Shown here piece by piece: positions 1-64,000 of a DNA stretch of 64,000 bases (position 1 is its first letter; the number at the start of each line of letters is the position of its first letter). Made by a program: the position numbers and the translations under genes. Source of the DNA: a virus. A model generated the notes under the pieces. That model did not search any database and had not been told where the DNA came from. It worked only from the letters and a program-made list of their open reading frames with translations. The stretch lies in IMG/VR virus record IMGVR_UViG_3300042914_003164, positions 45,691-109,690 of that record. The stretch is one strand, 5' to 3'.

Positions 1-2
1 AA

Positions 3-3000
3 AGTCTCGCTGGCGCGGAAGAGAGACTTCAAGCCCTTGGTGCAGAGCAAAGAGCATTTACACAGGGTACTCGCAGGCTTGGCACACAAGCAAGGAGAGC
101 GCGTCAGCTGGAGATGGATCTTGGCTCTGGGGCTGGTGCGAGCCAGGCCGAGACAGCCGCAACAAGAAGCAGTCTCAGGTTAAGAGCTACGGCAATTCGC
201 CGCGAACTGCGCGAAAGAGCCACAGAAAGGCGGCGGCTTGAGCAGAGAACTCGATCCGCAATGGAGCAAAGTGGAGTAGAGGAAACTCGCCGCACTGAAC
301 TTCGACGGCAATTCGACAATCTTATTGACGCTCAGGGTGATTACGCGGATCAGATTCGCCAAAACGCCAATGAAATGGCGCGTCAGCTCAGGCAAACACG
401 AAACAGGTCAGCAATAAGAACGACAAATACAAGGCGAGCTAGGTACGAAGAAGCGATAGAAAGACTTGGCACCGGGGCTGAATTTGGTGACAGGCCCACG
501 TCTGGATTAAGGCAAAGGTTTGCCGAAATTCGCCAATCGGCTTCGCTCAGGTCTGTCGAGTTGGACAGACTTGAGGAGGCTGAGGCGGCTGTGCGTTCGG
601 GAGCCGCTGCGCGAATAAGAATGCTGCGCGGTGAGCTTGCCTCTAGGAGAATAATGGGAGAGGTGGGCTCAGGGCGCCAAGAACCAGAGGCGCGTGCAGT
701 CAGGGACCAGATTAACGACATACTCAATGAAGTTGCCGCTAGATCGGGCGGCTTTCAGACGACAAGGGCCAGGCTGGTTACAGAGCAAGGCAGCCTTGCG
801 GAGAGGTTGCGGGAGGCTCTCAGGACTGGTAGGGGTCGCAGGGAGGGATTCGATTTTTCTCGCAGGCTTGGTGAGCGACGGGATCGACTTGTAGCAGAAC
901 AAGCGATTGAACCAAGAACCCTTGATAGGGTTAATTCTGCCCTGGAAAGGGCCGGGGCACTAAGAGATGCCGGAGACATAGAAACAGCAAAGGAGGTGTT
1001 AAAGGGTGCTGAAAGAACGATTGCCGCAAGAGAAAGAGAATTAAAACTGCAGAGAAACATCACAAGAGAGAGAGAGGGCGGACTTGACGCCGAAGTTGAC
1101 AGAACCAACAAACTCAACAGCCTGCAAAGAAAGCTCAATGAGCTTCGCGGCGGCGGCGCCCGTGGCTTTGCGATTCAACGTGCTGAGGGCCTGGTGGCGA
1201 GGCTGCCTGAGCTTGAGCAAGCTGGCAATTTTGGTGAATTTAATCGCGTCAGCAAGCAGGCTTCGGATCTACTTTCTGCTACTAGCTCTGCGCTGACACG
1301 ACAAAACAAAAGCACGGCGACCATCTCTCGCTTTCAGAAGGGAATCGCCAAGATTGAAGGTAAAATCGCCCAAAACAAGCAAATTACACTTGAGGAGGCT
1401 AGTCGCCTACAAGCGTTCAACGAGGCCCAGCGTCGTGAACGCGGCCTTGGCCCTGCTCAGCTTGCTCTGCCCTCTGGCGACCCCTCTCTGCCTCGATTCA
1501 GGGGCGGCGCAAGACCCGCTGGCGAGGGCATGATTGGCAGAACCGCCGAAGAAGCATCTACCGCTCTGCGCGAGATCCAATCCGACTTCATCAAGAAGGC
1601 CGCCAAGCCCGTTGGTCAGAAGTTTGTTGAAGCACTGGCAGAGGCGAGTACAAGTGCCATCACGGGCAGGGGCATATTTGAAGCCTTCCAGGGCTTTGCC
1701 AAAGGATTTGGAAAGCTCGCTACATCACAGGGCGCTGGCGGCAAGGCTGCTACTGGGGCAATTGACCCCGCAGAGGCCCAGACTCGATTCAATAAGGCAC
1801 TCAACTCCAGTCGAGCGCTTACGGAGCAACTTAACACGCTTGAGGTCGAAGGAGTCAATGTAGCGCAAGAAAGGATCAAACTGGAAGCCGCCCTCAAGGC
1901 TACCAGGAAAACCAATTTTGAGCTGAACAGGAGTAGCCTAGAGGCGATTGAGGATCAACTTAGCAATACCCGCTCCTTTGTGAGCGCGGAAAGAGCGGTA
2001 ATTACACAAGTAGCGAAGCGCAACAAGCTTGAGCAAGATGCTCTTGACGGCCAAACGGCTAGAACCAATAAACTCCTGGGCCTACAAAGAAAGCTTGGGG
2101 AGCTGACAGCCGCTGGCGTAGGCGGACCAGCCCTGCAACGCGCTCAAGGTCTCATCGGAAAACTTCCCGGCCTTGAGCAGGGCGGCAATCTAGGCGAGTT
2201 CGACCGTGTTGCTGCGCGAGCCTCTGCCTCCCTCCTTGACGCTGCCTCTGCCTCCAGGCTTCAAGCTTCGGCATCGAGAGATGTTGCCGCCGCCGACAAA
2301 GCAAGGGCCGCTGCAACCAAGGGCGCACAGGATGCCGAATTCAAGCTTCGCCAGCTCACGACAAAAGGTGTTGATCCTCGCCAGCTCGCAGCTCCTGTAG
2401 GCGGAAAAACAACCTCCCTCCAGAAGATCATCAACCGAGCCTCCTCTGAGGCAGCTTTTGGCGACCCCGCAAGAGCCAGTGAACTGTTGGATATTGCCAA
2501 TAGGCGGGTTGAGGTGCTTGGTCGAGAGCTTGGCCTTGCTAAGTCAGTTGAATCGCAGGAGAAAAAGAGAGTAAATGCCTCCAAAGCTGTTACAAGGGAA
2601 AATGAAAAGCAGAGCAAAGCAGCGGTTGCCCTTGCCTCCCAGAGGGAAGATGCGCTCGATGCGGAAGTCAGCAGAACTCTCAAGCTCGAAAAACTAGAAA
2701 GGCAGCTCAACGAGCTTCGCGCTGCTGGAGCCAAGGGTGTCAGCTTCCAGCGGGCCGAGATGTTTATTGGCAGACTGCCCGCCCTTGAGCAGGCTGGCAA
2801 TTTCCGTGAATTTGAGCGTGCCGCGAAAGTGAGCGCAGAGGCGCTGGCGGCTACAAGGGCTGGAATGGCTGCCAGCAAGAAGGCTGCGGGCGGCGCAATT
2901 GACCCGGCAGAGGCTCAGACCCGACTAAGCAAGGCGCTCAATTCCAGTCGAGTGCTTCAGGAGCAGCTTAACACTCTTGAGCTGAAGGGTGTCAATGTAG

Positions 3001-6000
3001 CACAAACCAAGGCAAACCTGCAAAATGCGATAAACAATGCCAAACAGTCTACTTTCCAGCTTACAAGAGATAATCTGCAAGAGCTTGAGCGCGAGCTTGA
3101 GGCCGTTCGTTCCTTGGTTGCAGCCGAAAAATCTGTAACAGCAGAGCAGGAAAAGCAGTCAAAGCTCAGAAAGATTTCCGGCGAGAATCTTCCACGTATC
3201 AGGCGGGACACTCTCTCTGGTCTTCTTGGCGATATTCGAGAGTCTGGCGGTGCCGGTCGCGTGCTGATGGGCGGCAGGAGTGCCGAAGGCGCAATTGAGC
3301 AAATCGTTCAGACCTTCAACCGCAGCGTTGGCACTGGAGCTACGGCTGGCAAGGCCGGTCAACAACTGGGCCTAAATGATCTTGCGAAAGTCTCCAAGGC
3401 TTCTACAAGAGAGCTTGAGCTGCTATCGGAAACTCTGACAATGGTTCGCGCTGGAATGCGGACTACTGACAAAGGCTTCGATCAGATCGGTGACACGATT
3501 GCTCGGGTCAATCGCCAGATCCAAAGAACTGATCCCGATGCCGACTTCCTGACCCGCCGGTTAGGCGTCAGGGGCGGCAGGGCGGCCAGTGAGGGCCTGA
3601 TTGGTGGTGCGTTCCCCCTCCTGTTCGGGCAGGGCATTGGAGCGGCTGCTGGTGGTGCTGCTGGTGGTGCTCTTGGCGGTGCTGCTGGCGGGATGCTGGG
3701 CTTCGGCCTGTCCCTGACTGGCACGGCGATTGGCACGGCGGCTGACAACTTGATGCAGGCGGCTCAGGACACGGGGGACATGCTCCGCGACCTGACGGGG
3801 AACTTTGATCAGATCAAGGAAGCTGGACTGCTTGCAAGTCGGACTCAGGAGAAGCTGGTTGAAAGCCTGATTCAAGGTGGCGAGAAAACCGCTGCATATT
3901 CGATCATTCAGGCGGAGCTGAATAGAAAACTTGGCGGAGAAGGTGTTTCCAGGCTTCGCGCCGCAGCTGACGCTGGTGATCGCATGAAGCGTGCAATGGC
4001 TGAGCTTGGTATTCAAATCCAAGAAGCTGTTTCCGGCCCTCTTGCAGCACTGCTCAACTGGGTTTCTGGAGTTGTCGAAGAGGGCAACAAGGTCAACAGA
4101 TATGGGCTCTTGTTACAGCAGCTGCCGCCAGAGAGGGCTCAACAACTTCGTCAAGAGACTCTGGGGGCTGTCGCTCAAGCAGGGCAACTCAATCCCTTCC
4201 GTGTAAGGTCTCCTCTGCTTGGCACTCAAAATCTTGAGCCAGACGAGGGAGAAGTTGCCCGCATTGCCACACTTGGCCAGCTCTCCGCAATTCTTGCCAA
4301 GTTTGAGGCTTTTGTCCCATCTACTCCCCAGACAGAGGAGGAGAAGAGGTCGGCTGCGATAAGGGAGGCCGAAGTTGAGGTCTCTCGCGCCCAGCGCGAT
4401 CTCCAGGCTGTCTCCAGAGAGCTTGAAAGCATTGACATCCTGAAAGGCTTTGAGCAGCGCATTGTTGCTGCCAAGAGAGAGCAGGAAGATATTGATCGCC
4501 AAGCTTTTGAAGCCCGCCGTGACTACGAGCGTCAGATTGCGGACATTCGTGAAAGCGTAGAGAATAGGGTCTCTCAGATCAATCAAGAAAATAAGCAGAA
4601 AGAGATTGACCTGATCGTTAAGCAGGGCGAGATCCGTCAGGCTCAATTCAGGAATGCTGCTCTTGCGATTCAGGGCGAGCTTGCTGGTGACGAGCTTGCA
4701 TCCAGCCTTGCTGATGCTGTTAGCACCTATCTCGGTGCTCAGCTTTCCGCGCAAGACCAGATTGAGCAGCGCCGCGCACAGTTTGAGCTTGACCTTGCTA
4801 ACCAAGAGATTGAGATTGGTAAGTTCAAAATTGACATTGCCAAGAGTGTGTCAAGGTTAAATCTTGATACAAACGAGAAAATTCAGGCTATCAATCTGAA
4901 CATCGCCAGGAGAAACGAGGACGCGGCAAAGAACACTTTTGAATTTGAGAAGAAGATTGCCTCGCTTAAGTTAAAGGCAACTACCAGGGAGCTTGTTCTT
5001 TCGCGGAGTCAGGATGAAATCGACCTTGAGGCGCTGAGAACGCGCAACGCTTCCCTGCCGAGCAACCCGGTGCTAGATGCGCAAGTAAAGGTGCTGGAAA
5101 CGAGAGTTGCGGAGACCAGGAAAGCGACTGACGAAATCCTGGGCATGATCAAGGAGGTGGAGGCCATGCCCCCTCCTGCGCAAATTCGCCCTGTTGCGCC
5201 AATTTCAGCTAAATCCGTAAGCACTGCTGGCGTTGATAGGGCCTTCGCAAGGGGTGTCGCTCTTAGCAGGCAATTCCAAGAGCTTGAAGACCAGCTTGTT
5301 GCCCTAGTGAAAGCTGGGGATGCCCAAGAGTTAGTCAATCAACTTGACAGAATTGCGCTCACCGCTGGCAGGCAGCTCGCCACATCACTGTCTGATGCAG
5401 TCAAGGAATATGGAGTGGCGGTCGGAGACCTGAAACCGATCATTGATGGCGTTGACCAATCCTACGAAGAACTTCGCAATTCCTTTGCTCGACAAAAGCG
5501 CCCAGTTACCCCAGAGCTGGAGAAGCTGCTTGAGGGATACCGCAAGGCACAGATTGCACTAGAGGAACTTGCCCCTACGCAAAGGTTCTACAACGATGCC
5601 ATAAGTGGCTACACAGGTGAGATTGATCAGCTCAAAGGCTCGATTAACGATCTCCTTGGCCCCACGTCAGCTTATGAAAAAGAACTTCAGCGTATCAATG
5701 AGTCTGGTGGCATCCAAGTCAATCCAGAACTGAATACCAGGCTTCTTGAGGCTGCGGCAAATACTGACAGGCTTAGGGAGAAGCTTGAGGCGCTCAACGC
5801 CTTGAACGATCTTGCAGCTGGCTGGACTGATTCGTTCATTAGCTTCAACAAAGAGCTTCTCAAGGGTGAGGGCTTGATCAAGTCTCTTAAGACCTTCTTG
5901 GAGAGCACGGCGGATAGGGCTCTTGACTTGATCCTTGAATTTACCCTGCGTCCAATGCAGGAAAAAATGTTCAAGGACATGGCGAAGTTTCTTGGCTTTG

Positions 6001-7925
6001 AGGCCGAAAAGAATCCACTGCTGAAGCCCCTTGATTCAATCAACAACCTTAACGAGAAGATTTACACTGACCTCAAGGCGATAAAAGACCACTTCCTCAA
6101 GAATGCCCCAGCCGCTCTACCTGTTCAGCCGCAGGCTGCTAATGGCATCGTGCCGGGACCTGGACTAAGCGGAATTCCCGCTTCTCAGCAGATTACCCAA
6201 TTCAGCAATCTCTCTCCTGTAAGCCCGGTAGGCCCCCAGAGCAGCGGTTTGCCGCCCAACTGGAACGAGGGGCTTGGTGCTGGACGTGGACATCAAGGGC
6301 GGGACGTTGGGGTGGACGTTGGCACCACGATTCACGCAATGGAGGCTGCTGTAGTCGAAAGCATTATTAGGGGCTTCGGCAAAGCTGGCGATGCAGTTGT
6401 TCTTCGTTACGCCAACAGCGACAGGCTGGGAGTCTATGGACACATGACCCCTGGCGTAGAAGCCGGTCAGTCTGTTGCGGCTGGTCAGCAAATTGGCGTC
6501 ATAACCCCTGATATTCGGCCAGGTGGCGGGAATAACAGCCATCTTCATTATGAATGGTGGAAGCAGCAAAGAGGTCCCGCAGGAAACCTGCTCGACCCAA
6601 GCGACAGACTGCGCAAAGCGATATACGGTTCGCCTGCTTCAATGAACAGAGGTCCTCAGTCTTCCCTCCCCGGCGCCTTCACCGGGATGGGCGGACCCGA
6701 TGAACTGTTTGCCGTTGAGCAGGTGCAGGGGATCCTTCCACAGGTCGTGAAGGGTGCCGTTGAGAACTACGAAAGATTTAAGGTCGCTGTCGAGAAAGAC
6801 CTTAATTCGCTGAATTCACTAAAAGAGGTGGAGGGTTTTGGACTTGACGCACTGGATTGGGTCAAGAATAAAGCCCCACTGGGCGCAGTTGGACCCGCAG
6901 CAGACAAGGCAATGCGCTCTGACATGAGCGAAATTCTTGTGGAACTTGTCAACAATCGCATGAGCCAGCTTTCTACTGCTCAGCAATCCATGCCCAGCGG
7001 TGAAGGTTCGCCCCTCAACGGGATACTCAAATATGAGGGGCAGCTTAGCGAGCTTGGCTTTACGACGATTGATCTAAATGGCCAATTCTCCAAGGTTGGA
7101 GAATCTGTTTATCAGCTCGACCAGAAGCTTCTTAGCGCATCCCAGTCCACTGAAATGTGGAATGCAAGCCTTGGCCAAAGCGCCAGCACACAGGAAAGGG
7201 CCGGATCGACTGCGGAGAGGACAGCCAATCAAGAGTCCGAAAGGCTGAAGAAGATTGGCCAGTTCGCTGGCGCAAGCATCCAAACCCTAAGCGGTGTTGC
7301 GATGGGTATTGGCGGCGCCCAGATGATCGGCAAGGGTGGCACCTACAACACCCTGATGGGCATCGCCTCCATCTTTGGTGGCATCTCCAGCGTCGCTTCT
7401 GGCATAGGCGGCTTTGGTAACATGTTTGGCTTGAAAGGTTTTGCGGATGGTGGCAGACCTACCCCCAACGAGCCAGCCTGGATCGGGGAAGAGGGAATGG
7501 AGCTGTGGGTTCCTGATAAGCCGGGGACGATCATCTCAAACGATGACCTAGATGATCTATATGTCCCAGGACTTGATGACAAAAACAGTCCTCCGGTTCC
7601 TGCTGGCAGGTACTCTCGCAAGGAGTCTGGCGGGTTCTCTTCGGAGTCTGACTACGATCAATCTGGCGCACCTCTGTCCTATGGCCGATCCGTGCCATAC
7701 CAGCGCAGTGAGACCACAAGGGAGATTGATCGCCTTGAGCGGGTCGCCGCAAACCCACGCGAGCTGCCCCCGATCAAGTATGAAACCCAGCGAGTCAATC
7801 AGTATGAGTTTGTCACCCCTGACCAGCTTGAGGAGTCCAACGCAAGGACCGCGAAGGCTGCGAGGGCGCAGACAATCCGCGAACTTGCTGATAGCCTGAA
7901 GACCCGTAAGCGCATCGGACTCTGA
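3..7925 (+). CDS. Tape measure protein with embedded M23 peptidase (5' partial)
   Basis: This gene sets tail length and acts at DNA entry. The frame is open from the first bases of the window, so the ATG at 114 is probably internal and the protein exceeds 2,603 residues. Counting from that ATG: coiled-coil-rich N-terminal half, glycine-rich hydrophobic segment near residues 1150-1215, a second coiled-coil zone, an M23/LytM zinc peptidase domain near 2050-2155 (HQGRD with H2060, then YGHM and SHLHYE, so the metal and catalytic residues are present), and a glycine-rich hydrophobic stretch near 2380-2445 followed by the FADGG...WIGEEGMELWVP signature common at tape-measure C-termini. The peptidase probably opens peptidoglycan during infection. 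Several blocks are internally duplicated. At roughly 1.5 angstrom per residue the tail would be near 400 nm (inference). Confidence 0.95.
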   Translation, partial: SLAGAEERLQALGAEQRAFTQGTRRLGTQARRARQLEMDLGSGAGASQAETAATRSSLRLRATAIRRELRERATERRRLEQRTRSAMEQSGVEETRRTELRRQFDNLIDAQGDYADQIRQNANEMARQLRQTRNRSAIRTTNTRRARYEEAIERLGTGAEFGDRPTSGLRQRFAEIRQSASLRSVELDRLEEAEAAVRSGAAARIRMLRGELASRRIMGEVGSGRQEPEARAVRDQINDILNEVAARSGGFQTTRARLVTEQGSLAERLREALRTGRGRREGFDFSRRLGERRDRLVAEQAIEPRTLDRVNSALERAGALRDAGDIETAKEVLKGAERTIAARERELKLQRNITREREGGLDAEVDRTNKLNSLQRKLNELRGGGARGFAIQRAEGLVARLPELEQAGNFGEFNRVSKQASDLLSATSSALTRQNKSTATISRFQKGIAKIEGKIAQNKQITLEEASRLQAFNEAQRRERGLGPAQLALPSGDPSLPRFRGGARPAGEGMIGRTAEEASTALREIQSDFIKKAAKPVGQKFVEALAEASTSAITGRGIFEAFQGFAKGFGKLATSQGAGGKAATGAIDPAEAQTRFNKALNSSRALTEQLNTLEVEGVNVAQERIKLEAALKATRKTNFELNRSSLEAIEDQLSNTRSFVSAERAVITQVAKRNKLEQDALDGQTARTNKLLGLQRKLGELTAAGVGGPALQRAQGLIGKLPGLEQGGNLGEFDRVAARASASLLDAASASRLQASASRDVAAADKARAAATKGAQDAEFKLRQLTTKGVDPRQLAAPVGGKTTSLQKIINRASSEAAFGDPARASELLDIANRRVEVLGRELGLAKSVESQEKKRVNASKAVTRENEKQSKAAVALASQREDALDAEVSRTLKLEKLERQLNELRAAGAKGVSFQRAEMFIGRLPALEQAGNFREFERAAKVSAEALAATRAGMAASKKAAGGAIDPAEAQTRLSKALNSSRVLQEQLNTLELKGVNVAQTKANLQNAINNAKQSTFQLTRDNLQELERELEAVRSLVAAEKSVTAEQEKQSKLRKISGENLPRIRRDTLSGLLGDIRESGGAGRVLMGGRSAEGAIEQIVQTFNRSVGTGATAGKAGQQLGLNDLAKVSKASTRELELLSETLTMVRAGMRTTDKGFDQIGDTIARVNRQIQRTDPDADFLTRRLGVRGGRAASEGLIGGAFPLLFGQGIGAAAGGAAGGALGGAAGGMLGFGLSLTGTAIGTAADNLMQAAQDTGDMLRDLTGNFDQIKEAGLLASRTQEKLVESLIQGGEKTAAYSIIQAELNRKLGGEGVSRLRAAADAGDRMKRAMAELGIQIQEAVSGPLAALLNWVSGVVEEGNKVNRYGLLLQQLPPERAQQLRQETLGAVAQAGQLNPFRVRSPLLGTQNLEPDEGEVARIATLGQLSAILAKFEAFVPSTPQTEEEKRSAAIREAEVEVSRAQRDLQAVSRELESIDILKGFEQRIVAAKREQEDIDRQAFEARRDYERQIADIRESVENRVSQINQENKQKEIDLIVKQGEIRQAQFRNAALAIQGELAGDELASSLADAVSTYLGAQLSAQDQIEQRRAQFELDLANQEIEIGKFKIDIAKSVSRLNLDTNEKIQAINLNIARRNEDAAKNTFEFEKKIASLKLKATTRELVLSRSQDEIDLEALRTRNASLPSNPVLDAQVKVLETRVAETRKATDEILGMIKEVEAMPPPAQIRPVAPISAKSVSTAGVDRAFARGVALSRQFQELEDQLVALVKAGDAQELVNQLDRIALTAGRQLATSLSDAVKEYGVAVGDLKPIIDGVDQSYEELRNSFARQKRPVTPELEKLLEGYRKAQIALEELAPTQRFYNDAISGYTGEIDQLKGSINDLLGPTSAYEKELQRINESGGIQVNPELNTRLLEAAANTDRLREKLEALNALNDLAAGWTDSFISFNKELLKGEGLIKSLKTFLESTADRALDLILEFTLRPMQEKMFKDMAKFLGFEAEKNPLLKPLDSINNLNEKIYTDLKAIKDHFLKNAPAALPVQPQAANGIVPGPGLSGIPASQQITQFSNLSPVSPVGPQSSGLPPNWNEGLGAGRGHQGRDVGVDVGTTIHAMEAAVVESIIRGFGKAGDAVVLRYANSDRLGVYGHMTPGVEAGQSVAAGQQIGVITPDIRPGGGNNSHLHYEWWKQQRGPAGNLLDPSDRLRKAIYGSPASMNRGPQSSLPGAFTGMGGPDELFAVEQVQGILPQVVKGAVENYERFKVAVEKDLNSLNSLKEVEGFGLDALDWVKNKAPLGAVGPAADKAMRSDMSEILVELVNNRMSQLSTAQQSMPSGEGSPLNGILKYEGQLSELGFTTIDLNGQFSKVGESVYQLDQKLLSASQSTEMWNASLGQSASTQERAGSTAERTANQESERLKKIGQFAGASIQTLSGVAMGIGGAQMIGKGGTYNTLMGIASIFGGISSVASGIGGFGNMFGLKGFADGGRPTPNEPAWIGEEGMELWVPDKPGTIISNDDLDDLYVPGLDDKNSPPVPAGRYSRKESGGFSSESDYDQSGAPLSYGRSVPYQRSETTREIDRLERVAANPRELPPIKYETQRVNQYEFVTPDQLEESNARTAKAARAQTIRELADSLKTRKRIGL
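1078..3120 (+). repeat. Duplicated coiled-coil modules inside the tape measure gene
   Basis: Two kinds of block recur in frame. Block A (starts LDAEV or LDGQT, contains LQRKLNEL or a variant, ends with LEQAGNFGEF or a variant) occurs near 1081-1300, 2041-2260 and 2650-2870. Block B (IDPAEAQTR, then KALNSSR and EQLNTLE) occurs near 1756-1960 and 2890-3120. Both are visible in protein and DNA, with divergence, so the duplications are not recent. Confidence 0.85.
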
Positions 7926-7926
7926 A

Positions 7927-8415
7927 GTGAAAAGTGATTTTGCAATTGTTAGTTACATTCGCTTCAAGGAGCGTCGTGGAGGCCCTTATCTGCCATTCGC
8001 CTACCAGAACTATTACATCAACGAAACAAGACAGTACCAAGGTGTAGATTACAATTTTGCCCCGCTTGGTGTCTCAGGCGGTGGCGGCAGGCAAGGGGGC
8101 GAGCGTGGCAGAGGTGCAATTGTCTGCCCCTCTAACACCCTTGTTCAGAACATTTTTTGGGAAGCGGACTCAAATAGGTGGCTGGTGGAAATCGCCTCAG
8201 TTGAGGTTGATACACAGAGCGATCAAGAACTTGCACTGATAACCAAGCAGTTTTGGTCCTGCCGCATTGAAGGCAACATTGAAATTGGCAAGCCTGGGTA
8301 TTCCGTTTTACAGCTGTCGAGCCCTCTTGACACGGCTAATGCTATAGTTGGCGGCAGACCTCTTTCTCAGTTTATGGTTGGAGCACTGCCAACAAGCGGG
8401 ACCATTAGCGTATGA
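7927..8415 (+). CDS. Minor tail protein after the tape measure
   Basis: 162 residues from a GTG one base after the tape-measure stop. There is no signal peptide or membrane segment; the sequence looks beta-rich with a Gly/Arg-rich loop near residues 48-60. Its place between the tape measure and an NlpC/P60-like gene matches the lambda gpM/gpL slot, so a distal-tail or tail-tip adaptor role is inferred from position, not from a motif. It overlaps the next gene by ATGA at 8412, indicating translational coupling. Confidence 0.75.
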   Translation: MKSDFAIVSYIRFKERRGGPYLPFAYQNYYINETRQYQGVDYNFAPLGVSGGGGRQGGERGRGAIVCPSNTLVQNIFWEADSNRWLVEIASVEVDTQSDQELALITKQFWSCRIEGNIEIGKPGYSVLQLSSPLDTANAIVGGRPLSQFMVGALPTSGTISV

Positions 8416-8819
8416 GCCTGCATGACTACCTTGGGCTCAAACATGGATTTGGAGCTGACCCAAGAGACGGTAAAGCCGCAGATTGCCTCCTCCTTTGTTT
8501 TGCACTTCTTGAAGAGGGTGGTGCTTTTGCCCCAAAGCTTGACCCAAGCTGGATTGAGATGGCAAGAGCTGGCCTCTGGGGCTCTCTTGAGGCAATCTGG
8601 AACAGAATGACGGTTGCTGTTGATGGCCCTGAGCCATTTGCAGTTACCCTCCACCGCAACAAGCCAAGACCCGATCACCCAAGACTTGGCGTTTCAACAC
8701 TGATTGAAACAGGCGGATCGCTGGGCATTGTTATGATTCATGCAAGAAAGGGTGTGATCTGGCTACCGCTATCTACACCCGGACTGCCAAAGTTTCAATT
8801 CAGGAAGTTCAAGCAGTGA
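8412..8819 (+). CDS. Tail-tip protein, degenerate NlpC/P60-like (gpK position)
   Basis: 135 residues. The N-terminus has an Asp-Cys pair (D24-C25) opening a hydrophobic helix, as in phage NlpC/P60 cysteine peptidases; a later SLGIVMIHARKGVIWLPL segment resembles their central strands, but the usual catalytic His-Val-Gly is replaced by Ser-Leu-Gly, so activity is doubtful. The position immediately before the J-like gene fits the lambda K slot. The stop overlaps the next GTG start as GTGA. Fold assignment is a motif-level inference. Confidence 0.65.
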   Translation: MSLHDYLGLKHGFGADPRDGKAADCLLLCFALLEEGGAFAPKLDPSWIEMARAGLWGSLEAIWNRMTVAVDGPEPFAVTLHRNKPRPDHPRLGVSTLIETGGSLGIVMIHARKGVIWLPLSTPGLPKFQFRKFKQ

Positions 8820-11800
8820 AGCCACATCTTCTGCCCATGCACTACCGGCTGGGGCGCCTGCTGGGCATGAGGCCGGAGGATGTCAAGCGCTTCTACTGGG
8901 AGGCCGCCAAGAAGGCCGCCGAGGGGCCTCAACCCGCTGTCGTGGCAGGCACTGGTGCCGAGACCCTGGCGATCATCGCTCTGGTCTCCTCTGCCATCAG
9001 CGTTGGCCTGACCATCGTTGCCCAGTTCTTCCGGCCCAGTGATGCCGCTCCTGGGCGCCTGAAGCCGGTCGCCAGGGAGGGGAAGACGATCAGCGATGGC
9101 CGCCGGTATGCCCCGAGGGACGGCTTTGACGCGCTACAGGATGTTGCGCCGATTGGCGAGCGAATGCCGATTGTTTTTGCATTGCGCGAAACGATTGGTG
9201 GTGTCACTTATGGCGGTATCAGGGTAAACACGCCGCTTCTTTGGAGCCAGATACAAACCATAAATGGCAGGCAGCTTCTTAGGCTGATTTTTCTGATTAG
9301 CGATGGGGGTGTTAGCGAAGTTGATCCAAATGGTTTTGCTATTGGCAATAACCTATTGAACGCTTACAACCTTGGCGATGGGACGCAGCTCGGTGCCTCC
9401 TATTCCGCTTATCTGAGAGCGAATGGTGGTCGCATAAAGTCGGTCAATCGTATTGCAGGCAGGCAAGCAAACCTTGATCCAGGCAACGCTCAGAACCAAG
9501 GTGGCGGGGATGTTTTTGAAGTTCGATCAATTGATGGTGTCCTTGCCCCCGACTTCTGCTCTGTAAGCAGGCCAGGGACAAACACGGCTTTTGGTGTTCA
9601 CTCGCCAATTGGCAATAATCTTGGCTACAGAGTTAACCCTGTAATTAAGCCGAAGTACCAGGCGCAACTGGTGCCCAAGGGTGATGACGGCGATTCTAGG
9701 GTAAAATGCCAAGTCGATGAAGTTGCTGCGGCTCAAAGGCGAAAAGCAAAAGCATTCTTTTCCACTCGCTCTGGTTTTATTAGTGGCAATGCAAACGCTA
9801 TTGGTAATACGCTAACCTATGTTCTTGACAGGTCGAGCGATGTAGAAACTGACTTTGGTAAAGCCCTTGACCCTGGCGCGTGGAGTGTCGATGTTGAAGT
9901 TCAGCGTTTATCTGGCAGTGCTACAACTGGTGTCGATTACAGTTCAACATCTTCTTCATCTTCTCTTTCTTTCGGTGCAGACGTACCGACCATAAATCAG
10001 TCTGCACTTATTGGTGGAATTCAGTGGCTGAATGCGAGCGATAATGTTGTTTCTAGTCCAGTTGTTACAATCACTAATGTATCAAGCAGAAAGGTAGAAC
10101 TTAGCACAAAACTTCAGTACAGCGCATCAGGGTTGACAGACGCAGAAAAAGCCCAGCTCCTTTATTCAAGATTTAAGCTTACTTTTGTAAATAGCGCGGT
10201 TGATAACGATGACGAGCCATCTGTTTTCTACAGGGTTGGCGTAAAGCAAAACAAAAATATCCCGATAAACTACGACATTGACTTTGGCAATGAAACATTT
10301 TCACTTGACTACGGCTCAAGCACGACAGCCTATCAAGTTCAGTCCTCAGTGGATTCAAGGAAAACCGTAACCGCTCGTATCAACAAAAGCGAACTGATCA
10401 GTGAGCTGGCCGCTGACGTTGCATCTACAATTGCTGGCAAGCAAGAGCAGTGGGACGACTCTATACAACTCGGCGCTCTCTATAAATTTGGCACAGCCCT
10501 CCTTGTTTGCAGCTCTCGCAGCCCCGATGGTGAGGTTTTCTACAGCGAAGCCGGTTTTGAACAGCCGAGCGAAGAAGATCCCCCTCCAGGGCAAAGCATT
10601 ACAGCAACCTTCACCGTCGTCAGGCCAGGGGTTGTCGCACTGACGAATCTTGCTGATCTTCGTGTTGATGGAAATGAAGACCAGCAGCCACAAAGATATG
10701 TGGGCACAAACTTCCCGCATCTGTTCAGAATTGATATTGCAACTATCACAACTAATCGCCCAACGGAACTTGTTGAGCTTATTGTAAGGAGTAACCTTGG
10801 GATTAGAATCAACGGTCTTTGCAACTTCAGGGATACAATATCTTATGGAGCCGCTGACGACAAGGCTTGTCTTGACTACAAAGGAGACACAGTTTCCCCT
10901 GGTGCAACATTAAAGCAGTATATCTATACATCGGGTGCCGTAACAACCTCTCAAATGAGGTACTCGTTTTTCAGGGTTCGCGTCCGCATTAGCGGCTCCA
11001 ATGACCCATGGATTGAATTTCAGCAGTGCTACTGCTTCCGTGGCATTAGCCAGCAAAATCAGTTCAACACTATTCGCTTGCAGTTTCCGAGTGTGGCCCA
11101 ATGGGAGATTGAGCTAGAGCCCCTCTCTGGCTGGGAAATCAGATCAGGCAACGCCAGCGGAACTTATGTCTTGATTGATGGGAAGCAGGAATCAAACTCA
11201 ACCCTGATCACCAAAACTCGGAACGGGGTAACGCTTCAGGTTTACGGTAGGGAGGGCAGCGGCGCTGATATTGGTGTTGGGCCGGGGAATGAGCCTTTCA
11301 GGCTTCCTGCTGTCCGCAAGGCACCAAGCCAGGGATACGGAGATTTGGGCTATGGATACACCGATGACGACGGTGATAACAGAACTCAGTTTGTGGACGT
11401 TTTTGGCGCACTCGCTGAGACCTTTGTCTTTTCTGAAGTGACATCAACCGCTGAGGGCGGCCCCGAGCACGAGATTGTTGCAATAAATGAGATTGTCGAA
11501 AATACCACGACTCCGCTTTATCCCGATATAGCAACAGGCGGGCTCAACATTCTTCCTGGAAATACTTTTCAGCAGCTTGGCCAGCACTCCGCTTACGTCA
11601 ACGCTGGATTCCCAGACTGCAGGCGCTTAAGGAATAATTTGACACTTGGCCCCAGCCACCTATTGCCAGATATAGCGCTAGAGCTTTTAACAAATTCTAT
11701 CTATGGAACTGGTGAAGACGTAAGCGATGACCAAATAGATTTTGACTCCTTCAAGGAGGCCGCAGACTGGTGCCATGCTAACAGGTATTTCTGCGACATC

Positions 11801-12691
11801 GGCTACACACCACAAAATGTCATCGAATGGATCAGTCAAACAGCCGAACAACACCTTCTGCTGTTCCTTGAGATCGACGGAAAATTTGTGCTTAAGCCGC
11901 TTTTTCCCTATACACCGGGTAACTACACAGACTGGAGCCAAAAAGTTGACATCAAAGGGATGTTTGGCCTGCTGCAGATCAAGTCTTTCTCGTTCGCTGC
12001 TGTTGAAGAAGAGGCTCGCAGGCCAATTCAAGCTTCGGGCAAGTGGAGAGAGGAAAGAAAGGTCAGCAACGTAACAAATCCTGGCATATTCCCGAACGAA
12101 AGAGAAGTTCTGGTCAGGGAGGCGGATCCGAAGTCTTCCGATTCCGATCCAATTCAATCGTTTGACCTTTCAGACTTCGCTACAAACGAAAAGCATTTAA
12201 TTGACTATCTCAAGTACAAAGCAAGAGTTCGTCGCCTTTCAACTCATGGCTGCACGATTGAGCTTACACAGGATTCTCTTCTTTCTCCGCTTAGGCCAGG
12301 GGATTATGTTCAAATCCCCGTAGAAATGACTTTCTATAGCGAGTTTAAGACTGGAATCATCAGGAGTGACGGTGTTCTAGTTGCAACTCAAGACATAGGG
12401 CCTGGCACGTATCCGGCCCTGGTTTGGAGTGGAACAGCCGAAGACAGCCCAGCGGAGGGAAGCATTGTTGTAGCGACTGATGGAACAGCGCAGCCAGAGG
12501 GGACTATTTTTTCCATAAAGGAAACCAGCTCAGACCTTAAAACTTACAGGATTACTGACATAAATCCCAGCGAAAACGCTGGCTTCACCCTTGATCTTAT
12601 TGAATCGCCAATTGATAGCTCGGGCAGGCTGGTTCTGTCCCAGAATTGGGGAGGGACATCATCCAACGCCAACTGGGAGATCTTAAAATGA
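8816..12691 (+). CDS. Large tail-tip hub or central fibre protein (J-like)
   Basis: 1,291 residues, GTG start. An N-terminal amphipathic part is followed by a hydrophobic segment at about residues 51-72, then a long beta-rich body. Around residues 960-1090 a mixed alpha/beta stretch (LTNSIYGTG ... WCHANRYFCDIGYTPQNVIEWISQ) matches the way gpJ and related hub proteins look where the hub domains close. Size, gene order (tape measure, two small genes, NlpC-like gene, this gene) and the hydrophobic N-terminus support a J-type protein that plugs the tail and contacts the host. Overlaps the next gene by ATGA at 12688. Confidence 0.8.
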   Translation: MKPHLLPMHYRLGRLLGMRPEDVKRFYWEAAKKAAEGPQPAVVAGTGAETLAIIALVSSAISVGLTIVAQFFRPSDAAPGRLKPVAREGKTISDGRRYAPRDGFDALQDVAPIGERMPIVFALRETIGGVTYGGIRVNTPLLWSQIQTINGRQLLRLIFLISDGGVSEVDPNGFAIGNNLLNAYNLGDGTQLGASYSAYLRANGGRIKSVNRIAGRQANLDPGNAQNQGGGDVFEVRSIDGVLAPDFCSVSRPGTNTAFGVHSPIGNNLGYRVNPVIKPKYQAQLVPKGDDGDSRVKCQVDEVAAAQRRKAKAFFSTRSGFISGNANAIGNTLTYVLDRSSDVETDFGKALDPGAWSVDVEVQRLSGSATTGVDYSSTSSSSSLSFGADVPTINQSALIGGIQWLNASDNVVSSPVVTITNVSSRKVELSTKLQYSASGLTDAEKAQLLYSRFKLTFVNSAVDNDDEPSVFYRVGVKQNKNIPINYDIDFGNETFSLDYGSSTTAYQVQSSVDSRKTVTARINKSELISELAADVASTIAGKQEQWDDSIQLGALYKFGTALLVCSSRSPDGEVFYSEAGFEQPSEEDPPPGQSITATFTVVRPGVVALTNLADLRVDGNEDQQPQRYVGTNFPHLFRIDIATITTNRPTELVELIVRSNLGIRINGLCNFRDTISYGAADDKACLDYKGDTVSPGATLKQYIYTSGAVTTSQMRYSFFRVRVRISGSNDPWIEFQQCYCFRGISQQNQFNTIRLQFPSVAQWEIELEPLSGWEIRSGNASGTYVLIDGKQESNSTLITKTRNGVTLQVYGREGSGADIGVGPGNEPFRLPAVRKAPSQGYGDLGYGYTDDDGDNRTQFVDVFGALAETFVFSEVTSTAEGGPEHEIVAINEIVENTTTPLYPDIATGGLNILPGNTFQQLGQHSAYVNAGFPDCRRLRNNLTLGPSHLLPDIALELLTNSIYGTGEDVSDDQIDFDSFKEAADWCHANRYFCDIGYTPQNVIEWISQTAEQHLLLFLEIDGKFVLKPLFPYTPGNYTDWSQKVDIKGMFGLLQIKSFSFAAVEEEARRPIQASGKWREERKVSNVTNPGIFPNEREVLVREADPKSSDSDPIQSFDLSDFATNEKHLIDYLKYKARVRRLSTHGCTIELTQDSLLSPLRPGDYVQIPVEMTFYSEFKTGIIRSDGVLVATQDIGPGTYPALVWSGTAEDSPAEGSIVVATDGTAQPEGTIFSIKETSSDLKTYRITDINPSENAGFTLDLIESPIDSSGRLVLSQNWGGTSSNANWEILK

Positions 12692-13098
12692 GCACCGTTG
12701 ACTTTCCGTTGATAATTCCGTCATCCATGGAGTTTTCGCCTCCAGAATTTCCAATAGGCGAAGATGTAAGCATTGGAGGTGTCTATACAAGGCGCAGGTT
12801 TGGCAATCGCCCATCAGAGGGTAGACTTCAGACCGAGTTCAGTAATGTCGCAAATTCAATTGCCGCTTCTGTGCTAAAAAGTCATCTGGACTCAGGCGGC
12901 CTTGCCTCAATCAACTTTGACTCCTCCTTTTTCTCGGGTGCGGGAGTGGAATTGCTGGTCTACTTAAACAATAGCGCCTATCAAGGGCTTTCCTGGTACT
13001 TTGCCAAGGGGTCGCCGCCACGTATCAACAGGGTAGAGGGTGGCGGGCAGCTATCAAATATGTCCATTGAGTTCGTTGCTAGGCTGGTCGCAGGCTAG
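12688..13098 (+). CDS. Conserved minor tail protein
   Basis: 136 residues from the ATG at 12688, chosen because it overlaps the upstream stop as ATGA; the frame extends further upstream but inside the preceding gene. The layout (proline-rich start IIPSSMEFSPPEFP, a YTRRRFGNRPSEGRLQTEF segment, a central W-containing strand region, a Pro-Arg-Ile-Asn-Arg-Val segment near the end) resembles a small minor-tail family I associate with cyanophage tail clusters; this is recall, not a search. Molecular role unknown. Confidence 0.7.
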   Translation: MSTVDFPLIIPSSMEFSPPEFPIGEDVSIGGVYTRRRFGNRPSEGRLQTEFSNVANSIAASVLKSHLDSGGLASINFDSSFFSGAGVELLVYLNNSAYQGLSWYFAKGSPPRINRVEGGGQLSNMSIEFVARLVAG

Positions 13099-13123
13099 TA
13101 CGCTCTTTTCCGCTGTTTCAGTC

Positions 13124-13525
13124 ATGGGTATCGCAACCGGCGCAGACGCCTATGTTTACTGGAATGGCTTCCATGTAGGAAGCTTTATCTCTGCGGAGCA
13201 GCCGACTGAAAAGCCTGCTCTTGAGACGACTCCGCTTGGTGTCTCGGACAGAACCTATGTCAGTAGCAGGCTGAGAAACAACACCTTCTCTGGCACCCTT
13301 TTCTACGATCCTCAAGACTCAACCGCTAACTCACTGATTAACGCGATTGATCAAAATAACGCAGTTGATGGCGTAATGAAGGTCGAATGGATCAAGAACA
13401 CGTCTGATGGAGCCAGGGAAGGAAGTGCCATTGTTACGTCTCGCGGTGCATCGGTTTCCGTTGGGGACTTGATGCGTGTCAACATATCTATTCAGTTTAC
13501 CGGAGCCGTTACTGGCAGCTTCTAA
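13124..13525 (+). CDS. Tail-tube-like protein
   Basis: 133 residues from ATG 13124; the frame is open further upstream but overlaps the previous gene. The pattern (short N-terminal strand, TTPLGVSDR, then SGTLFYDPQDS followed by a helix SLINAI and a C-terminal strand pair) resembles tail tube or major tail proteins of the lambda gpV type. Those normally lie upstream of the tape measure, so this copy after J may be a tube-fold adaptor rather than the main tube subunit. Its stop overlaps the next start as TAATG. Confidence 0.6.
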   Translation: MGIATGADAYVYWNGFHVGSFISAEQPTEKPALETTPLGVSDRTYVSSRLRNNTFSGTLFYDPQDSTANSLINAIDQNNAVDGVMKVEWIKNTSDGAREGSAIVTSRGASVSVGDLMRVNISIQFTGAVTGSF

Positions 13526-14574
13526 TGTCTGTAATCCTTGGTGCTGGCGGCGCAATTGAGTTCAGTCGTGAGTGGCCTGATCCCACTGCGCTTCCACAGT
13601 CCGCTGCCAAGCAATCCTCAATCCTTTGCCGTGAGCCAGGCTTTTGGACTGGTCAGCGAGTTTTGATCTATTCGCATCTTGGCGTCCCCCTAAAAATAAA
13701 TGGCGCAGCATACGCTCCATGTCCAGACGGCCACAGGTTCTGGGGTGACAAGGGCGTGGCTGGCCCCAGAACCCTGCACAGAGGGTCGGATTCAAAGCCC
13801 TTTTGGCGCCTCAGCGACTCTTCGTGCTTCTGGGAGGATGAATCATCGGTCGGTCTCGTAAGACTCGTTTCTGCGTATATCCATAGGAATCAAATTGATC
13901 AGATAACTTTTTATACTTCCGAGTCGCACGCTGTTAGCAAAAACCCTGCAGGCTTGGTCCCCTTCTCTCCTGTTCACTATCAAAGTCTTTTGATAGCTCC
14001 ATACGATTCGTCAAACGCTTACCAGCTCAGTGTCGAAGCTCTTGGGCTTGCGCTGTTTGGAGCAGGCATAGACAAAGAAGTGCCATCCACAAATCTATTT
14101 GAAACGCCGGAGCCAATTCAAAAATCTTACGACGACCCCGAGAGAAGAGGTTGGCACTTTTTAGCAGAATGCCGTGACTGGGCGCTGCAAACTGACCCGT
14201 CCGTTCTCGATTCAACCGCAATTGGCGAGGATTTTGGTGATAGCGTCAAGGATGTTGTGAGGGGGTCTGGCAGCTTCAACTGCTATATCCCTGTCGGCTT
14301 AAGTAGCTCTGGCAAGGTGGATGCAAAGAGCTTTGTAAGGCTTTCCTTGATGACCGAGACCGGATCCAAAGCCAGAGCGAGATTCAGGGTGCAGGAGGAG
14401 GCTTTGGGAACCTGCGAACCGGAAGAGACCGTCTGGTTTGAATGTGACATGCTGCTTGGCCCAGGGGAAATATCTGCGTCTTTTGATGGCGCGGTGAACT
14501 ACAGCGCTCAATTCGTCGTCGTCAAAGATAAAGATGGCATGGGCATCAAGCCTGTAATAGGCGTTTTCTCCTAG
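13525..14574 (+). CDS. Cyanophage-type tail protein, possible C-terminal tube-like domain
   Basis: 349 residues. The N-terminal part (GAGGAIEFSREWPDP) and an internal IHRNQIDQITFYTSESHA segment are of a type I associate with cyanophage tail clusters (recall only). From about residue 235 a second domain starts GSGSFNCYIPV and shows alternating strands ending in NYSAQFVV, resembling a tail-tube fold, so the protein may join a tip domain to a tube-like domain. No enzyme motif is seen. Coupled to the preceding tube-like gene through TAATG. Confidence 0.65.
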   Translation: MSVILGAGGAIEFSREWPDPTALPQSAAKQSSILCREPGFWTGQRVLIYSHLGVPLKINGAAYAPCPDGHRFWGDKGVAGPRTLHRGSDSKPFWRLSDSSCFWEDESSVGLVRLVSAYIHRNQIDQITFYTSESHAVSKNPAGLVPFSPVHYQSLLIAPYDSSNAYQLSVEALGLALFGAGIDKEVPSTNLFETPEPIQKSYDDPERRGWHFLAECRDWALQTDPSVLDSTAIGEDFGDSVKDVVRGSGSFNCYIPVGLSSSGKVDAKSFVRLSLMTETGSKARARFRVQEEALGTCEPEETVWFECDMLLGPGEISASFDGAVNYSAQFVVVKDKDGMGIKPVIGVFS

Positions 14575-14629
14575 CCGAATCAGTCCAGAACGGCTTGGCT
14601 AGGCTAGTGGCACGCTGTTGGGATAAAAC

Positions 14630-17600
14630 GTGCCTGCTCTCGCCCCGTCCGACTCAAGCGGTTTCATAAACGACGCCGAAGACCAAGGAGCGGTTAAAGA
14701 GCAGCTTGGCGTACTGGTTGATATGCTGCGCCAAATTGGCGGAAACGCCAATGTAGTTGCTGGTGCTCTTGAGCAAGCCGACCCCCTTTCCTCGCCTTTC
14801 ACTCTTTACGTCAACCCATATATCGGCTCAGACAATTTTGTAGGCGGATCTTACAACAGCTTTGAGGCTGGCTCGACCGACGAAGAGATTATTGCGAGCA
14901 AGCTCAAAAGAATTGAAAAGCAAAGGCTTGAGTGCGGCTATACCCCATATAGACCGTTCAAGAGTATCAACAGGGCCGCAATTGAAGCAGCGATCATTAC
15001 GAGCAAGGAATGGTACACCTATTCCGATCCGAAGGCTCATGTTGACTGCGTAACGATTGTTTTAAGCGGTGGCGTTCACATTGTCTACAACAATCCCAGC
15101 AGCAGCCCTACGGGTCTGGCGAGCTGGGGGGAGTCAAAGACACCAACGATTGAAGAGCTGATAGCTTTCAACCCTGTTACAGGTGGTGTACTTCTTCCTC
15201 GTGGCTGCTCGATGTATGGGCAGGATCTACGCAAAACAACCATTCGCCCCAACTGGGTTCCAGCTGCTGTAGACGAAGCCGCAGACTACAGCAATCGCAG
15301 GGCGATTCTGAAGGTAAGCGGAACCGGATTCTTTTTCAATGCTACCGCCATGGACAAGGTGGGGCATACGGAATCCGTTCACCTGCTTGATGTATTCCAG
15401 CCGGGGAGCAAAGCAGAGCTTGATGCCTTCTACCTGAAGATTGCATCCGCTGTTGGCTCTGGCGCTGATCTTGCAAACGGGCTTCTTGTTACCCGCCCAA
15501 GCGAGCACGAAATCGTAGGCCCCATCAATCAGGCACAAGCGCCCACCTCCAGCTGGGATACCACTGCTGGTGCATCGCCTTACATTTTCAATTTCTCTGT
15601 TCGTTCTGAGTATGGAATGGGCGGTGCATTCTGGGATGGTGACAAGATAAGCGGCTTAAAGTCAATGGTTTGCGCTAACTTCACCGGCACAAACCAGCAA
15701 AAAGACCTGAGGTGCTGGCAAGTTTACGAAGGTGGCAACTGGGTTACTCTGACAAATTCCAGCCAAGATTACCAAAAATACATTGATACTTCACCGGACA
15801 ATTTAAGAAGGAATCCAGCTCGTACGACCCGTCATATCTCCGCTATCAATGATGCCTATATCCAGAAGGTATCCATCTTTGGGATTGGCCAAGGCGAAGT
15901 CACGCTGGCTGACAACGGTGGCGAGATTACAGATAACGGAGGCAATTCTACCTTTGGTGGCTGCAGCGCCATTGCCAAGGGTTACAAGCGTGCAGCTTTT
16001 GCAAAAGATAAAAACTGGACCGTAGGCCGTATCAGGGTCCCCCTTAACCTGAGCGAGAAGCTGGGGAATCTTCGCAGGATATATCTTGGTGTTGTCGCCA
16101 GCGTAAGTAGTTCGGGGATCACCCTTACCAGTGGTCTTGCAATCGACGCCAGTTCAGCGACGACCCCGGCTGTCCTGCTTGCCGATGGCTACACCCTGGC
16201 CAGTGGCTCTCGAATCTGGATCGACAACCCCAACGGCCCGGACTGGAGGGCCACGCTGACCGGCTCTGCCTGGAGCAGCTCGACGCCTGCGGTGATCAAC
16301 ACCACCGGAGAGCCCCTTCAGGCCACCACGAACGCCCCTGCGGGCACTGCCGCTGTTGGCAGGCGGGTCTACATTCGCCGGGTCGTTGACACCCGTTCAG
16401 TGGCCGAGCGGAGGGTGTCCCTCCTACTGAACAACACCGCCAGCGCTCGACTGCCCCAGCGCGATTCGGTGCTCCAGACGGATCCCGCTCGATCTGGTGG
16501 TGCGATCAGCCGCGTCCTCGCACCTGGCGGCGAGGAGGTTCTGATTGTTTCTGGCGTTGGCGTTGGCGAAACCCCTGGCAGCGGGGTTGCGAAAACGGCT
16601 GAGATAACAATTCGTCGCGGCGCTCCCAGCAAAGCCTATGATACAAATGCAACTTTTTACCGGCAAGGGACTGTAGTTCGCCACCAAGGTAAGCACTGGC
16701 AAGCAAAGAACGATCTGATCAGTTCTGGTGCATCGCCTGATCCGCGATTCTGGGGTGAAGTGTTTGTTCACATGCCAAGCGCCTTCAACCCAGAGGATCC
16801 GATCAGTCAAGAAACTCCGATTTTGGTACTCGACACAGATACCAGCGACAGCGAAGATTCGACAACCCTTGGTATCAACTGGACAACCGCATGGACGGCT
16901 GCGGGTCCAATCCGTGACCAGTATCGGGCAAGTACCGACTACCTCGGGGCGTACGCTCTTTTGCGTGCCCTCGGCTTTACAGAATCTGCGGCGCACAACG
17001 CACTTGTGCCAAAGGTTCAGCAAGTCCGTGAGCTGGATCCCTCCAGTTCGCTTGATTTTCCTGTCGCTCCCGCTGGTGGAGCTACTACTGGACTTGGCAG
17101 CTGGGCGGTGGAGTTTAGAAGGCCGTCAACAATCCGCCTCTACAACCATCAATGGGAGTGGGCTGGATACGGAAACTACTCAAAAGCAATGCCTGCCGTC
17201 CAGCAGGACATGAGTGAATTCAACAAATTCACCTATTACTTTACAAACGCTTTTGGCGGCAGAGTAGTTCCAAAAGGCAGTAACGAAGACGGCTACGAGG
17301 TTTCGCCGCGTGGCCTCGAAGATATTGCGACCGGATCAACCATCAGCCCAGAGGATCTTGGCGGTCTTGGTATTGACGATGCCCAAAGAACTGACTTCCC
17401 AAATGGCATCCAGGTCGGCGCAACGGCCTTAGTGCAGGATCTTGAGATAAGCGGTCTTGTAACTTATTCCGATCAATCGCTTGCGAAGACCACCAGGAAT
17501 GGTGCTGTTCAGCTTGCCAGCTACGAGGAGCTAACGGAGACCACCGACATCCCCATTGCAGGCAGCGATGCCTCGATTGAGGCACTGCCTCATGTTGTGA

Positions 17601-19264
17601 CAATTGGCGGCCTTAATCGTTGGACAATTACTCAAAGCCTGATCAATGCCAGCACCGATGTAATTCCTGTTTACGTTCGGCAGGGAGCGACTAACAGAAA
17701 CCTTGACCAGATGCTGGAAAATCCGCCAACTGACAAGGCATTCGCTGTTCCAACCTTGGCTAGGGCGGCTGAGTACGCCAACGCCATAATCGGAAGCGGG
17801 AATCGCACCGCAGAGATCAGGATTGCAGCCGGCCTTTACAGTCCTGGGTCGGTCTGGGAATGCAATGTCAAGTTTGTAGCATGGAACGCAGACCACACTG
17901 CGGTCAAATGGGCAAGCAACAGCCTTGGCACCAATAGTACGCCAAACAACTATTTTGATGGCACTGGTTACTACGATTTAGATGGATTCGACGACTTTAC
18001 TTGTGTAAACTTCCACTCTTTTGCGATTAGTCTTGATTCCAACTCGGAATCCGGTGGCTCGCTTCAGGTAAACTGCATTCCGCTTAACATGCGATTCGCT
18101 CGGGGTTTTGACTTTGAGGGCGGATTTCACTTTCTTGGCCTACCGCACGTCATCCGTGCGGTAGCCGAAGGTAGGCTGGCGGCTACCGATCTTGTTTACA
18201 ATTCTACTGGATTTGTCTATCCGCCGACAAGTTCTTACACGACAAACACAACCACAAACGTAGACACCTTGCTCAATGAAATATGTAAGGCAAACAATAG
18301 GAATCCCGACTACCGACCTTATACTGCAAGCCACCTGTTTGTAATTCTTGGTGGCAAATCTGATACCTGCGTTATCAGGGATTGTGTATTTGGCCCCGGC
18401 CTGCCAAGCCGAAAAGATTCGCTCGGGGGGACCCGTGGGGCACTGATCGCTATCTATGGTGACAGCGAGCCAAGTATCAGAAATATCTACATCGCTGGCG
18501 CAACCAAGGTCACAACAGCTGGAATGTTTGCCGGTGTAGCGGGAACCCCGGCACCCCTGCCGCAGGCTGGAAATGCTCACTATGGCGCATCGTCTGTAAC
18601 ACAGCCATGGGAGTGGCGACAAAGCTACCACACCTTTATTGGTGTCGATCCAGGCGAATATGGTGATATTAGCCTACGCCTTGGCGGCGGGACAAGTCTT
18701 CGATACAATCTCGGAAGCTCTTTTAATACTTTCTCCTACTATCGGGATGGAACTGGCAAGCTTCTGCCAAACCACATTCACCTAGTAAGCAACCCCTACT
18801 TTGATCAGTTCATACATGCTCCAGCCAACTTCAACACAAAAGGGGTGTGGCAGAGCGTTGGTGAAACGACCAGCACCCCAGGCCCACGGCTTCAGGGCTT
18901 TGTGGGGAGTTTTGGGGCGAACTCCTACAACTCTACCAAGACTCGTGGTGTGCTTGGCGGAAACATTGGTGTTGAAACGCCGGAGACGGGATTTACTTTT
19001 AGCCTTTCCCCCGGTTCCGCCGCCAACAGCGGAAAGAGTATTTTCCAGGTTGCCGGGATCGCCCAAGCTGCAGCCGACTCGACCGCCAGGCCAGATTTCG
19101 ACTCTGTGAATGCGACTGCTCCGGGCGAGGGCTATCCAACTGGCGACAATCCCGTGATAACGTCCGATGGCAGCAAGGGTATCAATGTTGCTCTGCGCAG
19201 CTACAGGCTCGGCATTAGCGTGAACCGCGCTATTACCATTCCGTCCTTCAACACCGTTCTTTGA
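14630..19264 (+). CDS. Large beta-helix-like tail fibre or virion protein
   Basis: 1,544 residues from a GTG at 14630 following a 55-nt gap. Residues about 60-130 carry the LYVNPYIGSDNF ... GYTPYRPFKSINRA layout, then repeated Gly/Asn-rich short strands typical of right-handed beta-helix (pectate-lyase-like) virion proteins; such proteins occur in cyanophages. A second such block begins near residue 1020 (DVIPVYVRQGATNRN ... AFAVPTLARAAEYANAI). No catalytic triad was identified. Likely a side fibre or baseplate-attached adhesin. Confidence 0.75.
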   Translation: MPALAPSDSSGFINDAEDQGAVKEQLGVLVDMLRQIGGNANVVAGALEQADPLSSPFTLYVNPYIGSDNFVGGSYNSFEAGSTDEEIIASKLKRIEKQRLECGYTPYRPFKSINRAAIEAAIITSKEWYTYSDPKAHVDCVTIVLSGGVHIVYNNPSSSPTGLASWGESKTPTIEELIAFNPVTGGVLLPRGCSMYGQDLRKTTIRPNWVPAAVDEAADYSNRRAILKVSGTGFFFNATAMDKVGHTESVHLLDVFQPGSKAELDAFYLKIASAVGSGADLANGLLVTRPSEHEIVGPINQAQAPTSSWDTTAGASPYIFNFSVRSEYGMGGAFWDGDKISGLKSMVCANFTGTNQQKDLRCWQVYEGGNWVTLTNSSQDYQKYIDTSPDNLRRNPARTTRHISAINDAYIQKVSIFGIGQGEVTLADNGGEITDNGGNSTFGGCSAIAKGYKRAAFAKDKNWTVGRIRVPLNLSEKLGNLRRIYLGVVASVSSSGITLTSGLAIDASSATTPAVLLADGYTLASGSRIWIDNPNGPDWRATLTGSAWSSSTPAVINTTGEPLQATTNAPAGTAAVGRRVYIRRVVDTRSVAERRVSLLLNNTASARLPQRDSVLQTDPARSGGAISRVLAPGGEEVLIVSGVGVGETPGSGVAKTAEITIRRGAPSKAYDTNATFYRQGTVVRHQGKHWQAKNDLISSGASPDPRFWGEVFVHMPSAFNPEDPISQETPILVLDTDTSDSEDSTTLGINWTTAWTAAGPIRDQYRASTDYLGAYALLRALGFTESAAHNALVPKVQQVRELDPSSSLDFPVAPAGGATTGLGSWAVEFRRPSTIRLYNHQWEWAGYGNYSKAMPAVQQDMSEFNKFTYYFTNAFGGRVVPKGSNEDGYEVSPRGLEDIATGSTISPEDLGGLGIDDAQRTDFPNGIQVGATALVQDLEISGLVTYSDQSLAKTTRNGAVQLASYEELTETTDIPIAGSDASIEALPHVVTIGGLNRWTITQSLINASTDVIPVYVRQGATNRNLDQMLENPPTDKAFAVPTLARAAEYANAIIGSGNRTAEIRIAAGLYSPGSVWECNVKFVAWNADHTAVKWASNSLGTNSTPNNYFDGTGYYDLDGFDDFTCVNFHSFAISLDSNSESGGSLQVNCIPLNMRFARGFDFEGGFHFLGLPHVIRAVAEGRLAATDLVYNSTGFVYPPTSSYTTNTTTNVDTLLNEICKANNRNPDYRPYTASHLFVILGGKSDTCVIRDCVFGPGLPSRKDSLGGTRGALIAIYGDSEPSIRNIYIAGATKVTTAGMFAGVAGTPAPLPQAGNAHYGASSVTQPWEWRQSYHTFIGVDPGEYGDISLRLGGGTSLRYNLGSSFNTFSYYRDGTGKLLPNHIHLVSNPYFDQFIHAPANFNTKGVWQSVGETTSTPGPRLQGFVGSFGANSYNSTKTRGVLGGNIGVETPETGFTFSLSPGSAANSGKSIFQVAGIAQAAADSTARPDFDSVNATAPGEGYPTGDNPVITSDGSKGINVALRSYRLGISVNRAITIPSFNTVL

Positions 19265-19267
19265 GCC

Positions 19268-19447
19268 ATGCTTCCATCTGATCCAAATTACGTTCCCCTC
19301 GGAACCAGTCCCGAAGCACTTGCATCGCCGCTTTACGCTTCTCTTCTCGCTCAGGGTATCGACCCCTATGCAAGTCACTCCATCGACCAATCGTTGATTG
19401 ATGCAATCGAGAAGGATGGCGGCAGCGCTCTTGCTGTATCGGGGTAA
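19268..19447 (+). CDS. Small protein between fibre genes
   Basis: 59 residues, ATG 19268 to TAA 19445, three bases after the large fibre gene. Begins MLPSDPNYVPLGTSP and ends in a helical Ser/Ile/Asp-rich segment. No signal peptide, membrane span or known motif. Kept because it fills the gap in frame and has ordinary phage codon use; function unknown. Confidence 0.55.
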   Translation: MLPSDPNYVPLGTSPEALASPLYASLLAQGIDPYASHSIDQSLIDAIEKDGGSALAVSG

Positions 19448-19506
19448 TGGCCATGGTTCCGACCCTCAGCCAGAGCTAAGCTTATCTGCATCAGGAGCCC
19501 AAGGCA

Positions 19507-20139
19507 GTGATTTACCCAGCAACCCTCAACATTGAGATACTGCAAAACTCTACCTTCAAGGTGGTGTTCAGGGTTCTTGAGCGGTATCAACCAGTAAAGC
19601 TTCTTGATATTGTTGGCGGGAACCCATTCTTCAGTGTTCCATGTCACAAGCTGACTGCTAACACTAAGGTCGTCTTTGTTCCAATTGGCTCTGGATCTGC
19701 CAACCTGCTTTCCGACTCCCTCGATCCAGATATACCCTGCGGGATCAACCTTAATTCCGTCTATTTTGTCAGCTCAACGGGCTTGACAGGTGATGTTTTC
19801 ACCGTATCAGCGACAAGTGGTGGTTCGCCAATTACGGTATCTGAAGAATGTTGCGAAAACCCCGCTATATGGGTTGGGCAGCCAAGTAATCTAACAGGTT
19901 ATACACTTGACGCTGACCTCGTTGATCCTGTCACCGGGACACAGGCGGCAACATTCACCTGCACGCTTGAGGATGCGGCGAATGGTCTTGGCAGTGCATC
20001 TATGACGCCAGCCGTGACTTCACCACTGCAAGTGAAAGACTACGTGTGGGACCTCTCGCTAACAAATACCAGTGGTGAAAGGTACTATTATCTCACTGGC
20101 GCAGCACCAATACGACGGACGTACTCCCGTAACACCTGA
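19507..20139 (+). CDS. Baseplate or fibre-associated protein
   Basis: 210 residues, GTG start. The C-terminal half (LTGYTLDADLVDPVTGTQ ... VKDYVWDLSLTNTSGERYYYLTGAAPI) resembles short beta-sandwich modules in phage baseplate upper proteins that describe a tether between tail and fibre. The N-terminal half has a LEN-like strand pattern and three Cys. The stop overlaps the next ATG as TGATG. Role assigned by shape and location only. Confidence 0.6.
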   Translation: MIYPATLNIEILQNSTFKVVFRVLERYQPVKLLDIVGGNPFFSVPCHKLTANTKVVFVPIGSGSANLLSDSLDPDIPCGINLNSVYFVSSTGLTGDVFTVSATSGGSPITVSEECCENPAIWVGQPSNLTGYTLDADLVDPVTGTQAATFTCTLEDAANGLGSASMTPAVTSPLQVKDYVWDLSLTNTSGERYYYLTGAAPIRRTYSRNT

Positions 20140-21428
20140 TGACAGCTATTGCACTTACAGAGATTGTTCAGCCGCTTATAGCAGCAAATGAGGCTGCAAG
20201 TGCTGAGACAGCAACCGTCAACGGCGAGTCTGTAGCGACTGTTGCCAACGCTTCATCGGTAGCCCAGCTTTCCGTCTCTCCAGAAGGCAATCAGATTGAC
20301 GTTACCACCGAAGGAGCTTCGGAAGTTGCTGTTTCGGTGGCAAATGTAGAAGACGCTGCAATGGCGGCATTGGCACCATCCAAGATGGTCGTCGTTGCGA
20401 TGAAGGGGGGTATCGGGGCTGACGGCGGCGATCAATCAATTAGCCTGCAGACCCTTGAGTACACTACCGCGAGTTTATCACCCGGCAGCACAGAAGATTT
20501 TATCCTAGAGTCAAGTCCGCTATTTGATCTTCTGACGGTATTTTCAGCTTACCCGGCATGGATTCGTGTTTACGGCACGAGCGCTGCCAGGGCAGCTGAT
20601 ACACGAACCAGCCCAGGCGGAACACCGCCAGCAGCCGGAACAGATTTCTACGCGGAGGTTGTAACAACACAATCGCGCAAGACCATTCGACTCTCTCCAA
20701 TTCCTATGATACAGGGAACGAATGGTCAAGTTTTTCTTCGCGTAGCTAATTTGGACACCCAAAACAGGGAAATTTCACTCACCCTAAATACCTTGCAGTA
20801 TAGCATACCTAGTGGGCCGCCGGAGCCGCCGGAGCCGTCATCTGCTTTTTATTGGGATGAGTTCCTAGTGGAGTCCACGGGGAATGAAAACGTAGTGGGC
20901 GCAGCGGAAGACGCTACGGCAACGACCCTTCTGGGGCAGCCAAGCGTATCCGCAGAGCAGGTGCAAGTATATATAGAAGAAGGACTAATTGAATCCGGTC
21001 AAGGCTCTGATTTTACTTACGAATGGTTTGTGTCTGGTATTGACTCGCTTAATTCAGCGCAAGAAGAATATGTGCGCATTGCTGTACGAAATAGCGACAA
21101 CAGCCAGGCAAGCGAACTGGGAGTCGCAGGAAGCAAAGCAATAGCGGGAAAATCGCAACCGGGATCCTACGATGAATCATCAATCCAGATGGACCTAACC
21201 GGGATGGTTCATTTGTGCATACAAAGAGTCGGCAATATGTATTATTTGCAAGCCAAGGGCCAGCTTGTTGATTCTTTTTCTAACACAATTTCAGGCTTTT
21301 CCTTGTCTGCGTTTTATAGCTCGGCCACCAACGCTGCAACTTTTGGCCAAGGCCGTTTTACCTCTGGCGCCGCCCTCTACGGCACCGGCAACTTCACCCC
21401 GCCCACCGAGGCGTTCTACTCCCCCTGA
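20139..21428 (+). CDS. Tail fibre-like virion protein
   Basis: 429 residues. The first 100 are Ala/Val/Ser-rich and likely helical (attachment region); then a beta-rich block (FILESSPLFDLLTVFSAYPAWIRVY) and a Pro-rich hinge GPPEPPEPS near residue 230, followed by a lectin-like body with alternating strands. Layout of shaft, hinge and head suits a receptor-binding or decoration protein. No enzyme motif seen. Confidence 0.6.
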   Translation: MTAIALTEIVQPLIAANEAASAETATVNGESVATVANASSVAQLSVSPEGNQIDVTTEGASEVAVSVANVEDAAMAALAPSKMVVVAMKGGIGADGGDQSISLQTLEYTTASLSPGSTEDFILESSPLFDLLTVFSAYPAWIRVYGTSAARAADTRTSPGGTPPAAGTDFYAEVVTTQSRKTIRLSPIPMIQGTNGQVFLRVANLDTQNREISLTLNTLQYSIPSGPPEPPEPSSAFYWDEFLVESTGNENVVGAAEDATATTLLGQPSVSAEQVQVYIEEGLIESGQGSDFTYEWFVSGIDSLNSAQEEYVRIAVRNSDNSQASELGVAGSKAIAGKSQPGSYDESSIQMDLTGMVHLCIQRVGNMYYLQAKGQLVDSFSNTISGFSLSAFYSSATNAATFGQGRFTSGAALYGTGNFTPPTEAFYSP

Positions 21429-21433
21429 TCATC

Positions 21434-22495
21434 ATGGCCTGCACCAAGGAAACCTACACCGCTACAGCAACCTGGACTGTATCGCAACTGGCCGATTTGT
21501 TCCGCGATGCGTTTATTGATGCTGGGCTGATGACAGCATGGTTCGATTCGTTCCTGAGCGACAGCATCGAGAATCGGATTCTGGAAGTCACCTACGACGG
21601 GACCAAGACGTATGGCAAAACTTACTACTGGTTCATGTTTGCCACTACTGGCGTGTGGTTGCATGTGGCGACAGGGTGGAATGCTGCGACGGATCAGCCA
21701 ACTGGCACGCAGTATCTGGACTTCTTCGCCACCACGACAAACGCAACAGCCAACCACTGGCAGATGCTCGCTGCTGCTACGACCAACACCGTGGAGCTGG
21801 TGCGCTACACCAGTGGCGTGGATGCGGATCAGAGCTGGTTTGTGCTTAAGACTAGCGCAACCAGATTCTGTTTTACCATTGTGAATGACGCCATGACAGT
21901 GCAGCCGTGGATGGATTTGGCGAAGGGATTTTTTGCTGGGTTTAGTTGGGTTCTCCCCTACTGCGCTGGCCCTTCAGCAACAAATCGCAGATTCGGAACA
22001 TTGACCTTTGTACGAGGCCCCGGCCTCAGGAGGGATTTGACTGCTGGCACGTTTTTGAATGGGGTCACTGACGCAAGCGCTTACAGCTTGCAAACTGCAC
22101 GCATAGGTACAATTTGTTATGGAGCGGTTGGCAACCAATCAAACCAATTTACATTGAACAGCGACGCCTTTGACACGACCGGCGCTAGTGCAATAAGCGC
22201 TTCCTTCGGAGCCCGCCCCGGCGCCATCATCCTCCCCAATAACTTTAGCGGCACCAATCCCGCCTTCACCAGCAACAGCAATCCTGTATTTCACAGTATG
22301 CCGTTCATGCCATACATCTCTGAATCGCTGCCCGCTGATTTTGGCCTGACCTTCCACTACGCCACCAACTCATTTAGCCAAGGCGACACGTTCGTGGTCA
22401 GCGCTAGCACTGAGGAATGGGAGGTGCTGGACTTTGCCGCTAACGGCTCTGCTGTGACCGGCGCCTCTCCGCTGTTCCTCGCCCGGATGGTCTGA
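21434..22495 (+). CDS. Virion-associated protein of unknown function
   Basis: 353 residues starting five bases after the previous stop. Trp/Tyr/Thr-rich beta protein with an N-terminal helical segment (SQLADLFRDAFIDAGL). Not recognised beyond its place in the fibre cluster. The stop overlaps the next start as TGATG. Confidence 0.6.
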   Translation: MACTKETYTATATWTVSQLADLFRDAFIDAGLMTAWFDSFLSDSIENRILEVTYDGTKTYGKTYYWFMFATTGVWLHVATGWNAATDQPTGTQYLDFFATTTNATANHWQMLAAATTNTVELVRYTSGVDADQSWFVLKTSATRFCFTIVNDAMTVQPWMDLAKGFFAGFSWVLPYCAGPSATNRRFGTLTFVRGPGLRRDLTAGTFLNGVTDASAYSLQTARIGTICYGAVGNQSNQFTLNSDAFDTTGASAISASFGARPGAIILPNNFSGTNPAFTSNSNPVFHSMPFMPYISESLPADFGLTFHYATNSFSQGDTFVVSASTEEWEVLDFAANGSAVTGASPLFLARMV

Positions 22496-22722
22496 TGGCG
22501 ACGATTAACCAATCCCCTGCAGGTCAGGCCAGCGTCACACTCTCGGGGATCAGCTTCAACGGCATCACGGCCACCGCTACGCCGGTTCGCACTGGCCTGC
22601 GGCTCGCTGTTCAAGGCGGGAGCTTTGCGGTCAATCTTGGCTGTTCACCCCAACCACCCGGCCCAACTATTCCCACCACAGGCCAGATTTGGCCTTTGGG
22701 TATCCCTGTTGTAACTGCTTGA
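22495..22722 (+). CDS. Small fibre-cluster protein
   Basis: 75 residues, coupled to the upstream gene by TGATG. Alternating Gly/Thr strands then a Pro-rich tail (SPQPPGPTIPTTG). May be a small accessory or head domain. Function unknown. Confidence 0.5.
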   Translation: MATINQSPAGQASVTLSGISFNGITATATPVRTGLRLAVQGGSFAVNLGCSPQPPGPTIPTTGQIWPLGIPVVTA

Positions 22723-22764
22723 AAATTGGCACGGCTATGATTGACCTATCTATGGCAGGGCGCC

Positions 22765-23283
22765 ATGAGACTTCTCGGTTCAATTCTTGAATCCCCACTG
22801 CTAGGCTCCATTGCCAACAGTGGAAGCCCTGCAATGAAACGGCAACCGAGCCTTGCCCCAACTTTCCTTGGCGGTGGCCTGCTCGCTGGCGTAACAGCAT
22901 TCTTAATCGGAGGCTACAAAGTTGTTGACTGCGTTCGCTACCAAACAGCTCCCGGCCAATGCGATAAAGCCATTGATGCAAATGCTCCTGCCATAATCGG
23001 CGGTGCTGCTGCAATCTTCACTGGTTGGGGAGGCTTCAATACTTACAACAGAAAGCTACATGAAGATGATCCCGTAGCACCAGTGGTAGATAGACGAAGC
23101 CTTGCAACTGATACGCCCGAGTCTGAGCCACTACAAAGCGAGCTACCAAGCAAAGAAAGCATCGAGAACTACATGGCGCTTGGTGCGACTCAAGAAGAGG
23201 CGGCCAGATTCTTTAGAACCACCAGATACCAGATTCGCAAAATCTTAAACAAAGAAAAATCTACCAGGGACCGGGGCCGATGA
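22765..23283 (+). CDS. Two-span membrane protein, holin candidate with HTH-like tail
   Basis: 172 residues from ATG 22765 (a TTG in frame at 22741 is less likely). Two hydrophobic stretches lie near residues 33-52 and 75-93, joined by a loop with two Cys; the C-terminal 35 residues (GATQEEAARFFRTTRYQIRKIL) look like a helix-turn-helix. Its place directly upstream of the lysin and a second small membrane protein makes it a holin or holin-regulator candidate. Overlaps the next gene by ATGA. The HTH-like end is unusual for a holin. Confidence 0.6.
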   Translation: MRLLGSILESPLLGSIANSGSPAMKRQPSLAPTFLGGGLLAGVTAFLIGGYKVVDCVRYQTAPGQCDKAIDANAPAIIGGAAAIFTGWGGFNTYNRKLHEDDPVAPVVDRRSLATDTPESEPLQSELPSKESIENYMALGATQEEAARFFRTTRYQIRKILNKEKSTRDRGR

Positions 23284-23594
23284 TTACTAAAGCATCAGAA
23301 TTCTTAGCCGCTGGAACCATCGCATTTATCTGGCTGGGCCTACAGGAAGCGCTTATCAAACCTGCGGCCAAGAAGTTTTTCAAGCGAAAAGTCATCAAGT
23401 ATGCACCTGTTGCGATGCAGTTCCTTGATGAGCAGATGCCGAGAATGATTGTCCAAAACGACGGCAAAACCATGGAGAGGTCTCTAATGGAAAGACTTGA
23501 ATCAATCACAGGCGAAAGCTGGAAAAAGTCGGAGATTGATGAGTTTTTCTCGATCTATGATGCTCGTATCACAGCCGACAAACATCCGTCGTGA
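23280..23594 (+). CDS. Small membrane protein of the lysis cassette
   Basis: 104 residues with one N-terminal hydrophobic segment (residues about 8-25) followed by a strongly basic stretch (KKFFKRK) and an acidic helical C-terminus. Coupled by ATGA to the previous gene and by GTGA to the lysin, so it belongs to the lysis operon. Candidate holin or antiholin; a spanin is less likely because no lipobox is seen. Confidence 0.6.
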   Translation: MITKASEFLAAGTIAFIWLGLQEALIKPAAKKFFKRKVIKYAPVAMQFLDEQMPRMIVQNDGKTMERSLMERLESITGESWKKSEIDEFFSIYDARITADKHPS

Positions 23595-24799
23595 CGAGCA
23601 AGATACCCACCAACAACTACGTCAACCATTACGACAAGTATAAGGCTCATCACCGAGCCTTCTTCCAAGCAGTTCTCGACCGTGTTGCCGAACTGGACCC
23701 TGAAGCCCTTCAGCCTGGGGGCGACCTGAGGGACATCTGGGTAGCCGCTGTCGAGGCGAAGGCCCCATCACCCACCCCGAACGACATAGCGCCCGCTGGC
23801 AGCCCCCCTGGGGCTCCCGTGACGTGGGAGAGCATGATCGAGCTGGCCAGGGTAGCTGGAGCCCGCTACCCGGAGCTTGTGGCGGCTCAGGGGGCTCTGG
23901 AGTCGGACTGGTACAGAAAGCCCTCTGGCACGCACAACTACTTCGGCCTCAAGGGTTCTGGAACCACAAAGTCAACACAGGAGTTCATTGACGGCAAGTG
24001 GATCACAATCAAAGATGGCTTCCTCAACTTTGGCAGCCCTAAAGAGGCTGTTGAATACCTTGTCAGCAGGTGGTACAAAAACTTTAAGGACTACAAAGGC
24101 GTAAACAATGCGCCGACAAGAGAAGATGCCGCAAAGATGTTGAGGACGGAAGGGTACGCAACAGATCCTGAATACGACAAGAGCCTCGTTCGCATTATGA
24201 ATGAAAGGGCTCCCGCTGCAAAGCCTGTTACAACAGCTCCTGTCAAGCAGGGCAGCTCCCAGCTTATCGTCATCCCAGGTGCCGATGGGCCAAAGAAAAC
24301 ACCAGCCGATTTCGGCTTCAAGCCTGGCGATTTCCATGTTGTTGTCAATGATATAAAACAGGAGGCCACGGCTTTCGATCATCAAGGCAAACAGCTATGG
24401 AACGTGAAAGCACTGGCAAGAGGGGCTGGATCCGATTACGAATATCGCCACAAGAACACTGATACGCCTCCCGGCATTTATAGGATCGGCCAGGTCTATA
24501 AAGATTATGAACAGGCTGGTGAAAAGCCCGCCTTCAATCAAACCCTAATGTCTTACGGGTGGTACAGCTTTGACCTTGTAGAGCTTGAGAATCAAGAGGC
24601 TAAATATGGTAGAGCTGGAATCATGATTCACGGTGGCGGAAGTGCTTGTGGCTGGCCCGGTGCTTGGGCTCCGATGCAGCAGCTCTTCTCCACTCACGGC
24701 TGTATTCGGATGCACAACCTTGATCTCCGTGATAAGCTCCTGCCGCTCACTAAAAGCGGAGCCGTATTTGTAAGCGTCTTCCAGGAGAAGCTTGGCTAG
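23591..24799 (+). CDS. Two-domain endolysin: GH73 glucosaminidase plus YkuD domain
   Basis: 402 residues, GTG start overlapping the previous stop. Residues about 80-205 fit the GH73/FlgJ N-acetylglucosaminidase fold (catalytic candidate E104 in ALESDWY, then HNYFGLKG). After a Pro/Ala/Thr linker, residues about 225-400 form a YkuD domain: IMIHGGG with H347 and STHGCIRM with H369, G370, C371 and R373, the complete catalytic signature of L,D-transpeptidases. The first domain would cut glycan strands; the second would act on peptide stems as an L,D-transpeptidase or carboxypeptidase. No signal peptide, so export probably needs the holin. YkuD in a phage lysin is unusual. Confidence 0.9.
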   Translation: MTSKIPTNNYVNHYDKYKAHHRAFFQAVLDRVAELDPEALQPGGDLRDIWVAAVEAKAPSPTPNDIAPAGSPPGAPVTWESMIELARVAGARYPELVAAQGALESDWYRKPSGTHNYFGLKGSGTTKSTQEFIDGKWITIKDGFLNFGSPKEAVEYLVSRWYKNFKDYKGVNNAPTREDAAKMLRTEGYATDPEYDKSLVRIMNERAPAAKPVTTAPVKQGSSQLIVIPGADGPKKTPADFGFKPGDFHVVVNDIKQEATAFDHQGKQLWNVKALARGAGSDYEYRHKNTDTPPGIYRIGQVYKDYEQAGEKPAFNQTLMSYGWYSFDLVELENQEAKYGRAGIMIHGGGSACGWPGAWAPMQQLFSTHGCIRMHNLDLRDKLLPLTKSGAVFVSVFQEKLG

Positions 24800-24854
24800 G
24801 GAAAGTCGCCTCGGCTGGCCTGGCTAGGATCGGGGTGTTTACGCCTCGACTCCC

Positions 24855-25838
24855 ATGCCGGGCTCATTTCTGATTGGGAGGGGACCCAACGGTTCGGATA
24901 TTCCTGTCGCCGTTGACGCAGAGGGGAACTTCGTAATTGCTATTGATGGAGATGTTGAGGTCAACGCAGACCTTGGGACACTCGAAGCCGGTGTAGCCTC
25001 TATTGATGGCAAGCTTCCGGCACTTGTAGATGGCAGTCAGCCTGTAACGCCTGCTGGAATTGTTGATACTGGCAATAGCACTACTGTCAATCTAAATGCT
25101 GGCGCTACTTTTACTGGTACGGGGATTGAGGTTTCGCCCAAATATGGCACGATCTCCGTTTGCATTCTCTCTTCTCATGCCAGTGCCACCAACGGCCTGA
25201 AGCTTCAAGCTTCTCTTGATAACGTCAGCTGGGAAACAATTGAAGAGTACACATATCTTGCTGGCAGCGGCTTAGACTCCTACAGCTTTGCCCCAAGCGG
25301 TCGTTATTTCAGGCTGACCTACACAAACGGTGGCACGACAACCACCAAGCTTGCGATCTTCACCGTTTTGAGGACTGGCTACACCAAGTCCTCTAGCCAT
25401 CGCATTGGCGATGTGATCAACGCGGAGAAAGATGCGGAACTGGTGAAAGCGGTTCTGGCCGCCATGAAACCGAATGGCGATTTTACCGATATTCACTGCA
25501 CGGCAGGCGGGAATCTCAAGGTTTCGGTCGAAGAAACAGAAGGTCCAATCGAGACCGCCGTACCCGTTCGCACTCCCACCACAACCAGTGTGGCCAGCAG
25601 CGCCAGCAACGTAACGATCCTTGCGGCAAACGCCAACCGCAAAGGATTCTCGATCAGCAATATCAGCACTAGCAAGCTGTATTTGAGCTTTACCAATCCG
25701 GCAACAACAGCAAACTGCTTTATCGAAGTACCTGCCGGGGCCTTCTTGCTGCTCGATCAGCAGTGCATTGTTCCGAATGCTATCTACGGCATCTGGGCCA
25801 GCGCTAATGGCGCTGCTCAAGTCACGGAGTACGTCTGA
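24855..25838 (+). CDS. Virion or fibre protein
   Basis: 327 residues. Starts MPGSFLIGRGPNGSDIPV, then beta-rich modules including a jelly-roll-like stretch near residues 90-165 with SGRYFRLTYTNGGTT, similar in style to carbohydrate-binding or structural domains, and a C-terminal domain starting near 230. No enzyme residues recognised. The stop overlaps the next ATG as TGATG, opening a run of coupled adhesion genes that ends in the DGR-target-like gene. Confidence 0.6.
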   Translation: MPGSFLIGRGPNGSDIPVAVDAEGNFVIAIDGDVEVNADLGTLEAGVASIDGKLPALVDGSQPVTPAGIVDTGNSTTVNLNAGATFTGTGIEVSPKYGTISVCILSSHASATNGLKLQASLDNVSWETIEEYTYLAGSGLDSYSFAPSGRYFRLTYTNGGTTTTKLAIFTVLRTGYTKSSSHRIGDVINAEKDAELVKAVLAAMKPNGDFTDIHCTAGGNLKVSVEETEGPIETAVPVRTPTTTSVASSASNVTILAANANRKGFSISNISTSKLYLSFTNPATTANCFIEVPAGAFLLLDQQCIVPNAIYGIWASANGAAQVTEYV

Positions 25839-26305
25839 TGGCTGTTTTACTGACTCCCGGCGCCGCCCCGACCAATGCCGCCCCGCAGCCACTGGCGGCT
25901 ACTGCAACGATCGGTAGCGGCACGGACTACGCCTTGGGGAACCACCGGCACCAGCGTGATACGGATCAGCTGGTGGTCAACCTGAGCGGCAGCAAGTTCG
26001 ATCCGACTGCAGAGAACGGGATTGAAACCTATACGTTCCAGTGGCCTGCGCAGATCCTGGCGTCGGCGCTCAGTGCGGATACTGCAGCATCAGGATCGGC
26101 GTTTCAGGTCAACGCCCGGCTGAATGCCAGCTCGATCTACAGCGTCCGCCCACAGATCGAGGTGGGAAGCACCACGGGCAGCAGCGGCACGCTGGCGATC
26201 ACGACAGCAGCGGCTGGCGACGTTCTGCGATTTGACATTTCACAGGCCGGTGGCGGGTGTCGGCTGGCCAAGCTGTACCTCACCGTGCGAAGGAACGACG
26301 CATGA
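25838..26305 (+). CDS. Small fibre protein with HxH motif
   Basis: 155 residues. An N-terminal segment ending GNHRHQRD resembles His-x-His motifs that bind metal in trimeric phage fibres; the rest is a compact Ser/Thr/Ala-rich beta domain. Coupled by TGATG upstream and ATGA downstream. Likely a fibre segment or a tip adaptor. Confidence 0.6.
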   Translation: MAVLLTPGAAPTNAAPQPLAATATIGSGTDYALGNHRHQRDTDQLVVNLSGSKFDPTAENGIETYTFQWPAQILASALSADTAASGSAFQVNARLNASSIYSVRPQIEVGSTTGSSGTLAITTAAAGDVLRFDISQAGGGCRLAKLYLTVRRNDA

Positions 26306-26973
26306 CGACTCGAAACTTCGTGCTGCTCGACCAGCAGACCGGGGCGATCCGAAACTATCCGAGGGTTGATGACGACCCAGTACAGGGCCTCGACCCCCGC
26401 TACGCAGTGCTCCGTGTGGTGCGCGAGCCCGCCCCCGAGATTCTCCCCGGCCAGCAGGCCAACCAGACCCGCACGGTGGACCTGGAGGCTGGCGAATGGC
26501 GCTGGGGCTGGAGCGTGGTGGACATCCCGGAGCCGGCGCCAGTTGCTGACTGGAGGACGTTTAAGCGCACTCTGCTGAGCCACCCCGCGATCAATGCGTT
26601 GCTGGGCGGCGGGGTGAGCACAGCCCCGGCTGCAGCGCTCAGCCTGCCTGCCACCCTGCTGGCCGCTGCCGGTGGCGGCGACGTGGACGATTTTCGGGCA
26701 GCCTGGCTGGGCCTACGCCGGCTGGGGCTGGTGTCCGCCGAGCTGCTGCAGGAGGTGCGCGGGCTGGCGATTGCCCTCCACCTGCCCGATGGATTCGTGG
26801 CGGCACTGGGCGGCTCACTGCGGCCTGCTGCAGTGAGCGTGGGTCAGGAGTGGGTGGATGCTGCCGGCGATCTGTGGGTGGTGACGCAATCCCGTGGCGA
26901 GGGCGGGCAGTTCCTGCCGGATGATCCCGCAACCCCTGAACGGGAATCGCTGATCTGGGAGAGGGTGGACTGA
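26302..26973 (+). CDS. Fibre-cluster protein, possible chaperone
   Basis: 223 residues from ATG 26302 (ATGA overlap); an in-frame upstream start lies inside the previous gene. N-terminus mentions NFVLLDQQTGAIRNYPRV, middle is Trp-rich (WRWGWSVVDIPEP) and the second half is helical and Leu/Ala-rich, which is more like a tail-fibre assembly chaperone than a fibre. GC content is higher than in neighbouring genes. Function inferred from position only. Confidence 0.5.
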   Translation: MTTRNFVLLDQQTGAIRNYPRVDDDPVQGLDPRYAVLRVVREPAPEILPGQQANQTRTVDLEAGEWRWGWSVVDIPEPAPVADWRTFKRTLLSHPAINALLGGGVSTAPAAALSLPATLLAAAGGGDVDDFRAAWLGLRRLGLVSAELLQEVRGLAIALHLPDGFVAALGGSLRPAAVSVGQEWVDAAGDLWVVTQSRGEGGQFLPDDPATPERESLIWERVD

Positions 26974-27164
26974 TGGTGATTATCTGGGTTGGGACGGGGA
27001 GGTTTAGCGCCTACATTGAAGGATTTAGCAGCTTAACTTTTGGTGGGCCTTTTTTCTTCGGCGGCTGGTCTATCGGCACTGCGGGTGAAAATCCGTTTGG
27101 TGTCGGGATCAGAGGCGCTGGTGTAGACGAACCAATCCACGACTCATCCGGGAGCATCATGTAA
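26973..27164 (+). CDS. Small Gly/Phe-rich protein before the DGR-type target
   Basis: 63 residues, TGATG-coupled upstream and TAATG-coupled downstream. Gly/Phe-rich with a hydrophobic N-terminal half. No motif recognised; tight coupling suggests it belongs to the same adhesin complex. Confidence 0.5.
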   Translation: MVIIWVGTGRFSAYIEGFSSLTFGGPFFFGGWSIGTAGENPFGVGIRGAGVDEPIHDSSGSIM

Positions 27165-28684
27165 TGACAATCTCACCACTTCTCAAGGTCAAAGAACGCA
27201 TCGTCGGCCCCTCTGGGATCTACAACATCCAAAATGAATGGTACGGCTACGCCGACGAGTTCAGATACACGATTGGCCTGGCTGGTCTGATGGGGTTCGG
27301 CGTGGGCTGCTGCCCGCCTGAGCTGCTGCCGGATGACATGGCGCCAATGCCAGGCACAAAGGATCGCTTCAGCCCGAACTACGGCACCTATATCCACCTG
27401 CCTTCGGCCAGTATCATGTGCTTCCTGCCAAAGCACTTTATTGATATTCAAGGCGGCGCCAATACTAATGCCCCGACTTACGGGCAGCCCATCGTCATCA
27501 GCAATGGCCAGACGGGCAACGCGGTGCTGGCACGATCTTTTAGGGACGGCGGTAGCGAACTAGCTGGTGTGTTCATTGACAAGTACCACCCGAGTAATTG
27601 CCGCCCTGACGGCTCTGGGCTGCCAAATCGCGCTGACGCTTCGCCTGGCGGCTATCCAGATAGCGGTGGAGTGGCTGCTTCTAGACCCCTTCATTGGCCT
27701 GTATCGACGAACTTGGGCGGCATCCTTAGGAGCCCGTTCAGCCTGTGCAATAGCACCGTGCTAAATCCTGCGGCCACCACGCCAGCAAACAATCTTGGCG
27801 GCTGCTGGGCATTGGCACGAAGCCGTGGCGCAGATTTCAACCCCGTGCCGATTTGGGTGTATTCGCAGTTGGCGTATCTGAGCCTCGCCCATGCACAGGC
27901 TTTGTTAGGCACCGACGGCCTGCCCATCAGTGGTGCGACCAGTAATGCTGCATGGATGGATGTTGCGCCTTATGCGCCTAAGGGCAGCAACAATAACAAC
28001 TGCGCTGATGTCGACAAAGCCTCGCTGCGGTTTGATCGCACTGACATTACAGGCAACGTCAACAGTGGTCGTGCTGGCGAAGACCACCGCGTCTTCACTG
28101 GTGCCGCGTGGATTGGCAGTGTGTCAACCCCTGCGCTCGCAGACACAACACACAACGGACAGCTCAGTGGCATTGTTGACCTCAATGGCAACCATTGGGA
28201 ATGCGCTCCGGGGCTGACCAATACTGGAGGCAATAACGCTGGATATCGAATGTTGGCGGATTCAGTGGGCTGGAATACTATCAACAGCAATGCCAACATT
28301 TTATCAGCAAGCACAGTAAGCCTGATTGCAAATGTCAGTGACAACGGAGTTTGGTGGACCGATGCCAATGCATGGATTTACATGATCCCGGCGATTGGCG
28401 GAACGTACCACCCGGCCAGCTCGTGGAGCGGTGAGGCAACTAGGCAAGCTATGACCGAGTGCTTGCTGCCCCGTGAACCAGGAACCAGTACGACGCAGAC
28501 GAGAACCAACCGCTTTGGAGGTGATGGCTTGGTCCGGCGTCATCTAAACGACTTGCTGCCTCTTACCGGTGGTGCCTGGGCCAGCGGCGCCGCCGCAGGA
28601 TTGTTTACAGTCATTCTGAACACCAGATCCGGCGACGGCGACGGCGGCTTCGGTGCCCGTTGCCTGCGCCTTCTGTCCGCGTGA
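27164..28684 (+). CDS. Receptor-binding protein with C-type-lectin/DGR variable region
   Basis: 506 residues. N-terminal structural part, then a C-terminal domain resembling the formylglycine-enzyme/C-type-lectin fold used by DGR targets. The final 38 residues begin GGAWASGAAAGLFTVILNT and end GFGARC plus five residues. They match the usual DGR pattern, in which a GGxWxxGxxAG...NxxxxxxxxxGxRC frame holds variable sites. Between 28567 and 28656 most variable-looking codons are NNC (GCC, AGC, GGC, GTC, ACC, TCC, GAC), as expected when AAC codons of a template are mutated at their adenines. A hairpin containing the stop codon follows. No reverse transcriptase or template repeat was seen in the window. 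Probably the host-range determinant. Confidence 0.8.
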   Translation: MTISPLLKVKERIVGPSGIYNIQNEWYGYADEFRYTIGLAGLMGFGVGCCPPELLPDDMAPMPGTKDRFSPNYGTYIHLPSASIMCFLPKHFIDIQGGANTNAPTYGQPIVISNGQTGNAVLARSFRDGGSELAGVFIDKYHPSNCRPDGSGLPNRADASPGGYPDSGGVAASRPLHWPVSTNLGGILRSPFSLCNSTVLNPAATTPANNLGGCWALARSRGADFNPVPIWVYSQLAYLSLAHAQALLGTDGLPISGATSNAAWMDVAPYAPKGSNNNNCADVDKASLRFDRTDITGNVNSGRAGEDHRVFTGAAWIGSVSTPALADTTHNGQLSGIVDLNGNHWECAPGLTNTGGNNAGYRMLADSVGWNTINSNANILSASTVSLIANVSDNGVWWTDANAWIYMIPAIGGTYHPASSWSGEATRQAMTECLLPREPGTSTTQTRTNRFGGDGLVRRHLNDLLPLTGGAWASGAAAGLFTVILNTRSGDGDGGFGARCLRLLSA

Positions 28685-28691
28685 GCGGACA
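28674..28691 (+). repeat. Hairpin at the 3' end of the variable region
   Basis: Perfect 7-bp inverted repeat (TGTCCGC / GCGGACA) around a four-base loop GTGA that contains the TGA stop of the adhesin. In Bordetella phage BPP-1 a GC-rich hairpin with a 4-nt loop just downstream of the variable repeat is needed for efficient retrohoming; the size and place here are alike. Confidence 0.65.
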
Positions 28692-28736
28692 TGCAATGAC
28701 CACCCTGCTTCAGATCCTCGAACAGATCAGAATCGT

Positions 28737-28862
28737 ATGCCCTACATAATCCGCTTCACCGCTGGAGTTGCGCTGAAAATCCTCAAGGTCACACCACGAG
28801 AGGCCATCGGCTACGGCCTCAGCAAGGAAGACGCACAGCGGCTGGAGGCAATCGCCACGTAA
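28737..28862 (+). CDS. Small hypothetical protein after the adhesin
   Basis: 41 residues from ATG 28737; an upstream in-frame start lies within the adhesin gene. Basic, helical, ending in SKEDAQRLEAIAT. Not recognisable as a DGR accessory protein (Avd is longer and has a four-helix pattern). Low-certainty gene. Confidence 0.35.
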   Translation: MPYIIRFTAGVALKILKVTPREAIGYGLSKEDAQRLEAIAT

Positions 28863-28944
28863 GGTGTGTGCAGCCCTTGAAGCGGAGAGTTAGGCGTCCC
28901 CGACTACCAGGCCCCATAATTCCCCAACAATCCACCACCACCTC

Positions 28945-28976
28945 ACCGGGCGCCGCGCTAACGGCCCCGGTTTTTT
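28945..28976 (+). terminator. Rho-independent terminator of the late region
   Basis: ACCGGG...CCCGGT stem extended inward by GCCG/CGGC with one bulged C and a six-base loop, followed by six T. Strong intrinsic terminator for the rightward adhesin genes, 20 bases before the convergent leftward gene. Confidence 0.9.
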
Positions 28977-28995
28977 GTGTAACAGAGTGACTCCG

Positions 28996-29913
28996 CTAAA
29001 AAACTATAGGTGACGCGATTCTGTCAATAAAAGCACGATCTCCCGCAAGACTCGCCTGATCACGCAAAAAGGTCCCCCTGAAGCCCGCCATAAGCAGGAT
29101 GTCATGCCCCTGTTTCACTGCTGCTTGCAGACCCTGAACATTGCTGTTGAGTGGCCATGAGTGATCGGTGTCGAGTATTACAGCCTCTTTGGTATTTCTG
29201 AACTGCCCTTGATTGATTGCCGTGGCAGTAGGGCCAAACCAATCAGCCCCCGTTCTTTTCATCCATCTGGCCTCATTTTGCCCCCTAGATGCGCGGATCC
29301 CGCGTGCATAACTAACACCAATGAGTTTATCACTCCATTTTTTCACCCATTTAACAACCTGACCCTGAAACCATCTAGTGGATGACGCCATGAGTTCATT
29401 GCCCACCTCAAAAACTACGTTGTCTCGATTGGCAAGTGTTTCCACACTACGCCTTACGTGCGCACGTTGATACCTGTTCCACCTGCCTTTTGTGTGAACT
29501 TGATCGTGGCTCTTTGGCCCGAGACCGTTGAAAGCATGGGTCTCCCAAGCCTTTGGAAAAATATCAGGAATGGATCCCTCAAAAAGGCTTACAACGGCAA
29601 CTATGTTGCGCCTTTCTGCCGCTGCAACAGCTTTGTCTAGGCGGTGATAGTATGCGCCATTAAGCGAACCATCCTTCTTCCACGGCAAATCTTTAACCAT
29701 TATCGTTCCGCGTGAATTTGAGCCCCACAGGCTACCATCAGCAATCATTGCTTTATTCTCAACAGTCCATAGCTTGGTGACATTGCCGGTGATCCTGTCA
29801 ATACCAACAGTCTCTCCGTTCATCCTCTGAACAGTGTTCCATGTGTGGTCGCCAGCCAAGCGGATTGGCTTGCCTTTCCAGCGAAAACCTGAATTTTTTA
29901 TGGACAAGGCCAT
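28996..29913 (-). CDS. Glycoside hydrolase-like TIM-barrel protein
   Basis: 305 residues, leftward, last gene of the nucleotide/sigma operon. Starts with a short strand and WKGKPIRLAGDHTWN, then an alternating beta/alpha layout; VVFEVGNEL carries the Glu expected for the acid/base of clan GH-A barrels, and AVILDTDHSW matches a conserved Asp-Thr-Asp-His motif of cellulase-like families annotated as DUF6298 or similar. No signal peptide. It could be a capsule or slime depolymerase, or could alter host storage glycan. Substrate unknown. Confidence 0.65.
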   Translation of the reverse strand: MALSIKNSGFRWKGKPIRLAGDHTWNTVQRMNGETVGIDRITGNVTKLWTVENKAMIADGSLWGSNSRGTIMVKDLPWKKDGSLNGAYYHRLDKAVAAAERRNIVAVVSLFEGSIPDIFPKAWETHAFNGLGPKSHDQVHTKGRWNRYQRAHVRRSVETLANRDNVVFEVGNELMASSTRWFQGQVVKWVKKWSDKLIGVSYARGIRASRGQNEARWMKRTGADWFGPTATAINQGQFRNTKEAVILDTDHSWPLNSNVQGLQAAVKQGHDILLMAGFRGTFLRDQASLAGDRAFIDRIASPIVF

Positions 29914-29953
29914 GGTTAGCAGTCATACAACCAACACCGTAGGCGATTAAGCC

Positions 29954-30892
29954 TCAAACTGCAGTAATTGAAAAGCTTTTTACAATAAATCTAAGCTTGT
30001 TAGTGATGATCTGCAGTTTTTCCCTTACCGCTTGAGGAGTGCATCCAATTTGCTCAGCTATTTCTTTTGTGGAGAGCTGGTCTTCGCCTATTCCATACTT
30101 TTGCTTTATTATTTGTTGCTCTGACTTCGTTAAAGCATTTATCGTCATCAATAGAAAGTTAATCTTTTCGCAGGTATCCTCGTTTTCTCTTATCTCAGAC
30201 TCAACGTCAGCGCTAATAATATCTGCCAGCGAGCAGGTGTCTCTGAGGTTTGCCCTTCCGCCACTTGGTTTGAGGTCAAAAGAGATTATTACGGGATTCA
30301 AGGCCACTGCTGTTTGTATCTTCTCCGGGCTCTCTTCGTTAATAGCTTCGGCTATCTCAGTAAAAGATGGCTCTCGCATCAGCTCTGCGGAAAGCCTCGC
30401 TTTTGCCTCTTTCGCTTGCTTGATAGTCCTCTGTATATGCGCTGGGACCTTGATAGCACCTTCTTGTGATTCAATTGCTCTTGTTATGGCCTGTCTGATC
30501 CACCAGTAAGCGTATGTACTGAACTTGTAGCCCCTGCTTGGCTCAAACTTTTCCGCTGCTCTTGCCAAGCCTATAGCACCCTCCTGCATTAAATCCTGCA
30601 AAGTCATGTGAACTTGCCTTGCCTGAGACTTTTTTGCAATCGTGACTACAAGCCGCATGTTGGCCGAAATCATGCGATTTCTGGCTTTCAGTCCCCTCCT
30701 GGCAATTCTTCTTGACTGCGGATCAAGAGCCTTTAGCGATTCAGCAAGATTTGCGTCTGATACCTGATCAGCAATTTGATTCTCCCTCAAAAGCCTCATC
30801 ATCTCCTGAACCTGCGTACCAAGGATTATCTCTTCGTCGCAAGTCAGAAGAGGGACTCGCGCTACATCACGCATGTAGTCCTCGAAGCTCAT
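29954..30892 (-). CDS. RNA polymerase sigma factor, group 2 sigma-70 family
   Basis: 312 residues. Region 1.2 (EDYMRDVARVPLLTCDEEIILG...QEMM), region 2 (ANMRLVVTIAKK, DLMQEGAIGLARAAEKFEPSRGYKFSTYAYWWIRQAI, the -10 recognition and melting helices), region 3 (VPAHIQRTIKQ) and region 4 (STKEIAEQIGCTPQAVREKL, the -35 helix-turn-helix) are all present in order, so it should be a complete promoter-specificity subunit. The N-terminal pattern is that of cyanobacterial SigB/C/D-type factors, which suggests capture from the host. ATG overlaps the ThyX stop. It probably directs host RNA polymerase to phage promoters. Confidence 0.93.
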   Translation of the reverse strand: MSFEDYMRDVARVPLLTCDEEIILGTQVQEMMRLLRENQIADQVSDANLAESLKALDPQSRRIARRGLKARNRMISANMRLVVTIAKKSQARQVHMTLQDLMQEGAIGLARAAEKFEPSRGYKFSTYAYWWIRQAITRAIESQEGAIKVPAHIQRTIKQAKEAKARLSAELMREPSFTEIAEAINEESPEKIQTAVALNPVIISFDLKPSGGRANLRDTCSLADIISADVESEIRENEDTCEKINFLLMTINALTKSEQQIIKQKYGIGEDQLSTKEIAEQIGCTPQAVREKLQIITNKLRFIVKSFSITAV

Positions 30893-31635
30893 GGCGCCAA
30901 CCTTGCTTTCGAGTAGCGATGCTTTTCATACCATCCAGCAAGCTCTGGCATCCAATCACGAAACTCTTCCATTAAGAGTTCGCATAGCTGTCGAATCTCA
31001 AGCTGGGCGTCAAGTTTGCTCCTTAGATCAAAGAAGTGCATCAATGACCGAGCATTGAAGCTAACAACAAAGTGCTGCCTTGTATCAAATGGGATAATGG
31101 ATCGCGCTTGCTCCTCCGGGCTGCCAGCTCTAATTCGCCTTGCATAAAGAATTGCAGAAATAAGGCAATGCTCTAGGTCTGCATCACGGTCTATTTTGTC
31201 ATAAATGTACCTTTTGCCATTGCGATCTCTGTACTCTCCCACTGGCCTAAGATAGAAGACTTCCTCCAGTCCTCTTGTTCCATTAGCCACATCACAGATG
31301 CGCTTGCCGGAGTACCTAAAAGATTGCACGTCCCAGGAAGTTGATACCCTGTGAGTGCGACCTTGTTGCATCACGGAATGTGGAAACCATCCCACACTAA
31401 ACGTGATCTGGGGATGCTCGTAAGGCCCCATGTGACCCTTTTCGCCAGCAAGTAGATTCCTCACGCAAATCTCTGCAGCTTTTCCTTCCTCCGGCGGCTC
31501 CTCGTCTCCAACAAAATCCTCGCTGTAGTCTTGGTGCATTGCGTACCAGACCACTTGATTTGGATTTGGAGTTCTTGTGAGAGTCTTTACCTTGAAAAAT
31601 GGATCCACGGCGGGGTCGTGGCTGGGGGCAGCCAA
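30889..31635 (-). CDS. thyX: Flavin-dependent thymidylate synthase ThyX
   Basis: 248 residues. Makes dTMP from dUMP using FAD, NADPH and methylene-tetrahydrofolate. The ThyX signature appears as RTHRVSTSWDVQSFRYS (residues 93-109); the first His of the textbook RHRxxS motif is Thr here, while the downstream Arg, Ser, Gln-Ser and Arg-Tyr are kept. FNARSLMHFFDLR and AQLEIRQLCE supply the C-terminal flavin and dUMP contacts. Common in cyanophages. Encoded with dCTP deaminase in one operon, giving a route from dCTP to dTMP. Confidence 0.95.
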   Translation of the reverse strand: MAAPSHDPAVDPFFKVKTLTRTPNPNQVVWYAMHQDYSEDFVGDEEPPEEGKAAEICVRNLLAGEKGHMGPYEHPQITFSVGWFPHSVMQQGRTHRVSTSWDVQSFRYSGKRICDVANGTRGLEEVFYLRPVGEYRDRNGKRYIYDKIDRDADLEHCLISAILYARRIRAGSPEEQARSIIPFDTRQHFVVSFNARSLMHFFDLRSKLDAQLEIRQLCELLMEEFRDWMPELAGWYEKHRYSKARLAP

Positions 31636-31678
31636 ACCCTACTGACGGGCAAACGCAACTGTCAACACCGAGACCGGC

Positions 31679-32020
31679 CTAAGGCGTCCCAGTCTGCTGG
31701 TCGTTGTTTTGATGGACGGCGTAAATCGCCACCGATATACTGCCCGCGCCAACCAGCAGGGAGATGATCAGAGGGAGTGCCCAGCTGGCCAGTGAGAACC
31801 CGCCTGACTGCCTGCTGTAGTTGGTCTCCAGTGCCTGGATGCGATCGGTCAGCCGGTCGGTCCTTTCGGACTCTTTGTCGATCCGCGAGGACTGCAGGTT
31901 CAGGCGATCCAAGGTGGCTGCCGCCCCAACTTCAATAGCTTGGTGGACAGATGTGAGCTGGCCCTTCAGCTCGCCCAGGAGGACCCAGATCCTCTCGTTT
32001 TGATCGCTTGCTGAATCCAC
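31679..32020 (-). CDS. Coiled-coil protein with C-terminal membrane anchor
   Basis: 113 residues. Residues 1-70 form a heptad-rich helix (LDRLNLQSSRIDKESERTDRL) and residues about 78-100 a single transmembrane segment, with a short polar tail. The layout is that of XhlA/hemolysin-like phage proteins, which work with a holin, but it sits in an early-type operon, not near the lysin. A membrane tether for another operon product is equally possible. Confidence 0.6.
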   Translation of the reverse strand: MDSASDQNERIWVLLGELKGQLTSVHQAIEVGAAATLDRLNLQSSRIDKESERTDRLTDRIQALETNYSRQSGGFSLASWALPLIISLLVGAGSISVAIYAVHQNNDQQTGTP

Positions 32021-32100
32021 GAGGCCGGTGCCGACACAGCACTGTATCGAGCCGTCCAGACCAGTTCACGAAAAGTAACAATAAACGGCAATGTATCAGG

Positions 32101-32691
32101 CTACACCTTTGCAAAGGTCACGAATTCGGGCTGATTTTGGTACTTGCCATGCCTATCGCTGTAAGATGTCAAACAGTCCTCACCCTCAAAAAACAAAAGC
32201 TGGCAAACTCCTTCGTCAACGTAAAGCCTACAATCGGCGCTCGATGCGTTACTGAACTCAAGCGTGAGGTGCCCTTCCCACTCGGCTTCTGCTGGTGTTG
32301 TATTTGCGATAATCCCAAGTCTTGCGTAAGTGCTTTTGCCGAGGCACACTACTGTGATATTCCTCGGTACTCTTAGCTTTTCAACCGCAACTCCAAGTCC
32401 GTAAGAATGAGCTGGCAGGACAAAGAAAGTGCCATTAGCGTCAGAATGTAAATGTGCAAGCTCAAGGTTTGCAGTGTTGAAGTTTTTGGGGTCGATGACT
32501 GTTCCTGGGATGTGCCGGAAGATCCTAAAGTCATTGGAAGAGAGCCTGATGTCGTAGCCATAGGAGCCTGTTCCATAGGACAGCAAACCAAGTGAACGAC
32601 TTTCATCGAAACGGACCATCCCCTTTTCAAAGGGGGAGATCATGCCGTTGTTAACTGACTGCTCAATAATCCACTTATCACTCTTTAGCAT
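32101..32691 (-). CDS. dcd: dCTP deaminase
   Basis: 196 residues, trimeric dUTPase superfamily. Converts dCTP to dUTP, feeding dUMP to ThyX. Key segments: GSYGYDIRL (residues 42-50), GKSTYARLGIIANTTP (118-133), then WEGHLTLEFSN with the catalytic Glu in TLEF (E145), and VCQLLFF near the end. Length is typical. The gene starts one base after the previous leftward stop. Whether it also hydrolyses dUTP (bifunctional type) cannot be told by eye. Confidence 0.92.
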   Translation of the reverse strand: MLKSDKWIIEQSVNNGMISPFEKGMVRFDESRSLGLLSYGTGSYGYDIRLSSNDFRIFRHIPGTVIDPKNFNTANLELAHLHSDANGTFFVLPAHSYGLGVAVEKLRVPRNITVVCLGKSTYARLGIIANTTPAEAEWEGHLTLEFSNASSADCRLYVDEGVCQLLFFEGEDCLTSYSDRHGKYQNQPEFVTFAKV

Positions 32692-32955
32692 TTAACCAGG
32701 GATCCTAAGTTGACGATGGTTTCCGCTTCCAGTATCGCTTGCCAGTGGCCTAGTTGACAAGTGGGGCAAGCAAAACTCAAGCTGCTCGTTACCAAGTACA
32801 CATCCATACACATCACAGGAAAACGTGTAAATATTTCCAGAGGGAAACTTTGATGTCTTTGTTGTTGTTTCGATGTAATTGATTGTCATGCCTTTGTCAC
32901 CAAAATATCTTGGGTAAACCGTTTGACCGACTTTCGGGGGAGATGGCTTCAGCAT
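32692..32955 (-). CDS. Small protein heading the leftward operon
   Basis: 87 residues if started at the ATG whose complement lies at 32953-32955 (MLKPSPPKVGQTVYP); the frame is open further up to 33066. Basic and beta-rich (VGQTVYPRYFGDKGMTINYIE), similar in style to small SH3-like proteins, with three Cys. First gene of the operon leading to dcd, ThyX and the sigma factor. Function unknown. Confidence 0.5.
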   Translation of the reverse strand: MLKPSPPKVGQTVYPRYFGDKGMTINYIETTTKTSKFPSGNIYTFSCDVYGCVLGNEQLEFCLPHLSTRPLASDTGSGNHRQLRIPG

Positions 32956-33204
32956 TGTTGCTATTTGGCTGTTGGGCGGGCCGAATGGGTTGAAATGCTC
33001 AGGTTTGCATCGGCTACAGACATGGTAGCGCGACAACAAACAAAATTCCACGCCCTGCCCGCTCAAATCCGCTGCAGCGTGCAGCAGGGATGCTCAGCCT
33101 GGCCCCAAGGGCTCGCCATTGGCGCCCAGGAGCCCGAGGCAGACCCCTTGACCGGCCCGAGGGGGGATTGACCGCTCGACTCGCCCTAGGAGCCCGCGCA
33201 GCCG

Positions 33205-33239
33205 GAGATAACTGGAGGTGACAGCCTGCCAGTTATCTC
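33205..33239. promoter_or_regulatory. Inverted repeat, operator candidate
   Basis: GAGATAACTGG (33205-33215) and CCAGTTATCTC (33229-33239) are perfect 11-bp arms with a 13-base spacer. No T-run follows, so an operator or mRNA structure is more likely than a terminator. Confidence 0.7.
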
Positions 33240-33260
33240 TCTATGGCCGGGGTGTTTTAA
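33232..33260 (-). promoter_or_regulatory. Possible leftward promoter inside the operator
   Basis: On the minus strand TTAAAA (33255-33260) and GATAAC (33232-33237) are 17 bases apart, each matching four of six sigma-70 positions. The -10 lies in one arm of the inverted repeat, so a protein bound there would block it. Confidence 0.4.
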
Positions 33261-33359
33261 CTCGCCTATGAGGATCCCCATGCCCAATCTACCACGTAAT
33301 TCCGGCAGGGCGCGACTGCAGCCATTTCCGCTCGACCCCCTTGGGGCGCCCTGAGGGGC

Positions 33360-33388
33360 TTGACAACCTGCAAAGAAGGTAATACCCT
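33360..33388 (+). promoter_or_regulatory. Rightward sigma-70-type promoter
   Basis: TTGACA (33360-33365), 17-base spacer, TACCCT (33383-33388). The start codon of the RHH gene lies 22 bases after the -10. Confidence 0.75.
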
Positions 33389-33410
33389 CAAATAGCCAGT
33401 CTATCGGTTT

Positions 33411-33575
33411 ATGGCCAGAACAACTATTTACATTCCCGACAAAATTTATCTTGATCTGGTCAAGGAGCAACAAAATGAAAGATTGACTTTTTCGGGAGTT
33501 TGCTCGGAAGCCTTCAAAACTTATTTGAGGCAAAAACGCAAAAAAGCGGAATCTGCAATGTTGAATGAACAATAA
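33411..33575 (+). CDS. Ribbon-helix-helix DNA-binding protein
   Basis: 54 residues. The N-terminal strand RTTIYIPDKIY followed by helix LDLVKEQQNE, turn and helix SGVCSEAFKTYLRQ fits the Arc/CopG/MetJ ribbon-helix-helix fold; the C-terminus is a basic tail (KRKKAE). It has its own promoter, sits beside a perfect inverted repeat and is followed by a terminator, the usual layout of an autoregulated phage repressor or early regulator. The target is unknown; the nearby inverted repeat is the first candidate. Confidence 0.8.
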   Translation: MARTTIYIPDKIYLDLVKEQQNERLTFSGVCSEAFKTYLRQKRKKAESAMLNEQ

Positions 33576-33604
33576 AAAGCCCCCGCTGGCAAGGCAGGGG
33601 CTTA
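33576..33604 (+). terminator. Intrinsic terminator after the RHH gene
   Basis: AAGCCCC and GGGGCTT arms around a short inner GC/GC stem, followed by a T-rich stretch (ATCTCTTT). It isolates the regulator gene from the replication genes downstream. Confidence 0.7.
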
Positions 33605-33664
33605 TCTCTTTACCCAGCCAGATCGTAGCGCACCACCGATCAAAAGGCAAGCACTTCAACCCAA

Positions 33665-34732
33665 ATGGCAACCCAGGAAAAGACTGTTGTTTTTAGGTCC
33701 TTATCAGCTCGTGACAGATTCACCCTTGTAGCTAATGCAGCTTTAAGGGATCCGCGTATCAGCTACAGGGCCAAGGGAATTCTTGCAACATGCTTGTCGC
33801 TCCCTCAAGATTTTGAATTTACAAGAAAGTGGATTGAAGAGCATGGCACGGAAGGTCGTGATTCAATTATTGCAGCGCTAAAAGAACTTAGAGGCTACGG
33901 CTACTTAGAAAACATTAAAGAAAAAGATTCGCGAGGTCGAATTTTGGGTGAATTTTACAGGTTCTCCGATGAGCCAGCCCCGGCCCAGGCACCCGAAAAG
34001 CCCCCCTTCGAGCCCTCTGACCGGCGCCCTGAAAAACCGGCGTCCGGGTTTCCAGTACGCCGGTCCCCCGATGAGGCCCCAAAAAACTCTGTCACAGTAC
34101 CGTTATGTCCCAAATCGACTGCGGCAACAGATGATTTGCGCGATTCTGAAGGGATTGTGAACGAAGGGGTTGACAGGGTGGGTAGATTACCCGCGTACCG
34201 TGTCGGTGCGGGAAACATCAGTAACGGAAGAACGGAGTCAGGCATCTCCTGCCTTCCAAGCAACCCCGGCCTTCAGGGTTCAGGAAGCTCTCAGCCAGAG
34301 AGGCAAGGAAGCCTCCAGCTAGAGAGGCAACCTGGCTTAAGTGTCTTAAAAACCCCCACGGTTGGGGAAGGTGTCGGGAAGGAGTCTGAGGAAACCCCTA
34401 GGAAACCCCTTGTAATTTCGGATTCTCTTCACATTCCCGCTTGGCTTCAGCCATATAAGCCTTACTTGCTGAAATGGCTGGAGAACAGGAAAAAGAAGCA
34501 TAAGCTGGATCCAGAATTTACAAAGTTCACGTTAAACGGATTAACGTATGCAAGGGATCTTGGTGTTCTTGCTGAGTATTGTGAGTATTCTGCTGAAATG
34601 AACTGGAGGTCTCTTGGTTTTGCAGGCCATAAAGAGTTAATACAGAAGCTTGCAAAAGAACACGGCAAAGCCATAAAACCAGAAAAGCCTGTCATGGCTG
34701 ATATTGTCTATACCCTTGGCGTTAACAAATGA
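33665..34732 (+). CDS. Replication initiator or helicase-loader protein
   Basis: 355 residues. Residues about 18-105 form a winged-helix domain with the phage-replication layout FTLVANAALRDPRISYRAKGIL ... FTRKWIEEHGTEGRDSIIAALKELRGYGYL. A long Pro/Ser-rich linker (about 110-245) leads to a helical C-terminal domain (residues about 255-345). Directly followed by DnaB helicase with an ATGA overlap, so a role in origin binding or helicase loading is likely. Confidence 0.8.
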   Translation: MATQEKTVVFRSLSARDRFTLVANAALRDPRISYRAKGILATCLSLPQDFEFTRKWIEEHGTEGRDSIIAALKELRGYGYLENIKEKDSRGRILGEFYRFSDEPAPAQAPEKPPFEPSDRRPEKPASGFPVRRSPDEAPKNSVTVPLCPKSTAATDDLRDSEGIVNEGVDRVGRLPAYRVGAGNISNGRTESGISCLPSNPGLQGSGSSQPERQGSLQLERQPGLSVLKTPTVGEGVGKESEETPRKPLVISDSLHIPAWLQPYKPYLLKWLENRKKKHKLDPEFTKFTLNGLTYARDLGVLAEYCEYSAEMNWRSLGFAGHKELIQKLAKEHGKAIKPEKPVMADIVYTLGVNK

Positions 34733-36165
34733 AAGCGGCAGAAGCCTCTCAAGTTATCTCCCAGATGAGAACCTGGGATACATCAGAAGTTGAAGACTCT
34801 TTTCTTGCTTCTTGTGTGTATTTTCTTGAAAATCAAATTGGCTCAGCCGATCAACTTTGTGAAATAGTTGCAAGCGTTAACAAGGAATGGTTTAGCCATG
34901 CTCACAAGAAAGCTGTCTTCTATGTTGTAAGGAGAATTGTTCTAGGATCTGGAGATACCGCCTTTGTCATTCCTGGCAGTATTGCCATGATGGCAGAAAA
35001 GATTCTTGTTGCTGGTGGTCATGTAAAAGAATGTGAGCATATTCAATCTGTTACCAACTGTCCTTCCCTATTTTTTGACGTTCAATCGCTTGCTAGTATT
35101 ATTCCGCTCTGGCGTATAAAGCTAATAAGAAGACAGCTAAGGGACAACGCAGAACAGATTATTGACTTGCTTGATGCAGATCCAGATCCAGAGGTATTTG
35201 AAAATCAAATTCCAAATCTTATAGAAGCTCAGCAAGAAACCTGGCACAACGCTTCTGTGTCAGGTCAGAGCGGTGCAAGCTGGGAGGAAACAATCGAGAA
35301 TGTGCTAATGCCCTTGCCAGATGACATTTCCATGTCAACTGGTTTGAAGGTTTTAGACGAGGAGATACAGGGTGGAATCGCAAAAAGATACTCTGTCTAC
35401 TCGGGCAGGCTAATAGTTATCGCAGCTAGGCCGTCTATGGGTAAAACAGCTGTCTCTGTTTGCATTGCAACAAGTCTTGCGCGGTATTCTGGTGATGTTG
35501 CCTTTTTCAGTCTTGAGATGTCAACTGAGCAGGTTCGTTACAGGGCGATAGCCTGCTATGACTACCTTACTCTTAAAGATAATTCTAATTTGACAAATCC
35601 AATTAGGCTCGGGAATCTGCGCCACAGGTCATACACGCCAGATCAGCGCCAAAGACTTCAAGCTATTGGGGGATCCGGTTTTATACAAAGATTTCATATC
35701 TTTGATATACCAGAAAGCCTTAGTACCATTGCTGCAAAGATTAAGCTCTTGTGCAAAACAAGGAAAAATCTTTCCGCTATCTTTATTGATTACCTTCAGT
35801 TGATTGATGGCTGCTCCGGCGATGCAACAAACTCTGAAGCATCAAAAATTGGTGACGTAACAAAAGCCCTTAAGCGACTTGCAAGGTCTTTTGGCATAGA
35901 CATTATTCTCTTAAGTCAGCTCAACCGAGGAGTTGAAAACAGAAATGACAAGATGCCAAACCTTGCTGATCTTAGAGCGTCTGGCCGCATTGAAGAGGAC
36001 TCCGATATTGTTATGTTCCTACTTCGACCATACTATTACGACAAAGAAAAGGATCCCTATGAACTTGCTATTGGTGTAGCAAAGAACCGCGAGGGAAATT
36101 GCGGCGTTTTACAGTGCAGTATTGAGGTTCAGAGTTCCGTCGTTTTTGACCGTACATTTCGATGA
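34729..36165 (+). CDS. dnaB: Replicative DnaB-type helicase
   Basis: 478 residues. A helical N-terminal domain is followed by a RecA-like ATPase: Walker A AARPSMGKTA (232-241), Walker B FIDYLQLI, the Q/Arg motif LLSQLNRGVENR and SGRIEEDSDIVMFL, all in DnaB order. Unwinds the fork and recruits primase. Overlaps the loader gene upstream and a small gene downstream, each by ATGA. No separate primase gene is visible in the window. Confidence 0.95.
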   Translation: MKAAEASQVISQMRTWDTSEVEDSFLASCVYFLENQIGSADQLCEIVASVNKEWFSHAHKKAVFYVVRRIVLGSGDTAFVIPGSIAMMAEKILVAGGHVKECEHIQSVTNCPSLFFDVQSLASIIPLWRIKLIRRQLRDNAEQIIDLLDADPDPEVFENQIPNLIEAQQETWHNASVSGQSGASWEETIENVLMPLPDDISMSTGLKVLDEEIQGGIAKRYSVYSGRLIVIAARPSMGKTAVSVCIATSLARYSGDVAFFSLEMSTEQVRYRAIACYDYLTLKDNSNLTNPIRLGNLRHRSYTPDQRQRLQAIGGSGFIQRFHIFDIPESLSTIAAKIKLLCKTRKNLSAIFIDYLQLIDGCSGDATNSEASKIGDVTKALKRLARSFGIDIILLSQLNRGVENRNDKMPNLADLRASGRIEEDSDIVMFLLRPYYYDKEKDPYELAIGVAKNREGNCGVLQCSIEVQSSVVFDRTFR

Positions 36166-36371
36166 AAAAAGTTCAAATCTCCTCTGCGCCTGACTGGGCG
36201 GCAATCTTTGCTAAACGCCCGGACCTTGAGGCACCTGGCTACCAAGAAATTCTTGCTCAAGTTAGGTCAAAACAGCCTGATTACGAGGCCCAGAGAATCA
36301 GGGAAAAAATGCAGCAAATCCACAAGGAAAAAACCAGCGCTAAAAACAGAAATAAGAACAGAAAGAAATAG
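36162..36371 (+). CDS. Small basic protein of the replication operon
   Basis: 69 residues, ATGA-coupled to dnaB. Helical with a highly basic C-terminus (KNRNKNRKK). Could bind nucleic acid or modulate the helicase; no family recognised. Confidence 0.6.
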   Translation: MKKVQISSAPDWAAIFAKRPDLEAPGYQEILAQVRSKQPDYEAQRIREKMQQIHKEKTSAKNRNKNRKK

Positions 36372-36375
36372 ACTA

Positions 36376-36537
36376 TCAGTGTTGCCAAATGGCGTTGATT
36401 CTGTTTTCTGCGTCAATGATTGCTGGGGCGAGAGCTGGCAGGCATTGCGGCGCATTGAGCAAAATCGTCTGCCTAATTTCAGCCATGTCCTTCAACAGCG
36501 CATGGATATTCGCTGGAATCTTCACGGAAGTTTCCAT
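36376..36537 (-). CDS. Small leftward protein of the antisense island
   Basis: 53 residues: begins METSVKIPANIHALLKDMAE and continues as one helical domain ending INAIWQH. Runs opposite to the replication genes and ends four bases before the stop of the rightward small gene. Composition looks like a real protein. Function unknown. Confidence 0.55.
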   Translation of the reverse strand: METSVKIPANIHALLKDMAEIRQTILLNAPQCLPALAPAIIDAENRINAIWQH

Positions 36538-36615
36538 GTGATTTGTTCTGTTGTGGTGCCACTCCAGCTACTCGCCTGGCCGGGAGAGGCGTTTGCCTGT
36601 CAAGCCTAGCCTCGC

Positions 36616-36927
36616 CTACCACTCCGGCTCTGGCATGTCGTCATCGTCGCTGGCTGGCAACTCCAGCATCTCCTCCAGTCTTTCGATCTGGACCGCTTGG
36701 AAGTCGATTGGCGGCATAGGCATCCTCCTGAGGTTGCGCTTGCTGTTCGTTGATTGTTCGATGCCGTTCACGTCGCAGTACCGCTCGTACCAGTCCCTTA
36801 CCATGCTTGGGGTCACGAAACCCTGAAGCAGGTTGGCAACCGATGGCACGTCCTCCCCCTTTTCAAAGAGCAGCTTTGCGGTGATCCGCAGAATCCGGTT
36901 CAGGCTGGTTGCGCCTTTTGTGCTCAT
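36616..36927 (-). CDS. Leftward protein with acidic tail
   Basis: 103 residues from the ATG at 36925-36927 (an in-frame start at 36972 would add 15). Helical N-terminal half (LNRILRITAKLLFEKGEDVPSV) followed by a possible helix-turn-helix (FVTPSMVRDWYERY) and a C-terminus of Asp/Glu/Pro. Divergent from the Rad52 gene 70 bases away, so it may be a small regulator. Not recognised. Confidence 0.55.
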   Translation of the reverse strand: MSTKGATSLNRILRITAKLLFEKGEDVPSVANLLQGFVTPSMVRDWYERYCDVNGIEQSTNSKRNLRRMPMPPIDFQAVQIERLEEMLELPASDDDDMPEPEW

Positions 36928-36978
36928 GGGTGGCTTTGCACTCGTAAATATGGTAGGATCAGAGGCGTACATCAGTTT

Positions 36979-36991
36979 GGGGTGCGACCCC
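36979..36991. promoter_or_regulatory. Short palindrome before the Rad52 gene
   Basis: GGGGT GCG ACCCC lies 8-20 bases upstream of the GTG start at 36999 and between two divergent genes. It could be an operator half-site pair or an RNA hairpin limiting translation. Confidence 0.4.
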
Positions 36992-36998
36992 GCGATTC

Positions 36999-37772
36999 GT
37001 GAACATCAACGCTTTTACAGAGAAGCAGATCCAAGAGCTTAACCAGACTCTCTCTGGTGCCGCTGTCAAACAAAGGGAGCAATCTGGTCGCAAGCTTTCC
37101 TACATTGAAGGCTGGTGGGCGATTCGTGAGGCAAATCGCATTTTTGGCTTTGGCGCTTGGGACCAGAAACTGGTTGACATCAAGTGCGTTGCCGAGAAAG
37201 AAAGGAAGATTGGCCGTGACAAAAGGGATGGGTGGGGTGTTTCCTACATCGCAACCGTTTGTGTCGAAGTTGCAGGCGTTATTCGTGAAGGCGTTGGCGC
37301 TGGTCACGGCATTGACGTTGACCTTGGCCTAGCTCACGAGTCTGCTATCAAAGAGGCTGCCACTGATGCAATGAAACGTGCTTTCATGACATTTGGCAAT
37401 CAGTTTGGCCTTGCTTTGTATGATAAGGATCAGCAAAGTGTTGAAGATAAGCCGCTCTCCACGGAAAGCGTTTCTTCTGAGGCTGACAAGGTAAATCAGG
37501 CGTTCATGGACAAGCTCATGAACAAAATGCAAGAATGTGGAATCGACTCAAACGGCATCAGGACCCTTAAGCATATTCTGAGGGTTGAAGATTTCGATCA
37601 AGTCAAGGAGCCCATCCGTGACAAGCTGATCGCAAACCTTACCCCGGCTTATGCTGAAAAGCTGAACCTTGGCCAAAACAGCAAGGGCGATCAGGTGATC
37701 GAGATCATCGCAAAAAAGCTTGAAGAGTCAACCGCGAGCCTCCAACAAGCGGCAGACGACGCTTTCGGTTGA
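36999..37772 (+). CDS. Rad52-family single-strand annealing protein
   Basis: 257 residues, GTG start. Residues about 30-150 show the Rad52/22 layout: SYIEGWWAIREANRIFGFGAWD, a strand pair WGVSYIATVCVEV, REGVGAGHG, then AHESAIKEAATDAMKRAFMTFGNQFGLALYD. Anneals complementary single strands for recombination and repair. The C-terminal 100 residues are a separate helical domain. Followed by a coiled-coil partner and an exonuclease, the usual recombinase-exonuclease pairing. Confidence 0.92.
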   Translation: MNINAFTEKQIQELNQTLSGAAVKQREQSGRKLSYIEGWWAIREANRIFGFGAWDQKLVDIKCVAEKERKIGRDKRDGWGVSYIATVCVEVAGVIREGVGAGHGIDVDLGLAHESAIKEAATDAMKRAFMTFGNQFGLALYDKDQQSVEDKPLSTESVSSEADKVNQAFMDKLMNKMQECGIDSNGIRTLKHILRVEDFDQVKEPIRDKLIANLTPAYAEKLNLGQNSKGDQVIEIIAKKLEESTASLQQAADDAFG

Positions 37773-37798
37773 TCACACAAAAACTTAAACCTTACTCT
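37769..37798 (+). promoter_or_regulatory. Weak promoter candidate
   Basis: TTGATC (37769-37774), 18-base spacer, TACTCT (37793-37798), only eight bases before the GTG at 37807, so the transcript would have almost no leader. Confidence 0.3.
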
Positions 37799-37806
37799 TT
37801 ATTCAA

Positions 37807-38694
37807 GTGACAGAAAACACTTCGGCAATCCAAGCAAAAACCCAAGGCGAAACACAGGCGCTATCGAGGTGGGATGCGCTTGCTGCAGAAATTGCTATCG
37901 CCACCGAAGAGTCTCAGTTAAAAGCGTTTGACTATGAAGATAAATCTGAAAACAAGGAAGCACGTTCTTGGGTCTTTTCGTTGCGCAAACTTAAAACGAA
38001 AGTTGAGCAAGCCAGGAAAGACGCAAAAGCGGTTCACCTTGAAAGGGGTAGGCGAGTTGATGATGCAGCAAAGCTGTTGCAGTCTGCAGTTCAGTCCTTG
38101 ATTGAGCCTCATGAAAACGAGATCAAGGCAATTGAGGCACGAGAGCAGGCAAGGATTGACGCTCACAAGGCTGTGCTTGATCGCATTGCTTCACTTTCCG
38201 ATGGAGTGACTACTGCTGACGAAGCTCAGGCGAGACTCATTGAACTTAGCGCAATTGATATTGAAGGCTTAGAAGAGTTCTCCAAGGCTGGAGCAAATCG
38301 ACGGCTTGAGACGGCCGAAATGCTCAAGTCAATATGGAATCGCCTTGTCATTGAGGAGGCTGAGCGTGCAGAGCTGGAGGCACTCCGAGCCGAAAAAGCC
38401 AAGCTTGAGAAGGAGCTTGAGCGTCAGCAAATCAGGGAAGAGGTTCTTGCTGAGCATGGTGTATCGCCTGCTGGGCAAGCTCCGGTTGTTCAGGCATCAA
38501 GAAAGCCTGTAAGCACGGAAGGGGGGCAGCGAAAGAGCCCGAAAGACCTACTTGTAGGGGCGCTTATCATTAAAATGTCTGGCAAAACGGTTAGCGAGAT
38601 CGCGCATCTTATCGCATCTGATCGGCTTCACCCAGCAGTCAGCGTAGACCTGTCAAAAGTAAAACCCGCCGAAAACGATGAGGTTGACTGGTAG
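37807..38694 (+). CDS. Coiled-coil recombination-cassette protein
   Basis: 295 residues, GTG start. Mostly helical: RSWVFSLRKLKTKVEQARKDAKAV, then a long coiled coil (residues about 95-220) rich in Glu and Lys, and a C-terminal domain from about 230. It resembles DUF1351-like phage proteins that lie between an annealing protein and an exonuclease. Likely a structural or targeting partner of the recombinase. Confidence 0.65.
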   Translation: MTENTSAIQAKTQGETQALSRWDALAAEIAIATEESQLKAFDYEDKSENKEARSWVFSLRKLKTKVEQARKDAKAVHLERGRRVDDAAKLLQSAVQSLIEPHENEIKAIEAREQARIDAHKAVLDRIASLSDGVTTADEAQARLIELSAIDIEGLEEFSKAGANRRLETAEMLKSIWNRLVIEEAERAELEALRAEKAKLEKELERQQIREEVLAEHGVSPAGQAPVVQASRKPVSTEGGQRKSPKDLLVGALIIKMSGKTVSEIAHLIASDRLHPAVSVDLSKVKPAENDEVDW

Positions 38695-38698
38695 CTAA

Positions 38699-39466
38699 AT
38701 GCCTGACGACCGCGAATTTTACGAAAGAGATGGCATTGAGTATGCAAGGGTTTCCACAATCCTTGGCAAGACAATGCCACTTTTCCACCCTGCTAAGCAC
38801 AAAGCTCTTTGTGACTGGGCCGAGCGTGAGCCGGATTCAGCGGAAATTCTCGCAAGAGGGCAAAGGCGTGGAACATTGATTCATGCCCAAATTGAGCACT
38901 ACTTGCTGGATGGTCGAATTGAATCCGGCAGAGAGCAGCCTTCGCTGGAGGAGCTTGTCTATCACAATGTTCCTGGTTACATGCACTATGTAACACCACT
39001 GCTTGAGAAGATAAAGGAAGAGAATGGACCTTGCTCCTTGTGGCCTGGGCTGCAAAAAAGTAGTCTCATGCTTGAGCAGGAGCTTTACTGTGGGCATGGA
39101 TTTGCCGGAAAACCAGACAAAAGATGCTGGTTTGAAGGTAAGTACACCACCTGGGACTGGAAATCAGCAAGATCCATCCTTGAGAAGGGCGTAAAAAAGA
39201 AACCTCGCCCTATATCGAGATATTCCGAGGCTAAAGTCCAAATCGGAACTTATTCACTTGGCCATAATGTGGAGCTTTACAAGAAGACTGGAGACTACCC
39301 GCCAATCGAGCAAGGCGCAATCTGCATCCTGTATGATTGGCGAGAGCCCCATCTGCACTTGATGTCAATCAAAGAGCTTAAAGACTCTGCAAATGAGTTT
39401 ATTGAGCGATTCAATGTTTACCAAGAGCTTGAGGGCTCAATCTTTCCACGTCCGCTAAACCGATGA
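38699..39466 (+). CDS. PD-(D/E)XK exonuclease
   Basis: 255 residues, RecB/Cas4-like nuclease fold. RGTLIHAQIEHYLLDG (H62, E66), GFAGKPDKR with D140, TTWDWKSARS with D153 and K155, and SEAKVQIGTYSLG supply the metal and catalytic motifs in order. It would resect double-strand ends to expose single strands for the Rad52-like protein. Overlaps the next SSB-like gene by ATGA. Confidence 0.88.
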   Translation: MPDDREFYERDGIEYARVSTILGKTMPLFHPAKHKALCDWAEREPDSAEILARGQRRGTLIHAQIEHYLLDGRIESGREQPSLEELVYHNVPGYMHYVTPLLEKIKEENGPCSLWPGLQKSSLMLEQELYCGHGFAGKPDKRCWFEGKYTTWDWKSARSILEKGVKKKPRPISRYSEAKVQIGTYSLGHNVELYKKTGDYPPIEQGAICILYDWREPHLHLMSIKELKDSANEFIERFNVYQELEGSIFPRPLNR

Positions 39467-39864
39467 TTACAGTATGCGCCGATGGCTACGTCACAAAAGA
39501 GCCAAAGCTTGAGGAAGGTGACTATGGCAAGTTCATAGAACTCACCATTCGGGTTGCTACACCTGGGAGAGAGGTTCACTACATAAGTGGCAGGTTCTAC
39601 GGTCGTAAAATACGCCCAGTTGAAGAATTTATACATGGTGGTGACTATATTACCATGTCAGGTGCTATTACAAATATGTATCCCAGGGAAAAGGAGGGAG
39701 GCGAGAAATACATACAAATCTATCTTAAGGATTGCTTTTACACACTGCCTCCCAAAATTGTTGGTGAGGCCGCCTTCCGTCGATCCCTCCCCGCCAGTCA
39801 AGAATCCTCACCATCCGAGCTTGACGATTTCGGCCTTGAGGAGGATAATGAACCAGAGTTCTAA
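39463..39864 (+). CDS. SSB-like OB-fold protein 1
   Basis: 133 residues. OB-fold strand order (ITVCADGYVTKEPKLEEGDYGKFI ... VHYISGRFYG ... GDYITMSGAITN) and an acidic C-terminal tail ending DDFGLEEDNEPEF, like the protein-docking tail of SSB. More diverged than the next gene. It may coat single strands during recombination while the neighbour serves replication; this split is an inference. Confidence 0.75.
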   Translation: MITVCADGYVTKEPKLEEGDYGKFIELTIRVATPGREVHYISGRFYGRKIRPVEEFIHGGDYITMSGAITNMYPREKEGGEKYIQIYLKDCFYTLPPKIVGEAAFRRSLPASQESSPSELDDFGLEEDNEPEF

Positions 39865-39888
39865 CCTCAACCAACCCCTTCACAACAA

Positions 39889-40308
39889 ATGACATCTTTC
39901 AACAGCTGCACCTTTACAGGCCACGTAGGCAGGGATCCCGAGGCCAGGTATTTTGAGACAGGCTCTTCCGTTGCGGAATTCACAATTGCCATCTCATACC
40001 CCAAGCGCAAGAACGGAGAGGAGAAGCAGGCCCTCTGGCTGAGCGTCAAGGTCTGGGGCAAACAAGTTGAAACGGTTACTAACTACGTCAAAAAAGGCAC
40101 TCAGATCATTGTTCAGGGAGAGCTTGAGCAGGAGACTTGGGAGAAAGATGGAGTGCAAAAGAGCAAGTTTGTGCTGAATTGTCGTAATTTCCAGCTTCTT
40201 AGCCAGCCCTCAGCCGGGGGTGGCAAGTCTGGCGGTTCTAAGTCCTCCGGCACGGCAAAGAGTAAGCCCCCTCAGCCGCCGGTCAATGAGGATGACATTC
40301 CGTTCTAA
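39889..40308 (+). CDS. ssb: Single-stranded DNA-binding protein
   Basis: 139 residues. Canonical SSB: FTGHVGRDPEARYFETGSSVAEFTIAI, LWLSVKVWGKQVE, YVKKGTQIIVQGELEQETW, a Gly/Ser/Lys-rich linker and the NEDDIPF C-terminal tail that recruits partners. Last gene of the replication and recombination block; the hairpin at 40325 follows. Confidence 0.95.
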   Translation: MTSFNSCTFTGHVGRDPEARYFETGSSVAEFTIAISYPKRKNGEEKQALWLSVKVWGKQVETVTNYVKKGTQIIVQGELEQETWEKDGVQKSKFVLNCRNFQLLSQPSAGGGKSGGSKSSGTAKSKPPQPPVNEDDIPF

Positions 40309-40324
40309 ATGTGTTAGGCTTGCA

Positions 40325-40375
40325 GGGATCCACGGCTAAAGCCTTGGCTTGCTATCGCCACGCCTTGTGGATCCC
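40325..40375 (+). terminator. Large hairpin after ssb
   Basis: Perfect 9-bp arms GGGATCCAC (40325-40333) and GTGGATCCC (40367-40375) enclose 33 bases that hold a smaller GGCT-AA-AGCC hairpin. No T-run follows, so transcription stop, RNA processing or a cruciform are all possible. Confidence 0.5.
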
Positions 40376-40412
40376 GTAATACCCCTGAACCCAAAAGGGA
40401 AGCAATTATCTT

Positions 40413-40661
40413 ATGGCTGTCACTATCAAACCCTGTAGGCACTTGGATCACGATTCAAGTCGCTACCCAAGTTGCGAGCTTCTGGATTGCGCTCCGCACT
40501 TTCCAGATGTTAAATACTGGAGTCGCAAAGACCCAGACGGAAATCCTCAAAAAGTTCAATTTTGTAAAAGGATCGGTCGCGTTCCCGGTATTTTTCAGTG
40601 CTACCAGCAGGGCGAGATGCACTGCTACTGCCCCTCCGGCGAGCAGGAGGAGTGCCAGTGA
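40413..40661 (+). CDS. Cysteine-rich small protein
   Basis: 82 residues with eight Cys in CxxL/CxxY-type spacing (CRHL, CELLDC, FCKR, QCYQ, CYC, and one at the end), likely a zinc-binding fold. First gene of the accessory region. Its stop overlaps a GTG that begins a 12-codon MTDQHRA-like remnant. Function unknown. Confidence 0.65.
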   Translation: MAVTIKPCRHLDHDSSRYPSCELLDCAPHFPDVKYWSRKDPDGNPQKVQFCKRIGRVPGIFQCYQQGEMHCYCPSGEQEECQ

Positions 40662-40692
40662 CCGACCAGCACCGCGCCCGCCGTTTCACGCC

Positions 40693-41010
40693 ATGACTTC
40701 TTCACTAGATCCGACAACGCAGCTGATCAAGCTTGTTTCGGTTGTTGCTGTTACTGCTTTTGTTGGCGCATTCACCATCCCCATTGGTTGCAACATTTTC
40801 GTTGCTTTGTTGCGCTGCTTTATTCGCCGTCGCCGTAAGCGAGAGGCCATTTGCTTTATCACTAGCGTTTTATTTGCCGTTGGCTCCGTACTGGTGCCCA
40901 TCTTGTTTTGGTATGCAGTCCCCAATCCGCTCTTCCTCGTTTCCGCATCACTTTTCTCTCTTTTGATTGGCTCTTATTTAGCGCAAGGGCTAGATCCTCA
41001 CCGAGTCTAA
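40693..41010 (+). CDS. Small multi-span membrane protein
   Basis: 105 residues from ATG 40693. Three to four hydrophobic segments (LIKLVSVVAVTAFVGAF, CNIFVALLRCF, ICFITSVLFAVGSVLVPILFWY, LFLVSASLFSLLIGSYLA) separated by an RRRRKRE basic loop. No family recognised; may alter the host membrane. Confidence 0.6.
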   Translation: MTSSLDPTTQLIKLVSVVAVTAFVGAFTIPIGCNIFVALLRCFIRRRRKREAICFITSVLFAVGSVLVPILFWYAVPNPLFLVSASLFSLLIGSYLAQGLDPHRV

Positions 41011-41050
41011 TCCCTTTCTCCACTCACAGCCTTCTATTTTTTTTATTGCC

Positions 41051-41245
41051 ATGACCACGATTTTCTGCACCTTTTTGGTGCTGCTGTTATTGCCCGCGCT
41101 GTTCCTGTTGTGGCTGACGGAATCCCGACCAGCAACGCGCCCGCCGCTGGCGCCGCGATGGGCTCACGTACCGCGCCATTGCGGAGCGGTTGGGCTGCTC
41201 ACAGACCACCGCTCGCCGGTTGGTGGCGGCCTGATCACTCGCTAG
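41051..41245 (+). pseudogene. Membrane plus helix-turn-helix small gene, frameshifted
   Basis: The frame from ATG 41051 encodes a transmembrane start (MTTIFCTFLVLLLLPALFLL) up to WLTESR. From about 41130 a different frame carries QQRARRWRRDGLTYRAIAER, then LGCSQTTARRLVAA and a stop at 41232-41234, a homeodomain-like helix-turn-helix with no start of its own. A single indel around 41120-41130 would join them into one protein of about 60 residues. Confidence 0.5.
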
Positions 41246-41257
41246 GGAGACACAGCC

Positions 41258-41884
41258 ATGACAACGCATCAATGGATAACAGATCGCCGGCCAACCGCAA
41301 AAGATGCAGACAAAAATGGCGCAGTAATGATATTGGTGAACGATTCGAGAGGTGATGCCGGTGAACTAACGGCGCCCTGGCAGCAGGTCGGTCTTGGTAC
41401 TTTGTGGCAAAATACTATGCACAACCAAGGCGACCTACAATTCCCGCCCACCGCTCGCTGGTTGATTAAGGGAGGCATTCTTGGCCGGCTGCTCTCATGC
41501 CGCCTGCACCCACGAAACAATGGAGGCACCATGACCGACCAACACCGCGCCACGCCTGAAGATTGGGGTCTCGCAAAAAGCGAAGCCGAAGATGGCTCTC
41601 ATGCCGACTCCTGCCTACTCGAACTCCGCGCCCGCGTCGCAGCGCTAGAGGCAGCTCAGGTCAACACCCCGCCAACCTCGCCAGCACCACTCTCCCAAAC
41701 TTTAGTGGCGAGGATCCATCGACGATGCGGAGGTGGAGAACAGGCTGTTCGAATCGCGATTTGTGAAGTAGCAGATTGGCTGCAGTTTATTTCTAGTTTC
41801 CATGAAAATAAAGACGCACTTTTTCAAGCAGCGTTGTTAATTCGCAAGCAAGCCCGCCTTACGCAATCCGACTCGCAGCCATGA
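41258..41884 (+). CDS. Fusion of a DUF551-like start and an MTDQHRA module
   Basis: 208 residues from ATG 41258. Residues 1-60 (HQWITDRRPTAKDADKNGAVMI ... APWQQVGLGTLW) resemble DUF551-type small phage domains. At residue 92 an internal ATG (41531), preceded by a good GGAGG, begins MTDQHRATPEDW, the first residues of a module repeated in this region, with LELRARVAALEAAQ following. Either one fused protein or two products from two starts. Function unknown. Confidence 0.6.
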   Translation: MTTHQWITDRRPTAKDADKNGAVMILVNDSRGDAGELTAPWQQVGLGTLWQNTMHNQGDLQFPPTARWLIKGGILGRLLSCRLHPRNNGGTMTDQHRATPEDWGLAKSEAEDGSHADSCLLELRARVAALEAAQVNTPPTSPAPLSQTLVARIHRRCGGGEQAVRIAICEVADWLQFISSFHENKDALFQAALLIRKQARLTQSDSQP

Positions 41885-42510
41885 CCGACCAACACCGCGC
41901 CGCGCCTGAGCAGTGGGACTATGTGGATGTGTGGGGAGTGGTCCACGACTGTGCACCCAGTTCCTGCATCCTCGAACTCCGCGACCGCATCGAAGCCCTA
42001 GAAGCCGCCCAGCTGGAGCAGGCCGAGAGCCACAGGTTCTGCACTGATGCCATCGTTCGGCGGGTGGAGGCGCTGGAGGCATTTGATCACCACCCACTGC
42101 TTGCTGCCGTTCGGGCACAGTCCAAGGCCGTCGCTCATTTCGGCAATCGCCTGGAGGCGCTGGAGGCCGCCCAGCGCTACCAATTTCGTAGCGCCACGGA
42201 AAAGGTGCCCACGACCCGTCTCTACAGCTACAGCGTCGGCCCGGCCAAGCCTCTGGATGAGTTGGGCCAGGGGCACACATTGGCAAGCCCTGAGCCCGCC
42301 AGCGCCGAGGCCCAGTCTGGGAGGCTGGTGGAGAGGGTGACGGCCCGGATTGAGTTCGGCATCAATGCCGAACTGGACCCGGAAGGCATCGCCCGCGCCG
42401 CAATCCGTGAGGTGACGGCGGCGGCAAAAGAGCGAATCGCTCCTTTCAATCCGTGGCTGAGATGGAACGACGTTGCTCAGTGGCTTGAACAGGAGGCCGA
42501 CCGTGGCTGA
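41881..42510 (+). CDS. MTDQHRA-family protein
   Basis: 209 residues, ATGA-coupled to the previous copy. Module order: MTDQHRAAPEQWDY, a Cys-containing linker, LELRDRIEALEAAQ coiled coil, a Ser/Ala-rich variable stretch, a helical AAIREVTAAAKE segment and a C-terminal WNDVAQWLEQEADRG. Proteins beginning like this are, from memory, common in picocyanobacteria and their phages. Function unknown; coiled coils suggest oligomers. Confidence 0.65.
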   Translation: MTDQHRAAPEQWDYVDVWGVVHDCAPSSCILELRDRIEALEAAQLEQAESHRFCTDAIVRRVEALEAFDHHPLLAAVRAQSKAVAHFGNRLEALEAAQRYQFRSATEKVPTTRLYSYSVGPAKPLDELGQGHTLASPEPASAEAQSGRLVERVTARIEFGINAELDPEGIARAAIREVTAAAKERIAPFNPWLRWNDVAQWLEQEADRG

Positions 42511-42580
42511 CCAATTTCCTGGCCCCCACAAAAATGGTCCTCACCCCAGCGGCCGGATTCTTAAAACAGAGAGCAAAGTT

Positions 42581-43219
42581 ATGAGTAAAAAGAAAAACCT
42601 AGCTGGTCTGTTTTTTGGTAAGATTGAGATAATCAAAGAAGCGGACCCATGCTTTGTAGGAACAAAAAGAGATCGCCGCACTCGCTGGCTGTGTCGTTGC
42701 GTATGCGGCAAGGAGTGGCTTGTCCGCACATCAAATCTTACTGCGGGCAACATTGTTAGTTGTGGGTGCATAAGTCGAACAAAGCATGGTCTGCACAAGT
42801 CCCCAGAGTATTCTGCATGGCGCGACATGATCAAGCGTTGTACAAACCCCAACTGCAAAGTGTTCAAGCATTACGGCGGCAGAGGTATAAGCGTTTGCGA
42901 CTCTTGGCAGAAATTTGAGAATTTTTATCGCGATATGGGATCGCGACCATCAGGCAGTCACACGCTTGACAGGATTGATAACGAAAAAGGCTATGAGCCA
43001 TGTAATTGCCGCTGGGCAACGATGTTAGTCCAATCAAGAAACACTAGGCGTTGCGTTCGCATTCTGTACGCGGGGCGCGAAATGGCACTTTCGGAAGCGA
43101 TTTCCATGTCTGGCCTCAAAGAATCAACGGTTAGGGGGCGCATAAGTTCTGGCTGGCCCGAAGATTCGTGGTTTTTACCCTGCGGATCAAAACGCCCTCT
43201 TTTACCTTCGGAACAGTGA
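42581..43219 (+). CDS. HNH homing-type endonuclease
   Basis: 212 residues from ATG 42581; an alternative GTG at 42503 would add 26 residues that resemble a truncated neighbour rather than the nuclease. CXC-type zinc pairs (CRCVCGK, SCGCIS) precede the HNH core: KHGLHKSPEYSAWRDMIKRC, YGGRGISVCDSWQKFENFY, SGSHTLDRIDNEKGYEPCNC and RWAT. A C-terminal helix-turn-helix (MALSEAISMSGLKESTVRGR) is a nuclease-associated DNA-binding repeat. A free-standing mobile gene sitting between two modules that are fused elsewhere. Confidence 0.9.
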   Translation: MSKKKNLAGLFFGKIEIIKEADPCFVGTKRDRRTRWLCRCVCGKEWLVRTSNLTAGNIVSCGCISRTKHGLHKSPEYSAWRDMIKRCTNPNCKVFKHYGGRGISVCDSWQKFENFYRDMGSRPSGSHTLDRIDNEKGYEPCNCRWATMLVQSRNTRRCVRILYAGREMALSEAISMSGLKESTVRGRISSGWPEDSWFLPCGSKRPLLPSEQ

Positions 43220-43464
43220 CTGAACATTCATTATCCCCCGCGGCTCAGGCGGTGCTGGATGCGGTGCTGGATGAAACAGCGCCTTTATCTGAGCAACACC
43301 AAACGCGAGCAGATGCCGCCGCCGCCCTCCGCGCTGCTGTGGATCAAAGAAAGCTCGGACCCGACGAATGGGAAGGCTCGCAACCCGATGACTACGAACG
43401 AGGTTGGAACGCTGCACTCCGCAGCATTACCGCCCTCGCCACCGAACTGGATCCCATTCAATGA
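43216..43464 (+). CDS. AVLDA-family small protein
   Basis: 82 residues from GTG 43216, overlapping the HNH stop as GTGA. Starts MTEHSLSPAAQAVLDAVLDE and continues as a helix with Ala/Arg-rich heptads. The same opening recurs as the second half of the gene at 55962. Overlaps the next gene by ATGA. Function unknown. Confidence 0.6.
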   Translation: MTEHSLSPAAQAVLDAVLDETAPLSEQHQTRADAAAALRAAVDQRKLGPDEWEGSQPDDYERGWNAALRSITALATELDPIQ

Positions 43465-43706
43465 TCACACCCCTATTCACCGCCCTAGCCCGTAACGCCA
43501 CCGCCAGGGCTCACCTTGTTGGCGCCGAAGTTGCCGCTTTAGAACGGCTCGAAATGCAGCACCTTTCTGATATGGATTACAAAGCTGCGGCTAATGCTTA
43601 CATTCAAAAGCGGGATACGCGCACATGGTACTGGCGCGAGCTGGCTACCGCCGCCCACCTACTGGGCAGCCCATGGTGTGATGCTGAGCGCTTGGGGGGT
43701 CGGTGA
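43461..43706 (+). CDS. ARAHL-family small protein, copy 1
   Basis: 81 residues. FTALARNATARAHLVGAEVA ... YWRELATAAHLLGSPWCDAERLG is shared, with changes, by the gene at 46436, so the two are paralogs. Helical, no membrane span. Coupled by ATGA and TGATG to its neighbours. Confidence 0.6.
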   Translation: MITPLFTALARNATARAHLVGAEVAALERLEMQHLSDMDYKAAANAYIQKRDTRTWYWRELATAAHLLGSPWCDAERLGGR

Positions 43707-43924
43707 TGCCGCGCCAGCCCTCGCAAGAGCGCGGCTGCGACGGCAAGGCCAATCTAGGCCGCCGCTACCAGGCCAACGCCAACCGGCTGGCTCTGCGTCA
43801 TGGCAAGTGCTACGGCGTCTACCGCTGCCCGCATTGTGGAGGCACACACCTGACCACCAAGCTCGACAACGCCGAGCAGTACCAACCGCTCCTGTACGTC
43901 ACCCCATGCCCCGCTTCTACCTAA
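43706..43924 (+). CDS. Zinc-ribbon-like small protein
   Basis: 72 residues from ATG 43706 (TGATG). Basic N-terminus and a CPHCGGTHL motif next to an upstream Cys give a likely zinc ribbon. The style is that of small phage transcription-associated proteins; the role is unknown. Confidence 0.6.
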   Translation: MPRQPSQERGCDGKANLGRRYQANANRLALRHGKCYGVYRCPHCGGTHLTTKLDNAEQYQPLLYVTPCPAST

Positions 43925-44028
43925 TTCACACCACCGCGGCCCTTGCCTGTGTTGCAGTGCTTGCCGCCTTTGGGTATGATCGTGATGCTGTTCAGTTCAT
44001 TTTATCCACTCATCTCGCGCTAACATGA
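43906..44028 (+). CDS. Tiny membrane peptide
   Basis: 40 residues from ATG 43906, overlapping its neighbours (ATGA at 44025). One hydrophobic span (LIHTTAALACVAVLAAFGY). Weak but coupled on both sides, which argues for translation. Confidence 0.4.
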   Translation: MPRFYLIHTTAALACVAVLAAFGYDRDAVQFILSTHLALT

Positions 44029-44330
44029 GCTGCGTTTCCAACGTCATACTGCTGACCTTTATTGAAGACCCAGGAATCAAAGATGTACAGTTGTGGCTGT
44101 CAGGTGCTGGTGCGTTTCCTTTGAACCAGATTGACGGGTTTGCAGGCGGAACAAAAGCCGTGGAGCACGAGATTTGGGCGGGAGCTTACAACTGGCTTGA
44201 TGTTCCCGAGTTTGTTAAAGCTGTAAAAAGCGCAAACTGGGCGTTTCCGTCCGATGTGCAGCTTTTGATCAAGGAAGAGGGCGGCGAGTTGTTTTCATTG
44301 CGTGCTGGCACCATGCCAGTGGTTTGCTAA
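44025..44330 (+). CDS. Hypothetical protein
   Basis: 101 residues, ATGA-coupled. Mixed alpha/beta, with an ILLTFIEDPG opening and acidic C-terminus. Not recognised. Followed by a 33-base A/C-rich leader without a clear Shine-Dalgarno. Confidence 0.5.
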   Translation: MSCVSNVILLTFIEDPGIKDVQLWLSGAGAFPLNQIDGFAGGTKAVEHEIWAGAYNWLDVPEFVKAVKSANWAFPSDVQLLIKEEGGELFSLRAGTMPVVC

Positions 44331-44363
44331 ACCCCTCATTCTATCCACTCACTCAAACCCACC

Positions 44364-44636
44364 ATGCTTGAAGACTTTCGCGACATGCTCAACGAGACTG
44401 AAGGTCGGATTTTCTTAGTAATCGCCTTAGTCGCAATCGCAATAATGACATTTGCTGTGGCCGGAGCACTTGAAGAAGGAAAGCAATGGCAGCAATTTGC
44501 CGCTGACCATGATTGCGTCAAGGTTGAACAAATAAAAGGCAACGTTTTAATTGGTATGGGAACAGTTGTGACTACGACAGTGGAACCTGACAAGATCGGC
44601 TGGCGCTGCAATGATGGCGTCACTTACTGGCGCTGA
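44364..44636 (+). CDS. Small single-span protein with paired-Cys outer domain
   Basis: 90 residues: one N-terminal membrane span (residues about 16-34), then WQQFAADHDCVKV ... RCNDGVTYWR, a small domain with two Cys seen in many phages and plasmids. Topology suggests the Cys pair faces the periplasm. Role unknown. Confidence 0.65.
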   Translation: MLEDFRDMLNETEGRIFLVIALVAIAIMTFAVAGALEEGKQWQQFAADHDCVKVEQIKGNVLIGMGTVVTTTVEPDKIGWRCNDGVTYWR

Positions 44637-44724
44637 TCAAATCCCGGCTCATCACACTCCGAAGGCCCGCGCACCGGACAACACTCCCCAACCCTCCCAG
44701 CGACCACCACTTCCCTACTTCAAA

Positions 44725-45321
44725 ATGACAAATCAACTATCTGACCACGAAGATCACTTCATGCGCATTGCGCACGCTAGGCCATTTACGGACTTGCAGC
44801 TCAACATTGCCCAGATTCTTGCACGCGGGCTTGAAGGGTTGCCTGAAAATGATGGCAGCCGGGATTGGATGGAAAACGTTGTAGGCATCTGCCTAGAGGC
44901 CATTGCTGAGGCTGTCCAGCCCGAGCCGGAGGGGGTGGGGGTGACGGATTTCAAAGAGGAGTTGATGGCCGCCTGGGACAAAGCGATCTTGCTGCCTCGA
45001 ACGGGAAGGCTGGCGGAATACAGAGCTTGGCTTGCTCACGTACTGGCTCTTGTGTGGGCCGTTGGGCGTCGCCCCACCACCAAGCCGGTGCCGGTGAGCG
45101 AGCGGCTGCCGGGGCGGGAGGATTGCGCACCGTGGCCAGGCGAACCGGATGCGACACATTGGGCCTGGGCTGGAAAGTGTGTTGACGGTGGCTGGGAGTG
45201 GTCTCAGCTCAGCATGTTGGGCCTGGGATCAAACACCTTGGGCCGCATCATTGCTGGCGGTGGATGGACTCACTGGCTCCCCCACCACGCCCTGCCGGTG
45301 CCCGGCGCGGAGGTGGGGTGA
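44725..45321 (+). CDS. DUF551-type domain protein
   Basis: 198 residues from ATG 44725. Residues 1-130 are helical; the C-terminal part VPVSERLPGREDCAPW ... WEWSQL ... WTHWLPHHALPVPG matches DUF551 (W..VSERLP ... THW.P). A Pro/Glu hinge (QPEPEGVGV) also occurs in other genes of this region. TGATG-coupled to the next gene. Confidence 0.6.
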   Translation: MTNQLSDHEDHFMRIAHARPFTDLQLNIAQILARGLEGLPENDGSRDWMENVVGICLEAIAEAVQPEPEGVGVTDFKEELMAAWDKAILLPRTGRLAEYRAWLAHVLALVWAVGRRPTTKPVPVSERLPGREDCAPWPGEPDATHWAWAGKCVDGGWEWSQLSMLGLGSNTLGRIIAGGGWTHWLPHHALPVPGAEVG

Positions 45322-45656
45322 TGACGGCTCTCCGTTACACGCCAGACAGAAACCATCCCTACTGGTGTTACTCCCCCGAGGGCGACGGATTCACATTCTG
45401 GGCTACAGCTAAAGAGCGTGACGACTATGCCGAGCAGGAAATACGCACATACCTGGACGACAGTGAATGGTCTGAGGAAGTAGAAGGTGTCATGGCGGGC
45501 GTCGTCACTGATGTTGCGACTGCAGTTGATATTCAGCGACCGGCTGGAGAAATTGACGAGGAAGGCTACGACGAAAGCGACGAGGGGCCATGGGAAGACA
45601 AAGACCAGATCAGGTGCAACTACCAACTCAGGCCATTGACCGAATCTCAACCATGA
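45321..45656 (+). CDS. Acidic small protein
   Basis: 111 residues, very acidic (Asp/Glu-rich), with an aromatic N-terminal segment (YTPDRNHPYWCYSPEGDGF). Acidic proteins of this size in phages are sometimes DNA mimics, but nothing here proves that. Overlaps the next gene by ATGA. Confidence 0.55.
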   Translation: MTALRYTPDRNHPYWCYSPEGDGFTFWATAKERDDYAEQEIRTYLDDSEWSEEVEGVMAGVVTDVATAVDIQRPAGEIDEEGYDESDEGPWEDKDQIRCNYQLRPLTESQP

Positions 45657-45850
45657 CCACCCCACCCCCACCCCTATCCCCAGCATTGGAAGAACTGCAA
45701 GCGGCAGCAAGGCCGCTCATGGATTACCTGAAGAAGCGACATCATCCGCACCTCAAAGCAATCGTTGATAGCGATAGCGCGGAAATTGTTGAAGGCATCG
45801 CGTGCGTGCGTGCCCTCGCCACCGAGCTGCGGCAGGAGGGGCGGGAGTGA
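45653..45850 (+). CDS. Small helical protein
   Basis: 65 residues: Pro-rich start, SPALEELQAAARPLMDYL helix and an ALATELRQE ending shared in style with the AVLDA family (43216, 55962). GTGA-coupled to the next gene. Function unknown. Confidence 0.5.
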   Translation: MTTPPPPLSPALEELQAAARPLMDYLKKRHHPHLKAIVDSDSAEIVEGIACVRALATELRQEGRE

Positions 45851-46062
45851 GCGCTATCTATCACAGGATCAGGTATATGTCCCCGTCATCGGAGTCTTTT
45901 GAGTCTGTGCGCGAGGCCGTGTGTGCAGCCCTGTGGGAGTCCGCTAACTGCTACGCTTCTCCCAGGAAAATCACGCAAAACAGACAAACCCTATGGGATT
46001 CAGAATTGCAAGACTTGGATGATTTTGCGGAATCTATTGGCGTCAACCCAGACCTTTACTAG
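45847..46062 (+). CDS. Hypothetical protein
   Basis: 71 residues from GTG 45847 (an in-frame ATG at 45877 is possible). Helical, with a Ser-rich start and an acidic end (DLDDFAESIG). Not recognised. Confidence 0.45.
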   Translation: MSAIYHRIRYMSPSSESFESVREAVCAALWESANCYASPRKITQNRQTLWDSELQDLDDFAESIGVNPDLY

Positions 46063-46068
46063 GCATGG

Positions 46069-46386
46069 GTGCCCGAGCCTAAAAACAACCACAAATATAG
46101 GCTTATGGCTGGATTTCAAGATCAGTATTTACAGCGCCCGCCCGAGCAGGACCCCAGAATCGCAGAACTGGCTGAGCGCTACCATCACGAAACCGAAGCC
46201 TATGATCGCACTGTTTGCAGTGGACCGATCTTGCACGGCCTGGTAATGCCAGCCAATGGCCGCGAATTTGTGCTTATCAACAAAAACGCTCGTCTCGTTC
46301 TCCGACAGGTCTTGGCCGAGGCCGCTCAAGCGGGTATTCCCCGACTGGACATGCAACGCGCTATCAGCAGGCATGTCAACCGCTAG
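46069..46386 (+). CDS. Hypothetical protein
   Basis: 105 residues from GTG 46069; ATG 46105 is an equally good start. Two helical stretches, one ending RLVLRQVLAEAAQAGIPRLD. Not recognised. Confidence 0.5.
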   Translation: MPEPKNNHKYRLMAGFQDQYLQRPPEQDPRIAELAERYHHETEAYDRTVCSGPILHGLVMPANGREFVLINKNARLVLRQVLAEAAQAGIPRLDMQRAISRHVNR

Positions 46387-46435
46387 ACAGCGACACTGAA
46401 GATCGAGTAACATCAATGTTCGCCCACGAAACTCC

Positions 46436-46675
46436 GTGAATCCCTCCGCTTTCTTTGCAGCTCTCGCGGTTTGCGCCATTGCCCGAGCCCATCTCGCAGG
46501 AGATGAGGCGAGCAAGCTTCGTAACGCTGGCAACCTTGTCGCCACAGATGTTGCTATGCGCCGGTACTGGCGGGAGGAGGCGGCTGCCGCCACTTTGCTG
46601 GGCCAGCCCTGGCCCGAGGCCGAACGCCTAGGGGATCGCCTAATTCCCGTGGAGGGCGGGTGTTATGCCTTCTGA
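46436..46675 (+). CDS. ARAHL-family small protein, copy 2
   Basis: 79 residues, GTG start. FAALAVCAIARAHLAGDEAS ... YWREEAAAATLLGQPWPEAERLG matches the gene at 43461. The C-terminus differs. Paralogy shows duplication inside the region. Confidence 0.6.
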   Translation: MNPSAFFAALAVCAIARAHLAGDEASKLRNAGNLVATDVAMRRYWREEAAAATLLGQPWPEAERLGDRLIPVEGGCYAF

Positions 46676-46747
46676 TAACTGTCTCAGTCTGTTGCAGTAG
46701 ATTATTGCAGTCTGTCAATTTTTGCTTCTAGCCAAGCAGTTGCTTCC

Positions 46748-47488
46748 ATGCTCAACAAAAAAGACCCATACTATGGGGCTCTGCTCATAGAAGAGGCGAA
46801 GCTTCATCTTGGTACTGTTATGGCGGGCCAAGACTCGGAGCCGTTTTTTTCTGCAATGCTTCAAATTGTTGAAGATCGAATTTATCTTAAATACACAACA
46901 CTCCGAAACAAAGAAGTAGAACTCAAAGGCATCAAAGACTTTTTGCAAAGCGTTTACTATGGCCTTGGCATTAAAGACATGGAAACGTTCTTGTGCAATG
47001 TTGTCAAGTCTGCCTTAAAGGAAAGGTCAAGAAATAAATACGCCCATAGATTTATTGAATGGCTCAGGGATCAGGATCCCTCTTTTCAGTTTCCCGACTC
47101 TTACTTTGAGTTTAGGCGTGTAATGAGAATGATATATTACAACAAGCAAATGCCAAGACCGAAAAAGGGGCTTGCCTACAAAACGGCTAGATTCCTTTAC
47201 AATCAAGATCCAGAGATTCTGCAGCACATAGGCTACGGTAGAAGATACCTTACCGTTGAAAGCTGCTACTACGGAGAGGGCTACGAGGAAAAGCGCAAAA
47301 CCCTTAAGCCTATCAAGCTTTACCAAAATCCAACGCTGCACCAGCTTGAAGAAGTCGCAGAAGCGCTTTTCGGGAGGTTTGGCCATTTCAAAGCGGAGCG
47401 CCTCGCTGCTATGCTGACTGAGCGCTGCGAGCTTTCTAAGGCGCTAAAACAAAGTCAAGAGGATGAACAACTTGCAGACGGCAACTAG
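46748..47488 (+). CDS. Conserved-looking protein ahead of the RuvC-like gene
   Basis: 246 residues. Helical, basic, Tyr-rich in the middle; no signal peptide or motif recognised. It overlaps the resolvase gene by 26 bases, so the two are translated together. A direct repeat CAGTCTGT (46685 and 46708) lies in the 72-base leader and could be a regulatory site. Confidence 0.65.
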   Translation: MLNKKDPYYGALLIEEAKLHLGTVMAGQDSEPFFSAMLQIVEDRIYLKYTTLRNKEVELKGIKDFLQSVYYGLGIKDMETFLCNVVKSALKERSRNKYAHRFIEWLRDQDPSFQFPDSYFEFRRVMRMIYYNKQMPRPKKGLAYKTARFLYNQDPEILQHIGYGRRYLTVESCYYGEGYEEKRKTLKPIKLYQNPTLHQLEEVAEALFGRFGHFKAERLAAMLTERCELSKALKQSQEDEQLADGN

Positions 47489-47969
47489 ATCAATCGGTGT
47501 TGACCCTGGTGTTTCCGGTGCAATAGCGATACTGGAAGGCGACAGGCTGATCCATGTATTCGATATGCCTGTTGTCGAAACAATGTCAGGAAAAAAGAAA
47601 AAGCGCAGGATCTCACCTGAAATACTGGTGGCAGAGCTTAAGCAGTATGTAGATGGTGTTAAAACAGTTTACATTGAAGATGTTCATGCAATGCCCGGTC
47701 AAGGCGTAACGTCGATGTTCTCTTTTGGTGAGGCTGCGGGGCTGGCGAGAGGCGTTATGGCTGGCCTCGGCCTTCCCGTCCAGATGGTTTCCCCTACCCA
47801 CTGGAAGCGTGGTCTTCGCCTTCCTCAGGGCAAGGATGCCTCTCGCGCTATGGCCGCCCGACTCTGGCCGCTGGAGGCCGCCCACTTTTGCCGAGTGCGT
47901 GATGATGGCCGCGCCGAGGCGGCCCTTATAGCTCTCTGGGGCATGACCAGTGCCAGGTCGGCCAGCTGA
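47463..47969 (+). CDS. RuvC-like Holliday junction resolvase
   Basis: 168 residues, RNase H fold. GVDPGVSGAIAI (D14), VYIEDVHAMPGQG (E72) and the C-terminal RDDGRAEAALIAL (D148/D149, E153) give the acidic metal site of RuvC. Resolves branched DNA made during replication and recombination and supplies linear genomes for packaging. No PTS-type targeting is needed. Part of a two-gene unit with the gene at 46748. Confidence 0.9.
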   Translation: MNNLQTATRSIGVDPGVSGAIAILEGDRLIHVFDMPVVETMSGKKKKRRISPEILVAELKQYVDGVKTVYIEDVHAMPGQGVTSMFSFGEAAGLARGVMAGLGLPVQMVSPTHWKRGLRLPQGKDASRAMAARLWPLEAAHFCRVRDDGRAEAALIALWGMTSARSAS

Positions 47970-48013
47970 ACACCTGGCTGCCTGATCCGTTGCAGAAAAA
48001 TGGTCCGATCCCC

Positions 48014-48042
48014 TTGCGTTTGGGCGACCTACAGGCTATGAT
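48014..48042 (+). promoter_or_regulatory. Promoter of the cyAbrB gene
   Basis: TTGCGT (48014-48019), 17-base spacer, TATGAT (48037-48042). A GGC precedes the -10. Confidence 0.75.
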
Positions 48043-48068
48043 TTCTTGGTCGTCAACGATTTTCCACG

Positions 48069-48638
48069 TTGCCCCGCCCCAAAAGGACAGCCAGCGAGGC
48101 TGTCGAAACCCAACCCCCTACAACTGATACCACCGCTCAAATGACCGAAGCCACCGCCGAAAAGAAAGTGTCCGCTACCACCAGCAAGAAGGGCACCCCC
48201 GTCGAACCCGCAGAAGTTCTGCGCATTGCCTCTGAAATGGAGGGTCAGCCCGCAGACGTGGTAGCCAAGGAATGTGGCTATTACACTGAAACGACCAATA
48301 ACGCCACTGGCGAAGTTGAAGTTCGTGTAACCGCTGCTGATACCTCGGCCTTTCTTGCCGCTCTGCTGTCGGCCAAGGGTGTGAACCTGGCTCCCCCGGT
48401 TCGCGCAGCCCGTCGCTCCAACCGCTCGCCCATCGTCAAGATCGGCAAGACCGGCACCATCGTTGTTGGCGGTCGTCACGCCACCGTGGCCGGTTTTGAG
48501 TTCGGTGAAGGTGTTGACAGCCGCGTGCGTATCGAGTCCGAAAAGGGCAAGATCACCATTTTTGCCGCCACTCCTGACGAGTATGCGGCTGATGATGCCG
48601 AGCCCGCTGCTACCGAGGAAGACGACCTGGATCTCTGA
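48069..48638 (+). CDS. cyAbrB-type transcriptional regulator
   Basis: 189 residues from a TTG at 48069; the next ATG (48141) would drop the first 24. After a low-complexity start, residues about 45-110 match the cyAbrB core (AKECGYYTETTNN ... FLAALLSAKGVNL), followed by the C-terminal DNA-binding part (VKIGKTGTIVVGGRHATVAGF ... VRIESEKGKITIF). These cyanobacterial AbrB-like proteins bind host promoters and control carbon and nitrogen genes. The acidic tail (EEDDLDL) is an addition. Own promoter and terminator: an independent unit. Function in a phage would be host reprogramming or autoregulation. Confidence 0.8.
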   Translation: MPRPKRTASEAVETQPPTTDTTAQMTEATAEKKVSATTSKKGTPVEPAEVLRIASEMEGQPADVVAKECGYYTETTNNATGEVEVRVTAADTSAFLAALLSAKGVNLAPPVRAARRSNRSPIVKIGKTGTIVVGGRHATVAGFEFGEGVDSRVRIESEKGKITIFAATPDEYAADDAEPAATEEDDLDL

Positions 48639-48660
48639 TCCATTCCTGCATCCAGCAAAC

Positions 48661-48690
48661 AAAAGCGCCCTGGGAAACCGGGGCTTTTTT
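48661..48690 (+). terminator. Intrinsic terminator after cyAbrB
   Basis: Stem built on GCCCTGG/CCGGGGC with a GAAA loop and a run of six T; the outer AAAA/TTTT may extend it past a two-base bulge. The MazG-like gene starts nine bases later. Confidence 0.85.
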
Positions 48691-48698
48691 ATTTACCA

Positions 48699-49121
48699 AT
48701 GTCACACATTCAACAGGCCAAAGAGTTTCGCATTGTTTTCGGCCATCCAAATGTTCCGGGCAGGGAAAAACGATTTCCTGTGGACTTGGAAGAGAAGCTA
48801 AGGATGCAACTCTCGCTCGTCAAAGAGGAGGGTGACGAGTTCAACGAAGCGCTTGAGGAGTGGCTTTCGATTTCAAAGTTCTCTACCGAAGATGCTGCCG
48901 CGTTTGCCAAGAAACACGTTCTCAAGGAGCTTGCTGACCTGACATACGTTTGCTACCAGATGGCAGCCTTTCTCAGTGTTGATCTTGATGTTGCGCTGGA
49001 TCGTGTACATCAGTCAAATATGAGCAAGCTTGGCGAAGACGGCAAACCGATTTACAGGGCAGATGGCAAAGTGTTGAAAGGTCCTTTTTACAAAAAGCCG
49101 CATCTTGGGGATCTTATTTAG
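48699..49121 (+). CDS. MazG-like NTP pyrophosphohydrolase
   Basis: 140 residues, all-alpha. EEGDEFNEALEE supplies the ExxE metal site and KELADLTYVCYQ the following ExxD; MSKLGEDGKPIYRADGKVLKGPFYK is a C-terminal extension common to phage MazG-like proteins. Hydrolyses nucleoside triphosphates, possibly also (p)ppGpp in the host. The stop overlaps a convergent leftward gene by two bases. Confidence 0.85.
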   Translation: MSHIQQAKEFRIVFGHPNVPGREKRFPVDLEEKLRMQLSLVKEEGDEFNEALEEWLSISKFSTEDAAAFAKKHVLKELADLTYVCYQMAAFLSVDLDVALDRVHQSNMSKLGEDGKPIYRADGKVLKGPFYKKPHLGDLI

Positions 49122-49405
49122 GCTTGCTGGGCTGAGGGTTGCGCCTCAGCTTTGAACTCCCTTCCCTCTAGCCCAGTTTTTTCCATTTGGACCTTCCTTA
49201 CTTTTATCAAGAAAGCTGCACTGTCGGCCATTTCCAGCTCCTTCGTTATCTCAGCGATGCACTCTTTGTCAATGCTTGCCGCTGTTACGCCAAGAAGGTC
49301 AAGCAACTCCTTGAGGCACTTGGCACACACAGCCGCCGATTTTACGGCTTTTCTGTGAGCTTCGGAAATTGCCTGACTCTCTGCTTGACTGAGTGGTAGT
49401 TTCAT
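49118..49405 (-). CDS. Leftward helical protein
   Basis: 95 residues from the ATG at 49403-49405 (MKLPLSQAESQ); helical, ending in an Ala/Gln-rich tail with two Cys in the middle (VCAKC). Its frame extends upstream but that part reads poorly. Partner of the next leftward gene, overlapping it. Function unknown. Confidence 0.5.
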   Translation of the reverse strand: MKLPLSQAESQAISEAHRKAVKSAAVCAKCLKELLDLLGVTAASIDKECIAEITKELEMADSAAFLIKVRKVQMEKTGLEGREFKAEAQPSAQQA

Positions 49406-49559
49406 TGGCTTTCTGGATGGTGATCTGGGTCCAGTCTGGGTACTGCTTCTCAAGGTGCCTGAGCGCAGCCGCATTCCCCCCGACCCACCCATGTAGGGCG
49501 CCAATGACCGGGATGGCTGAATCCCGAGTAACTAGGAATCGGTAGGAGACTGGTTCCAT
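49299..49559 (-). CDS. Leftward small protein
   Basis: 86 residues from the ATG at 49557-49559. YRFLVTRDSAIPVIGALHGWVGG and YPDWTQITIQK look like a real fold; the last 30 residues are low quality and overlap the following gene in another frame, so the true C-terminus may be shorter through an indel. Function unknown. Confidence 0.45.
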   Translation of the reverse strand: MEPVSYRFLVTRDSAIPVIGALHGWVGGNAAALRHLEKQYPDWTQITIQKANETTTQSSRESGNFRSSQKSRKIGGCVCQVPQGVA

Positions 49560-49595
49560 CCGACTACTATATCGACTAAGCTCAATTTTCGCAAC

Positions 49596-50090
49596 ATGGC
49601 GAGGACGGTCAAGGGGAAAACCAGATTTCCGTTCAAGATCACCCTTGTCCCCGTTGATCGGCCACAGCCGAAGCCGCCCTGGATCGGCACGCATCAGTGG
49701 AAACATCGAGCAATCTATAACATCAAGATGAAGCTTTCGATTCAGGTTGAAAAGGCATCAAATCGAGCTGGCTGGTGTTGGTATAAATTTTATTCCGTGC
49801 GAGGGTATGGCGCTCCTGGCAGGCTTGAGTTTTTATGTCCGTATTCCGGCATGGTCGCAAAAACTATCTATCAAGAGGAGGCTGCTTCTTTCAGGAGGTA
49901 CTGGTCAAACTGCGCAAAAAAGTCCCAAGAAATACTTGATTGGCTAGAAACTATTGACCCGTCAACTTACACAGTTCAGCTGAACGTTTTTCTTCTTAGG
50001 GCGATTGTTGTTACCTATGGAATTAGAGAAATAAAAAATTACGAGCAAAGCAATCCATTTCAGAGAGCAAAGCCATGGCAAGAGCTGTAA
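49596..50090 (+). CDS. Hypothetical protein
   Basis: 164 residues from ATG 49596, divergent from the leftward gene at 49559. Basic N-terminus (MARTVKGKTRF), then a WCWYKFYSVRGYG strand region and EFLCPYSGM, a Cys-Pro-Tyr-Ser segment also present in the next gene, which may be a diverged paralog. Overlaps the next gene by 16 bases. Confidence 0.55.
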   Translation: MARTVKGKTRFPFKITLVPVDRPQPKPPWIGTHQWKHRAIYNIKMKLSIQVEKASNRAGWCWYKFYSVRGYGAPGRLEFLCPYSGMVAKTIYQEEAASFRRYWSNCAKKSQEILDWLETIDPSTYTVQLNVFLLRAIVVTYGIREIKNYEQSNPFQRAKPWQEL

Positions 50091-50614
50091 AGTATCACGA
50101 AAAAAAAACAAAAGGCGGCTGGCCAATGTTTACCAGTTCGCAAACTGATAACAGGTTTGCTCTCTGCAAAAAAGCTTTATGCCCAGACAGGAGTTTGCTT
50201 GTCAGATTCAAAGATTGCTATCAATCTGAAGAGCATATTCAAGAATTTTGCAGACTGAAATTCCTGTCAGAAGAATACTTTGAGTACAATGTTCGGGACC
50301 TTAAGCTACTGCCTTGGGGTGGAAGCTACAAAGTCTATAAGTTTGCCCTTGAGGGTGCATTCTATCCCTTTGTAAGGTGTGTTCAAAAAACTAGGCCACT
50401 TGATACTGGGATTATCTGGATTGGCACCAAACACGAGTATCCAAGGATCTGGGTTGACAATAGTGTTGCCAACTGGCTTTGTCCGTACTCTCGTGGCGGC
50501 CATGTAATGACTGAGCCGTTTGAACCTCTCTACAAAGTTCTTGACAATTGGGCCAGGCTTTCTGATCGGCGTTTTTTCCCGTTCCTCAACCTGCCCCCCG
50601 TCCCAGGCCTATAA
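50075..50614 (+). CDS. Hypothetical protein, possible paralog of the previous gene
   Basis: 179 residues. Lys-rich start, then alpha/beta with NWLCPYSRGG near residue 130, resembling the previous protein. Seven Cys over the whole length. Function unknown. Confidence 0.55.
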   Translation: MARAVKYHEKKTKGGWPMFTSSQTDNRFALCKKALCPDRSLLVRFKDCYQSEEHIQEFCRLKFLSEEYFEYNVRDLKLLPWGGSYKVYKFALEGAFYPFVRCVQKTRPLDTGIIWIGTKHEYPRIWVDNSVANWLCPYSRGGHVMTEPFEPLYKVLDNWARLSDRRFFPFLNLPPVPGL

Positions 50615-50632
50615 AACGGATTTCCCTCATAA

Positions 50633-51193
50633 ATGGCGCTGGACTCGCCATGTGGTGATTTCTCTGGTAGTATGGGGAGGTCTTTCAAGGACGCCATGGA
50701 TCAAGAAAAACCGCAGGGCAAAATTTTCTGCCGCCATGAGCTGGCGAGAACTACTCCAGTCCCTAAGACGCTTCACGAGCGGATGATGCTCGAAGCGGAG
50801 CCGATCATTCAGCACAACTGGACTGATGTTGCGATTCACGACAAAAACAGACTCAAGCGTGTCAAAAACAACCACGTCATGATGTGGATGGTGAACGAAA
50901 CGGGTTCCTATTTGAGCCCTATGTATTGCAACATCTTGGACAAGAAAAACTGGACATCAAGCCCGATGGCCGCTCTTGCCCCTGTTCAGATTTTCATGAA
51001 CAAATTGCAACATCAAATGTTTGCAGTTGGGGCAAAAGCGGCTGAGCAGTACAAGCCCCGTTGCTACCTCGTCATCAAAAAAGATGACACTGACGGAGGT
51101 GAGATCATCTCAGTCAACTTTGAAGAGTTTGCGTCTTTTTGCACTATTGGCCTATTTCAATGGACACTCAGGGGGTTCCAACCATGCAAGTAA
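50633..51193 (+). CDS. Hypothetical protein
   Basis: 186 residues from ATG 50633; an internal ATG at 50672 gives a cleaner start (MGRSFKDAMDQEKPQ). Mixed alpha/beta with a Trp/Met-rich centre. Overlaps the next gene by ten bases. Not recognised. Confidence 0.55.
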   Translation: MALDSPCGDFSGSMGRSFKDAMDQEKPQGKIFCRHELARTTPVPKTLHERMMLEAEPIIQHNWTDVAIHDKNRLKRVKNNHVMMWMVNETGSYLSPMYCNILDKKNWTSSPMAALAPVQIFMNKLQHQMFAVGAKAAEQYKPRCYLVIKKDDTDGGEIISVNFEEFASFCTIGLFQWTLRGFQPCK

Positions 51194-51537
51194 CTGATCT
51201 TCACCCAGCTGAAATCGCTGAATGTATTGCCTGCGTTTGCAGTGTGTATGCAAAAGAACATGCCAGGATTGAGCGGTGCAAGAGACTGGGCCTGCTGCTG
51301 AGGTTTTTGCGAATCCCAGCCTATAAAGGGTTTTTTGACGCTGCCAGCAAGGGCTATGCAGATCAGGCCATTAGACGGGATTTGATTACGCACATGCTCA
51401 ATGCCTATCAAGTCGGAGACAACGAAACATTCTTTTACCTTGAGCACTATTTTGCGCCAGGGTCGCCAATCCTGAAATTAAAGTCTGGTTGGATGGCAAA
51501 CCTCCAGAAAACCACCAAATTCACGCCAGCACAATGA
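51184..51537 (+). CDS. Hypothetical protein
   Basis: 117 residues from ATG 51184, overlapping the upstream stop. N-terminal helix with three Cys (AECIACVCSVYA), basic middle. The next gene starts within its stop (ATGA). Confidence 0.5.
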   Translation: MQVTDLHPAEIAECIACVCSVYAKEHARIERCKRLGLLLRFLRIPAYKGFFDAASKGYADQAIRRDLITHMLNAYQVGDNETFFYLEHYFAPGSPILKLKSGWMANLQKTTKFTPAQ

Positions 51538-51821
51538 AACCACTTTCTCTTTTTGCTTCATCCTGCCTCCTTGGTTTACTGTTTCAGCCATTGTCAGCAA
51601 AAACCTCTCAATTGATTCCAGCGGTGTTTGCCCCTGCTTTTTGCGCGTCAATGGAAGCTGGCAATAGCAACGACGAGTCAATTCGCTTTGCCGTGAGAAT
51701 GTCTATTGACACAACAAAGCCACCGGCCTTCAAAGTTGGTGACACGTCACTTGATGTTCGCGCTTCTGTGTATGAAGCTCAGCGGCAATGCCCCAAATAC
51801 TTTGAAAAGGGGTGGCAATGA
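51534..51821 (+). CDS. Exported small protein
   Basis: 95 residues. MKPLSLFASSCLLGLLFQPLSA is a typical Sec signal peptide with cleavage after SA (A22 or so). The mature part has three Cys and is acidic to neutral. It would act in the periplasm or outside; a role at the cell envelope is likely but undefined. Confidence 0.6.
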   Translation: MKPLSLFASSCLLGLLFQPLSAKTSQLIPAVFAPAFCASMEAGNSNDESIRFAVRMSIDTTKPPAFKVGDTSLDVRASVYEAQRQCPKYFEKGWQ

Positions 51822-51997
51822 AATTCCCTCCTGCATGGCAGCAAAACTGTGGCAATTGCTACTACAAGCGCTCTGCCACTGAAGGGGCGAATAGTGTCAG
51901 CTTGTGCTGTCGCTACGCCCCAAGGCCGGGAGACCTGTATCCAGTTCACACTCCGGCTATCAACTGGTGCGGCGAATGGGCTCCAGCCAACCAGTAG
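51818..51997 (+). CDS. Cysteine-rich small protein
   Basis: 59 residues from ATG 51818 (ATGA). CGNCYYKR ... CCRYAPRPGD ... WCGEW gives a compact Cys/Trp-rich domain, probably metal-binding, of a kind seen in other phages. Function unknown. Confidence 0.6.
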   Translation: MKFPPAWQQNCGNCYYKRSATEGANSVSLCCRYAPRPGDLYPVHTPAINWCGEWAPANQ

Positions 51998-52086
51998 ACA
52001 AATTTCTGGCCAGCCCTTGACAAGCAAGCCAACCCACCCTTAAAATCAAAAAAGCTACAAACCGTTCATCTCGTTACCCCCGCACG

Positions 52087-52260
52087 ATGGCACCCCGAAA
52101 ATTTCCGCTTGTTGACAATATGCAAGCGTATGGCGGCAACTTTGTCAGCAAGCTGGCAGAAGCTATGGTCGCGGCTGATCCCGTCAACTTTGACAGGCTG
52201 TGCGCCGCTTTCCCTGAAGTTGTCGAAAAGTACACAACTGTCGGAGGCCATGACAAGTGA
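52087..52260 (+). CDS. Small helical protein
   Basis: 57 residues, MAPRKFPLVDNMQAYGGN start, then one helix (FVSKLAEAMVAADPVNF) and a short tail; GTGA-coupled to the next gene. Not recognised. Confidence 0.5.
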   Translation: MAPRKFPLVDNMQAYGGNFVSKLAEAMVAADPVNFDRLCAAFPEVVEKYTTVGGHDK

Positions 52261-52718
52261 GCGCTAATCCCTCTAGCCCAGTTTTTACATCTGCCAGTGA
52301 AGTCCTTGCAGCTTGCAAGACCGTTGGTTACGAAACTCGTAATGACACGAGTGGCCTTGGCGAGAAGCGTTTTTACGTTTGGCTTCCTGATGGCGATAGC
52401 GAGGCGGCTGCCACCTTCTGGAGTGAGCAGCAGTTTGTGAACTGGGGCAATGCCCATTTCGCCAGGCTTGCTGTCGAGGCTGAGCGCAGGGCTGCCGGAT
52501 GGGAGCTGCTGGACGCCGAGGAGGCCCCGAGTGGCCTCTGGGGCTGGCATTCCCCTTGCGGAACCCATGAGGACGCCTGGCGTGCCTCTGGGCGTCCCAT
52601 GCCAGAGGATCGAGTGGCTGGCCAGCCCGTTAACACCCCCGCGCCAGCTCGACAGTCATCAAGGAGTCGCACTGATGATTCTGGATGGCTGAGCATGGTA
52701 TCTGCCGCAATGTTTTAA
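52257..52718 (+). CDS. Hypothetical protein
   Basis: 153 residues, GTG start. A compact domain (VLAACKTVGYETRNDTSGLG ... WLPDGDSEAAATFW ... ERRAAGWELLDAEE) then a disordered Pro/Ser-rich tail. The start carries a 19-base stretch also found on the opposite coding strand at 49163. Confidence 0.5.
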   Translation: MSANPSSPVFTSASEVLAACKTVGYETRNDTSGLGEKRFYVWLPDGDSEAAATFWSEQQFVNWGNAHFARLAVEAERRAAGWELLDAEEAPSGLWGWHSPCGTHEDAWRASGRPMPEDRVAGQPVNTPAPARQSSRSRTDDSGWLSMVSAAMF

Positions 52719-52764
52719 GTTTATAGATTTGCTGTGCCAACAAAAACACTAATCCAGTAAAGCC

Positions 52765-53088
52765 ATGGCCGCCACCAACTACACCAAGCCAGCTGACAGC
52801 GACTACCAACTGGTTCGCATCAAAGGCAAGCAAGCCGAGATTCTCGACCCCGAAACACTTGGCAAGATTCTGTCCATCCTGGAGCTTCACGAGTGCGACG
52901 AAGGGCAAACCGATCGCCCACTCTGGGATGCGCTTTATCGCTCTCAGCCTTTTCACTCGGCGCTAACCGATCCAACCGGAGAGTATTGGCGGATCGGGCG
53001 ATTCTTTGCCCACGCAGCCTACGAAATTCCACGCATGTTCCTGTGGGCAGTGAAGCAAGGGCATGTCCCCCCAGCCCCTCCCGCCTAA
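52765..53088 (+). CDS. Hypothetical protein
   Basis: 107 residues. YQLVRIKGKQAEILDPETLGKI opening, helical end with Trp/Tyr. The 27-base repeat (53085-53111) covers its stop codon. Not recognised. Confidence 0.5.
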   Translation: MAATNYTKPADSDYQLVRIKGKQAEILDPETLGKILSILELHECDEGQTDRPLWDALYRSQPFHSALTDPTGEYWRIGRFFAHAAYEIPRMFLWAVKQGHVPPAPPA

Positions 53089-53418
53089 CCCCACGGCCCG
53101 CCGGAGCCTATCCGGCACCCATCCCACTAAACTCAAACCAATGGACACTCCCAGAAAGATGCAATCCGAAACTGACACAGGCTGGTGGACATTAGAAAAT
53201 AACCTAGCGGTCTACAAACATTGGCACGGTAAGACTGACCGTTACGACCGACCCAGCCTGGAAGTGGCCATCCAAAACGTAAAAAACAATCGAAACGCCT
53301 ACGCAACTTATGAAGCATATCAACGCGATTGGTTTCATTTTGAGCGCGGCCTATGCCTTTTTAAGGCCGCCGAAGCTGCGCATCAAGCCGTCTAACCCCA
53401 CGGCCCGCCGGAGCCTAT
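53085..53418 (+). repeat. Exact 27-base direct repeat at two gene ends
   Basis: The same 27 bases occur at 53085-53111 and 53392-53418, each starting CTAACCCCACGGCC and including the stop codon of the preceding gene. GC-rich and able to fold (GGCCCGCC/GGAGCC), perhaps an mRNA end element or a recombination relic. Confidence 0.85.
53141..53395 (+). CDS. Hypothetical protein
   Basis: 84 residues from ATG 53141. Trp/Tyr-rich, WWTLENNLAVYKHWHGK and a YQRDWFHFERGL segment; helical C-terminus. Its stop lies in the second copy of the 27-base repeat. Confidence 0.5.
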   Translation: MDTPRKMQSETDTGWWTLENNLAVYKHWHGKTDRYDRPSLEVAIQNVKNNRNAYATYEAYQRDWFHFERGLCLFKAAEAAHQAV

Positions 53419-53419
53419 A

Positions 53420-53590
53420 GTGTTCTTCGCCTATCCACAGTTCAACGATAGTGTTTGTGTTGGCGACCGCATTGCCCTGGGTTGGCCTTGGGGATGGCGG
53501 GTCGCAACTGTCGTCTCAAAAGCAGAAACAGGCTTCGGTCGTCCCCTTTGGGTCTTTGATCCATCTACTGCAGTGCATTACACACCATGA
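53420..53590 (+). CDS. Small protein
   Basis: 56 residues from GTG 53420, fitting exactly between the repeat and the next gene (ATGA overlap at 53587). SH3-like layout: FNDSVCVGDRIALGWPWGWRV, a second strand pair and WVFDPSTAVHY. Function unknown. Confidence 0.5.
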   Translation: MFFAYPQFNDSVCVGDRIALGWPWGWRVATVVSKAETGFGRPLWVFDPSTAVHYTP

Positions 53591-53874
53591 CTAGCACATT
53601 TCCTAAATACGATGATCTCGACAGCGCTATTTGCAGCTTTTTGGCAACCAGAGACGGACACCCGACCAACAACTCAGCTTTGCTTGACCTAGCTCGTCAG
53701 GCCATGCCCGGCTGTCCTACATGGCGCTTGATTGACAGGCGCATGATTGCTATGCGCAAGGCTGGACGTATTAAGTTTGTCGGTAACGGCAAAAACAACC
53801 CATCAGGCAAGACACATGGTTGGGTCGTCTGCGCCCCATGTATCACAGCTCAGGAGAAGTTGCGCGATGACTGA
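53587..53874 (+). CDS. Small winged-helix-like protein
   Basis: 95 residues. Helix-turn-helix-like order (NNSALLDLARQAMPG ... WRLIDRRMIAMRKAGRIKF) followed by a Gly/Lys wing and a Cys pair. Could bind DNA; no family recognised. Overlaps the next gene by eight bases. Confidence 0.5.
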   Translation: MTSTFPKYDDLDSAICSFLATRDGHPTNNSALLDLARQAMPGCPTWRLIDRRMIAMRKAGRIKFVGNGKNNPSGKTHGWVVCAPCITAQEKLRDD

Positions 53875-54160
53875 AGCAATCTGGGAGACAAAGGACGGCA
53901 CAAAAATCCCCATCTCACGCATGTCCGATCTTCACCTCCTTAACACAGAACAGTTCCTAAAGCGCAAGTTTCGCCAGCTTCAGGATGTGTGTCCACCCGA
54001 TTTCCAAGGTGAAATGGCTCAAATGATCGCTGATGATCAATGGAATTCAATGCAAGAAGCCGACATAGAAGATGTATTCCCCAGCTATGCTGACATCTGT
54101 GCCGAAATTCAAAAGCGCGGTCTCGTGACTTTTGAGCAGTTTGCAGCACAGCAATCATAA
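53867..54160 (+). CDS. Small phage protein (HLxN family)
   Basis: 97 residues from ATG 53867. IWETKDGTKIPISRMSDLHL, then LNTEQFLKRKF is a short family seen in several tailed phages; the C-terminal half is acidic and helical. Function unknown. Confidence 0.55.
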   Translation: MTEAIWETKDGTKIPISRMSDLHLLNTEQFLKRKFRQLQDVCPPDFQGEMAQMIADDQWNSMQEADIEDVFPSYADICAEIQKRGLVTFEQFAAQQS

Positions 54161-54162
54161 AT

Positions 54163-54573
54163 ATGGTTGATGCGCTTAGTTCGCTGTGCGCTTATGACTC
54201 AAGACACCCAGACTATGAATTATTCTTTGGACGTGAATATCCCAAACCAAGTCCAAGCCCAGGTTGCTCCTGCGACAACTGCTTTTATGGTCGCACGGAG
54301 CTGGCTAATGAAATCATCAGGCTCCGCACTCTTATGAATAACGAACACTACGAATGGGAGCTGCAAGACGCCAGGGGTGAATGGGTTGCCGGCGGATCAG
54401 CCGACGACCAAGACGCAGCACAGCAGGAGGGTTTCCGCTATCTAACTGTTTACTCACAGGATGGGCCACACAAGCTAACTATCCGCAGGCATCAGGTCCA
54501 CACCATTATGGAAATGCAGACTAACCCTACAAGTGACCACCCCCTCCGTGAAAACAATGACACAACAAACTAA
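54163..54573 (+). CDS. Hypothetical protein
   Basis: 136 residues. A CSCDNCF Cys cluster near residue 38, a helix (ELANEIIRLRTLM), then a beta-rich EWELQDARGEWVAGGSADDQ and a C-terminal strand region. Overlaps the next gene by 17 bases. Confidence 0.55.
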   Translation: MVDALSSLCAYDSRHPDYELFFGREYPKPSPSPGCSCDNCFYGRTELANEIIRLRTLMNNEHYEWELQDARGEWVAGGSADDQDAAQQEGFRYLTVYSQDGPHKLTIRRHQVHTIMEMQTNPTSDHPLRENNDTTN

Positions 54574-54790
54574 CTTGCAAGCATTATGCGCTGAACAGCT
54601 CCCCGAGCTGCGCGGCATGTTTGAACGCATTCTTTGCGTAGCTCGATCATCCGATGGGCCGACAGTTGGACATATACAACTCGCTGACCAGTTAATTGAT
54701 GCTGTGGTGAGTTGGTCTGAGAATTCTCCGGCCCAGCCCGAGCCGGAGGGAGTCGAGCTACCAGACCACTCTCAATGGACGCAGCCATGA
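54557..54790 (+). CDS. Small helical protein with QPEPEG hinge
   Basis: 77 residues from ATG 54557 (GTG 54533 also possible). Helical, then QPEPEGVELPDHSQW, the same hinge as in the gene at 44725 but cut before the DUF551 domain. Apparently a truncated family member. Confidence 0.5.
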   Translation: MTQQTNLQALCAEQLPELRGMFERILCVARSSDGPTVGHIQLADQLIDAVVSWSENSPAQPEPEGVELPDHSQWTQP

Positions 54791-54876
54791 TGGTCAACAT
54801 CGACGTGGACAGCATTGTTTCAACTATCGCCATAACGATAATTATGGTGGCCTATCTTCGGAGGTTTTCACGATGA
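54787..54876 (+). CDS. Tiny membrane peptide
   Basis: 29 residues, one membrane span (VSTIAITIIMVAYL) and a basic end (LRRFSR). ATGA overlaps on both sides make translation likely. Confidence 0.45.
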   Translation: MMVNIDVDSIVSTIAITIIMVAYLRRFSR

Positions 54877-55673
54877 CTACGCAACCGACAAACCGCAACC
54901 CCTTCAGCGACTGGAGGCCAGCAGCGGGAACTAGGCGCGATTGCGGAGAGCTTGAGCTAACTATCCCAATCGACCGGGATAGCTACTTTACCATCACCGC
55001 AGACCCCGATACGGCTGCCATGGTTCCTGTGGTACTGAGACAACTCCTGGCCCAGCCCAAGCCGGAGGGGGATGGGCTGTTTCATTGGCGGAACCTTGGC
55101 GACGGAAAGCCCGTTCAAGTTCGGGAGTGCCCTATGTGCGGTATCGCCCCGGCAAACGTGGACGATTGCGGTCGATTCGGTGATCCAGCCTGCCCCTATT
55201 TCGGTGTTGGCGAACCCGAGCCGGAGGAGGTAAAGGAGTTGGTGGATTGGTTAAACGCAAGCGCCCGTGAATGGGCGGACCTTGGCGAATACGACGAAGG
55301 TAGCAAGTGCCACCGCTCCGCTGACATCCTCACCCGCTTCGCCCGCCCCACCATCAAGCCGGTGCCGGTGAGCGAACCGCCTTGGGAGCGCGAGGGGTGG
55401 TGTGATGCGGATATGACCAATCAACACCCAATCACTCCATCCTCAGAGCTGATCAAGATGGTTTCACTAGAAGCACAGGCTGCGTTTCCAGGTGACGAAG
55501 GTGGAGGTGTTGAGACTGACAAAGCCCGCGAAGAATACATCGCCATCTTCTTTTCCCGATGGGGTGCAGATCAAGAGCTAAGGGCGTGCGTAGAAAAGGT
55601 CAGATTGATGGAGGGCAATAGTATTGCTGAGGAGCTTTTTGAAGCTCGCCGCCCGAACCACGCTACCCCGTAG
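54873..55673 (+). CDS. Fusion of two accessory modules
   Basis: 266 residues. Residues 1-75: polar domain ending QPKPEG; about 85-120: CPMCGIAPANVDDCGRFGDPAC, a four-Cys zinc site; about 120-165: helical; then VPVSEPPWEREGW, a shortened DUF551-like start. At residue 181 (ATG 55415) a second module begins MTNQHPITPSSELIKMVS and runs to the end; it carries its own start, so two products are possible. Built by joining modules seen separately elsewhere in the region. Confidence 0.6.
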   Translation: MTTQPTNRNPFSDWRPAAGTRRDCGELELTIPIDRDSYFTITADPDTAAMVPVVLRQLLAQPKPEGDGLFHWRNLGDGKPVQVRECPMCGIAPANVDDCGRFGDPACPYFGVGEPEPEEVKELVDWLNASAREWADLGEYDEGSKCHRSADILTRFARPTIKPVPVSEPPWEREGWCDADMTNQHPITPSSELIKMVSLEAQAAFPGDEGGGVETDKAREEYIAIFFSRWGADQELRACVEKVRLMEGNSIAEELFEARRPNHATP

Positions 55674-55700
55674 ACACTCGCACTACCACAGGGAACCGCC

Positions 55701-55943
55701 ATGGCCATCACCATTCATCTCCAAGTCGGAGAGTCCATCCACCAAGCGCTGGCCAGGTGTGTCCGCGAAAATTACTCTGGGGGAGATGGCAAGACTATCG
55801 TTATTCCACCTGGGGTAAGCATTGTTGGCTCCAGCATTAGGCAGACGCGCATCATTGAGCGCAGAACCACCGGCATCCCATTTCTTTATGGAGATTTTTT
55901 ATGGCTAAAGCGCTTAGCCGAGCTTAAGCAGATCACCCTCTGA
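55701..55943 (+). CDS. Small protein
   Basis: 80 residues. ITIHLQVGESIHQALARCVR, beta/alpha start with a Gly-rich loop. The leader before it and the one after it share ACACTCGCACTACCAC (55676 and 55944). Function unknown. Confidence 0.5.
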   Translation: MAITIHLQVGESIHQALARCVRENYSGGDGKTIVIPPGVSIVGSSIRQTRIIERRTTGIPFLYGDFLWLKRLAELKQITL

Positions 55944-55961
55944 ACACTCGCACTACCACTC

Positions 55962-56720
55962 ATGAATCAAGACCATCAGCAGCACCGCGCCACGCCTGAC
56001 CAGTGGCACAATCTTCTGTACCAGCGTCTGAAGCTGAATCGCGTCCCAGATCACATCTCAATCACGCTGGAGCTTGCCTCTCGCATCGAGGCATTGGAGC
56101 TGGCACTACGCATACAATCTGGCAACCTTGCACCTAGCGAACAGGCTGAGCTGGGCGTTGTTCCTGTCTCAAGCCTGAGGGCCGCCATAGATCGCGCTGC
56201 AGTCGAGGCACTTACATCAGCAATGGGTAAACTTCGCACTACCGACGAGGCCCAGTCTACTGGTTTGCTGGAGACCTTAGTGGATGCCATTACGAATAGT
56301 GCAGCCGCCCATGGAACTGCCGACGAGCTTGCCCGCGAAGTCATCCGCGCCTTCGCCGCCTGGCTCCGCACGGGCCGGATGCTGAACGCCGCCGAACTGC
56401 TGGAGCAGGAGGCTGAACGCCGCCGAGCTGCTAGAGCGGGAGGCCGACCGACGACCTCCCCACTCTCGTCATCGGCTCATGCTGTGCTGGATGCCTATCA
56501 GCAAAGAGCGCTAAATAGTCGTGAATGGCAGGACGGAAAAGGCCCGCAACTGAAGCTCGCCGCCGCCCTCTATGCCGCTGCGCATCGCCTGACAAATGAT
56601 CGCCGTCAACTTGCTGCCATCGCTGACGAACTGGAGGGAGTCGATTCGCGCCCACCGGACTCCCCCTACCTGTTTGATACCTCAACAAAGGAGCAAAAGC
56701 CACCACCGCGTCTTACTTGA
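55962..56720 (+). CDS. MTDQHRA-family protein fused to an AVLDA module by a frameshift
   Basis: 252 residues. Residues 6-60 match the MTDQHRA family (HQQHRATPDQWHNLL ... LELASRIEALE), residues about 130-155 match its C-terminus (LNAAELLEQEAE). A 31-base tandem duplication then shifts the frame (56381-56442) and the protein continues into a module (SPLSSSAHAVLDAY ... AIADELEGV) that is a separate gene at 43216. The promoter for the next gene overlaps its stop. Confidence 0.65.
   Translation: MNQDHQQHRATPDQWHNLLYQRLKLNRVPDHISITLELASRIEALELALRIQSGNLAPSEQAELGVVPVSSLRAAIDRAAVEALTSAMGKLRTTDEAQSTGLLETLVDAITNSAAAHGTADELAREVIRAFAAWLRTGRMLNAAELLEQEAERRRAARAGGRPTTSPLSSSAHAVLDAYQQRALNSREWQDGKGPQLKLAAALYAAAHRLTNDRRQLAAIADELEGVDSRPPDSPYLFDTSTKEQKPPPRLT
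56381..56442 (+). repeat. 31-base tandem duplication causing a frame change
   Basis: Copies 56381-56411 and 56412-56442 start GCTGAACGCCGCCGA and differ at three positions. As 31 is not a multiple of three, everything downstream is read in a new frame. Confidence 0.9.
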
Positions 56721-56745
56721 CAGCAGCGGCGAAAACCCTTAAAGT
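56717..56745 (+). promoter_or_regulatory. Promoter before the Ala-rich protein
   Basis: TTGACA (56717-56722), 17-base spacer, TAAAGT (56740-56745). The -10 and the downstream 30 bases recur, with changes, at 57527-57560 before the next gene. Confidence 0.75.
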
Positions 56746-56782
56746 ACCCAAGGCTTAAAACGCCATTCATTCCCATACTCCA

Positions 56783-57547
56783 ATGACTACACCAACTACA
56801 ATCGAGGAACTTCTTGATTACTGGCCCGGAAATATCCCTTTCAAGGGACGCCTTGTAAGTGAAGACGGCTCTTGCATGTGTGCCCAAGGGCAAGCGTTGC
56901 ATTTTATTGGTGGACTAACTGTTGAAGAATTGCGCAATGTCAATCAAGTAGAGGCTGACAAGCGAGTTGCTGAATTGTTTGGCATTAGCCTCACTCATTC
57001 GGTCTTGTTGCGCATTATCAACGACAAACAAGAAGGCGCACCTTCTAGTGTCATTCGCAATCCTGAGCAAATTTTAGGAGATCAAGCACAAGTGGTGCTT
57101 GCTTTTTGGCGGCATCTTGATCGCATGACGCCAGCGGCCTGGGAAGCGGCCAAGGAAGTGGCCATGCGAGCGGACAGGGAAGCGGACAGGGAAGCGGTCG
57201 CGGTCAGGGAAGCGGTCGCGGTCAGGGAAGCGGCCAGGGAAGCGGCTGGGGGAGCGGCCATGTCAGCGGCCTGGGAAACGGCCATGCCAGCGGCCATGCG
57301 AGCGGCTGGGGAAATGCTCAAGGGAGCGGCCAGGAAAGCGGCCTTGGCAGCGGCCGGGGAAGCGGCTAGGGGAGCGGCCTGGGAAGCGGCCATGCGAGCG
57401 GCTGAGGGAGTGGCCTGGGAAGCGGCTGGGGCTTCCAATGAAATCCAAGGTGCATCTGTTATGCGGAAACGAAATCAGCCGTTTTTCTTCCTGCCGCTAT
57501 TTGGATTTGCAAATCCAGAAGCAGTAATTAAAGTATCTAAGGCTTAA
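56783..57547 (+). CDS. Protein with Ala-rich helical repeats
   Basis: 254 residues. N-terminal domain of about 110 residues (CMCAQGQALHFIGGLTVEEL ... VAELFGISLTHSVLLRIIND), then a long Ala/Glu/Arg helix of near-repeated units (AAREAAGGAAMSAAWE style) from about residue 115 to 215, and a hydrophobic C-terminus. Similar Ala-repeat proteins occur in several phages; their role is unclear. The last codons (VIKVSKA) coincide with a copy of the intergenic promoter-type repeat. Confidence 0.6.
   Translation: MTTPTTIEELLDYWPGNIPFKGRLVSEDGSCMCAQGQALHFIGGLTVEELRNVNQVEADKRVAELFGISLTHSVLLRIINDKQEGAPSSVIRNPEQILGDQAQVVLAFWRHLDRMTPAAWEAAKEVAMRADREADREAVAVREAVAVREAAREAAGGAAMSAAWETAMPAAMRAAGEMLKGAARKAALAAAGEAARGAAWEAAMRAAEGVAWEAAGASNEIQGASVMRKRNQPFFFLPLFGFANPEAVIKVSKA
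57139..57432 (+). repeat. Low-complexity DNA repeat coding for the Ala-rich helix
   Basis: Irregular repeats based on GGGAAGCGGCC and GGGAGCGGCC units. Prone to length change by slippage. Confidence 0.8.
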
Positions 57548-57571
57548 AACACCATTCATCGCGTATCTGTA

Positions 57572-58024
57572 ATGACTGAGTACGATTCCTGGCTTGATAG
57601 CCTGATTCCACAGGGAGCGCCAGACCCGCAACTTGTAGAGCAGGCTGTGCCTCTTGAGCTTGGGGTATTCAACTGGCAGCAATTCACCAAACTCTACAAG
57701 CAAAACAATGTTCCAGACTGGGCTTGGCAAAAGTGCAAGGAAGGCCCTTTCACTACAGCCTATTCAAAGATTGGTTTTGCCATTCATCTTGCAGTTGCAA
57801 GACTTCGCCTTCTCTTTGTCAGGCGATCTAATCGCTGGCATCCTCTTGTTCTCGCCGGTCACACTGCACGTTTCTTCATAGACGAAGACTACGTTGAGGC
57901 CACAACTGAAGTTGAGTCAACCTGGAGGGATGAGTTCAGCCCTTGGTGCGTCAGGGCTGAAGAGGATGAGGATGATCACAGCATCAACATCTATGCCACA
58001 GAATTCACATTAGACGATTATTGA
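57572..58024 (+). CDS. Hypothetical protein
   Basis: 150 residues. Mixed alpha/beta, Trp-rich, acidic C-terminus (EEDEDDHS). Preceded by the CCATTCAT leader motif. Not recognised. Confidence 0.5.
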   Translation: MTEYDSWLDSLIPQGAPDPQLVEQAVPLELGVFNWQQFTKLYKQNNVPDWAWQKCKEGPFTTAYSKIGFAIHLAVARLRLLFVRRSNRWHPLVLAGHTARFFIDEDYVEATTEVESTWRDEFSPWCVRAEEDEDDHSINIYATEFTLDDY

Positions 58025-58030
58025 AAAATC

Positions 58031-58065
58031 GCCATTCATCACGCTACGAAAGCCATTCATCACGC
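58031..58065 (+). promoter_or_regulatory. Duplicated CCATTCAT leader element
   Basis: GCCATTCATCACGC occurs at 58031-58044 and 58052-58065, 21 bases apart, just before the dNMP kinase start. Related sites lie at 56762 and 57551, each 15-25 bases before a start codon. Confidence 0.6.
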
Positions 58066-58066
58066 A

Positions 58067-58633
58067 ATGTACCCACCAAAACTCGCTTTTTATTCCACAA
58101 CACCACAACAGGGGAAGAGCACCGCCTGCAACATTCTTCAGTCAAGGTTTGCTTATTTGCGAGCATCCTTTGCCGATCCTCTCAAGGCAATGACATGGGC
58201 ACTACTTAAGGAGTGCCTGCTGTCAGACGAAGAGATTGAGCGATACATGACAAAGGCAAAGGAGGAGGCTATTGAGCTTGTTGGCGCGAGCTACAGATAT
58301 GTTGCCAGGACACTGGGAACGGAATGGGGCAGAGTCACTATCAAAAAATCTCTCTGGATAGACATTATGCAAAACAAGATCAATGCAGCAAGTACATTGC
58401 CCATGGGCTTCTGCGTTGACGACATGAGATTCCCGAATGAACTTGAGATGCTGAAGCGCAATGGCTTCAAGCTTGTCAAGATTGTTCGGGATACCAAGAG
58501 GGATTTATCACAGGATCAGCACGTTTCTGACACTGCACTAAGAGGCTTTGACGACTTTGACTATGTGATTGACAACAATGGAGGCCATGCCGAGCTAAGC
58601 AAAGCACTTGAGCAGATTGTTATGCACTACTAA
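58067..58633 (+). CDS. Deoxynucleoside monophosphate kinase
   Basis: 188 residues, P-loop NTPase. AFYSTTPQQGKST (G16-T19) is the Walker A, followed by SFADPLKAMTWALL, RTLGTEWGR and VDDMRFPNELEMLK, the dNMP-kinase motif set of T4 gene 1-type enzymes. Phosphorylates dNMPs released from host DNA or made by ThyX. Fits with dcd, ThyX and MazG. Confidence 0.88.
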   Translation: MYPPKLAFYSTTPQQGKSTACNILQSRFAYLRASFADPLKAMTWALLKECLLSDEEIERYMTKAKEEAIELVGASYRYVARTLGTEWGRVTIKKSLWIDIMQNKINAASTLPMGFCVDDMRFPNELEMLKRNGFKLVKIVRDTKRDLSQDQHVSDTALRGFDDFDYVIDNNGGHAELSKALEQIVMHY

Positions 58634-58635
58634 AC

Positions 58636-58878
58636 ATGGAGCTATCAAACCTTGAAAGGCGTATCCTGCTAGTTTGTATCAAGTTTCTCTATAAAGCAGG
58701 CCCACACTTTGTTTCAATGTTGTGGGAAGGTGACAGTCCGCCAAAGCAACAGGACTGGGAAGACCTTAAAAAACGGATGAAAACACTTTACAAAAAGATC
58801 AAAGAGGGTATTGATGACGGCAAGATCCCAGAGCCTAAGGCTTGCAGAGATCACTTCATTAGACAAAAAAGGGTGTAG
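58636..58878 (+). CDS. Small basic helical protein
   Basis: 80 residues starting two bases after the kinase stop. Helical and Lys-rich (LKKRMKTLYKKIKEG). Not recognised. Confidence 0.5.
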   Translation: MELSNLERRILLVCIKFLYKAGPHFVSMLWEGDSPPKQQDWEDLKKRMKTLYKKIKEGIDDGKIPEPKACRDHFIRQKRV

Positions 58879-59059
58879 GTACGTCTTTACAGCTTCAAGG
58901 CAGAAGATTTGCAGTACGTGCTGCAGACTTCATAGGGAGAGGTTTGCACTTGATGCTGACTGGCTTGTTAAAGCTGATTGCGTAAACTCCACACGTTACC
59001 GGCTGCGCTGCGATCACTGCGGCGCTCCCATCAGCCCAGCGCCAGCCAGCCGCCTGTAA
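58814..59059 (+). CDS. Zinc-finger-like small protein
   Basis: 81 residues from ATG 58814, overlapping the previous gene by 65 bases. ICSTCCRLHRE and RLRCDHCGAP form two Cys pairs of a zinc ribbon. Real start uncertain because of the long overlap. Confidence 0.5.
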   Translation: MTARSQSLRLAEITSLDKKGCRYVFTASRQKICSTCCRLHRERFALDADWLVKADCVNSTRYRLRCDHCGAPISPAPASRL

Positions 59060-59078
59060 CCGCTGCTATTTGCATGGG

Positions 59079-59107
59079 TTGACAGCGGCGAGTCTTGCTG
59101 TTATCCT
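59079..59107 (+). promoter_or_regulatory. Sigma-70-type promoter
   Basis: TTGACA (59079-59084), 17-base spacer, TATCCT (59102-59107); the gene at 59151 follows. Confidence 0.8.
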
Positions 59108-59150
59108 GCCTATCAGCGCCGCGTCTGGCGTTCTTTTATCCTAAACGGCA

Positions 59151-59495
59151 ATGCAGACTTTATCGCAAGGGGATCAGACTCTGTTCAAAGAGTCATTACA
59201 TGTTCTCACTATCACAGTTGAAAGTCACAACAGTGAAGCTTGGAATCGGTTGATGTCAGACCTTGAAGCTACATACAAGGCTGCGGCTTCTGATTACGAC
59301 TTCCTGATTCTTGCGTCCGGCCAATGCTCAAAGCTTGTGTCTTTGTACTTTTGGGATGCGTTTCCGATAACTTCTAGCCTAAAGCATGGCGGGACTTCAC
59401 TGCTTTCCGCAAGTCGAACACAGCTGATTGCTGCTGCGTCAACCAGCATCGCAATCAGTGCAATGCAAGAGTTTCAACTTGGTAACTTCCAATGA
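59151..59495 (+). CDS. Hypothetical protein
   Basis: 114 residues, helical with a hydrophobic centre. First gene of a likely operon from the promoter at 59079. ATGA-coupled to the next gene. Not recognised. Confidence 0.55.
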   Translation: MQTLSQGDQTLFKESLHVLTITVESHNSEAWNRLMSDLEATYKAAASDYDFLILASGQCSKLVSLYFWDAFPITSSLKHGGTSLLSASRTQLIAAASTSIAISAMQEFQLGNFQ

Positions 59496-59884
59496 TTGCA
59501 ACTGCAACTTTGAGTCCTGGCGCCGAGAGGCTGCACAAGCAGCTTCCTAGCCTACGCAAAGAACTTTATACTTTGCTGCTTCAGATCAAGAAGGATGCAG
59601 GCTGGCGCTCTCTGCGCAGAGACTTTGCTGACTTTGCCAGTGACGGCCCACCTTACGTTGATGTGACTATTGGCTGCACCTTCAACTGGCAAGAAGGTGA
59701 GATCAGCTGGAATTACCAGACAGGAGACAACAGCTTCACTGGTGGAGCCTATGGCCATACTGAATGGTTTACAACTTCAATCTTGAGCCGCAGCAACTGC
59801 AAAGAGATCGCTGACGATCTGATCTCAGAGATTGAAGGTCGCATTATCGAGCTTGGATCCGGTTACTTTCCGTTTGGTCAGTAG
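59492..59884 (+). CDS. Hypothetical protein
   Basis: 130 residues. ISWNYQTGDNSFTGGAYGHTEW centre, helical ends. Similar-looking acidic/aromatic small proteins appear again at 60720. Function unknown. Confidence 0.55.
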   Translation: MIATATLSPGAERLHKQLPSLRKELYTLLLQIKKDAGWRSLRRDFADFASDGPPYVDVTIGCTFNWQEGEISWNYQTGDNSFTGGAYGHTEWFTTSILSRSNCKEIADDLISEIEGRIIELGSGYFPFGQ

Positions 59885-59895
59885 GTGTTTTCTCT

Positions 59896-60129
59896 ATGTT
59901 TAATAGACTTTGGACAAAACCCTACTGCGGCGTTTCTCACTTAAGGCAACCCAGTCGAAGGTATCAGTTCACTGTCAATGAACACAAGGATGGCAGTGCC
60001 TATGGCTACATGCTTGACCTTGACTCCGACAGGGCCTTTACAGCCGCTAAAGAGGTTTGGAGTATGAACGCTGCAAGCGCAAGAGGCACGCTTGAAGCGT
60101 GGGCCAGAGAACTAGACCTTATGCGTTAA
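59896..60129 (+). CDS. Hypothetical protein
   Basis: 77 residues: short basic start, FTVNEHKDGSAYGYMLDLD strands, helical end. Operon neighbour; not recognised. Confidence 0.5.
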   Translation: MFNRLWTKPYCGVSHLRQPSRRYQFTVNEHKDGSAYGYMLDLDSDRAFTAAKEVWSMNAASARGTLEAWARELDLMR

Positions 60130-60138
60130 GCGAGGCAA

Positions 60139-60417
60139 ATGGAAAGCCATCCCCATGAGTTTGATGCTGTAGCGATACAGCTAGGCGCTGTGCGCAAGTG
60201 TGTTTACATGACACACCACTGGTCGATACCTTACGAACGAGCGCACTCTGTTCATTACTTTAATAGCAATGGTGATGAACTTTGCTATTTCATCGAAAAC
60301 ATGTCTACGTGGCTTCAGGTGTTTGACACACCTCGTAAATGGGACCCCTGCTTTAAGGAGTCTAAAGATTACATCTGGTACGATCTCGCCCCGGCTACTG
60401 CCGGTGACAACTTATGA
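60139..60417 (+). CDS. Hypothetical protein
   Basis: 92 residues, Trp/His/Tyr-rich, ATGA-coupled to the next gene. Not recognised. Confidence 0.5.
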   Translation: MESHPHEFDAVAIQLGAVRKCVYMTHHWSIPYERAHSVHYFNSNGDELCYFIENMSTWLQVFDTPRKWDPCFKESKDYIWYDLAPATAGDNL

Positions 60418-60641
60418 CTATCACTTACGAAGACGCACTCAACCTTTCTAAGTTAGCGCTGGCACGCTTCTTCTCTCTCGCTAGCAATGAGACCGAACCA
60501 GCTTTAAGCGACAGAGAAGAAGGGGAGCTGGATGCCTATGTCATGTGGATGCTAAAGGCTCACTTAATAAATCCAAACGCACAGACCGCCCAGCATTTTG
60601 CCCGTGAACACCTAGCCTATGCAGTTGAACACTGTCCTTAG
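60414..60641 (+). CDS. Hypothetical protein
   Basis: 75 residues, acidic helical protein (LSDREEGELDAYVMWML). Not recognised. Confidence 0.5.
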   Translation: MTITYEDALNLSKLALARFFSLASNETEPALSDREEGELDAYVMWMLKAHLINPNAQTAQHFAREHLAYAVEHCP

Positions 60642-60719
60642 CAACTTCTTTTGTCAACTTGTCTTAGGACTTAGAAGTTTTCAGTTCACTATCACAACGC
60701 AACTCCACAGCCTAACGCA

Positions 60720-61154
60720 ATGAACCCTTCCCTGCGACAACTTGCAATTACCTTGTTGTGGTCCGAAAATGACAATTCTACACCTGAAGGTGGCGAGCCG
60801 TTCGATAGAAACTACACGGTCCATGACATTGACAGTGAAAGCCTGAACAAGCTTCACCAGCAGTTTCAAGCTTTCGTCTCAAAGGCTGAAGCCAAGATCA
60901 CAGAGCTTAAAGGTTCTAGCTGGGCCTCCATTGATGAGTTCTACACAGGCTCAGGCACTGGTGGCTTTTACCTTGAGCATGACTACATCATGACCGTGAA
61001 TGGCCATGGTTGTGGATTCTGGGAGAAAAGCGATTGGGAGCCTGAGGTTGGACAGGTCCTGACCAATCTTGCAGAACAGGAGAAAGGGATTCACTGCTTC
61101 ACTGATCATGTAGATCACGGTCAAGACGGTAAAGTTTACATCGAGTTTGGCTGA
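60720..61154 (+). CDS. Hypothetical protein
   Basis: 144 residues. Helical middle (LNKLHQQFQAFVSKAEAKIT) and a YIMTVNGHGCGFW strand segment typical of several small phage proteins. The leader holds CAGTTCACTATCACAA, repeated at 63565. Coupled to the next gene by TGATG. Confidence 0.55.
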   Translation: MNPSLRQLAITLLWSENDNSTPEGGEPFDRNYTVHDIDSESLNKLHQQFQAFVSKAEAKITELKGSSWASIDEFYTGSGTGGFYLEHDYIMTVNGHGCGFWEKSDWEPEVGQVLTNLAEQEKGIHCFTDHVDHGQDGKVYIEFG

Positions 61155-61408
61155 TGCAAGTTTATCAACTCAGTGAAGCTGGTCGCTCAATGCTGTGGAG
61201 CGACTATCAAGCCTATGGCTATGGACTGCCCGATCTTGTTGTTTGGCACCTGTCCAGGGTATTTGGACCTATCGCACACTGGAGGCAAAACCTTACGCTT
61301 GGCGAACTTGAAGATGCGCATGAGGCTTCTGGTAGGCACATTGCTCACACTTTTGTGACAATTCTTGCACGCCCAGAGCTTGCAGTCCATTACTTCCTTC
61401 GTCCCTAG
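61154..61408 (+). CDS. Hypothetical protein
   Basis: 84 residues, helical with one Pro-rich loop. Not recognised. Confidence 0.5.
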   Translation: MQVYQLSEAGRSMLWSDYQAYGYGLPDLVVWHLSRVFGPIAHWRQNLTLGELEDAHEASGRHIAHTFVTILARPELAVHYFLRP

Positions 61409-61413
61409 TTAAA

Positions 61414-61812
61414 ATGATTGACCCAAGCCACAGGTTCAAGCTTACAGGCATTGCCCCAGGCGCTGGTCTTGTGCATGTTGAGACAAGCAATGAAGCATCT
61501 TACCTGCATGAACGTGCCACCTTTCTCAAGGCGAAAGGCTACAGAAACCTGTTTATCTCCGCAAACGAAGTGACCTACGCACCCTACGCTTTACCGCATC
61601 CAGACTGGCACTGGGAAGGTGCAATGGCTGGAGCTGATGGCTTCAGTGGCCACGCTTACGTTGCAAACGTTGCACAAGATCCTCAAGGCCAGCTGTGGGT
61701 ATTCACAAGGGCTGGACGCTACAGGGTGCATCGAGAAGAGTTTGCACGCAAGATGATCAGTGCCATGAGGCTGGAAGGTCTACCGCTGACTCTGGATCCT
61801 GCTGAGGACTGA
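61414..61812 (+). CDS. Hypothetical protein
   Basis: 132 residues, mixed alpha/beta, ending in a helix and EGLPLTLDPAED. Followed by 142 bases with no gene seen. Confidence 0.5.
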   Translation: MIDPSHRFKLTGIAPGAGLVHVETSNEASYLHERATFLKAKGYRNLFISANEVTYAPYALPHPDWHWEGAMAGADGFSGHAYVANVAQDPQGQLWVFTRAGRYRVHREEFARKMISAMRLEGLPLTLDPAED

Positions 61813-61954
61813 CCCACACCCTACCTGCTCGCCAGCCGCAGCCAGGGGCTTCCCTGCCGGTAGTTCGGAGGCTGTAGCTGGCAACCACACTCCCTGCCCC
61901 TACAGGCTGCTTCCAGCGCCTCCCAGAGGCTGCTCCACCAACGCACTACTTTCA

Positions 61955-62461
61955 ATGCCAAAGCCAAGAGATCCAAGGCAACTCACAAAAAAAGAGACTA
62001 TTGAGAGATTGCAAGAAGCCAAGAACTACCTTGGCAACAAAGAACGCATTGCATACATGCGTCCAGGTGAAGTTCACACGCCCGACCGATACGATCCCGA
62101 GTCAATTGACAGTTGCTACTCCGCACCAAGGCTGCATAAGCTTGCTCTTCGGCGGATGACAAGCGATACCTTGTTGCTGGTGGACTACAACTGGCCGGAT
62201 GATGTCAGATTCAAGAGAGCGCACGCTGCACAGTTCGTTGCTTGGTGCTTTGGCCATGGAGCTGTGATAGGTGAGACTGTATCACTTATCTTTTACTCTT
62301 GGAAGAAGCCAGACTGCAGTGTGATTGCACAGCCCAGGGCCACCAAGTTTGCAACATTGTGGCTTGGCACTTGGCATCATGCACCGATTCTTGTCTGGAC
62401 TGACAAAACCAGAAACGTAAAGGTTGATTCCCTGCCCAAATACTCTGACCTTATTAAATGA
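61955..62461 (+). CDS. Hypothetical protein
   Basis: 168 residues. Basic N-terminal helix (KKETIERLQEAKNYLGNKER) and a beta-rich C-terminal part. Overlaps the next gene by ATGA. Not recognised. Confidence 0.55.
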   Translation: MPKPRDPRQLTKKETIERLQEAKNYLGNKERIAYMRPGEVHTPDRYDPESIDSCYSAPRLHKLALRRMTSDTLLLVDYNWPDDVRFKRAHAAQFVAWCFGHGAVIGETVSLIFYSWKKPDCSVIAQPRATKFATLWLGTWHHAPILVWTDKTRNVKVDSLPKYSDLIK

Positions 62462-62985
62462 GAAACTTGCTTCTTGAAGTTCGCAGTGTCCGCCGCTGCG
62501 AAGGTGGTCACACTTGCAATCTTGTAGCCAATGGGCGCAAGGCTGCATTTATTGGTCCTGACATCTTTGAGTGGTCAAGCAATTCAGCAAAGGTTGACGT
62601 TATTGATTGGTTTGCAGCAAAGAAAGAGCTTGGACATGAGACGCCAAAGCCTCAAAAGCTGAGGGAGGGCTGGGAGAATGAGGTTCCCGACTACAAGAAT
62701 GACGACAAAGAGGAAAAAGTGCAGAAGCAGATTCTGAAGTGGGTTGGCTTCCATGTTCAAGCTTATGAGATTAAAGAGCGATGCAAGAGGTGCGTTATTG
62801 CTATTTCATCTTATGCAGAGATTTTCCAGTGGAACGTCTCCCCTCAGTTGCTAAAGCGATACCAGAAAGAAGGCTTTATTGATTCTACTATGCAGATTGC
62901 TAACAACTTGTCAACAGAAGAGATTGTCAAGCTGCTAGAGCAGAGATCAAAGAATGGAGCACCAAATAAGATAGTTGAATCTTAA
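62458..62985 (+). CDS. Hypothetical protein
   Basis: 175 residues. N-terminal beta domain with two Cys, then a charged helical region (EEKVQKQILKWVGF). Not recognised. Confidence 0.55.
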   Translation: MRNLLLEVRSVRRCEGGHTCNLVANGRKAAFIGPDIFEWSSNSAKVDVIDWFAAKKELGHETPKPQKLREGWENEVPDYKNDDKEEKVQKQILKWVGFHVQAYEIKERCKRCVIAISSYAEIFQWNVSPQLLKRYQKEGFIDSTMQIANNLSTEEIVKLLEQRSKNGAPNKIVES

Positions 62986-63085
62986 AGGTTGCCGTATGGC
63001 CTGACACATGAATTGAAGCTCGCCTATTTTGCAGCAACGGCCAGACATTATTGTTACGGCCTGCAAACTTTGCGGCTTTTTCTGC

Positions 63086-63114
63086 TTGACGGTTTGGGGG
63101 CGCCGTGTTAATGT
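63086..63114 (+). promoter_or_regulatory. Sigma-70-type promoter
   Basis: TTGACG (63086-63091), 17-base spacer, TAATGT (63109-63114). The gene at 63185 follows after a 70-base leader. Confidence 0.75.
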
Positions 63115-63184
63115 AGGCATCGCTGGGGGATCTTGTGCCTCTGGCCTGCCTCAGACTTTACACCTTATTCTCAGAGATCAGACT

Positions 63185-63475
63185 ATGAAGTATCAAGTCA
63201 CAGGCGACACTACGGGACTTTGTGTTGTTGTCACGCAAACGCTAGACCGTAATGGCAATCGCAGAATGACAGCAAAGCACAAGCGTGACAGCGCTACAAC
63301 TTACAAGTGCTCAATGCAAACCGGAGACCCGCTTGAGGTTCTCAGTCTTTGGATGACCAAGTTTACAGGCTGCGGCAAGCTAGTTCCTGGTTTCACTGCT
63401 GACTTTGCAGTTGTCGCTCGTGGCGGAGACCATCAAGGCTACTACTTCATCATCGTTCCCACTAACTACAACTGA
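63185..63475 (+). CDS. Hypothetical protein
   Basis: 96 residues from ATG 63185, chosen because the promoter at 63086 makes the upstream in-frame start (63029) unlikely. Small beta-rich domain with four Cys. Not recognised. Confidence 0.6.
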   Translation: MKYQVTGDTTGLCVVVTQTLDRNGNRRMTAKHKRDSATTYKCSMQTGDPLEVLSLWMTKFTGCGKLVPGFTADFAVVARGGDHQGYYFIIVPTNYN

Positions 63476-63476
63476 C

Positions 63477-63668
63477 ATGGACAGCACTTTGCTTCGTGCT
63501 TTTTCCGTAGCTTGTAGTGCGATTGCTACAGGCTGCATTGTAGGCGGTTCTGTAGTGTTCTTTACAGTTCACTATCACAATCGAGTGCTTGAGTGCGAGC
63601 CTCCAGCAGTTCGCAGTTCGTACTCTGTGCCAGTGTTTGGCAATGTTGCAGCTTGCAGGAGGCCATGA
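63477..63668 (+). CDS. Single-span small protein
   Basis: 63 residues with one membrane span (residues about 7-30, LRAFSVACSAIATGCIVGG). Overlaps the next gene by ATGA. Confidence 0.5.
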   Translation: MDSTLLRAFSVACSAIATGCIVGGSVVFFTVHYHNRVLECEPPAVRSSYSVPVFGNVAACRRP

Positions 63669-63937
63669 TGACCTTCGATTCTTTCTTTGCTACAGGCAGG
63701 GAGATTGCTTTTGATGACTTCATGGAGTCAGAACTTGCACAGCAAGCCTGCATTGACCGATCTTGGTGGCCAACAGTTGCACCTGTTGGCTTTATACTTT
63801 TTGATGGCCATTGCTGGATTGCAAAGTTTGCAGATGGCGGTTTCTACACCGTGATCGAAAGCCAAGAGTATTTTGATACTCTTGAGAATCTTGCTCGCAA
63901 AGTTTACGAGTGGGACAGGGAGGAGCTTAGAGTATGA
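63665..63937 (+). CDS. Hypothetical protein
   Basis: 90 residues from ATG 63665 or 63668. GREIAFDDFMESELAQQACI and a WIAKFADGGFYTVIE strand region. ATGA-coupled to the next gene. Confidence 0.55.
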   Translation: MMTFDSFFATGREIAFDDFMESELAQQACIDRSWWPTVAPVGFILFDGHCWIAKFADGGFYTVIESQEYFDTLENLARKVYEWDREELRV

Positions 63938-64000
63938 GCTTCGCGCAAGTTCAGTCTTTGTTTGCTGAACGTTTTAAGTTTGATGCAAGTGACAGGGAGG
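63934..64000 (+). CDS. Hypothetical protein, cut by the window end
   Basis: Starts MSFAQVQSLFAERFKF and is open to the last base. ATGA overlap with the previous stop supports the start. Nothing more can be said. Confidence 0.5.
   Translation, partial: MSFAQVQSLFAERFKFDASDRE

Follow-up and report, generated by a model that had tools for sequence, protein, structure and literature searches.

What would a DNA-binding regulator of the cyanobacterial cyAbrB type be doing in a phage genome? The locus examined here raises this question because the original prediction placed on it a self-contained cyAbrB gene, whose product could reset host metabolism or stand in for a missing host protein. The window, meaning the whole 64,000-nucleotide stretch analysed, comprises bases 45,691–109,690 of a 109,690-base virus record. 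Coordinates of the features discussed below are collected in Table 1.

The reading frame is a conserved gene with a TTG start

The reading frame is confirmed as a real, strongly conserved gene of a cyanophage lineage and is under strong purifying selection. A codon alignment of seven sequences contains 553, 533 and 1,688 differences at first, second and third positions, respectively. The overall dN/dS is approximately 0.1 (0.11/0.70 against the relative L168), and in the C-terminal core dN is 0.01–0.10 against a dS of 0.7–1.35 among the pairs listed. TTG occupies the equivalent site in every relative compared, in keeping with the start codon originally proposed. An in-frame TGA (48039–48041) lies upstream of the TTG and is present in most relatives, making an earlier start impossible in the sequences that carry it. 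A conserved ATG at codon 25 is a possible alternative start. Upstream of this ATG, the corresponding counts for the N-terminal extension are 59, 84 and 137, and this third-position excess means that the extension is very probably translated.

Table 1. Features of the cyAbrB-like locus and its surroundings, with positions counted along the window.
Feature	Position	Strand	Basis or remarks
Rad52-family annealing protein	36999-37772		PF04098 E=4.9e-34; in replication block
Upstream neighbour, RuvC-like Holliday junction resolvase	47463-47969	+	phrog_1770 E=1.8e-38
Sigma70-type promoter	48014-48042	+	TTGCGT 48014-48019, 17-nt spacer, TATGAT 48037-48042
Leader, -10 to start codon	48043-48068	+	26 nt, fixed length; almost invariant block TCGTCAACGANNNNNCACG
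Inverted repeat CAACG-N8-CGTTG	48054-48071	.	Right arm ends on TTG start codon; candidate operator for autoregulation, or hairpin of the leader
Divergent cyAbrB-family protein gene	48069-48638	+	TTG start, 189 aa
N-terminal cyAbrB domain, residues 43-108	48195-48392	+	C69-G-Y motif; two small insertions relative to hosts; alignments
Basic interdomain linker PPVRAARRSN, residues 109-118	48393-48422	+	R-x-x-RRSNR conserved in seven aligned members
C-terminal AbrB-like (swapped-hairpin type) domain, residues 119-167	48423-48569	+	PF14250 matches, hhalign
Acidic tail	48570-48635	+	Middle variable; ends in conserved LDL (LDF in L229)
Intrinsic terminator	48667-48692	+	7-bp stem 48667-48684 and T-run
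Downstream neighbour, MazG/PRA-PH-type pyrophosphohydrolase	48699-49121	+	PF01503 E=6.8e-8

The protein belongs to a divergent subfamily of cyAbrB

By itself, the window protein scores 14.2 bits against the AbrB-like family PF14250, for which the cut-off is 25. All seven subfamily members compared match this family and four exceed the cut-off (L170, 30.2 bits; L171, 28.7; L177 and L178, 25.7), with L168 (24.8) and L172 (22.1) falling below it. When the phage profile is aligned with a cyAbrB profile using hhalign, the two match with a probability of 97.3 and E=2e-11, and the alignment is colinear over residues 43–167, covering both domains. The profile–profile score of 71.1 compares with a maximum of 19.2 in 100 column-shuffled controls. 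A profile of 78 picocyanobacterial cyAbrBs detects the window protein at E=0.0019 and L002 at 3.6e-6, the best value among 5,000 shuffles being 0.51. In the reverse direction, the phage profile detects cyAbrB genes in 288 of the 340 cyanobacterial genomes sampled, with a best E of 1.4e-13, where a genome was counted as positive at E≤1e-4. A scan of genome contigs with the phage alignment found nothing, and host cyAbrB proteins were retrieved with a cyAbrB consensus sequence as the query. Taken together, the relatives above the PF14250 cut-off, the profile–profile match and the reciprocal detection of host genes identify a divergent cyAbrB-family member. Assignment of the window protein to a divergent, phage-specific subfamily of cyAbrB is thus confirmed, though only via its relatives and profiles. 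The predicted family and the predicted phage location are borne out, and the two cyAbrB domains align in the same order. Membership of the Bacillus AbrB (SpoVT-AbrB) group was considered and rejected; the AbrB-like part of the window protein is C-terminal, and PF14250 is the sole Pfam family found for it.

The phage protein shares its two-domain order, the CGY-cysteine motif, the AKGV hinge region, an AbrB-like C-terminal domain and an acidic C-terminus with cyAbrB1 and cyAbrB2 (Synechocystis Sll0359 and Sll0822). It differs from them in having only 20–30% identity, a 42-residue N-terminal extension, a basic RRSNR linker, two N-domain insertions and a further insertion in the last beta-hairpin, and its gene has a private promoter and leader. 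C69 of the CGY motif is invariant in the phage subfamily. Alignment and published work on the host protein (PMC13421787) suggest that it corresponds to C34, the redox-sensing residue of cyAbrB2; glutathionylation of C34 is reported to abolish DNA binding (PMC13421787). Residues 109–166 have a charge of +5.9 and the acidic tail a charge of −10.4 over 23 aa, and overall the protein is acidic (pI 4.85). The tail had been described as an addition. It is real, but as an addition it is nothing special: non-pico (cyAbrB2-like) host proteins carry similar tails of 9–43 aa with charges of −3.5 to −31.5, which makes that of the phage protein ordinary.

Structure prediction gives a well-folded N-domain (pLDDT 89, pTM 0.71) and a poorly modelled AbrB-like domain when treated as a monomer (pLDDT about 50–55), in which the order strand-helix-strand fits a swapped hairpin of the AbrB type. 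The AbrB structures 9a4b and 1yfb are the top two fold matches to this low-confidence domain model among 350,542 chains, at E values of 0.7–0.8 that are not significant. Fold searches with the whole model and with the N-domain against solved structures returned no significant match, and a sequence search for a solved structure of a relative found none.

The gene has a private promoter, leader and terminator

The gene had been predicted to have its own consensus promoter, with a left boundary at 48014, which is the first base of the TTGCGT hexamer. TTGCG and the 17-nt spacing are invariant in the seven phage sequences compared, and the letters of the spacer diverge. The −10 element appears as TATGAT, TACGAT, TAGGAT or TACTAT, with changes confined to its inner positions. 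Such a TAnnAT pattern, in which the positions that matter most are retained, is as would be expected of a true −10 element. The promoter is therefore conserved as predicted, but it is not a consensus one: the −35-like TTGCGT matches TTGACA at three of six positions, and a generic consensus scan misses the promoter for this reason. The pattern TTGCGN-17-TAnnAT has a single exact match within the window. A phage sigma-70 type factor is encoded elsewhere in the window (29954–30892, minus strand) and could read a TTGCG/TAnnAT promoter.

Conservation extends into the leader, the last 20 nt of which have a mean identity of 93% compared with 74% for codons 1–12. A scan of viral contigs for the leader block TCGTCAACGANNNNNCACGTTG returned 12 stretches, 10 of them in contigs of the cyAbrB subfamily and two unrelated, and exposed a more divergent subfamily member, L229, that had previously been missed. 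The matches in L227 and L228, where a cyAbrB reading frame is absent, were treated as due to chance. Since the leader folds no better than shuffled sequence, a reading of it as structured RNA is unsupported, and an Rfam search of the leader yielded nothing beyond a sub-threshold match, located on the opposite strand. The arms of the inverted repeat are invariant in the relatives and its loop is variable, and CAACG-N8-CGTTG occurs once in the 109,690-base record. Its uniqueness in the record and its position across the start codon make autoregulation likely, with the repeat as a putative operator proposed from conservation and uniqueness. At the other end of the gene, the terminator has a folding energy of −16.3 kcal/mol (z = −3.1) and is retained in the relatives with altered sequence. 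The strong terminator thus holds up, as does the wider claim of a self-contained transcription unit, with a conserved promoter, leader, TTG start and terminator of its own.

Phage cyAbrBs occur in several forms

IMG/VR contains a near-identical copy of the window protein (99%), a relative at 82% identity (L002/L168) and others at about 61–70% (L170, L171, L172–L174, L177, L178 and L229). The gene is conserved in at least six further distinct phage contigs at 61–82% protein identity. Neither the window protein nor its relative L177 gave a match among 50,697 phage records. Two hits from the first viral scan, L003 and L004, were dropped because they encode a 506-aa protein of another kind, and their match, spanning some 50 residues, was due to chance.

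A tree of 83 sequences, host cyAbrBs among them, places the seven phage sequences in a clade of their own, which has full support and sits on a very long branch (7.0). The split that joins this clade to the non-pico (cyAbrB2-like) host proteins has a support of 97/100. This tree-favoured placement is not upheld by the AU test, in which the alternative is not rejected (p-AU 0.36).

These comparisons bear on the proposal that the phage protein replaces a cyAbrB missing from the host. The picocyanobacterial genomes checked match the phage profile only weakly, and the loci read encode only the pico-type protein, so that one type of cyAbrB may be absent from such hosts. Against this, cyAbrB genes are found in nearly all of the cyanobacteria sampled, and all five picocyanobacterial genomes checked have between one and five matches to the phage profile. 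Nor does the AU test uphold a grouping of the phage clade with non-pico host proteins. Given that cyAbrB is almost universal in cyanobacteria, a stand-in for a missing host protein finds no support, and we regard this role as very improbable.

Host-like cyAbrB genes are present in at least 178 IMG/VR contigs. The 80 host-like phage proteins that were kept are 60–86% identical to a picocyanobacterial-type cyAbrB and intermix with picocyanobacterial proteins in the tree, whereas the window subfamily stands apart from them in its own clade. Like the window subfamily they are phage-borne, and in the sampled contigs the gene lies near terminase, portal, primase or recombination genes. Close relatives of the non-pico host type were not found in viral contigs. 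The window subfamily looks unlike a recently captured copy of the picocyanobacterial type that other phages carry. In L121 and L144, the host-like cyAbrB gene directly follows the large terminase gene, and in L117 two diverged cyAbrB genes (ORFs at 3381 and 3918) are adjacent on one phage contig.

Other phages carry further variants. The uncultured Mediterranean phage MedDCM-OCT-S39-C11 encodes a protein annotated as AbrB family (BAQ94494.1; cyAbrB profile E=2e-7), which differs from the window subfamily in belonging to the Autographiviridae, in lying next to tail genes and in having no close similarity to it (E about 1). In gp246 of Synechococcus phage B23 (L087:2914–3342), a cyAbrB N-domain is joined to an unrelated C-terminal part. 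A 52-aa reading frame of Prochlorococcus phage P-TIM68 (L086:2998–3156, AIR93619.1) comprises only the cyAbrB N-domain (E=7.9e-16 against the host profile) and is a candidate dominant-negative of host cyAbrB.

A second explanation for the window protein is that it counters silencing, either by forming hetero-oligomers with host cyAbrB through its N-domain or by competing with it on DNA, and so lifts repression of incoming phage DNA. Host cyAbrB2 is described as a nucleoid-associated protein that binds broadly to AT-rich DNA and insertion elements and represses genes, and sigma factors are excluded from the regions it covers (PMC11368403); an interaction between cyAbrB1 and cyAbrB2 is also reported (PMC13421787). 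The model shows a well-folded N-domain in the phage protein, and this domain is conserved; the P-TIM68 reading frame has the N-domain and not the DNA-binding half. In the window subfamily, however, the DNA-binding half is retained under the strongest selection, unlike in a pure dominant-negative, and a phage with a GC content of 51.5% is not an obvious target for silencing. We therefore consider this role rather unlikely.

The gene lies near the replication block of a cyanophage

The cyAbrB-like gene lies downstream of a block encoding a replication initiator/helicase loader, DnaB, a Rad52-type annealing protein, an exonuclease and SSB, and many genes of this replication and recombination region are also kept in the relatives. 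The resolvase immediately upstream differs within the lineage: the window, L170 and L171 have a RuvC-like enzyme there and L168 has RusA (PF05866) (L168:3889–4347), so that two unrelated resolvases occupy the same place. Mean identity across the lineage is 65% for the cyAbrB-like protein, similar to Rad52 (65%) and the exonuclease (66%) and above DnaB (60%), MazG (57%), the sigma factor (52%) and dNMP kinase (49%). The highest conservation among the lineage proteins compared (77%) is that of a reading frame of approximately 128 aa on the minus strand (36619–37005), which has an acidic tail and is without a Pfam match. The TerL, portal and scaffold genes are in the same record outside the window, as is a gene for an RtcB-type RNA ligase (L183:11288–12529; phrog_1075 E=3.2e-147).

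We identify the virus as a cyanophage because its sigma factor and MazG are closest to cyanophage proteins and cyanophage proteins are among the closest to its portal. The sigma factor has its nearest matches in Synechococcus phages S-CBS3 and S-CBS1, MazG is nearest to those of S-RIP1 and related cyanopodoviruses (50–53%), and the nearest database matches of the portal include Prochlorococcus and Synechococcus siphophages. The lineage is an unclassified one, and the cyAbrB-like gene belongs to its core.

This setting is relevant to the predicted reset of host metabolism, in which the phage copy would bind host cyAbrB targets and redirect carbon and nitrogen genes during infection. Host cyAbrB2 does control carbon-uptake and nitrogen genes (PMC13421787), and the CGY cysteine, the apparent counterpart of C34, is invariant in the phage proteins. 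The gene, on the other hand, is core to the phage lineage and close to replication and recombination genes rather than part of a metabolic cargo, and with only 20–30% identity to host-type proteins its product may have lost their operator specificity. A metabolic reset is unsupported and, in our estimation, improbable. Position near the replication block and conservation of about 65% point to a regulator or nucleoid-type protein that is core to the phage, and a regulatory or chromatin-type role suits the setting no less well than a metabolic one.

A proposed role in infection

The best explanation, which we hold with a little more than even confidence, is that the divergent phage cyAbrB subfamily is a core component of its lineage and that its members are DNA-binding regulators or nucleoid-type proteins limiting their own synthesis. 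For the window protein, the likeliest role is that of a self-controlled phage regulator or chromatin-type protein. Expression would take place in the replication phase, with a host or phage sigma factor recognising the promoter, and the gene product would assemble into an AbrB-type DNA-binding dimer or oligomer. The AbrB-type domain and the basic linker could then bind phage DNA, host DNA or both, allowing the protein to act as a regulator or nucleoid-type protein. It may also curb its own synthesis via the inverted repeat that covers the start of transcription and translation.

A search of the open-access literature found no study of a phage-borne cyAbrB or of its function. Phage-borne Lsr2 in actinobacteriophages (PMC8612146) is the nearest studied parallel. 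There, too, a host nucleoid-protein family has been adopted by many phages, with group-specific synteny (PMC8612146). Lsr2 belongs to an unrelated family, however, and its phage copies fall inside host clades, whereas the window subfamily is far from host proteins. Full-length host-like copies, the divergent replication-region subfamily and N-domain-only fragments lie behind a broader, tentative reading, which we think possible without finding it probable. Several unrelated cyanophage lineages may have repeatedly acquired cyAbrBs and used them to take over or oppose host cyAbrB chromatin, in a cyanobacterial counterpart of phage H-NS/Lsr2 warfare. The description of cyAbrB2 as a nucleoid protein of cyanobacteria, one that coats AT-rich DNA, is itself recent. 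An altered cyAbrB that is core to a phage lineage and privately controlled, together with the many other phage cyAbrBs, would make the role of cyAbrB in infection directly testable.
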